Source: Nitrospirae bacterium JdFR-85 (GTDB taxonomy: Bacteria; Nitrospirota; Thermodesulfovibrionia; Thermodesulfovibrionales; JdFR-85). Taken from it: 34,076 nt of DNA. Shown here piece by piece: positions 1 through 34,076 of the stretch. The notes under the pieces were generated by a model, which searched no databases, was not told where the DNA came from, and saw only the letters and a list, made by a program, of their open reading frames with translations. The translations under genes were made by a program, and so were the position numbers. The first letter of the stretch is position 1, and every line of letters starts with the position of its first letter. The DNA lies in the NCBI GenBank assembly GCA_002011745.1, contig MTOU01000029.1, forward strand, positions 394 to 34,469, in the 5' to 3' direction.

Positions 1-286
1 GACGCCATCTGCTTTCATGCACAACAGTGCGTTGAAAAGTATCTGAAGGCTTTTCTTGTCTTTTAATAATAAAGAAATCAGAAAGACTCACGATATAGCA
101 GAATTAATAGAATTATGTTGTGAGGTTGATTCTGAATTTCAGAAACTATTTGAGTGGAATGTAGATGAGTTAACAGTTTATGCCGTAGAAGTAAGATATA
201 TAGATGACTTTTATTTTCCTTCAATAGATGAAACTACATCGGCTATAGAGAAAGCAGAAAAGACAAGGTCTTTTGTATTAGATTAA
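1..286 (+). pseudogene. HEPN-domain protein, 5'-truncated by the window and frameshifted
   Basis: Frame 1 reads DAICFHAQQCVEKYLKAFLVF and then stops at 64-66. One base further on, the frame continues with NNKEIRKTHDIAELIELCC and runs to a stop at 284-286. Together they match the HEPN family pattern (FHAQQ-x-VEKYLKA, then K-THD--EL---C). HEPN proteins commonly pair with a minimal nucleotidyltransferase as a toxin-antitoxin-like module; that partner would lie outside the window. The break falls in a run of four T at 61-64, and removing one T restores the frame. It is either a decayed gene or a homopolymer read error. The TTG at 56 is not a convincing start. Confidence 0.75.
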
Positions 287-387
287 AAGAGGAAGGATTT
301 GAATATGGAGAATAATTATGAAACTCAAAGTTAAAGACTGCAAATTAAATTTTAAAAAGCAGTTTAAGAAATAAGGAGGTGGTAAGT

Positions 388-533
388 ATGAAGATAAGAT
401 ATTCTGAAGATGCTGACGTTTTGCTCATAGAATTGCGAGATGGCTCTCCAGTAGATTCTATTGATATTAAAGAGGGGATATTCTTCATTTAGATGAGAAA
501 GGGCAGCCTCTGGAGATAGATCTTAAAATATAA
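388..533 (+). pseudogene. DUF2283 family small protein, frameshifted
   Basis: An ATG at 388 follows a strong ribosome binding site (AAGGAGGTGG). The first part reads MKIRYSEDADVLLIELRDG and continues to a KEGI motif at about 480, then hits TAG at 490-492. Shifting frame after 480 gives LHLDEKGQPLEIDLKI and a stop at 531-533. Joined, these form a normal full-length DUF2283 protein of about 48 aa. One missing base after position 480 explains it. DUF2283 proteins are short, of unknown function, and often lie beside toxin-antitoxin genes, which fits the damaged HEPN gene upstream. Decay and sequencing error are both possible. Confidence 0.75.
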
Positions 534-836
534 CCCAATTTTGCCAGTTTTTTGCTACTTCAAAGAGCAATTATACTTCATTGGCACACTTATAAATACC
601 GCCTTTTCAGTTGCCTTGTCATAATTTATTAGTTATAATTATGCACTATCTGATTCCTTCCAATCTATCCCTGTTGCCCTTATATCTTCAAAGGACACGA
701 TATATCTTATTACCTCAACCTTCTCCTAACAGGATATTAGGTTGTCCGTGCCCGTAACATCTTGATGAGAGATAACAATATATTCAATCTTCAGCAGTTG
801 TCTATTTGTGAGACTCATAAGCTTATAATAGAAATA
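534..836. other. Intergenic stretch without a recognisable gene
   Basis: About 300 AT-rich bases separate the DUF2283 remnant from the next plausible start. No tRNA, terminator with a clear T-run, or direct repeat array is seen. On the minus strand a short open stretch near 630-715 reads EKVEVIRYIVSFEDIRATG and onward, but a stop lies directly upstream and there is no start with a ribosome binding site. It could be another gene remnant. Confidence 0.4.
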
Positions 837-1067
837 ATGTATCGAAAGATAAGAGTATACGAATACGGGGGGTTTAAGGGAGGCGAAAGGCCTTTGAGGC
901 TACTTTTTGAGGATGAGACAGTAGAGGTTGAGGTTGTGGACAGATGGATTGAAGAGGATCTTCACACAAGAAAGAGAAGGAGATATTTCAGGTTAAAGGA
1001 CTCTCTCAGGAGAGAGTATCTGGTCTATTATGATGAAAAGACTCACGAATGGTATATAAAGCTCTAA
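837..1067 (+). CDS. Small conserved hypothetical protein (76 aa)
   Basis: The protein is short and basic, with a central run of beta-strand-like sequence. It has the pattern RVYEYGGFKGGERPLRL, then a DRWIEED motif, then a C-terminal LVYYDEKTHEWYI. Small proteins with a similar YxGFKGEERP start and DRW motif occur widely in bacteria without assigned function; I recall DUF6504 as similar but am not certain. The frame is open from TTG 762, but similarity to such proteins would begin near the ATG at 837, so that start is preferred. Neither start has a good ribosome binding site. The gene ends 4 bases before the convergent gene at 1072. Confidence 0.55.
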   Translation: MYRKIRVYEYGGFKGGERPLRLLFEDETVEVEVVDRWIEEDLHTRKRRRYFRLKDSLRREYLVYYDEKTHEWYIKL

Positions 1068-1071
1068 GGGT

Positions 1072-1434
1072 TCAGTATCCCTTTTCATTCCATTCTTCAT
1101 CTTTAAGGATGTTTGAGAACTCATCCTTTATCACATATACAAAGGCATTAATGAACTCTCCATCAGATGTCTCCACTTTTACCTCTGTTCTTTCATACTC
1201 TTCCCCCTCGTAATAGTCAAGCACCCGGAGTTCTTCTTCTGTCAGCCCCAGCAGAAGCTTCCCTCTAACCGAGCTGCCAGGTGATTTTCTTATTCCAGGA
1301 TAGCTCTCTCCCTTTACTTTAAATCTTTTGTAGTCGTAAAGAAGGGCATCCACTGTTTGAGGAGACCTTCCAAGAAGTGCTCTCTGTGTCTCTTCCCACA
1401 TCAGGGTGCCATATACAAAGAGATTGTATTTCAT
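1072..1434 (-). CDS. Gamma-glutamylcyclotransferase-like (GGCT/AIG2) family protein
   Basis: The 120-aa protein opens with FVYGTLM (YGTL at residues 8-11), the substrate-binding signature of the GGCT fold. It also has LDYYEGEEYER, in which Glu76 is placed as the catalytic acid. Family members release 5-oxoproline from gamma-glutamyl amines or peptides, or act on gamma-glutamylamine crosslinks. The exact substrate cannot be read from sequence. The length is normal for the family. It is transcribed on its own, divergently from sixA and convergent with the small gene ending at 1067. The cytosol is the expected location. Confidence 0.8.
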   Translation of the reverse strand: MKYNLFVYGTLMWEETQRALLGRSPQTVDALLYDYKRFKVKGESYPGIRKSPGSSVRGKLLLGLTEEELRVLDYYEGEEYERTEVKVETSDGEFINAFVYVIKDEFSNILKDEEWNEKGY

Positions 1435-1495
1435 ACCATAGGATTTCCCTTTGAAGTATAATATTATAAAAAATATTCTTGATAGGAGGGTTATT

Positions 1496-1954
1496 ATGAA
1501 TCTCTATCTTGTTCAGCATGGGATTCCAAAGCCTGAAGAGGAAGACCCTGAGAGACCCCTTTCAGATGCAGGCCGTGAAGAGGTCCAGAGGGTTACAGAA
1601 TGTCTCCGCAAAGCAGGTATCGGGGTAACACAGGTCTTTCATAGTGGTAAGCTGAGGGCGAAACAGACTGCAGAGATATTCGGAGAAGCCCTTAAGCCGG
1701 CCAAAGATGTGTCTGAGACAGATGGGCTTAAGCCCCTTGATGATCCCAAGATATGGGCAGAGCGTCTTGAAAGTATCAACGAGGATACGATGCTTGTGGG
1801 TCATCTGCCTCATATGCAGAGACTCGCCTCCTTGCTGCTTTGTGGTGATAGTGAGAGGAGGGTTGTCTCCTTCAGGATGGGTGGGGTCGTCTGTCTCGGA
1901 AGGGACGATGAGGGATGGTCTCTTAAGTGGGCAGTAACGCCTGACATAATATAA
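1496..1954 (+). CDS. sixA: SixA-type phosphohistidine phosphatase
   Basis: This 152-aa histidine phosphatase superfamily member starts at ATG 1496 after GATAGGAGGG. An in-frame upstream start at 1451 lacks such a site. The usual RHG motif is QHG here (His8 the expected phospho-acceptor). Basic residues follow in SGKLRAKQTAE (Arg54), and VGHLPH holds the second active-site His103. SixA proteins remove phosphate from phosphohistidine on proteins such as HPt domains or the nitrogen phosphotransferase system; the partner here is unknown. The short length without an inserted helical domain fits SixA and not phosphoglycerate mutase. The stop is one base from the end of the convergent radical SAM gene. 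Confidence 0.8.
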   Translation: MNLYLVQHGIPKPEEEDPERPLSDAGREEVQRVTECLRKAGIGVTQVFHSGKLRAKQTAEIFGEALKPAKDVSETDGLKPLDDPKIWAERLESINEDTMLVGHLPHMQRLASLLLCGDSERRVVSFRMGGVVCLGRDDEGWSLKWAVTPDII

Positions 1955-1955
1955 A

Positions 1956-2990
1956 TTATTCTTTCAGGTGTGTGTAAAACTCCTTTGGCCGGAGCTCGGG
2001 GAAGTCAAAATTGAGGGCTAAAAAAGAGCGGATATCGGTGCAGAGGTGGCATTTTGAGAGGTAGCCCTCAGGGTCTTCCTCAAAACCTCTTTCTCTTGCA
2101 AAGTTATAAAGTCCCTGAAAGTCACTGTTTATAAGATAACTAATTACAGGATACCGTAGGGTATCAATCCCTTCGGATAAAAGCTCGTCCAGTCTCCGGC
2201 AGTCTCCAAGGCTTATTCCTCCACAGAAGCCAGGGACCAGGTTCCCATAGTTGTCAAAATGGTTATGAAGGCTTCTTAGAAAGGGGGTGATGCAAGGGGT
2301 ATTAAAGTAATATCTGGCAGACTTTGGAGGATAGAGGTTCTTTATTAAATTCTTTAGCATATATGGGGCTCTGCCCATCACAAAAAATTCTACATCACGG
2401 AGAAAGTTTTCCTTTCCCTCAATCCGGAGGTAATCTTCAAGTGAAACCCTGCCTTTAAATCCGTACAGTCTGAATCGTCTATAGTACTCCAGTTGATAGA
2501 CTATCACATTTCTTCCAAAGACCTTGAGGGCTATCCTTATTGCCCTTTCTGTCCTCTCAAAGGGGACAAACTCAAGATAGAAGGGGTTGACAGAGATCAT
2601 TATCCCTTTGAGCCCTTTGGCTTTAAGTAGTTTGAGTTTCTCTTTGGTCTTTCTGTCGTCCGTAGCCCAGAAACAGTTTGTCTCCACAAAGGTGGAAGGG
2701 ATTTTCAGCTCATTGGCAATCTCTACAGCCCTGAGGAGGAGTTCAAAATTCATAAAGGGTTCACCACCTGTGAAGTGTAACCCCTCGTTCAGTCCTATGG
2801 AGTTGCGTCCCCAAGGAGCAGGTCTGATCTTACCGGCAAGGTTTGAGAGCACTGCCTGAAGGTCTTCCTCTTTTATCCAGTCTCCACTCCAGCGCTGAGA
2901 GCATCCATAGATACAGTGTCTGCACCTTGCTGTGCACCTGTATGAGAGGATAAGCCCACCAGACAGAGGCACAGGAATTCTGACCTTCAT
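1956..2990 (-). CDS. Radical SAM protein of unknown substrate
   Basis: The 344-aa protein has the radical SAM cluster motif CTARCRHC (Cys19, Cys23, Cys26), with an extra Cys30, and the SAM-binding FTGGEPF around residues 73-79. Further cysteines follow in the C-terminal third (NTPCITPF, GFCGGISLGDC, KCHLC), suggesting an auxiliary Fe-S cluster as in SPASM-like enzymes. It would generate a 5'-deoxyadenosyl radical, but the substrate is not evident. It overlaps the Nudix gene by four bases (ATGA), so translation is probably coupled. It is the last gene of the long minus-strand run that begins at nifH. It lacks the NifB sequence features I would expect, so it is not called nifB. Confidence 0.8.
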   Translation of the reverse strand: MKVRIPVPLSGGLILSYRCTARCRHCIYGCSQRWSGDWIKEEDLQAVLSNLAGKIRPAPWGRNSIGLNEGLHFTGGEPFMNFELLLRAVEIANELKIPSTFVETNCFWATDDRKTKEKLKLLKAKGLKGIMISVNPFYLEFVPFERTERAIRIALKVFGRNVIVYQLEYYRRFRLYGFKGRVSLEDYLRIEGKENFLRDVEFFVMGRAPYMLKNLIKNLYPPKSARYYFNTPCITPFLRSLHNHFDNYGNLVPGFCGGISLGDCRRLDELLSEGIDTLRYPVISYLINSDFQGLYNFARERGFEEDPEGYLSKCHLCTDIRSFLALNFDFPELRPKEFYTHLKE

Positions 2991-3451
2991 TTCTGTAGTT
3001 TCTCTTTCAATTCTTCGATTAATCCAACCTGCCCTGGATTAATCTTGTTCTTTGCAGTGTTGACCTCAAACCAGCCTGCACGGTCTATCTCTGGAAACTC
3101 TTGGTATCTGCCTGAGTGTGGTGGCCACTCCATCCGGAAGGTGTTGCTTCTGATATTGTCTGGATTACAGTCACCTTCAAATGCCCATGCTTGAACCACC
3201 TTACCGCTTTTCAGCCTCACAGGAGTAAGGGGGATGAAGTTCTCTGCTTTAACCTCTATTCCTGTTTCCTCTTCAAACTCCCTGACAGCAGCCTGAAGAG
3301 GGGCTTCCCCTTCTTCTACAAGCCCCTTTGGAATTGACCAAGCTCCCTCATCCCTTTTTGCCCATAGAGGGCCTCCTGGATGGACAAGAAATACCTCAAC
3401 CCTCCCATCTCTGATCCTGTACATAAGAAGTCCAACACTCAGCTTCGGCAT
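2987..3451 (-). CDS. Nudix hydrolase (COG4119-like)
   Basis: The 154-aa protein carries a full Nudix box from Gly43: GLVEEGE, then REFEEETGI, holding the metal-binding glutamates. The flanking sequence is distinctive: LLMYR, LVHPGGPLWAKRDEGAWSIPKG, then KSGKVVQAWAFEG and EWPPHSGRYQEFPEIDRAGWF. This matches the group annotated as predicted Nudix NTP pyrophosphohydrolases (COG4119). The true substrate is unknown. The gene sits between DUF1284 (9-base gap) and the radical SAM gene (4-base overlap), so the three are probably co-transcribed. Confidence 0.85.
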   Translation of the reverse strand: MPKLSVGLLMYRIRDGRVEVFLVHPGGPLWAKRDEGAWSIPKGLVEEGEAPLQAAVREFEEETGIEVKAENFIPLTPVRLKSGKVVQAWAFEGDCNPDNIRSNTFRMEWPPHSGRYQEFPEIDRAGWFEVNTAKNKINPGQVGLIEELKEKLQK

Positions 3452-3460
3452 AGAGATATT

Positions 3461-3868
3461 TTAGCAAAGAGCCTCTCTTATAAGGTCCTTATAAAAAGGG
3501 CTTTTCAGACAGGCCTCTCTCCAATGGCAGTCACTACAGTAAAGAGCAGCCCACTTAGAAAACATCTCTGGCAGAGTCTTTCTAAGCTGGTTCCATTTCA
3601 CCTTCTCTCCCACCTCTGTCCCGAGAAGCTCCAGGGCAACCTTGTCCATCTTTTTGATCTCCTCTTCAGCATCCTCAGTATACATACATTTTCTGTTTCT
3701 CAGATAGGGGCAGCAGGCACATACATCATCAGCACCCTCTGCAACAGTTATCTCTCCAAGCTCTGCCATTTTAATTACACTGTTGAGGTTTTCAATAAAG
3801 GATCTATCATACCCTTCACCCCTGTAAAAGTGTAGGCACACCAGATGATGTCCTCTTAAAGAAGGCAT
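3461..3868 (-). CDS. DUF1284 cysteine-rich, probable iron-sulfur protein
   Basis: The 135-aa protein begins with LRGHHLVCLHFYRGEGYD, the hallmark of DUF1284. It has a rich set of cysteines: Cys50, Cys52, Cys53 and Cys61 in VCACCPYLRNRKC, and Cys111, Cys114 and Cys120 in YCSDCHWREAC. Members are described as putative iron-sulfur binding proteins with no established function. The gene begins only 6 bases after nifI2 ends, in the same direction, so it is probably transcribed with the nif genes. A role in nitrogenase metallocluster supply or electron transfer is possible but is inference from position. Confidence 0.8.
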   Translation of the reverse strand: MPSLRGHHLVCLHFYRGEGYDRSFIENLNSVIKMAELGEITVAEGADDVCACCPYLRNRKCMYTEDAEEEIKKMDKVALELLGTEVGEKVKWNQLRKTLPEMFSKWAALYCSDCHWREACLKSPFYKDLIREALC

Positions 3869-3874
3869 ATTTAA

Positions 3875-4291
3875 TTATACAATAGCCTCTTCATTCTCCT
3901 CTCCTGTTCTTATTCTTATAGCTCCTTCTACTGGTGCTACAAAGATCTTTCCATCTCCGTGTTTGCCTGTTTGATTTACTCTTATTATTCCCTCTACTAT
4001 TTTGGGAACCAGCTCATCAGGTACCATAATAGTAAGCATCTTTTTGGGTACATAAATAGCAACTTTTGGCAGGGTATGTTCAAGGGCATAGGTTGATGGT
4101 GTTGGTTTCAATTTGGCCCCTGTGCAGAAACTCTCAGGCATCTCAGAATCCATCTCTGCACACATTGCACCCTTCTGCTTGCCCCTTCCATCAACACTCT
4201 GTAATGTGAGCGATGGATATCCAATATCCTCAAGCACTCTCTTCGTCTCCGGCACTTTGTCCCTTCTTATTATCGCGATAATCTCTTTCAT
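3875..4291 (-). CDS. nifI2: NifI2, nitrogenase-associated P-II protein
   Basis: This 138-aa P-II family protein starts MKEIIAIIRRDKV and has GRGKQKG ahead of the T-loop. The C-terminal nucleotide-binding signature is KHGDGKIFVAPVEGAIRIRTGE. The T-loop is long and lacks the uridylylated tyrosine context of GlnB, which is typical of NifI2. In methanogens NifI1 and NifI2 form a complex that binds nitrogenase and inhibits it when ammonium is plentiful, relieved by 2-oxoglutarate. It follows nifI1 by 25 bases. The pair usually sits between nifH and nifD; here it follows nifX. Confidence 0.88.
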   Translation of the reverse strand: MKEIIAIIRRDKVPETKRVLEDIGYPSLTLQSVDGRGKQKGAMCAEMDSEMPESFCTGAKLKPTPSTYALEHTLPKVAIYVPKKMLTIMVPDELVPKIVEGIIRVNQTGKHGDGKIFVAPVEGAIRIRTGEENEEAIV

Positions 4292-4316
4292 TCTTATAAA
4301 CCTCCTTAGTGACTTC

Positions 4317-4634
4317 TTATAAACCCGCCTCCCCTGTCCTTACTGTATAGGCTGTCTCAACAGGACTGATAAAAATCTTTCCGTCTCCTATGAAACCTGT
4401 TCTTGCCTTCTCCTGAATTATCTTGACAACCTCATCTACATCTTCATCATCGACTACTATCATAAGCAGCGTCTTGGGTAGCTCATCATAGTGAATGGGG
4501 CCTACCTGAAGGCCCTTCTGTTTTCCTCTTCCGAACACTGGCATCTTTGTTACAGAAGGGAACCCTGCCCCTTCAAGTGCAAGAACTACCTCCTGTTCCT
4601 TTTCTGGTCTTATGAAAGCCCTGATCATCTTCAT
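4317..4634 (-). CDS. nifI1: NifI1, nitrogenase-associated P-II protein
   Basis: This 105-aa P-II protein starts MKMIRAFIRPEKE and has FGRGKQKG before the T-loop. The T-loop runs LQVGPIHYDELPK and replaces the GlnB Tyr51 context. The carboxy part carries [22 protein letters not shown]. Short length and T-loop identify it as NifI1. It is expected to act with NifI2 in direct post-translational inhibition of dinitrogenase, sensing 2-oxoglutarate and ATP/ADP. An AAGGAGG site precedes the ATG. It lies between nifX (23-base gap) and nifI2. Confidence 0.9.
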   Translation of the reverse strand: MKMIRAFIRPEKEQEVVLALEGAGFPSVTKMPVFGRGKQKGLQVGPIHYDELPKTLLMIVVDDEDVDEVVKIIQEKARTGFIGDGKIFISPVETAYTVRTGEAGL

Positions 4635-4657
4635 CTTTTGCCTCCTTATTTAATTTA

Positions 4658-5059
4658 TTATGAAGTCTCTTCATCCATTGCCTTCTTGAGCCAAGGTGGT
4701 GGTGATTTTTTGAGGACCTCAACCAATTGTTGAAGCGCCTCCTCAATAGTAATTACCTCCTTAACCTTTACAGGCATTATTCCTGCCTTGGAGAGGCGGG
4801 CTGCTGAAGGTCCTCCAATCTCTGTGAAATATATGAGTTTACAATCTACAAGTCTGTCCACCTTTTTCTGCACCCTGTCTTCATGGATCTCTCCCAACCC
4901 CTTTGTCTCCTCTATCTCCCTGTCTCTACCTTCGGCAAACTTCCTAAGTTCAATGAATCTATAGCCCTCTTTTGATACTTCATAGATGGCAAACATACCA
5001 CTTCTGCCGAAGTGTTCATTCACATTTTTGCCATCTGTGGTGGCAAAGGCTACCTTCAT
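4658..5059 (-). CDS. nifX: NifX, FeMo-cofactor biosynthesis protein
   Basis: The 133-aa protein belongs to the dinitrogenase iron-molybdenum cofactor family (NifX/NifY/NifB C-terminal domain). It has MKVAFATTDGKNVNEHFGRS, with the conserved His in NEHFG, and a central FTEIGGPSAARL segment. NifX binds cofactor precursors and NifB-co and hands them to NifEN. The gene overlaps the 3' end of nifEN by four bases (ATGA), so translation is likely coupled and supports cofactor assembly on the fused scaffold. The length is close to the usual 130-160 aa. A stand-alone NifB C-terminal-like protein is the alternative; context favours NifX. Confidence 0.88.
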   Translation of the reverse strand: MKVAFATTDGKNVNEHFGRSGMFAIYEVSKEGYRFIELRKFAEGRDREIEETKGLGEIHEDRVQKKVDRLVDCKLIYFTEIGGPSAARLSKAGIMPVKVKEVITIEEALQQLVEVLKKSPPPWLKKAMDEETS

Positions 5060-7662
5060 TGGTGCACCTCCATTGATAGATTTGCTAAATCATTGATTAA
5101 GGTTAAACTTCCCCTGTAACCGACTGTTACCTTTGTGGTGTATCCAATAGCCCTATACACTGGAAAGCCCATCTGATATAAGGGGACCTTGAGTTGTCTT
5201 GATAAATTCTGCGCACGGGAGTTTGAGATTATAAGCTCAGCGTTGCGGTCTATAGAGAAAAGACCTCCGACTATCACCTCTTCTGCTTTTATCCTCTCCT
5301 CAGAACCAGCAGAATAAGGAACTACTGCAACTGTTACCTTGGCTCCCATCTCTTCCAAGAGTTGGGAGACCTGCAGGGCAAGGTCATTTTCGAGGGCTAC
5401 AGAAACTCTCCTGCCTGCAAGATAAAAATGGGCATCCCTCATACCGTCAATTAAGCTTCTCCTCTGTCTCCTGAATCTTTCTGGCATGGTTCTGCCACTA
5501 AGAACAGATAGCACCTCCATGAATCTGTCCACTGCCCTAAGCCCAGAGAGACCATCTATGAGTGTGTATTCCACCCTTGTGATCTCTTTAAGCAGCTCTG
5601 CAGGTGTCTGCATGCTTGCTCCAATCGCTATTGTAAACTCTGATCTTCCCATCTCTCTGATCTCAGAGACCTTGGTGCCTCCTTGGGCAAGGGAAGAGAA
5701 TCCCTGTCTGCTTCCATCAAGGCTTGATAGATCAGGCAGAAGAAGGGGTTTCAATCCAAAGACCTCAACCATCTCACGGACCTCTGAGAAGTCTGAAGGG
5801 GTTAGATGTCCACCCACAAGTATATTGATCTGCCCAAGTATCTTTTCTCTATCAGGCACCACCAGTTCTTCTATAAGCCTACATACCGTGGTCTGATATC
5901 CCTTTTCTAAGGAATTCTTAAAGTCAGGTGTGGATATATAGAGCAGTTCAGTGCCTGTCTGTTTAAACAGAGGTTTTAACTCTCCTATGATCCTTTTAAT
6001 GTCCTCCCCTTTTACTTCTGTAAGTCCACTACTCAAGACACCCACAATCTCAGGAGAAAGGATCCTTCGGAGTTTCAGCAGAGTGTCTCTGAGCCTTTCT
6101 TCTCCTCCCAGAATCACATCCTCGGTAAAGAGTTTTGAACCCTGTAAGGCAATAGGTTCCCTGAAGTGCCTTGTAAGGAGCGCCTTTGCAAGGAAGACAC
6201 AACCCTGTGAACCATGGATAACTGGCAAAGCCCTGTCTATTCCCTGAAAGGCAATGACAGCACCTGTAGATGCTGGAAGTTTAAGGGGATTTATAACCAC
6301 ATCCGGGTTCTGAAAGTTTTTTGATTTTTCAAGGGTCATTCTTGATTCCTTTCCCTGGGAGACCCTCACGACTTTTGGCTCCTGACTGAAGAAGTGGATA
6401 CTTCTGCTGATGTCTTCAGCAAAGGTGACAAGCCCTTTATATCCTGCATAAGCCCTATGCCGTTCCTGATTCACATCCACAAAAGGGAACCCTTCTTTCA
6501 TGGCCAGGTAGAGGTTTCTGCCGCCTGCAATTAGTATGTCTGCTTTCTTTTCCTTCATAAGGGCTTTAAGCCTTTGAGGACTTACATCTTCGTACAATGG
6601 AGCGTCTTCACCAAGCAGCGCCTTCATCTTCTCTTCATCCTCATAGGTACTCTTTTTTGTGCCCACAGCAACTACCTCCATCCCGAGATCTAAAAGGGCA
6701 GAGATAAAGGACCAGCTTTTCACCCCACCTGTATAAAGCACCGCTCTTTTGCCTTTCAAATGGGAGAACTCCTTCAACTGCTGTTCAAGCCATCTTTCAT
6801 TTGTTTCTATTATCTTAGAGAGTTTTGGCCCTATATTGAGCATCGAATCTACCAATCTCAGAGCCTTTGTTGTCTCTGTTTTCCCAAAAAAGGAGACTTC
6901 AATGTAAGGGATACCATACTTATACTCCATCTCTTTTGCCACATTCAGAAGGGCGCGGCTGCAGATAACCAGATTAAGTCTGGCTCTGTGTGCATAGGTT
7001 ATCTCCTCAAAGGTAGAGTCTCCTGTAATTTTTGAAAGAACTCTTATACCAGCCTCTTTAAGAAGAGGCTCCACGAGCCAGAGGTCTCCTGCAATATTGT
7101 ACTCACCAATGAGATTTATATCATGGGCTGTTGTATAGGGAGGCTCACCAGTGCCTATTACCTCTTCAAGAAGCACCTCTCCTGCAATCCTATTTCCCAA
7201 ATTTTTGGGGCCTACAAAGCCAGGTGCATTGACAGGGATTACCCGTCCAGAGCCTATCCTCTTTTCTGCCTCTTTACAGACCGCTTCAATATTCTCACCT
7301 ATTAGACCACTCACACAGGTTGCATAGACAAAGATGGCAGAAGGTTTAACGGTCTCGTAAGTATAGAGTATAGCATTGTAGAGTTTATCCTCAGAGCCAT
7401 GTATAATATCCAGTTCAGACAGATCTGTGGTGAAGCCCATCCGATAGAGGCTGCCTTTTTCTGATAGAGTGCCCCTTGTCTGCCAGGAATTACCACAGCA
7501 AGCAATAGGCCCATGAATCAGATGGGCAGTATCAGCAATACATTGAAGCACTATTGTCGCTCCATCAAAGGCACATGATTCTCCTCCTCGGCTGCGGCAG
7601 AGCCTTTCTCTTTCCGGTCTGTTACAGCCCCTTTCGATCAATCTATCAACATCGCTTAACAT
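5056..7662 (-). CDS. nifEN: NifE-NifN fusion, FeMo-cofactor scaffold
   Basis: The 868-aa protein is two nitrogenase-like subunits in one chain. Residues 1 to about 430 are NifE: Cys30 in GGESCAFDGA, Cys55/56 in HGPIACCGNSW, Cys116 in YATCVSGLIGE, Cys234 in LNLVICSRA, and DVNQERHRAYAGY near 397-408. From about 450 on it is NifN: INPLKLPASTGAVIAFQGIDR, then HGSQGC with Cys488, and a C-terminal IGYTTKVTVGYRG. NifEN is the heterotetramer on which NifB-co is converted to FeMo-cofactor; a fusion would assemble as a homodimer. No frameshift or internal stop is seen and the reading frame is continuous. It begins 20 bases after nifK with GGGGAG upstream of the ATG. Confidence 0.93.
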   Translation of the reverse strand: MLSDVDRLIERGCNRPERERLCRSRGGESCAFDGATIVLQCIADTAHLIHGPIACCGNSWQTRGTLSEKGSLYRMGFTTDLSELDIIHGSEDKLYNAILYTYETVKPSAIFVYATCVSGLIGENIEAVCKEAEKRIGSGRVIPVNAPGFVGPKNLGNRIAGEVLLEEVIGTGEPPYTTAHDINLIGEYNIAGDLWLVEPLLKEAGIRVLSKITGDSTFEEITYAHRARLNLVICSRALLNVAKEMEYKYGIPYIEVSFFGKTETTKALRLVDSMLNIGPKLSKIIETNERWLEQQLKEFSHLKGKRAVLYTGGVKSWSFISALLDLGMEVVAVGTKKSTYEDEEKMKALLGEDAPLYEDVSPQRLKALMKEKKADILIAGGRNLYLAMKEGFPFVDVNQERHRAYAGYKGLVTFAEDISRSIHFFSQEPKVVRVSQGKESRMTLEKSKNFQNPDVVINPLKLPASTGAVIAFQGIDRALPVIHGSQGCVFLAKALLTRHFREPIALQGSKLFTEDVILGGEERLRDTLLKLRRILSPEIVGVLSSGLTEVKGEDIKRIIGELKPLFKQTGTELLYISTPDFKNSLEKGYQTTVCRLIEELVVPDREKILGQINILVGGHLTPSDFSEVREMVEVFGLKPLLLPDLSSLDGSRQGFSSLAQGGTKVSEIREMGRSEFTIAIGASMQTPAELLKEITRVEYTLIDGLSGLRAVDRFMEVLSVLSGRTMPERFRRQRRSLIDGMRDAHFYLAGRRVSVALENDLALQVSQLLEEMGAKVTVAVVPYSAGSEERIKAEEVIVGGLFSIDRNAELIISNSRAQNLSRQLKVPLYQMGFPVYRAIGYTTKVTVGYRGSLTLINDLANLSMEVHQ

Positions 7663-7681
7663 AAGATATTCTCCCCAAGCC

Positions 7682-9186
7682 TTATCTGATCACATCAAAA
7701 CTCTGAGTATTAACCGATGCCCTGTCCATCTCATCGAGTACTGTGTTAACAATCCAATTCACAAGATTTATCACTCCTTGATACCCTACTATGGAGTATC
7801 TGTGCAGATGGTGTCTATCAAATATTGGAAACCCAATTCTTACAAAAGGTGTTCCTGTATCCTTCCAGAGAAACTTTGTATAAGAGTTGCCAATCAGAAG
7901 GTCTACAGGTTCAGTAAAAAGTAGTGATCTCAGATGCCACATGTCTCTGTTAATATAGACCTTTCCATTCCTTCCATAGTAGCTGCTGCTGAGGAGGATA
8001 TTTGCCTCCTCTTCAAAGTGCTTATCACCATTGCTGCAGAGGATATGCACAGGCTCCCCACCCATTTCGAGAAGAAATCCTATTAGTCCCAGGAGCAGGT
8101 CTGGGTCTCCTACGAGGGCAAACCTTTTACCATGAACATAGGGATGGGAGTCCACCATGGCATCCACTGCCCTTCCCCTTTCTGCTTCAATCTCCTCAGG
8201 AACCTTTTTGCCAGTAAGCCTACTTATCTCTTCTAAAAATCTATCGGTATTCTCAATCCCGATGGGCATGGGGCCTGCGATAAACTCCTGTCCCCATTCC
8301 TCCCTGATAAATTCACCTGTCTTCTCTGTGGAAAACTTCTGAAGAGCCACTGTTGCCCGTGCATTTACTGCCCTTTTTAGTTCCTCCAAAGGGGTTCCAC
8401 CAGGATACATTATGTATTCACCCACATTTGGTGAGTCCAGCACATCGGATATATCTGAGAGGACCCTATAGCTGACTCCCATTAACTGAAGTAGTCTTTT
8501 TATCTCTCTTATATTGCCTGTATAGGTGTCAAATCCCATAATGATGTTTATACTTTCATTATTTGTTGATCCTTTATCAGTAAAATAGGCGAGTATTGCC
8601 TTCAGCATATTGTCATAACCATTGATATGAGAACCCACAAAGCTTGGTGTATGGGCAAAAGGAGTTGGTAGTTCAGAAGGAATCTTTCCTTTGTCCTTTG
8701 AGTGTCTGATGAATGCTCCGAGGTCGTCTCCTATCACCTCAGCCATACAGGTGGTACAAACTGCAAACATTTCAGGTCTGTAGAGGGCATAGGCATTCTC
8801 AAATCCCTCAAGCATATTGTTAAGACCTCCAAACACAGCAGCATCTTCTGTCATGGAAGTTGACACAGCAGCCACAGGTTCTTTGAAGTGTCTGCTCAGA
8901 TGGCTCCTGAAGTACGCAGCACATCCCTGGGAGCCATGTACAAAAGGCAAGGTCTTCTCAAATCCTAAGGCACAGAGCACGGCACCCAGTGGCTGACATG
9001 CCTTTGCAGGGTTTATTACTAAGGCCTCACGGGCAAAGTTCTTTTTCTTGTACTCTTCAGTTTTTGTCCATTCCTTTACCCTTTCTACTTCCTCCACAGA
9101 ACAGGGTTTTTCAAACTCCTTCTTTTTCTCAAACATCTCCTGATATTCTCTGTTCTGGAACAACTCCATATGGTCTTTTATCTTCA

Positions 9187-9187
<1 letters not shown>
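7682..9187 (-). CDS. nifK: Nitrogenase MoFe protein beta chain
   Basis: The chain supplies P-cluster ligands Cys64 (INPAKACQP), Cys89 (HGSQGC) and Cys147 (CTTCMAEVIGDD), numbered from the start chosen here. It has the typical IGFPIFDRHHLHRYSIVGYQG near the C terminus. The frame opens upstream at 9214, but the ATG at 9185-9187 is preferred. It has a perfect AAGGAGG 8 bases away and overlaps the nifD stop as TGATG. This gives 501 aa beginning MKIKDHMELFQNREYQ, a normal NifK start. It pairs with NifD in the alpha2-beta2 dinitrogenase. Confidence 0.95.
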
Positions 9188-11468
<2,281 letters not shown>

Positions 11469-11491
11469 TTAAGGATTTTTAGATATCAGAA

Positions 11492-11508
11492 AACAAAAAC
11501 CGTACCAG
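11492..11508 (-). promoter_or_regulatory. Sigma-54 (-24/-12) type promoter of the nif operon
   Basis: Read on the minus strand the site is CTGGTACGGTTTTTGTT. It matches the -24/-12 consensus YTGGCACG-R-N3-TTGCW except for C to T at two positions, and keeps the GG/G spacing. The nifH start lies 36 bases from its end, leaving a short leader with a strong ribosome binding site. nif promoters commonly use sigma-54 with NifA. No TGT-N10-ACA NifA site was found in the 150 bases upstream, so the activator is unclear. Confidence 0.6.
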
Positions 11509-11518
11509 TTAAGAAAAT

Positions 11519-11532
11519 CTTGAAAAATCAAG
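11519..11532. promoter_or_regulatory. Inverted repeat upstream of the nif promoter
   Basis: CTTGA-AAAA-TCAAG is a perfect 5-base inverted repeat about 10 bases upstream of the -24 element. The spacing is too short for an FNR box (TTGA-N6-TCAA). It could be an operator or chance in AT-rich DNA. Confidence 0.3.
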
Positions 11533-11552
11533 CTCCTCTGAAAGGGCGTGTG

Positions 11553-11564
11553 TACATTAATGTA
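11553..11564. promoter_or_regulatory. Perfect 12-base palindrome in the nifH divergent region
   Basis: TACATTAATGTA is its own reverse complement. It lies between the nif promoter and the -10-like TATAAT of the divergent gene, where a dimeric regulator could affect both directions. It matches no operator I can name. Confidence 0.35.
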
Positions 11565-11582
11565 AAGGAGTTTTCATTTTTG

Positions 11583-11588
11583 TATAAT
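11583..11588 (+). promoter_or_regulatory. Candidate -10 element for the gene at 11617
   Basis: TATAAT lies 28 bases before the ATG at 11617. No good -35 hexamer is present at 16-18 bases, so an activator may be needed or the match is chance. Confidence 0.35.
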
Positions 11589-11616
11589 TTATATTGGCTT
11601 AAAACAGGAGGTGATT

Positions 11617-11925
11617 ATGGCGCTGATCAATATAGATGCAGCTCTCAAGAAAGTGATACAACAGGTAAAGAGGCTATCTTTTGGCGAAGCTGTGGAGGTC
11701 CTCTCATATAAGAGAAACAGGGGGATTACTCTGCTTTTAAGAGAAGATGGTTCAGTGTATGTTAGAGAACATGGCTACAGGGAGAAAGAGTTTTTCACCA
11801 CACAGGATGATTTACCAAGGCTTCTGAAATCTCTCTTTAAAATAGAGTTCCCACGGAGCCGAAAAATTCGTATTTATCGAATAAGAACAATCCATGAACT
11901 GAACAGACCATTAAAGAGACTATGA
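11617..11925 (+). CDS. Unrecognised 102-aa protein divergent from nifH
   Basis: I do not recognise a family. The ATG at 11617 follows AGGAGG at good spacing, so the gene looks real. The protein starts MALINIDAALKKVIQQVKRL, a probable amphipathic helix. It continues with strand-like sequence (ITLLLREDGSVYVREHGYREKEF) and ends very basic (SRKIRIYRIRTIHELNRPLKRL). There are no cysteines, signal peptide or membrane segment. It shares its upstream region with the nif operon. The basic tail would suit nucleic acid or phosphate binding, but that is a guess. Confidence 0.7.
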   Translation: MALINIDAALKKVIQQVKRLSFGEAVEVLSYKRNRGITLLLREDGSVYVREHGYREKEFFTTQDDLPRLLKSLFKIEFPRSRKIRIYRIRTIHELNRPLKRL

Positions 11926-12072
11926 TGCTCATTCAATTATCCGAGAATTATTATCCACTTCCTGTTCCTGGATCCAAAGCCACGGAAGAGACTTCTTTGA
12001 AAGAAAAGCCAGGAATTGACAAACACAATAAATATAGATATACTGAAAGAAATCATTTAGAGGGGGTGAGTT

Positions 12073-12672
12073 ATGGCAGAAAAGTTGATAAAAGAATATA
12101 TCTTAGAGATTCATAACATGAGTAATGGCATAGAAGAGGCCCTTGGTTTACTTCATAATGCATTTATCTATAACAAAGAGTCCTTTATCAAAGATGCTGA
12201 AGGTTATATTGAAGACATCAAGAAAAAGGAGAAAGACCTTACTCTTCAGCTCATTACAGCATCTGCAACAGATGAGACAGCCCGTTTATATTCGGCCATA
12301 CCTGTACACTTGGAGAGGATGGCAAGCAATCTGGAACATATAGCCAGATCAATAGAGACAAAGATTAAGGAGAAACTTCTCTTTAGCGATAAGGCAATGG
12401 TAGAGATCAACTATCTCTTCACAAGGGTCAAGGAGATTATATCCAATGTGAGTGACCTTGTTCTTGCAAGAAATATCTTCTTGGCAAACTACATTAAGGA
12501 GTCAGAGAAGGATCTGGAAAGGACTGCCTCAGAATATGCAACCCTTCATGAGGAGAGACTAATAGAGGGACTTTGTCTGCCAAAGGCATCTGGTGTATAT
12601 GTGGTGCTACTTGATTCAATAAAGAGAATTGCCTGGAATGCAAAAGAGATTGCTCAGAAACTCTCAAAGTGA
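12073..12672 (+). CDS. PhoU-like helical protein
   Basis: The 199-aa protein is almost entirely helical with charged heptad-like segments. It includes IPVHLERMASNLEHIARSIETK and LLDSIKRIAWNAKEIAQKL, the pattern of PhoU-type three-helix bundles that bind metal through E/D-rich helices. Family members regulate phosphate transport or sensing; no pst or phoR gene is nearby, so the role is open. The start follows AGAGGGGGTGAG. The end overlaps the start of the following radical SAM gene by about 35 bases, so the two are probably co-transcribed. A DUF47-type protein is the alternative. Confidence 0.65.
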   Translation: MAEKLIKEYILEIHNMSNGIEEALGLLHNAFIYNKESFIKDAEGYIEDIKKKEKDLTLQLITASATDETARLYSAIPVHLERMASNLEHIARSIETKIKEKLLFSDKAMVEINYLFTRVKEIISNVSDLVLARNIFLANYIKESEKDLERTASEYATLHEERLIEGLCLPKASGVYVVLLDSIKRIAWNAKEIAQKLSK

Positions 12673-13573
12673 GTTTATACCTTCATATTTAAAGCTGTCA
12701 AAAGAGATACTGCAAGAGAAAACCGAAGAGGCTCTTGAAAGGCTGAAGGAGTGTAATTTCTGTCCCAGGGAGTGTGGTGTGGACAGAACAGCAGGGGAGT
12801 TGGGATTCTGCAGAACTGCTGATCTTCCAATTGTCTCAAGTTGGGGGCCTCATTTTGGTGAAGAACCGCCTCTTGTAGGACGGAGTGGTTCAGGCACAAT
12901 ATTCTTTACCCATTGCAATCTCCACTGCCTCTTCTGTCAGAACTATACAATCAGCCATCTCGGTGAGGGGCAGGAGGTTTCCTTTGAAAAGCTCGCTTCA
13001 ATAATGCTCTCCTTACAGGCTATGGGCTGTCATAACATAAATCTTGTAACACCTACACATCAAGTGCCTATGATACTGAAGGCCCTTATGATTGCTATAG
13101 AGGGAGGACTGAGACTCCCGATTGTTTACAACTGTGGAGGCTATGAATCCATAAATACTTTAAGACTGCTTGAAGGGATAATTGACATCTACATGCCTGA
13201 CTTTAAATACTCAGACCCTGAGGTCTCCAAAAAGTATTCTCTTGCAGAAGACTATCCAGAACGGGCTAAAGCAGCTCTTAAGGAGATGCATAGACAGGTG
13301 GGTGATCTTAGAATCAACTCAGAAGGCATAGCTGAAAGAGGTCTACTGGTGAGGCACCTTATCATGCCAGGAGGGCTTGCAGGAACCAAAGAGGTGGTGA
13401 GATTTATTGCTGAAGAGATATCAAAGGACACCTATATAAACATTATGGATCAGTACCACCCCTGTTTTAAGGCCTTTGAATATCCCCCTCTTGACAGAAG
13501 GATAACACCAAGAGAATTTGAAGAGGCCCTTACCCTTGCAAGAAGGGCAGGACTGAGAAGGATTCTCTATTGA
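12638..13573 (+). CDS. Radical SAM protein, PflX/COG1313 type
   Basis: The core motif is THCNLHCLFCQN with Cys93, Cys97 and Cys100 (numbered from ATG 12638). An N-terminal cysteine motif, CNFCPRECGVDRTAGELGFC, precedes it. GSGTIFF, NINLVTPTHQVP and YMPDFKYSDPEVSKKYS are characteristic of COG1313, putative pyruvate formate-lyase activating enzyme homologues. Its real substrate is unknown, and no formate-lyase gene is nearby. The start is uncertain: the frame is open from TTG 12629, ATG 12638 lacks a strong ribosome binding site, and similarity begins later. It overlaps the PhoU-like gene. Confidence 0.82.
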   Translation: MQKRLLRNSQSEFIPSYLKLSKEILQEKTEEALERLKECNFCPRECGVDRTAGELGFCRTADLPIVSSWGPHFGEEPPLVGRSGSGTIFFTHCNLHCLFCQNYTISHLGEGQEVSFEKLASIMLSLQAMGCHNINLVTPTHQVPMILKALMIAIEGGLRLPIVYNCGGYESINTLRLLEGIIDIYMPDFKYSDPEVSKKYSLAEDYPERAKAALKEMHRQVGDLRINSEGIAERGLLVRHLIMPGGLAGTKEVVRFIAEEISKDTYINIMDQYHPCFKAFEYPPLDRRITPREFEEALTLARRAGLRRILY

Positions 13574-13587
13574 ACAATATAGCCCTC

Positions 13588-13618
13588 TTGCAATATTCTT
13601 CTTATAAGTGGTTATAAT
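13588..13618 (+). promoter_or_regulatory. Candidate promoter for the PGPGW-lptE-holA genes
   Basis: TTGCAA (13588-13593) and TATAAT (13613-13618) are separated by 19 bases in the short gap after the COG1313 gene. The spacer is longer than ideal. If used, transcription would start near 13625, which would favour ATG 13630 over GTG 13621 for the next gene. Confidence 0.35.
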
Positions 13619-13620
13619 AC

Positions 13621-13893
13621 GTGAGTAAAATGAATCAACTTCTGAGAATATTACACAGCCGACTCACAATCACAACTCTCAGACAGGCAAAAAGGATTAT
13701 CAAGATCACAATCGGATTTACTCTGCTTCTGGTAGGGATACTAATGATAGTTCTACCAGGTCCTGCTACTGTAGTTATACCTATTGCTCTGGGTATTCTT
13801 GCTGGTGAATTCTTGTGGGCCCGCTGGCTTCTTAGTAAATTCAGCTATGGCATGAGGAGTGTTTTTAGATGGAGGTGGAAAAAAAGGAGATGA
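13621..13893 (+). CDS. PGPGW-family small membrane protein
   Basis: The 90-aa protein has a basic N terminus and one or two membrane segments (ITIGFTLLLVGILMIVLPG and VVIPIALGILAGEFLWA). The LPGPATVVIPIALGILAGEF motif identifies the putative transmembrane PGPGW family. It ends in a strongly basic tail (RWRWKKRR). Function is unknown. GTG 13621 and ATG 13630 are both possible starts and neither has a strong ribosome binding site. The stop overlaps the lptE start (ATGA), so it probably shares an operon with lptE and holA. Confidence 0.75.
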   Translation: MSKMNQLLRILHSRLTITTLRQAKRIIKITIGFTLLLVGILMIVLPGPATVVIPIALGILAGEFLWARWLLSKFSYGMRSVFRWRWKKRR

Positions 13894-14384
13894 CAGCAAA
13901 AAGGACTTTTCTGATATATGTATTAGTTCTACTGATACTGAATGGCTGTGGTTATAAATTAAAAAGGGCATCAGAGTTACAAACAGATGATGTCGCCCTT
14001 GTGAGTGTAGTAAACCTAACAAATGAGCCAGGCCTTGAAGATACTTTTAGAAGGATTTTTACTGAGGCAGCTTTGATGTATGGGATTGAAATTAAAAAGG
14101 ACTCTAAAAGGACCCTTAAGGTCAAAATAATAGACTTTGATTTAAAGACCCTCAGCATAAAAAAGGACCTCTCTGCAGAGTATGCAGTAGAGATCCGCGT
14201 AGATATAGAGTTTATAACTCCTGAACAGAAACAGCAGATAAAAGGCTTGAAATCTGAATATGTTGAAAGCTTTATTTCATCCCAGTCAATTACCTCCATA
14301 CAGGCCCAAAAGGAGATAGTTATAGAAAGGTCGATGTATGACCTTAGTAGAAGAATTATAACAGAGCTCAATTTTGGAGAATGA
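13890..14384 (+). CDS. lptE: LPS-assembly lipoprotein LptE
   Basis: The N terminus MTAKRTFLIYVLVLLILNGC is a lipoprotein signal with the lipobox cysteine at residue 20, followed by GYKL. This is typical of LptE (RlpB), the outer-membrane lipoprotein that plugs LptD for lipopolysaccharide export. ATG 13890 is preferred over the in-frame ATG 13869 because it overlaps the previous stop as ATGA and gives a normal signal peptide; GGAGG lies upstream. The gene is directly followed by holA, the same order seen in many proteobacteria. It shows that the cell has an outer membrane. Confidence 0.85.
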   Translation: MTAKRTFLIYVLVLLILNGCGYKLKRASELQTDDVALVSVVNLTNEPGLEDTFRRIFTEAALMYGIEIKKDSKRTLKVKIIDFDLKTLSIKKDLSAEYAVEIRVDIEFITPEQKQQIKGLKSEYVESFISSQSITSIQAQKEIVIERSMYDLSRRIITELNFGE

Positions 14385-15268
14385 TAATGGACCTTAAGAG
14401 ATTTTATAAAGAAATAGAAAAGGGTCTTCCTGCAATAGGTTATTTTCTCATTGTATCTGACCCCTTTATAACCAGTAGTATCATCGAAAAAATAAGATCC
14501 AGTATTGCTCCTCAAGAAAGAGATACCAATTTTCTTGTCTTTGATTTTATAGACAGAGAAAACTCTTTCTCTATAAAGGATATTTTAGAAGAGCTCTCTA
14601 CACCTGGCTTTTTTGGGAGTAAAAAGACTGTGGTTGTCAAAGGAATACATTCTCTCCGCAAGGCAGAGGTAGATGAGTTAATCGGATACTTAAGAGCCCC
14701 TTCCCCTGATAGTACCCTTATTCTGATTTCTAAGGAACCTCTGTCATTGAAGAAGGATATACTCCAGAGGTATCCCCTTTACAGAGTAGAGTTAAAAGGT
14801 GAGGGTCTTTATTCTTATATAAAAGATGTGGCAAAGGAGAAGGGATTGACACTCTCTAAGAAGGCGGTTGAGATATTGGCAGCAATCAGTGGTTCAGATG
14901 CAGGAATCATCAATTCAGAGTTGGAAAAGCTCAGCCTCTTGGGTAATAAAGAGGTTACTCCTGCGGTCCTTTCAGAGCTTCTCTATGGCACTCCTCAATA
15001 CTCTGTATTCACCCTCGCAGAAGCAGTATTAGAAAAGAATATAAGAGGCACCTTCAAGATCCTTCAAGGAATTGGAGAAGCCCTTGAACCCCTCTCTACA
15101 ATGGGTGCATTAAACTGGAAATTTGCAGATTCCATGAAAAAGGGACAACGAGATTTAGGTTTTTACAAAAAAATATTTCAATTACTTCTTGAGGGAGACA
15201 TCAGGATAAAATCTTCTTCTCTTTCCTATCCAATCGAAGACATTATCTTTAGGCTGCTTCAGTCTTAA
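14381..15268 (+). CDS. holA: DNA polymerase III delta subunit
   Basis: The 295-aa protein has HolA features: VVVKGIHSLRKAEVDELIGYL, an AAA+-like middle region, LAAISGSDAGIINSELEKL, and a helical clamp-loader collar with ALNWKFADSMKKGQ. Delta opens the sliding clamp within the clamp loader. The start overlaps lptE as ATGA; ATG 14387 is an alternative. The 3' end overlaps convergent rpsT by 20 bases. lptE-holA-rpsT proximity is widely conserved and supports the call. Confidence 0.88.
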   Translation: MIMDLKRFYKEIEKGLPAIGYFLIVSDPFITSSIIEKIRSSIAPQERDTNFLVFDFIDRENSFSIKDILEELSTPGFFGSKKTVVVKGIHSLRKAEVDELIGYLRAPSPDSTLILISKEPLSLKKDILQRYPLYRVELKGEGLYSYIKDVAKEKGLTLSKKAVEILAAISGSDAGIINSELEKLSLLGNKEVTPAVLSELLYGTPQYSVFTLAEAVLEKNIRGTFKILQGIGEALEPLSTMGALNWKFADSMKKGQRDLGFYKKIFQLLLEGDIRIKSSSLSYPIEDIIFRLLQS

Positions 15269-15530
15269 AAGCAGCATTTACCTTTTTCATTAGACGGGAT
15301 ATCTTTCTTGATGCAGTATTTCTGTGAATTACTCCCTTTGAGGCAGCCTTTGATATTGTCCTAATAGCCTCTCTCAGGTATGTTTGAGCAGCCTCTGCGT
15401 TCTTCTCTACAATGGCTTTCTCTACCTTTTTAGTAAAGGTCTTGATTCTACTCTTCCAACTTTGGTTTCTCAGTCTTCTCTTTTCAGCCTGTCTAACCCT
15501 TTTAAGTGCACTCAGATTCTTCTTTGCCAT
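15249..15530 (-). CDS. rpsT: 30S ribosomal protein S20
   Basis: The 93-aa basic protein starts MAKKNLSALKRVRQAEKRR and has KGVIHRNTASRKISRLMKK, both S20 hallmarks. It binds 16S rRNA early in assembly. The frame extends 5 codons upstream, but GGAGGAAGG directly precedes the ATG at 15530, so that start is chosen. Its end overlaps the convergent holA end by 20 bases. Confidence 0.95.
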   Translation of the reverse strand: MAKKNLSALKRVRQAEKRRLRNQSWKSRIKTFTKKVEKAIVEKNAEAAQTYLREAIRTISKAASKGVIHRNTASRKISRLMKKVNAAFKTEAA

Positions 15531-15595
15531 CCTTCCTCCAAGCAAAAAAATCTATATTCAGAGTTTATTATTTTACAAGAGCAATGTTATTTTCT

Positions 15596-16216
15596 TCAAG
15601 TCTTCTTTTCTGAACTAAGGGTTTTCAAAACCTTTACACCAAGAGGGGTGATTGTATAGCCCTTTCTTTGACTGCTTCTGATAAGATTCATCTGTTTCAG
15701 CTGTTTCATATTCTGGCGTATGTGTTCAGCAGGAATCTTTAACCTTTTTTCCAGATCCTTTGAAGGAATATAACCGTGTTCTCTCAGTAACTTGAGGGTC
15801 TTGATTATCCAAGGTCTGGCATTCTTCTGATCAGCGATAATAAGCTGTTCCTTCAACTCGTTCAGTTCTGAATCTTTAACATTTCCCATTGCCTTCTTGT
15901 AGTTCTCTATATCCTCACCAATGAATTCAAACTCCACCCTCACAGCCCTTTCTTTCTCAAAGTCAACCTCTCTGTCAGCAAGTTCTTCGTAATCTCTCCT
16001 GAAGGTCTCCAGAGAGTCAGCACCACACCTTAGGGCCTCCTCTTCTGTCACATCACTCAGCCGCTTAAAATCCACATCAAGGACCCTTACGAGTCCCAAC
16101 TGGTGAGCCCTGTATATCTTCCCTCTGAGGACCCTTAGGGTCTCCCAGGGCTGAAATGTCAAGGTAATTTTGCCACTTTTTATATCAGAATGATACTTTT
16201 TTAGAAACCGAAACAT
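15596..16216 (-). CDS. ASCH-like domain fused to a winged-helix domain
   Basis: Residues 1 to about 85 (KKYHSDIKSGKITLTFQPWE, GKIYRAHQLGLVRVLDVDF, LSDVTEEEALRCGADSLETF) resemble an ASCH domain, a beta-barrel related to PUA and thought to bind RNA. Residues about 125-206 look like a winged helix (TLKLLREHGYIPSKDLEKRLKI, IRQNMKQLKQMNLI, GYTITPLGVKVL). A DNA- or RNA-binding regulator is plausible; the target is unknown. It is a single gene between rpsT and the divergent truA. Confidence 0.65.
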   Translation of the reverse strand: MFRFLKKYHSDIKSGKITLTFQPWETLRVLRGKIYRAHQLGLVRVLDVDFKRLSDVTEEEALRCGADSLETFRRDYEELADREVDFEKERAVRVEFEFIGEDIENYKKAMGNVKDSELNELKEQLIIADQKNARPWIIKTLKLLREHGYIPSKDLEKRLKIPAEHIRQNMKQLKQMNLIRSSQRKGYTITPLGVKVLKTLSSEKKT

Positions 16217-16247
16217 TCTATTCTCTCCTCCCCAATTTTTTAATCAG

Positions 16248-16281
16248 ATTAAGGCAAAATTTTTTTACCTTAATTTATAAT
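16248..16281. promoter_or_regulatory. Inverted repeat and -10 element between the ASCH gene and truA
   Basis: ATTAAGG (16248-16254) and CCTTAAT (16268-16274) form a 7-base inverted repeat with a 13-base centre. TATAAT (16276-16281) follows directly, in truA orientation. No clear -35 hexamer is seen. The repeat could be an operator for truA or for the divergent ASCH/winged-helix gene. Confidence 0.35.
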
Positions 16282-16316
16282 AACATTTTTTAGCAAAAAT
16301 ATAAAGGGTTGGAAAG

Positions 16317-17084
16317 ATGAGACATATCAAACTAATTTTACAATACGATGGCACTGAGTACGCTGGTTGGCAGAGGCAGCCAGAAGTACCCACAATACAG
16401 GCTGTGGTAGAGGAGAGCATAGCGAGAATTACAGGGAAGAAGACCAAGGTAACCGCAGCAGGAAGAACAGATGCAGGAGTGCATGCCATAGAGCAGGTAG
16501 CCTCTTTTAAAACAGGCTCAAAGCACCCTGTAGATGTCTTTCTCCGGGCATTGAATGCTCTGCTGCCCAGGGATGTAAGAGTCCTGGATGTCTCAGAAGT
16601 GGACGAGGCATTCCATCCAAGATACAGTGCAAAAAAGAAGAGATATATCTATATATTAGACCTCTCACCTGTACATAGTGCTTTTCTATATCGATACTCC
16701 TTCCATTTCCCTTATAGACTCAATTTAGACAGCATGAAAGAGGCCTCAGAATATCTAATTGGCCGCAAAGACTTCCGAGCCTTTCAGGCATCCGGCTCTG
16801 GAGCAAAGACCACAGTAAGAGAGGTCTATAGAATCGGGATCGAGCACACTGAGGAGATATGTTTTCTTGGCTTTCACCTGAAGGGAAGATTTCTCAGGTT
16901 CTCGGTGGAGGCCAATGCATTCCTTAGATATATGGTCCGGAATATTGTGGGCACCCTTTTAGAAGTGGGTAAAGGGAAACTACAGCCTTCCGATATCTTA
17001 GAAATTCTACAGAACAAGGATAGGACCCTTGCAGGTCCTACCCTTCCATCTCGTGGCCTTTTTCTTGAAAAGGTCTATTATTAA
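16317..17084 (+). CDS. truA: tRNA pseudouridine(38-40) synthase
   Basis: The 255-aa protein starts IKLILQYDGTEYAGWQRQP and has the catalytic GRTDAGVHA with Asp52. FHPRYSAKKKRYIYIL and FLRYMVRNIVGTLLEVGKG are further TruA motifs. It isomerises uridines 38-40 in the anticodon arm of several tRNAs. The length is standard. Its end overlaps the convergent dksA-type gene by four bases. Confidence 0.95.
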   Translation: MRHIKLILQYDGTEYAGWQRQPEVPTIQAVVEESIARITGKKTKVTAAGRTDAGVHAIEQVASFKTGSKHPVDVFLRALNALLPRDVRVLDVSEVDEAFHPRYSAKKKRYIYILDLSPVHSAFLYRYSFHFPYRLNLDSMKEASEYLIGRKDFRAFQASGSGAKTTVREVYRIGIEHTEEICFLGFHLKGRFLRFSVEANAFLRYMVRNIVGTLLEVGKGKLQPSDILEILQNKDRTLAGPTLPSRGLFLEKVYY

Positions 17085-17491
17085 AATTCCTCTTTCTCCA
17101 GTTCCTCCAGTTGTTCTCTTCTCTCCATACATTCAACACAATAAATTGCGAAGGGTATAACCTTGAGCCTTTCTTCTGATATCTCGCTTCCACAGTCTTC
17201 ACAGATCCCATAGGTCCCTTCCTCCAGCTTCCTTAATGCTTCATCAATCTTTGCAAGAGTCTGTTTATGAGAGGTGAGTTTCTGAAGATTTATATCTTCA
17301 TTAAGGTCCACAACCGACCAGTCTCCATCATCCAGGGCTGTTTCGACCAGTTGTTTGTTCTCACCCCTTATAAATTTACCTATCTCCTCCTTTGCCTCTG
17401 CAAGAACCTCCTTCCTCTTTGCGATAAGCACACGTCTAAGCCTTTCCTTTCTTTCTTCTTCCTTATCCTTTTTCGCTTTCGGTCTTTTCAT
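17081..17491 (-). CDS. DksA/TraR-type zinc-finger transcription factor
   Basis: The 136-aa protein has a charged coiled-coil N-terminal half (KEEERKERLRRVLIAKRKEV). ALDDGDWSVVDLNEDINLQ at the middle corresponds to the DksA D-x-x-D tip region. The C-terminal zinc finger is CEDCG, then YCVECMERRE. DksA proteins bind the RNA polymerase secondary channel and modulate rRNA and stress promoters, with ppGpp where present. GAGGAG precedes the ATG at 17491. The start overlaps the small gene 17463-17624 by 29 bases, so the two are probably translated from one message. Confidence 0.85.
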   Translation of the reverse strand: MKRPKAKKDKEEERKERLRRVLIAKRKEVLAEAKEEIGKFIRGENKQLVETALDDGDWSVVDLNEDINLQKLTSHKQTLAKIDEALRKLEEGTYGICEDCGSEISEERLKVIPFAIYCVECMERREQLEELEKEEF

Positions 17492-17624
17492 TTTTCTCCT
17501 CTTTCTTGTCTCCTTCCTTGTAGACCTCGATTATACTCCTTACCTTAATACCCGCAGCCTTCAGAGCCTTCTGGATATCAGGGAGTTTTGCATCCTCTAC
17601 CTTGACCATAAAATTTGCTTTCAT
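17463..17624 (-). CDS. Small 53-aa protein between frr and dksA-type gene
   Basis: An ATG at 17624 follows a perfect AAGGAGG at good spacing. The protein reads MKANFMVKVEDAKLPDIQKA, then an LKAAGIKVRSIIEVYKEG segment, then a highly charged tail of Lys and Glu. The front looks like a small alpha-beta fold (strand-helix-strand). It starts 10 bases after frr ends and overlaps the dksA-type gene by 29 bases. I do not recognise the family. Good ribosome binding site, tight packing and sensible composition argue that it is expressed. Confidence 0.7.
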   Translation of the reverse strand: MKANFMVKVEDAKLPDIQKALKAAGIKVRSIIEVYKEGDKKEEKNEKTESEKG

Positions 17625-17634
17625 GATTTCCTCC

Positions 17635-18192
17635 TTACACCTCCAAAATTTCTTTCTCTTTTTTTTCTAATAACTCATCGATCTTTTCTATATAACTGTT
17701 GGTGAGCTTCTGCACATCTTCAAGCTCTCTCTTCAGTTCATCCTCGCTTATGAGTTTGTCTTTCTGCATCTTTTTAAGTTCATCATTTATATCCCTTCTT
17801 ATATTTCTTACTGCCACTCTTGCCTCCTCAGCCCTCTTTCTCACCATCTTCACAAGTTGCTTTCGCCGCTCTTCTGTCAGAGGTGGTATAGCAATCCTTA
17901 TAATCTTACCATCATTTGTGGGTGTAAGTCCAAGGTCAGACTCCAGAATAGCCCTCTCTATCACAGGTATCATCTTCTGTTCCCATGGCTGGATGGTTAT
18001 CATTTTGGGTTCAGGTACTGACAAGGCAGCCACTTGATTGATAGGGGTCTGTACACCATAGTAATCAACAGTAATTCCATCAAGAAGTGAAAGTGATGCC
18101 CTTCCTGTTCTGACGCTGGCAAAGTCTTTTTTTAATACCTCCACAGATTTTTCCATCCGTTCCTTGGCCTTCTTTTTTATCTCCTTTAGCAT
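17635..18192 (-). CDS. frr: Ribosome recycling factor
   Basis: The 185-aa protein is full length. It has [43 protein letters not shown] and [37 protein letters not shown] (given in parts), all RRF signatures. With EF-G it splits the post-termination ribosome. The gene follows pyrH by 35 bases in the classical order rpsB-tsf-pyrH-frr. Confidence 0.96.
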
Positions 18193-18227
18193 GTTACCCT
18201 CCCTTAGAGCATCTTAGCATTTGAACT

Positions 18228-19541
<1,314 letters not shown>

Positions 19542-19545
<4 letters not shown>

Positions 19546-20339
19546 TCTACAACCTCCTTACTCTCTGTTTTCTCGGCTACTGCTTCTGTAGCCTCATCTT
19601 CCTGTATCTTCTCCTCTATAGTCTCTTGCATCGCCTCTTCTTCCAGTTTCTTCTCCAACATCTGTTTGCCCTCAAGCACTGCATCTGCCATCTTTGAGGT
19701 GATAAGTCTTATAGCCCTTATGGCATCATCATTGCCTGGTATAACATAGTCTATAAGATCAGGGTCACAGTTGGTATCCACTATCGCAACTATAGGGATA
19801 TTGAGTTTTCTTGCCTCATTCACAGCTATGTATTCCTTCTTAGGGTCCACTATAAAAACAGCTCCAGGCAGGGTCTGCATCTCCTTTATACCACCAAGAT
19901 TTTTCTCGAGCTTGGAGCGGGTCTTCTCTATCTTAGAAACCTCTTTCTTTGTCAATTTCTCATAAATTCCTTCCTCTTTCATTCTTTCTATTTTCTTCAG
20001 TTTTTCGATGCTCTTTTTTATTGTGGAGAAGTTGGTGAGCATCCCTCCAAGCCATCTGTTATTAACATAAAAGGCACCTGCCCGTGCCGCCTCTTCCTTA
20101 ATAGCATCCTGTGCCTGTTTCTTGGTTCCTACAAACAGCACATGCTCTCCAGAGGCAGACACTTCTCTCATAAAAGCATAGGCATCCTCTATACCTTTGA
20201 GAGTTTTTTGAAGATCAATTATATAGATGCCATTCCTCTCTCCGAAGATATACCTTTTCATCTTTGGGTTCCACCTTCTGACCTGATGCCCAAAGTGGAC
20301 ACCTGCCTCAAGCAACTCTTTCATGGTTACCACTGCCAT
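19542..20339 (-). CDS. rpsB: 30S ribosomal protein S2
   Basis: The 265-aa protein has [45 protein letters not shown] and [24 protein letters not shown] (in parts), all S2 signatures. The C terminus is a long acidic extension rich in Glu. AAGGAGGTAG precedes the ATG. It heads the rpsB-tsf-pyrH-frr run and has a structured leader. Confidence 0.96.
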
Positions 20340-20376
20340 TTTCTACCTCCTTAATGTAGGTTTTTTCCTCCGCCTT

Positions 20377-20418
20377 CGCCGTTGAGACCCGTAACTGTAC
20401 AGGCACCTTTCAACGGCG
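20377..20418 (-). promoter_or_regulatory. Structured RNA leader of rpsB
   Basis: On the minus strand, CGCCGTTGA (20418-20410) pairs perfectly with TCAACGGCG (20385-20377). Inside it CCTGTA (20403-20398) pairs with TACGGG (20393-20388) around a CAGT loop. The inner stem has a G-U wobble in the rpsB sense but a C-A mismatch in the other sense, which points to the rpsB transcript. No T-run follows, so it is not a terminator. It ends 37 bases before the rpsB ATG. Autoregulation by S2 is a reasonable guess. Confidence 0.55.
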
Positions 20419-20453
20419 ATATACAGGCGTGTGTAGTCAGAGTAATGCCAAAA

Positions 20454-20483
20454 ACCATAACATATTTATCTGATTTTTTTCAA
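20454..20483 (-). promoter_or_regulatory. Candidate rpsB promoter
   Basis: Read on the minus strand, TTGAAA (20483-20478) and TATGGT (20459-20454) are 18 bases apart. Transcription would begin near 20447 and include the whole leader hairpin. Confidence 0.4.
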
Positions 20484-20566
20484 CTATTAAACTCTTTAAA
20501 GCGGGAGTCTATACTTTTATTGATGCTATACAGTGCCCTTAGAAGTTTACTTAAATTTTTCTTTAT

Positions 20567-20596
20567 TTGACAAAATTCAATAATAACTTTTATTAT
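20567..20596 (+). promoter_or_regulatory. Promoter of the glutamate synthase operon
   Basis: A perfect TTGACA (20567-20572) lies 18 bases from TATTAT (20591-20596). Transcription would start near 20603, about 40 bases before gltB1. Confidence 0.6.
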
Positions 20597-20603
20597 AAAG
20601 AAC

Positions 20604-20617
20604 GGCAAATTTTTGCC
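20604..20617 (+). promoter_or_regulatory. Palindromic operator candidate at the gltB start site
   Basis: GGCAAATTTTTGCC is a 14-base inverted repeat (arms GGCAAA/TTTGCC). It lies 7 bases after the -10 element, so it covers the predicted first transcribed bases, a repressor position. A related palindrome occupies the same place at the beta-type glnA (31916-31933). No T-run or strong stem makes it a terminator. Confidence 0.5.
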
Positions 20618-20643
20618 TATCAAAGACATCTTTTGAATATACA

Positions 20644-21771
20644 ATGTGCAGACTTGCTGCCATAACATCGGAAAGCTATATATCTCCCTTAGAAAACATT
20701 GCCGCTCTTGAGGCAATGAAGGAAGGGTATGACGGCTCTGGTATGGGGTTGGTCCTCAAAAACCTTGGTGGAGAGTTTGAAGAGCTCAAGGAGTATCCTA
20801 TACTTTCTGGTATCTGTTCAAGAGAAGGGATCAAGAGGCTTGATGAATATATGGATCATCTTGGGTTCAAGCTTATTTATACCTGGACCCCAAAGATTAA
20901 ACCCGTTGCAGGGGTTAAACAAAGAGATTATTACTTTGGCCGAGTTTATGACTATCCTGATGAATATAAAGACAAGCCATGGGAAGAAAAAGAAGATCTG
21001 CTTCTGAGAACGAGGGTTACCCTGAGGAGAATGGGCGAGAGGGATGAATCCATTATTGTGTTCTCCTTCTATCCAGATGTGCTCATCATAAAGGAGGTGG
21101 GAGACCCTGTAGCACTCGGTGAGTTTTTCGGATTTGATAGCTCAAACCTAAGGGCAAAGATCATTTTTGCACAGGGCAGACAGAATACAAACTATGACAT
21201 AAACCTCTATGCCTGTCATCCCTTCTTCATACAGGGCTATGGCTCTATGACAAATGGCGAGAATACGGCATTCGTGCCCATTAAGGAGTTTCTGATGAGC
21301 AGAGGCTTTCCTGGCTACATAGGCTATCAGAGTGACAGTGAGGTGTTTACTCATATTCTTCACTATACATGTAAAATGCTCGGGCTTCCCCTTATTTATT
21401 ATAAAGATGTGATAACCCCTCTTAAGACATCGGAAATACAGCAGAGGGAAGACAGGGATGTGGTACAGATGCTGAAGATCACGCTGAGACCCCTCTGCAT
21501 AGATGGGCCCAACTGCGTTATAGGGTTTGTACCTGATGGGACCTGTTTTATGGTTCAGGATTCAAAAAAACTCCGTCCAGGGGTTGTAGGAGGAGTAAAG
21601 GGGAGAGTGGGGCTCATGTCAGAGGAGTGTGGTCTTGACAGGGCTGTTCCTGAGAGAGACAGGGCAAAGGACACTTTTCCAATGAAATACGACATGGTTA
21701 TTGTCTCGCCAGAGGCAAAGGAGGTAAAGGTATGGAACCAGAGGTACGGCTGGACCACAATTATCAATTGA
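20644..21771 (+). CDS. Glutamate synthase, glutamine amidotransferase subunit (archaeal type)
   Basis: The 375-aa protein begins MCRLAAITSE. Cys2 is the N-terminal nucleophile of class-II glutaminases after Met removal, which fixes the start although no ribosome binding site is visible. It carries EGYDGSGMGLVL and later ACHPFFIQGYGSMTNGENTAF, as in stand-alone GOGAT amidotransferase proteins. It would release ammonia from glutamine for the synthase subunit next door. The end overlaps the next gene by 40 bases. This corresponds to the first piece of GltB split into separate genes. Confidence 0.88.
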   Translation: MCRLAAITSESYISPLENIAALEAMKEGYDGSGMGLVLKNLGGEFEELKEYPILSGICSREGIKRLDEYMDHLGFKLIYTWTPKIKPVAGVKQRDYYFGRVYDYPDEYKDKPWEEKEDLLLRTRVTLRRMGERDESIIVFSFYPDVLIIKEVGDPVALGEFFGFDSSNLRAKIIFAQGRQNTNYDINLYACHPFFIQGYGSMTNGENTAFVPIKEFLMSRGFPGYIGYQSDSEVFTHILHYTCKMLGLPLIYYKDVITPLKTSEIQQREDRDVVQMLKITLRPLCIDGPNCVIGFVPDGTCFMVQDSKKLRPGVVGGVKGRVGLMSEECGLDRAVPERDRAKDTFPMKYDMVIVSPEAKEVKVWNQRYGWTTIIN

Positions 21772-23393
21772 GCATAAAGGAATTTCCTTATATAATTGAG
21801 TGGAGAGAGGACCGCTGCAAAAGGTGTGGCCGTTGTACTGCAGTATGTCCAATGTTTGCAATAGAGCCCTCTGTGGTGGTGAAGAGAGAGCTTATATCAG
21901 AAGGTCCTGTCCCAACACCGAAGGAGATACGCAAAATAGTAACTGTTATCAAACAATCCACAGATATAAGCCGTTACTGCACTGGTTGTGCTACATGCTC
22001 GCTTGTCTGTCCCAATGAGGCTATAGAACCGAGGTACAATCCTCAACATAAATTTTTATTTCACAAAAACAGAGGTGGATACCCATACCGTCGTGGTGGG
22101 AGACGGAATGACCCTGCTCCATCCACCCTTGACAGACTGAAGTTCACCAGGATTTCTATGCTCACAGACCCTGCCCTTGATGCAGGAAGGCATGAGTTCC
22201 GTATAAGGACATATCTTGGCAGGATTCTTCCTCCTGATGAGCTTCCCATAAAGATTGTCAATGGCAAGGCTGTGCTGGACCGTAGCAGTGATAAATTTAT
22301 ACCTCCTGTAAGAGAGATATACCCCATAATGATTGGTAGTATGTCTATAGGTGCCCTCTCACCATACATGTGGGAAGGTCTCGCGATGGGGATCACCTAT
22401 CTGAATGAGGTAGAGGGGATGCCTGTGGTGATGTGTTCTGGTGAGGGTGGTATGCCTCCGAGACTTCTGAAGTCAAGGTTTATCAAGTACTTCATTATAC
22501 AGATAGCCTCTGGTTATTTTGGCTGGGACGAGATTATAAGGGCGATTCCACACATGGTGGAAGACCCCTGTGCAGTGGAGATAAAATATGGCCAGGGGGC
22601 AAAGCCTGGTGATGGCGGGCTTCTGATGGCTCACAAGGTGCTGAAACTTATTGCAGAGATAAGGGGAGTACCAATGGGTGTTGATCTGCCGTCTCCACCA
22701 ACACATCAGACAAAATACTCCATTGAAGAGTCTGTGGCAAAGATGATCCAGTCCATGTACATGGCATGGGGGTTCAGGGTGCCTGTATATCCGAAGATCT
22801 CAGGCACAAGGACAGCAAAAGCAGTGTTGAACAACCTTGTGAGGAACCCCTATGCAGCGGCACTCTGTATTGATGGCGAAGACGGTGGCACCGGAGCTGC
22901 CTACAATGTCTCTATGGACAAGATGGGACATCCCATTGCCTCCAACATTAGAGAATGCTACCTTGAACTGGTGAAACAGGGTAAACAGAACGAGATTCCA
23001 CTTATTGCAGCAGGCGGTGTGGGTAAAACAGGTAATCTGGCTGCCAATGCTGCAGCCCTGTTTATGCTCGGTGCCTCTGCTGTTGCCATAGGGAAATACA
23101 TTATGCAGGCTGCTGCAGGCTGCTTTGGGGATGAATACAACAGATGTAATATATGTAATATTGGTAGATGTCCAAGAGGCATTACCACGCAGGATCCAAA
23201 ACTCTACAGAAGGCTTGACCCGGAGAAGGTTGCCGAAAGGGTGGTTGAGGTCTTCAAGGCCCTGGATGTGGAACTTAAAAAGATATTTGCACCTATGGGA
23301 AGAAGCACGGAACTGCCGATCGGAATGTCTGATGGTATAAGTGCAGATGACCCAGGAATAGCAGAAAGGTTACAGATAAGTTATGCCTGTTAG
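21732..23393 (+). CDS. gltB: Glutamate synthase central/FMN subunit with two ferredoxin clusters
   Basis: The 553-aa protein has two [4Fe-4S] motifs at the N terminus (CKRCGRCTAVCP near 29-40, CTGCATCSLVCP near 83-94). The FMN-binding synthase domain follows: IGSMSIGALSPYMWEGLAMG, EGGMPPRLL, KYGQGAKPGDGGLL, DGEDGGTGAAYN. Cys472, Cys475 and Cys480 (CNICNIGRCPRG) match the 3Fe-4S ligands of GOGAT. It converts 2-oxoglutarate and ammonia to glutamate. AGGAGG precedes the ATG. It overlaps both neighbours. Confidence 0.92.
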   Translation: MEPEVRLDHNYQLSIKEFPYIIEWREDRCKRCGRCTAVCPMFAIEPSVVVKRELISEGPVPTPKEIRKIVTVIKQSTDISRYCTGCATCSLVCPNEAIEPRYNPQHKFLFHKNRGGYPYRRGGRRNDPAPSTLDRLKFTRISMLTDPALDAGRHEFRIRTYLGRILPPDELPIKIVNGKAVLDRSSDKFIPPVREIYPIMIGSMSIGALSPYMWEGLAMGITYLNEVEGMPVVMCSGEGGMPPRLLKSRFIKYFIIQIASGYFGWDEIIRAIPHMVEDPCAVEIKYGQGAKPGDGGLLMAHKVLKLIAEIRGVPMGVDLPSPPTHQTKYSIEESVAKMIQSMYMAWGFRVPVYPKISGTRTAKAVLNNLVRNPYAAALCIDGEDGGTGAAYNVSMDKMGHPIASNIRECYLELVKQGKQNEIPLIAAGGVGKTGNLAANAAALFMLGASAVAIGKYIMQAAAGCFGDEYNRCNICNIGRCPRGITTQDPKLYRRLDPEKVAERVVEVFKALDVELKKIFAPMGRSTELPIGMSDGISADDPGIAERLQISYAC

Positions 23394-25743
23394 AGAAGGA
23401 TCAGTAGAGATCAAAAAGGTAACCCTTTATGGTAGAAGGGATGGGAAACGTGTGCCCTCAAGGGTGCTTGAAGCAGAGATACAGGAGGCAGTGCGTCAGG
23501 GTGCGAGGGAGTTACATATAATAGCAGATGGTCAGCACGGCATAGGTGGTCGTATCTGGCCAGAATTTGGTCCTGTTAAGGTTATTGTTGAGGGTCCTGT
23601 AGGGCAGAGACTCGGCAGCATGGGGATGTTCGGCACTGAGATTATTGTGAAAGGGAGTGCCTCTGATGATGTGGGCTGGCTCAACTGTGGTGCAAAGATA
23701 ACCGTGCTCGGTGATGTGACCAATGGTGCCCACAATGCCGCTGCCCAGGGGATACTGTATGTTCAGGGTGGTGGCGGTGCCCGTTGTGACACGATGACAA
23801 AGCATAATCCAAAGTTTGATCCTCCACAGTCATGGTATTTCAGGGATGTAGGAGATACCTTTGCAGAATTCAAGGCAGGTGGTATCGCTGTTGTCTGTGG
23901 TGTAAATCCTCGCAATCCGAAAAATATCCTTGGATACAGGCCCTGTGTAGGGATGGTTGGCGGTGTAATATACTTCAGGGGTGAGATTGAAGGCTACAGT
24001 GAGTATGATGTGAAACTCCTTGAGCTTACTGATCAGGACTGGGAGTGGCTCAAGGAAAACATGAAGCCCTATCTTGAGGCGATAGACAGATTGGAGTACT
24101 ATAAAGAGCTTACCTCAGATAGAAAGGCATGGAGGAAACTACTCCCTTATACTGCCCAGGAACGCGCCAAAAGAAAACCTTTCAAGATGTCCATCCAGGA
24201 ATTCAAAACAAAAATATGGGAGCCTGGTGTGGGTGAAGGGGGAATATTTGCAGAGTATCTTGAGCATCCGAGAACCTTGTTGCCCTATATTACTACGGGT
24301 GAGGACCGGAGGTTCAAACCTGTCTGGAATAACCAGAAGTACGCACCTCCCTGTGAATACAACTGCCCCACTGGCATACCAACACCGAGAAGGACCTATC
24401 TGATCCGTACAGGAAGACTTGAGGAGGCGGTCTCATTGGTGCTTCAGTACTCTCCTCTGCCTGCTACTGTCTGTGGAGAGATATGCCCCAATCTCTGTAT
24501 GGAGGCATGCACTCGTGCAAGGGTTGACAGACCCGTAAGCATAAAGACCCTCGGCAAGGCATCTCTCAATGCAAAGCTGCCAGAGATGGCAAGGCCCACA
24601 GGCAAGAAAGTTGCCGTTGTGGGTGGTGGTCCAGGAGGGCTTTCTGCTGCATGGCAGCTCGCCCTGAAGGGGCATGAGGTACACATATATGAGGCAGAGG
24701 AGAAATTGGGTGGTAAGCTGGAGTACTGTATACCCAGAGAAAGGCTTCCTCAAGAGGTTCTCAGAAAGGAACTTGAGAGGATCAAAGAGGTGGGTATAAA
24801 GGTACACCTCAAATACAGGGTAGACAAAGATAAGTTTAAGGAAATCTATGACAGCCATGATGCAGTAGTAGTGGCTACAGGTGCACACAGACCAAGAAGA
24901 CTCAATGTGCCAGGGGCTCAGGATATGACCACTGCCTATGAGTTCCTCCGCGAAATAAATCTCGGCAGAAGGCCTGATCTTACGGGCAAAAAGGTTGTCA
25001 TCATTGGAGCAGGAAATGTGGGTATGGATGTGGCTGCAGAGGCGTTTCATTCTGGTGCAAAAGAGGTGGTTGCCGTTGACATCCAGAAACCTGCTGCATT
25101 TGGTAAAGAACTGGAGATAGCCCAGGCACTGGGGACGAAGGTAGTGTGGCCAAAGTTCACGGAGAGGTATGACAAGAAAGAGGGCAGGATCTACTTTACA
25201 GACGGCACTTCCCTGGAGGCTGATCTTGTGGTGGTCTCAATCGGTGATATACCCATAAGTGACTTCCTGCCGCCTACTGTTCATACTCATCAGCATGGAT
25301 GGATTGAATCAGATGAGGCAGGCCATACATCAGACCCGAAGGTCTTTGCCATTGGTGATGCTACAAAACTGGGCCTCGTTACCCATGCAATAGGCCACGG
25401 TCGTAAGGCAGCAGAGGCAGTGCATGCCTTTCTGACAGGCATGTCATTCCACAGACCACAGCCCAAGCCTGTTATACCTTATGATAAGATAAAGACAGCA
25501 TATTATGAGGTCTTCAGGACAAAGGAGACCACTGTTGAGGCCGAGGCTGAAAGGTGTATGTCCTGTGCAGTATGCAGGGACTGCCACATGTGTGAAACCA
25601 CCTGTTACTACGGGGCTATCAGCCGTACCGAATATGAGGATGGCTCCTTTGCCTATGTGGTGGATGACAATCTCTGTATAGGTTGTGGCTTCTGTGCAGG
25701 TGTCTGCCCCTGTGGTGTATGGGAGATGGAACCGAATCCGTAG
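23383..25743 (+). CDS. Glutamate synthase GXGXG domain fused to a GltD-like oxidoreductase
   Basis: The 786-aa protein joins two units. Residues 1 to about 250 form the GXGXG beta-helix domain (ADGQHGIGGRIWPEFGPVKV, then GWLNCGAKITVLGD). From about 320 it is GltD-like: CEYNCPTGIP and CGEICPNLCMEACTR for two clusters, VAVVGGGPGGLSAAW near 409 for FAD, and VVIIGAGNVGMDVA near 537 for NAD(P)H. The C terminus has ferredoxin clusters (CMSCAVCRDCHMC, CIGCGFCAGVCPCG). It should feed electrons to the GltB subunit. The fusion of the GXGXG domain to the reductase is unusual compared with proteobacterial GltB/GltD. The end is 4 bases from convergent glnA. Confidence 0.9.
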   Translation: MPVREGSVEIKKVTLYGRRDGKRVPSRVLEAEIQEAVRQGARELHIIADGQHGIGGRIWPEFGPVKVIVEGPVGQRLGSMGMFGTEIIVKGSASDDVGWLNCGAKITVLGDVTNGAHNAAAQGILYVQGGGGARCDTMTKHNPKFDPPQSWYFRDVGDTFAEFKAGGIAVVCGVNPRNPKNILGYRPCVGMVGGVIYFRGEIEGYSEYDVKLLELTDQDWEWLKENMKPYLEAIDRLEYYKELTSDRKAWRKLLPYTAQERAKRKPFKMSIQEFKTKIWEPGVGEGGIFAEYLEHPRTLLPYITTGEDRRFKPVWNNQKYAPPCEYNCPTGIPTPRRTYLIRTGRLEEAVSLVLQYSPLPATVCGEICPNLCMEACTRARVDRPVSIKTLGKASLNAKLPEMARPTGKKVAVVGGGPGGLSAAWQLALKGHEVHIYEAEEKLGGKLEYCIPRERLPQEVLRKELERIKEVGIKVHLKYRVDKDKFKEIYDSHDAVVVATGAHRPRRLNVPGAQDMTTAYEFLREINLGRRPDLTGKKVVIIGAGNVGMDVAAEAFHSGAKEVVAVDIQKPAAFGKELEIAQALGTKVVWPKFTERYDKKEGRIYFTDGTSLEADLVVVSIGDIPISDFLPPTVHTHQHGWIESDEAGHTSDPKVFAIGDATKLGLVTHAIGHGRKAAEAVHAFLTGMSFHRPQPKPVIPYDKIKTAYYEVFRTKETTVEAEAERCMSCAVCRDCHMCETTCYYGAISRTEYEDGSFAYVVDDNLCIGCGFCAGVCPCGVWEMEPNP

Positions 25744-25747
25744 CCCC

Positions 25748-27076
25748 TCACAACATCGGTAGATATGTCTCAATCTCGTAGGGGAAGACCCTGATTCTGT
25801 ATTCATCCCACTCTATTCTCTTGCTCATGATCAACTCTTCAAAGATATGATCTCCAAGTGTTTCTCTCAGCAGCTCGCTATTCTCTGCATACTCAATAGC
25901 CTCAATGAGACTACCTGGCAGCTGGTCAATCCCCATCTTTCTTCTCTCCTCTTCTGAAAGATGGTAAACATCAATCTCTGTCGGCTCTGGCAGGGTATAT
26001 CCCTCTTCAATCCCCTTAAGCCCTGCATTGAGCATACAGGCAAAGGCAAGATAGGGATTACAGGCAGGGTCAGGAGAACGGAGCTCTATTCTTGTTGCCC
26101 TCTCCTTCCCGGGTTTATAAATAGGAACCCTTATGAGAGCAGAACGGTTTCTACGTGCCCAACATATATAAACAGGAGCTTCATATCCGGGCACAAGCCT
26201 CTTGTAGGAATTGACCCATTGGTTAAGCACAAGGGTTATCTCCTTTATATGAGTAAGTATTCCAGCCATGTACTTTTTCGCTACATCAGAGAGGTAGTAC
26301 TTGTCATTGGGGTCAAAAAAGGCGTTTTCTTCTCCTCTGAAAAGAGACTGATGGGTGTGCATACCACTGCCATTCTGTCCGAAAAGAGGCTTTGGCATAA
26401 AAGTGGCATAAACCCCGTGTTTCTTTGCTATCTCCTTCACTGTGGCCCTGTATGTCATCACAGTATCTGCCATCGTGAGGGCATCAGTGAAACGGAGGTC
26501 AATCTCATGCTGTGAATGGGCAACCTCATGGTGGGAGTACTCCACTCTTATGCCCATCTGCTCAAGGGCAAGAATGGTGTCTCTCCTCAGGTCTTCTGCT
26601 GCATCAGGTGAGTAATCAAAATATCCTCCTTCATCAAGAGGTTCGGGGTTTTTATCGCTTTTGAAGTAAAAATACTCAATTTCTGGGCCAAGGTAAAAGG
26701 TATATCCCTTAGCTTTTGCCTTTTCCAGATTCCTCTTCAGCACATACCTCGGATCACCTTTGTAAGGTGTACCATCAGGCTCGTAAATATCACAGAACAT
26801 CCTTCCCACGGCCTTATCCTTCGGTCTCCATGGAAGCAGTACAAATGTGGTGGGGTCTGGTCTTGCGATCATGTCACTCTCGTCAATCCTGGCAAACCCC
26901 CTGATAGAGGAGCCGTCAAAGCCCATGCCTTCCTCAAAGGCGACCTCCAGCTCCTCAACAGGCAGGGCAAAACTCTTCAGAGTTCCATGAATGTCAGAGA
27001 ACCAGAGCCTGATAAACTTTACATCGTACTTTTTTACAAGTTCAATAACATCCTTTTTGTCTCTCGGTCTTTCCAT
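25748..27076 (-). CDS. glnA: Glutamine synthetase type I-alpha
   Basis: The 442-aa protein has [61 protein letters not shown] and [13 protein letters not shown], which bind metal, glutamate and ATP. It lacks the NLYDLPPEE adenylylation motif; the matching region reads EIDVYHLSEEERRK. With its 442-aa length this identifies a GSI-alpha enzyme, normally not controlled by GlnE. An AGGAAGG-like site precedes the ATG. It lies 88 bases downstream of glnE in the same direction, behind a set of repeats. Confidence 0.9.
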   Translation of the reverse strand: MERPRDKKDVIELVKKYDVKFIRLWFSDIHGTLKSFALPVEELEVAFEEGMGFDGSSIRGFARIDESDMIARPDPTTFVLLPWRPKDKAVGRMFCDIYEPDGTPYKGDPRYVLKRNLEKAKAKGYTFYLGPEIEYFYFKSDKNPEPLDEGGYFDYSPDAAEDLRRDTILALEQMGIRVEYSHHEVAHSQHEIDLRFTDALTMADTVMTYRATVKEIAKKHGVYATFMPKPLFGQNGSGMHTHQSLFRGEENAFFDPNDKYYLSDVAKKYMAGILTHIKEITLVLNQWVNSYKRLVPGYEAPVYICWARRNRSALIRVPIYKPGKERATRIELRSPDPACNPYLAFACMLNAGLKGIEEGYTLPEPTEIDVYHLSEEERRKMGIDQLPGSLIEAIEYAENSELLRETLGDHIFEELIMSKRIEWDEYRIRVFPYEIETYLPML

Positions 27077-27097
27077 AACCCACCTTCCTCAGAAGAT

Positions 27098-27171
27098 TTT
27101 TATACCAGAGGATAAATAATGAATTTCAGCAATGCTAAAAGAAATCCTTACTGGTATAAAAGAATTATACC
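27098..27171. repeat. GGTATAA half-sites between glnE and the alpha-type glnA
   Basis: TTTTATACCAG (27098-27108) and CTGGTATAAAA (27151-27161) are perfect 11-base inverted copies. A further TTATACC (27165-27171) forms a 7-base stem with GGTATAA (27153-27159). The set covers the 3' end of glnE and the leader of glnA. It may be an operator array or a weak transcript end for glnE. Confidence 0.5.
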
Positions 27172-29960
27172 CCATTATTGTCGATTATGGTTAGTACCTT
27201 CTGTCTGATAGAATTTATCCTCTCCAGAAGTTCCTTCTCGTCTCTGTGTCCCATAAATCTTGCAATGATCCTTGTCTTAGAAGCTTCTTTAATTACTGAC
27301 TCTTCATTCAACCTGAGTATAATCTCCAGCTTCCTTAAGTACTGATAGGCATTCAGAAGCTCTGAGGCTGTATCCGGAGGCAGTATACCTGCTTTTGTGA
27401 GTCTGCCTATTGCGACCTCCGTGTTCTGAACCCATAATGAAGGATTTGTAGTGAGATTGGATATCTGTAGCCACTGTACAAAAAACTCTATCTCTTCTAT
27501 CCCGCCAGGACCAAATTTTATATCTATCCCCTCCTTTTCGTGCGAGACTTCTCTGATGATACGCTCTCTCATCTGTCTGATGTATGAGTAGCTCACTTCC
27601 TGAGACCTTTTCTCAAAGACGCTCCACAATGTCTTCATAAAAGATTTTCTCTGCTCTGGCAGGCCAGAGATCGGTCTCGCCTTGATGAGCGCCTGTACCT
27701 CCCAGGGTTGAGCCCTTTTTAAGTAGTATCCTTTATAACCCTCAAGTGTCTTTGACAGGGTGCCCTTTGAACCATCAGGTCTGAGCCTCATGTCTACTCT
27801 ATAGGGGGGGCCCTTTTCTGTATAGGATGTAAGCAGTTTCATCACCTTTTCAGCTCCTCTGGGGTCATCCTCTTTTTCTACAACAAACAGCAGATCAATA
27901 TCAGAGCCAAAGTTCATCTCTCTTCCTCCAAGCTTCCCCATACCAATCACCATTAATCTGTTTTCAGCGCCGCTCTGCTGTACTGCTTTTGCGATTATCG
28001 CCTCTGCAAGATTGGTTATGTATCTTGTTAGGTCTTCCAGACTGAGTATATCCATAAGGAAAAAGAGCCCCAACCTAAACTCTTCAGTACCTCTGTATTC
28101 AGCCAGAAGAGTCTGTAACTCTCTGTTTTGCAGACAGAATCTATCAAGTTGTTCTCTTATAGATTTAAGGGATTTTCTTATAGAAGGGTCCTCTATCAGA
28201 AGGGAAAGATATGTCTGGTCGCTTAGAAAGAGCCTTGTGAGATAAGTGCTAAGGGCAAATATCCTCACAATACCCTTTATAAAGAGAGGTTGATCATGAA
28301 ACCAGCTAAGGAATACAGCCTTTGAGCCAAAGGTGTTAAAGAATTTTTCGACAAACATAACCGCATCATCGGGATTGACTGATCTGAGAGCCTCTTCCCA
28401 GAAAAGAGGGACAATCCTTCTCATTAAAGCCCTCTCCTTTTCTGTTCTAAAAGAGGTTAGCTGTTGTTGAAGTCCCTTCAGAGACCTTAGTCCGCTGTTA
28501 AGGTCTTTTATACCCCTGAATGATAGGTATCCCTTCAGCTCTTCGTCATTAAGCTCACCCATCAGAATGGTCATCGCCTCTGCATAAATGTCCTCTTCTG
28601 TTCCAAGCAGTGAATTGTACATACTCTTTATCTGTCTTCTTCTTATCCTTAGGTCTGTCAGGAATTCTTCAGAGTCTCTGAATTTCATCTTCTTGGCAAG
28701 AGCCTTCAGTTCCCCTGGCTCTGAAGGGATTCTATGTGTCTGCAGGTCATCCTTCATCTGCAGATAATGTTCAAGCCTTCGGAGATAGAGATAGTTCTCC
28801 CACAAAAGTGCAAGGTCATCCGATGGGATAAGTCCCATCCACCTCAGCACCTGTATAGCATTAAAGAGTCTATGTGTTCTAAGAGACCTATTCTCTTTAG
28901 CATACATAAGCTGGAGTGTTTGAACAAAAAACTCTGCCTCTCTTATGCCCCCAAATCCTCTTTTAATATCGTCCTTAGTAAAGGTGGAATCGATTTTCTT
29001 CTTCATTGTTCTAATCTCTTCGATCTCTGTATAGTCAACTGGCCTCTGCCACACGAAGGGAGTGAGGATCTCCATGAATCTTTCTGCAATGCTTCTGTCT
29101 CCAGCCACGGGCCGTGCCCTGATCAAAACCATCCTCTCCCAAGTCCTTCCCCAAGTCTCATAGTAGTCCCTGTATCCTTCTATTGGAAGTACAAGCTCAC
29201 CTCTCTGCCCCTGGGGTCTTAATCTCATATCAACCCTATATACAAATCCATCCTCTGTCTGCTGAGTCAGAATGAGACCAAGAGTCTCCATTACCTTACA
29301 GAAGAACTGGTGAGTGCTTATCCTGTTGTATCTGACACCTGTAGGACTTAACACTCCGGAGGTAGTTGCTGATGGGTCTGCGTCATAAACTCCAATTATG
29401 TCAATGTCAGAACTATAGTTTAGTTCCTCTCCTCCCAGTTTGCCCAGCCCTATAATAGAGAGTCCTTCTTTAGGTGGTTGTCCATATTTCTCAATACATT
29501 TTATTAATGAAAATTCTAAGGCATATTCAAGTATCATCTCTGACAGATTTGTCAGTTCTTCCATGGATTCAAAGATATCTGCCTTTCCAAGAATATCCCT
29601 AAGGGTAATCCACAGTAGAATATCCTTTTTAAATTTTCGCAGCTTTTTCATAAATACTTCCATATTCAGCTCTCTGACTTGGGGGAATATTTTTTCTATT
29701 TCCTGGTTAATCCTTTCTTTTGTAGCGGCAAGTTTAAGTCTCTTTAGTGCTTCTTCAAGGGAGACAGGATTCTGAATACAGTAATTAGCCAGAAACTGGC
29801 TGTAGGCAAAAAGGGTTGCTATCTCTTCGAGATTGTAGAGAAATTTTTCAGGTTTGGTGTCTTTCTCAAAAAATCGGATAAGATTTCTCTCAGCCCTTTT
29901 AGGGTCAGGCGTCAGAGATGAGACATCAAGTATCTTTTCTTTTAACTTTTCATCAACCAT
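27165..29960 (-). CDS. glnE: Glutamine synthetase adenylyltransferase/adenylyl-removing enzyme
   Basis: The 931-aa protein has two nucleotidyltransferase domains. The N-terminal one has GLGKLGGEELNYSSDIDI (adenylyl-removing). The C-terminal one has GMGKLGGREMNFGSDIDLLF (adenylylating). Each is followed by a helical region with FGGIREAEFFVQ or FGPGGIEEIEFFVQ. It attaches and removes AMP on the tyrosine of beta-type glutamine synthetase under P-II control. The target is the enzyme at 30450-31862, not the adjacent alpha type. The full length supports both activities. The ATG lacks a strong ribosome binding site. Confidence 0.95.
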   Translation of the reverse strand: MVDEKLKEKILDVSSLTPDPKRAERNLIRFFEKDTKPEKFLYNLEEIATLFAYSQFLANYCIQNPVSLEEALKRLKLAATKERINQEIEKIFPQVRELNMEVFMKKLRKFKKDILLWITLRDILGKADIFESMEELTNLSEMILEYALEFSLIKCIEKYGQPPKEGLSIIGLGKLGGEELNYSSDIDIIGVYDADPSATTSGVLSPTGVRYNRISTHQFFCKVMETLGLILTQQTEDGFVYRVDMRLRPQGQRGELVLPIEGYRDYYETWGRTWERMVLIRARPVAGDRSIAERFMEILTPFVWQRPVDYTEIEEIRTMKKKIDSTFTKDDIKRGFGGIREAEFFVQTLQLMYAKENRSLRTHRLFNAIQVLRWMGLIPSDDLALLWENYLYLRRLEHYLQMKDDLQTHRIPSEPGELKALAKKMKFRDSEEFLTDLRIRRRQIKSMYNSLLGTEEDIYAEAMTILMGELNDEELKGYLSFRGIKDLNSGLRSLKGLQQQLTSFRTEKERALMRRIVPLFWEEALRSVNPDDAVMFVEKFFNTFGSKAVFLSWFHDQPLFIKGIVRIFALSTYLTRLFLSDQTYLSLLIEDPSIRKSLKSIREQLDRFCLQNRELQTLLAEYRGTEEFRLGLFFLMDILSLEDLTRYITNLAEAIIAKAVQQSGAENRLMVIGMGKLGGREMNFGSDIDLLFVVEKEDDPRGAEKVMKLLTSYTEKGPPYRVDMRLRPDGSKGTLSKTLEGYKGYYLKRAQPWEVQALIKARPISGLPEQRKSFMKTLWSVFEKRSQEVSYSYIRQMRERIIREVSHEKEGIDIKFGPGGIEEIEFFVQWLQISNLTTNPSLWVQNTEVAIGRLTKAGILPPDTASELLNAYQYLRKLEIILRLNEESVIKEASKTRIIARFMGHRDEKELLERINSIRQKVLTIIDNNGV

Positions 29961-29970
29961 TCTTCGAATT

Positions 29971-29976
29971 ATTATA
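29971..29976 (-). promoter_or_regulatory. Candidate -10 element of glnE
   Basis: TATAAT on the minus strand lies 10 bases from the glnE ATG. If used, the message would have a leader of only a few bases, which fits the absence of a strong ribosome binding site. No good -35 is seen. Confidence 0.35.
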
Positions 29977-30020
29977 GCAATATTTTTGTGTTTCCTATAG
30001 AAAAACTTATTTGGTTTGGG

Positions 30021-30026
30021 TATAAT
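30021..30026 (+). promoter_or_regulatory. Candidate -10 element of glnB
   Basis: TATAAT lies 35 bases before the glnB ATG and inside a GGTATAATAA sequence. The GGTATAA half matches the repeats at 27098-27171. The -35 region is poor, so activation may be needed. Confidence 0.4.
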
Positions 30027-30061
30027 AACTATTCATTGAAAATTAAGGAGGTATTTATATT

Positions 30062-30400
30062 ATGAAGATGGTTGCTGCTGTAATCAAGCACTACAAACTT
30101 GAAGAAGTCCGCAAGGCACTTACAGACGCTGGAGTACAGGGGATGACGGTTATTGAGGTGAAGGGGTTTGGCAGGCAGAAGGGACACTTAGAGGTATACA
30201 GGGGGATTGAGTATGAGGTTAAATTCCTCCCAAAAATAAAAATAGAGGTTGCTGTGCCAGATGATAAGGCAGAAGAGGTGATTAGGATCATTACTGAGGC
30301 GGCCAGGACAGGTGAGATAGGAGATGGAAAGATTTTTGTCTATGACCTTAAGGAAGTAGTTAGGATAAGAACAGGAGAAAAGGGAGAAGCTGCTATTTAA
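30062..30400 (+). CDS. glnB: P-II nitrogen regulatory protein GlnB
   Basis: The 112-aa protein is a standard [22 protein letters not shown] contains Tyr51, the uridylylation site, and [16 protein letters not shown] with RIRTGEKG forms the nucleotide-binding C terminus. It senses 2-oxoglutarate and ATP/ADP and would control GlnE and possibly AmtB. AAGGAGGT precedes the ATG. It is divergent from glnE and convergent with the beta-type glnA. No uridylyltransferase gene (glnD) is in the window. Confidence 0.95.
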
Positions 30401-30410
30401 GGAATAGAGT

Positions 30411-30446
30411 AAAGGGAAGGGACTTTTTGCTGCCCTTCCCTTTTTT
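30411..30446 (+). terminator. Rho-independent terminator after glnB
   Basis: AAAGGGAAGGG (30411-30421) pairs with CCCTTCCCTTT (30433-30443) through 11 bases around an 11-base loop, followed by a T-rich tract. It lies between the convergent ends of glnB and glnA. The T-tract is better on the plus side, so it serves glnB first. Confidence 0.88.
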
Positions 30447-30449
30447 GTT

Positions 30450-31862
30450 TTAAATGTCAAAATAGAGGTAAAACTCGTAAGGATGTGGTCTTAACCTGAG
30501 GGCATCTACCTCGTTCTCTCTCTTGTAGGCTATCCAGGTCTGAAGAGCATCCTCAGTGAAGACATTACCTTTCAGTAGAAACTCGTGGTCTTTCTCAAGC
30601 TCATCCAGTGCCTCTTCAAGACTGCCACAAATTTGCGGTATCTTAGCAGCCTCTTCAGGTGGAAGCTCATAGAGGTCTTTGTCCATTGCCTCTCCTGGGT
30701 CAATCTTGTTCTCAATGCCATCCAGTCCAGCCATCAACATCGCAGCAAAGGCGAGATATGGATTACAGGATGGATCAGGAAAACGGACCTCAATCCTCTT
30801 TGCCTTTGGTGAAGGTGAATACATGGGGATCCTTACAGCAGCAGATCTGTTTCTGGCTGAGTAGGCAAGATTTACCGGTGCCTCGTATCCAGGCACAAGC
30901 CTCTTATAGGAGTTTGTAGTAGGATTAGTAAGTGCTGCAAGTGCTTTTGCATGTTTAAGGATTCCACCTATATAATAGAGAGCTATATCACTAAGACCTG
31001 CATAACCATTTCCTGCAAAAAGGGGCTCACCATCTTTCCACAGACTCTGATGGGTGTGCATACCTGAACCATTGTCCCCAAAGATAGGCTTAGGCATAAA
31101 TGTGGCTGTTTTACCGTGCTTTCTTGCCACATTCTTTACAATATATTTAAAGAGCATCAGATTGTCTGCCATCTGTACAAGGGGAGCATATCTCATGTCA
31201 ATCTCACCCTGGCCACCTGTAGCAACTTCATGGTGTTGTGCCTCTACATGAATACCACATTTTTTAAGAAGAGTAACCATCTCTGTTCTGATATCCTCAA
31301 GACTGTCTGTTGGTGGCACAGGGAAGTATCCCTCTTTATGGCGAGGTTTGTATCCAAGATTCGGATTTTCCTCCTTGCCAGAGTTCCAAATACCCTCTTT
31401 TGAATCAATAAAGTAATAACCGCTATGGGCATTCTGGTCATAACGGATATCATCAAAAATGAAGAATTCTGCCTCTGGTCCAAAGTATGCTGTGTCGGCA
31501 ATACCTGTGGATTTCATGTACTGAACAGCCTTTTGGGCGATATACCGAGGGTCTCTTGAATATGGTTCTCTTGTCACAGGGTCTACAATATTGCAGATCA
31601 GACTAAGTGTGGGATACTTCCTGAAGGGGTCAATTATAGCCGTATTAGGGTCAGGAATGATCAGCATGTCAGAGGCATGAATAGACTGCCAGCCCCTGAT
31701 TGAGGAGCCATCAAAACCTACACCTTCCTCAAAGGTTTCCTCTTTCAACTCATCAATTGGGACTGAAAAATGTTGCCATACACCAGGAAAGTCGATGAAT
31801 TTGAAGTCAACCATCACAACATCATTTTCCTGTGCCAGGTTTAATACATCCTTGGGGGTCAT
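30450..31862 (-). CDS. glnA: Glutamine synthetase type I-beta with adenylylation site
   Basis: The protein has [53 protein letters not shown] and [27 protein letters not shown] places the target Tyr398 where E. coli has Tyr397, so GlnE can adenylylate it. The frame opens at a TTG at 31877, but ATG 31862 has AAGGAGGT at good spacing, so 470 aa starting [14 protein letters not shown] is preferred. It follows the amidotransferase gene by 85 bases and has its own promoter and operator candidates. Confidence 0.95.
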
Positions 31863-31884
31863 ACCTACCTCCTTCAATTTATTT

Positions 31885-31903
31885 GAGACAGTAAAACTGT
31901 CTC
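31885..31903 (-). promoter_or_regulatory. Hairpin in the leader of beta-type glnA
   Basis: GAGACAGT and ACTGTCTC form a perfect 8-base stem with a three-base loop. It lies about 8 bases upstream of the ribosome binding site. No T-run follows. It could stabilise the message or affect initiation. Confidence 0.45.
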
Positions 31904-31915
31904 TATATCAACCAT

Positions 31916-31933
31916 ACGGTAACCAATTGCCGT
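31916..31933 (-). promoter_or_regulatory. Palindromic operator candidate at the glnA start site
   Basis: ACGGTAACCAATTGCCGT is an 18-base imperfect palindrome. Its core on the minus strand is GGCAATTGGTTACC, matching the gltB site as GGCAA-N4-TTRCC. It lies about 4 bases after the proposed -10 and covers the predicted start site. Confidence 0.5.
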
Positions 31934-31935
31934 TT

Positions 31936-31965
31936 AGCATAATAGATTTATATATTTTTTGTCAA
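31936..31965 (-). promoter_or_regulatory. Promoter candidate of beta-type glnA
   Basis: On the minus strand TTGACA (31965-31960) lies 18 bases from TATGCT (31941-31936). TATTAT three bases earlier is an alternative -10. The -35 sits inside the end of the amidotransferase gene. The spacing equals that of the gltB promoter. No good sigma-54 site is seen. Confidence 0.5.
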
Positions 31966-32640
31966 GAAGAAATTTCTATAGAACTTATAGGCACGTTCAA
32001 GATAATCCTTAAATATTCTCTCTGCATATGCCACCATTTCTTCTGTTTCTGGATCATTCTGAGAGGAAAACCACTCCTTTATTATTTCAGGAGTAATCTC
32101 TATATGAAACTGGAGTGCATACACCCTGTCAGAATAACGGAATGCCTGATTTTCATAGGCGTCTGAATAGGCGAGCCTAACCGTTCCTGAAGGTAGATCA
32201 AAGGTGTCCCCATGCCACTGAAAAACTTCTGCCTGGTCAGAGTTATCTATGGAGAGAGTTTTCATTACAGGATCATCAATTCCTTGAGGAGTAAGGACCA
32301 CCTTATACCAGCCAATCTCTTTTGTTTTGCCAGGATAAACCCTTGCCCCAAGCACATGTGCTAAAAGCTGTGCACCAAGACAGATACCAAGCACGGACTT
32401 GTCTTTCTTTATAAAATCTTCAATTAATTTAGTCTCTTCTTTTAACCATGGATAGCCTTCCATCTCATATACTGCCATAGGGCCACCCATTACAACAAGA
32501 TGAGTATAATTATCTGAACTTTTTACAATTTCATTCTTCGAAAACTCTACTGTTTTGTATGGAATTGCTTTTTCCTTCAGAAAATCCTCAATAGTACCTG
32601 GTCCTTCAATAGGTATATTCTTTACAATTAAAACCTTCAC
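31948..32640 (-). CDS. Class-I glutamine amidotransferase (GMP synthase-like)
   Basis: The 230-aa protein has HLVVMGGPMAVYE, the nucleophile elbow GICLGAQ with Cys87, and ALQFHIEITPEII with His179 and Glu181, a complete class-I glutaminase triad. It resembles stand-alone GuaA-like amidotransferases and PuuD/YLR126c-like enzymes. It may hydrolyse glutamine or gamma-glutamyl compounds; the acceptor is not evident. It sits between amtB and glnA in the same direction, suggesting a link to glutamine pools. Confidence 0.8.
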   Translation of the reverse strand: MKVLIVKNIPIEGPGTIEDFLKEKAIPYKTVEFSKNEIVKSSDNYTHLVVMGGPMAVYEMEGYPWLKEETKLIEDFIKKDKSVLGICLGAQLLAHVLGARVYPGKTKEIGWYKVVLTPQGIDDPVMKTLSIDNSDQAEVFQWHGDTFDLPSGTVRLAYSDAYENQAFRYSDRVYALQFHIEITPEIIKEWFSSQNDPETEEMVAYAERIFKDYLERAYKFYRNFFLTKNI

Positions 32641-32664
32641 TGATCTCTCCTCTCAATATAAATT

Positions 32665-33975
32665 TTAGAAGAAGTAACCTTCTTCTCCATGTTGTGTAAC
32701 ATCCAGCCCCTGAATCTCATCCTTCTCAGGTAATCTTAGCCCCACAGTTAGATCTATGACCTTAAGAATTACCATACTCACAACAAATGAATACAGTGCA
32801 GCCACTCCCACTCCTATCAACTGGACAAAGAACTGATTTGTATTTCCATAAAAAAGTCCATCTGCTCCAGATGAGTTTATTGCCAATGAAGCAAAGAGTC
32901 CTGCACCTAAGGTGCCTACGGTCCCTCCAACACCATGTACACCAAATGCATCGAGGGAATCATCGTATCCAAACCTCTCCTTTGCCCCAAGGGCTGTGTA
33001 ACAGAATACACCAGCAGCTATTCCTATTATTATAGACACCATAGGAGTCACAAATCCAGCAGCAGGAGTTATGGTAGCAAGCCCTGCAATTGCACCTGTG
33101 GCAGCTCCAAATATAGTGGGTTTTCCGTGTTGTATCCATTCGATAATTATCCATGTAAGCGTGGCAGCTACTGCAGCAGAATGGGTATTAACAAATGCCA
33201 CTGTTGCTAACTCTCCTGAGGATAGGGCACTGCCTGCATTGAACCCAAACCACCCAAACCATAAAAGACCTGCTCCTAAAACTGTCATGGGAAGATTGTG
33301 GGGAGGCATGGGTTCTTCAAGGAATCCTTTCCTTTTGCCTACTATTAATGCTGCAGCCAGTGCCGAGATTCCAGATGTAGCATGAACAACTATGCCACCT
33401 GCAAAATCCAGAACACCGAGACTGCTCATCCATCCTCCACCCCAAATCCAGTGAGCTACAGGATCGTATACAAAGGTGGACCAGAGAAGAATGAAAAGGA
33501 TATAAGCAGAGAATTTCATTCGCTCGGCAAAGGCTCCGCTAATCAGTGCAGGTGTAATTACAGCAAACATAGCCTGATAGATCATGAAAGCAAGATGTGG
33601 TACTGTAGGTGCATAGTCACTGGGTTCTACTCCCACGCCTTTAAGACCTATCCAGTCAAGCCCGCCTATAATTCCATTTATATCAGGCCCAAAGGCAAGG
33701 GTGTAACCAATAAGAACCCATTGGATACTAATAACAGCTATAGCAATAAAGCTATGCATTATGGTACCAAGGACATTCTTTCTCCTCACCATGCCACCAT
33801 AAAAAAGCGCCAGTCCAGGTGTCATGAGCATAACAAGGGCAGCAGATACCAGAATCCAGGCAGTGTCGCCTGTGTCAATACTCTTTGCATCAGCTGCATA
33901 AACAGCGTCTCCAAAGGTTAAAAGTCCAAGAACAGTCATAAACAACAGTGTCTTGGAAGGTCTCACCAAACTCAC
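32665..33975 (-). CDS. amtB: Ammonium transporter AmtB
   Basis: The 436-aa protein has an N-terminal signal peptide (LLFMTVLGLLTFGDAVYAADA) and about eleven membrane segments. GLALFYGGMVRRKN and the pore histidines His198 (VVHATSG) and His347 (FGVHGVGG) are conserved. The C-terminal tail ends QHGEEGYFF, near the region that contacts GlnK. The start is a GTG at 33975, with AGGAGG upstream; the GTG starts one base after the stop of the upstream glnK. It conducts ammonium/ammonia across the inner membrane. Confidence 0.95.
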   Translation of the reverse strand: MSLVRPSKTLLFMTVLGLLTFGDAVYAADAKSIDTGDTAWILVSAALVMLMTPGLALFYGGMVRRKNVLGTIMHSFIAIAVISIQWVLIGYTLAFGPDINGIIGGLDWIGLKGVGVEPSDYAPTVPHLAFMIYQAMFAVITPALISGAFAERMKFSAYILFILLWSTFVYDPVAHWIWGGGWMSSLGVLDFAGGIVVHATSGISALAAALIVGKRKGFLEEPMPPHNLPMTVLGAGLLWFGWFGFNAGSALSSGELATVAFVNTHSAAVAATLTWIIIEWIQHGKPTIFGAATGAIAGLATITPAAGFVTPMVSIIIGIAAGVFCYTALGAKERFGYDDSLDAFGVHGVGGTVGTLGAGLFASLAINSSGADGLFYGNTNQFFVQLIGVGVAALYSFVVSMVILKVIDLTVGLRLPEKDEIQGLDVTQHGEEGYFF

Positions 33976-33976
33976 C

Positions 33977-34076
<100 letters not shown>

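Follow-up and report, generated by a model that had tools for sequence, protein, structure and literature searches.

A candidate ribosomal protein S2 leader RNA upstream of rpsB in a Nitrospirota bacterium

The gene rpsB of Nitrospirae bacterium JdFR-85, which encodes ribosomal protein S2, is preceded by a GC-rich hairpin, and this raises the question of whether the hairpin belongs to a selected RNA structure and, if so, of what kind. We analysed a stretch of 34,076 nucleotides from contig MTOU01000029.1 (hereafter the window), in which a first-pass annotation had proposed a two-stem RNA at 20418-20377 on the minus strand, perhaps an S2 autoregulatory site of a type not yet described for this lineage. 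Our comparisons make it very probable that the hairpin is part of an S2 leader of the rpsB motif class, which would act in cis in the 5′ UTR of rpsB-tsf and be bound by excess S2.

Architecture and gene context of the leader

The hairpin reads CGCCGUUGA-AAGGU-GCCUGUA-CAGU-UACGGGU-C-UCAACGGCG, and sequence and fold both confirm that its outer stem is a perfect one of 9 bp, as had been claimed. The inner stem has 7 bp, including two G.U pairs. The predicted folding energy is -20.7 kcal/mol versus a mean of -10.46 for shuffled copies (z -3.97), with only one of 200 shuffles equalling it. The earlier argument that the inner stem keeps its pairing only in the rpsB sense holds in part. The two G.U pairs do become C.A mismatches on the plus strand, but that strand folds well anyway by using other inner pairs (-17.9, z -4.47, 0 of 200 shuffles). 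Folding energy alone therefore cannot separate the strands, and the strand argument is weak when taken alone.

These coordinates cover only the distal portion of a larger element, which occupies 20436-20358 on the minus strand. From its 5′ side, it contains a CACACG box (20428-20433) read from the sequence, whose final two bases open a proximal stem, P1a, with the 5′ strand CGCCU (20425-20429) and the 3′ strand AGGCG (20371-20375), both supported by the fold and by the covariance model R1 described below. The fold places a 5′ bulge, GUAUA (20420-20424), between the two stem halves, and a similar one-sided bulge is present in the folds of many relatives. The distal stem, P1b, is the outer stem of the hairpin above; its 5′ strand CGCCGUUGA (20410-20418) is supported by the fold and by compensatory changes relative to a genome of the same genus, and its 3′ strand UCAACGGCG (20377-20385) by the fold. 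P1b encloses the AAGGU strand (20405-20409) and the inner hairpin, P3 (20387-20404, from the fold). Downstream of P1a is the sequence GAGG (20367-20370), which the leader alignment shows to be part of a conserved GGCGGAGG box, and then ACCU (20358-20361). The latter is complementary to AGGU (20408-20405) of the AAGGU strand, and the two form the 3′ and 5′ sides of a candidate 4-bp pseudoknot, assigned by a complementarity test.

ACCU ends five nucleotides ahead of the predicted Shine-Dalgarno sequence of rpsB, AAGGAGG (20346-20352), which was read from the sequence. The rpsB gene itself (19542-20339, minus strand; TIGR01011, 369.7 bits, cut-off 76.3) starts at 20339, such that the element directly precedes it, and is followed in the same direction by tsf, pyrH and frr (17635-19545).

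At 20454-20483 on the same strand there is a promoter-like site whose -10 sequence is of the extended type (TTGAAA, 18 nucleotides, and TATGGT with TG before this second hexamer). Three other promoter-like matches on this strand, which make four in all, lie farther upstream. The extended -10 word T[AG]TGNTA is found upstream of the CAC box, within about 77 nucleotides, in 41 of 42 leaders including that of the window, whereas over 200 letter shuffles the average was 2.6 leaders and the highest count 7. Given this site and the conserved word, the RNA most likely starts near 20447, in which case the whole element would be transcribed. By eye, a small extra inverted repeat can be seen close to where the RNA would be expected to start in L026, L027, L029, L030, L114, L116, L117 and other leaders. 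These are among the leaders with a longer distance between promoter word and motif; the repeat lies downstream of the -10 word and upstream of the CAC box, and none was seen in the window.

On the other side of the leader is a divergent frame of 375 amino acids (20644-21771, plus strand), for which there is no NCBIfam match at 1e-10. The frames that follow it resemble glutamate synthase genes. It is unlikely that the element serves this divergent gene, as a promoter-like site for it is located beyond the element at 20567-20596.

Conservation and covariation among Nitrospirota

There are 44 distinct Nitrospirota rpsB leaders in our set, and 42 of them, including that of the window, share a common frame (39 recognized by a pattern, and L002, L030 and L034, which the pattern missed, assigned by hand). 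This frame consists of CACACG, a GCC...GGC proximal stem, the 5′ bulge, the distal stem, a strand with GGU at its 3′ end, an inner hairpin whose length varies and GGCGGAGG, which is followed in the relatives by an A-rich linker containing ACC and then by a Shine-Dalgarno sequence. The leader set leaves out L031, which has the same contig and place as L004, as well as G011 (no match) and G013 (a fragment without a start); the two leaders that lack the motif are L021 and L025. Among the 42 aligned leaders, C4, C6 and A7 of the CACACG box and the GGT of the AAGGU strand are invariant, and C8 and G9 are conserved in at least 90%. The frame was also recognized by eye in 16 of 19 further leaders, six of which had been chosen because R1 had matched their genomes. 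The three without it all belong to the family f10.

Compensatory changes are present in the relatives, and they support the earlier proposal that this leader contains an RNA structure under selection. Among 14 compact leaders that exclude the window (alignment A2, picked from 18 listed; 12 come from other families, while L033 and L036 are of unstated family, and longer leaders are absent), 10 of 15 pairs exhibit changes on both sides, versus a mean of 6.2 in shuffled controls, only 4 of 500 of which were as high. Paired cells amount to 87.5%, versus 78.8% after shuffling (0 of 500 as high) and 40.5-62.0% with slid partners. Further pair types number 22 versus 19.0 in the shuffles, a level reached by 27 of 500. 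The relatedness of the leaders remains in these shuffle controls, as it does in the permutation controls given below.

A further comparison was made with L002, the leader of a genome of the same genus (G001), using separate folds of both P1 domains. Among 14 P1 pairs, eight are identical, five have changed on both sides, one has changed on one side and none is broken. The double changes include positions in the proximal CGCCU/AGGCG stem, which is nearly fixed elsewhere, and the nine pairs of the outer stem recognized by the first-pass annotation contain two double changes and one replacement of G-C by G-U.

When whole leaders are folded, 35 of the 42 form the proximal stem. L002 is among the seven without it, and the whole L002 leader folds differently by energy alone; L016 was scored as a miss with the script using the first of two GGCGGAGG words. 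For the P1 domain, the median z is -1.97 (n=42), and values fall below -2 in 20 of 42. Some 3′ stem strands are misplaced in the MAFFT alignments A1 (42 leaders), A5 and A6 (window family), because hairpin lengths differ and because of an insertion in L002, and therefore the stem counts were made on A2 and on separate folds. Alignments A3 and A4 were fitted to the model and were left out of these counts. The insertion in L002 (about 2287-2392, minus strand) carries GGGUCUUGAGACCC and separates the GGAGG box from the pseudoknot strand.

The candidate pseudoknot is supported by a permutation test in which the mean complementary run was 4.46 versus 4.03 with permuted partners for 54 distinct Nitrospirota leaders, and 3.79 versus 3.26 for 56 other leaders; none of 2000 permutations reached the observed value in either group. 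Runs of three pairs or fewer were found in 10 of 54 Nitrospirota and 24 of 56 other leaders, a level that permuted partners also reach, and some of these low scores stem from the script placing a strand wrongly. For L002, the linker had been truncated and the score derives from a different ACCC word; for L015, the GGU that was scored lies inside an insertion rather than at the junction; and linkers were misplaced in L041, L046 and L091 (scores of 0-2). Five of the 72 rows of A3 were left out for a misaligned junction (L115, L134, L034, L014 and L017), and the remaining 67 reduce to the 54 distinct leaders. Likewise, 18 of 74 outside loci were left out where the script found no anchor, junction word or linker.

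Full exchanges of the two strands are nevertheless evident: AGGU:ACCU in the window and L020, UGGU:ACCA as a common form, GGGU:ACCC in L002 (read from the sequence) and CCGGU:ACCGG in L153. Class-level relatives add UUAGU:ACUAA (L158) and CAGU:ACUG (L160-L163), and in six class-level relatives GGU:ACC is replaced by AGU:ACU. In L155 and L164 the complementarity is just three. RNAalifold applied to A1 pairs the GG of GGAGG with the CC of ACC, and this local hairpin would compete with the pseudoknot. The letter changes between relatives offer natural material for mutational tests.

Relationship to known S2 leaders

The rpsB motif was published by Meyer et al. (2009, PMC2704228), and in the passages of that article on the motif it is described as an RNA located upstream of rpsB with a long P1 stem capped by variable stems, a pseudoknot between a junction strand and a 3′ extension after P1, and a P2 stem that is missing in some members. 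The window has the same position, in the 5′ UTR of rpsB, and the same layout. P1a, the bulge and P1b make up a long P1 capped by P3, P2 is likewise missing, and the predicted pseudoknot joins the apical junction to the 3′ extension after P1. It differs in the size of the pseudoknot, which has 4 bp, whereas the same passages give five in the majority of groups and three in Firmicutes (PMC2704228). Thus, the suggestion of a type not yet described does not hold, both because of this architecture and because R1, which was built without the window, matches the S2 operator of Escherichia coli.

R1 was seeded with the 14 leaders of A2. There is a single match in the window (20359-20436, minus strand; 45.6 bits, E 3.7e-10), and it is the only one in the window's genome. 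R1 matches 52 of 198 genomes of the phylum exactly once each, at least nine of these 52 being seed genomes that match by construction, and finds no match in the other 146 under strict filters, which is not proof of absence. At all 30 of the R1 loci that were fetched, an S2 frame is located just downstream on the same strand. Ten more matches adjoin rpsB by coordinates, such that 30 + 10 of the 52 loci are covered. Among 75 further loci (74 that are mostly from Bacillota and Desulfo-lineages by title, plus E. coli), 48 match at E <=0.1 and 26 at 0.001.

The match in E. coli K-12 is to the rpsB leader (L120:277-349; 32.1 bits, E 2.4e-5 in 566 kb), the same stretch that Rfam designates t44. Passages of PMC10931766 on this leader report that it is an autogenous operator repressed by S2. 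Its boxes have the same order as those in the window, namely CACACG, stem, GGGGU, a GCCC-UUU-GGGG hairpin, GUGGAGG and AACCCC, and its pseudoknot is GGGGU:ACCCC. A blastn search of the window leader against E. coli genomes gave no match, so the homology, which is indicated by a model seeded exclusively with Nitrospirota leaders, is visible only with a structure model.

The existing Rfam models reach few of these leaders. There is no match to RF01815 (rpsB) in the window, its genome or any of 41 relatives' genomes under strict filters; its name, together with a Caulobacter match, leads us to infer that this family represents the 2009 rpsB motif. Similarly, there is no match to RF00127 (t44) in the window or its genome, and the only one in the 41 genomes is in the rpsB leader of G023, at 29.1 bits and below the cut-off. 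A sub-threshold Rfam search of the window returned only two snoRNA matches elsewhere, which we take as chance. A Thermotoga maritima control genome has a t44 match, which is consistent with a wide spread of S2 leaders.

No S2 leader in Nitrospirota was found in the literature searched, which included PMC10931766, PMC2659441, PMC6429828 and PMC5955585; the passages of PMC2704228 on the rpsB motif do not include this phylum, and in a portion of PMC7247131 rpsB is mentioned in a table row for an L13 leader. The RNA is of a known kind, and its lineage may be unreported. Our assignment would place a known element of ribosomal autocontrol in a phylum mostly missed by library models, with borders and pseudoknot partners now given for the rpsB gene of the window, and with R1 a single model recognizes Nitrospirota leaders as well as the E. 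coli operator.

Predicted function, alternatives and lineage-specific loss

Together, the model match to the E. coli operator, the conserved position and the covarying stems and pseudoknot argue for an S2 leader. S2 would probably bind the rpsB leader once the protein is in excess of its rRNA sites and stabilize the pseudoknotted form. S1 is reported to take part in S2 control in E. coli in passages of PMC10931766, and by analogy it may assist here. A pseudoknotted leader held against the ribosome binding site would then block entry of the 30S subunit and reduce translation of rpsB together with that of the genes that follow. However, the same passages describe the E. coli mechanism as unclear, with the ribosome binding site outside the operator structure (PMC10931766), and thus the blocking step is one that we infer.

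An unlikely alternative is a structural 5′ UTR element that is conserved for mRNA stability or ribosome standby and does not answer to S2. Conserved leaders can serve stability, and CACACG and GGAGG could be single-stranded contacts for S1 or the ribosome. Against this, R1 matches an E. coli operator for which repression by S2 is reported (PMC10931766), and rpsB follows every R1 locus that was fetched. We regard as very improbable that the strong GC-rich hairpin is a regulated terminator ahead of rpsB, and a terminator or attenuator was rejected as a candidate because there is no U run: the stem is followed by AAGGCGGAGGAAAAAACC, a terminator scan does not report this hairpin (its sole hit is at 20617-20604), and conservation runs past it towards the Shine-Dalgarno sequence. 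A chance hairpin, suggested by the folding of the plus strand and by the many relatives whose leaders show only a modest folding advantage over shuffles, is hardly credible given the frame in 42 of 44 leaders, the compensatory changes and the single R1 match in a whole genome.

The S2 leader assignment does not extend to family f10, where the motif is found in none of five rpsB leaders (L021, L025, L152, L154 and L157) and no Rfam family matches at gathering scores. L154 and L025 instead share another frame, CCUCUGU...ACAGAGG, ahead of the Shine-Dalgarno sequence, and yet another frame is common to L152 and L157. In L021, CCUCCUGU is complementary to the leader's own ACAGGAGG, a pairing that is absent from the lowest-energy fold. 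The f10 leaders are possibly replacement leaders. We tentatively suggest, with somewhat less than even confidence, that S2 autocontrol through a pseudoknotted leader is very old, being shared by Nitrospirota, Bacillota, Desulfo-lineages and Proteobacteria, and that f10 swapped it for unrelated leaders. If so, this family would allow tests of how a ribosomal operator is replaced.

Elsewhere in the window, there is a frame of 868 amino acids (5056-7662, minus strand) whose first half matches NifE and whose second half matches NifN (TIGR01283 and TIGR01285, both above the cut-off). By these profile matches it is a NifEN fusion, and the adjoining frames resemble nitrogenase genes.
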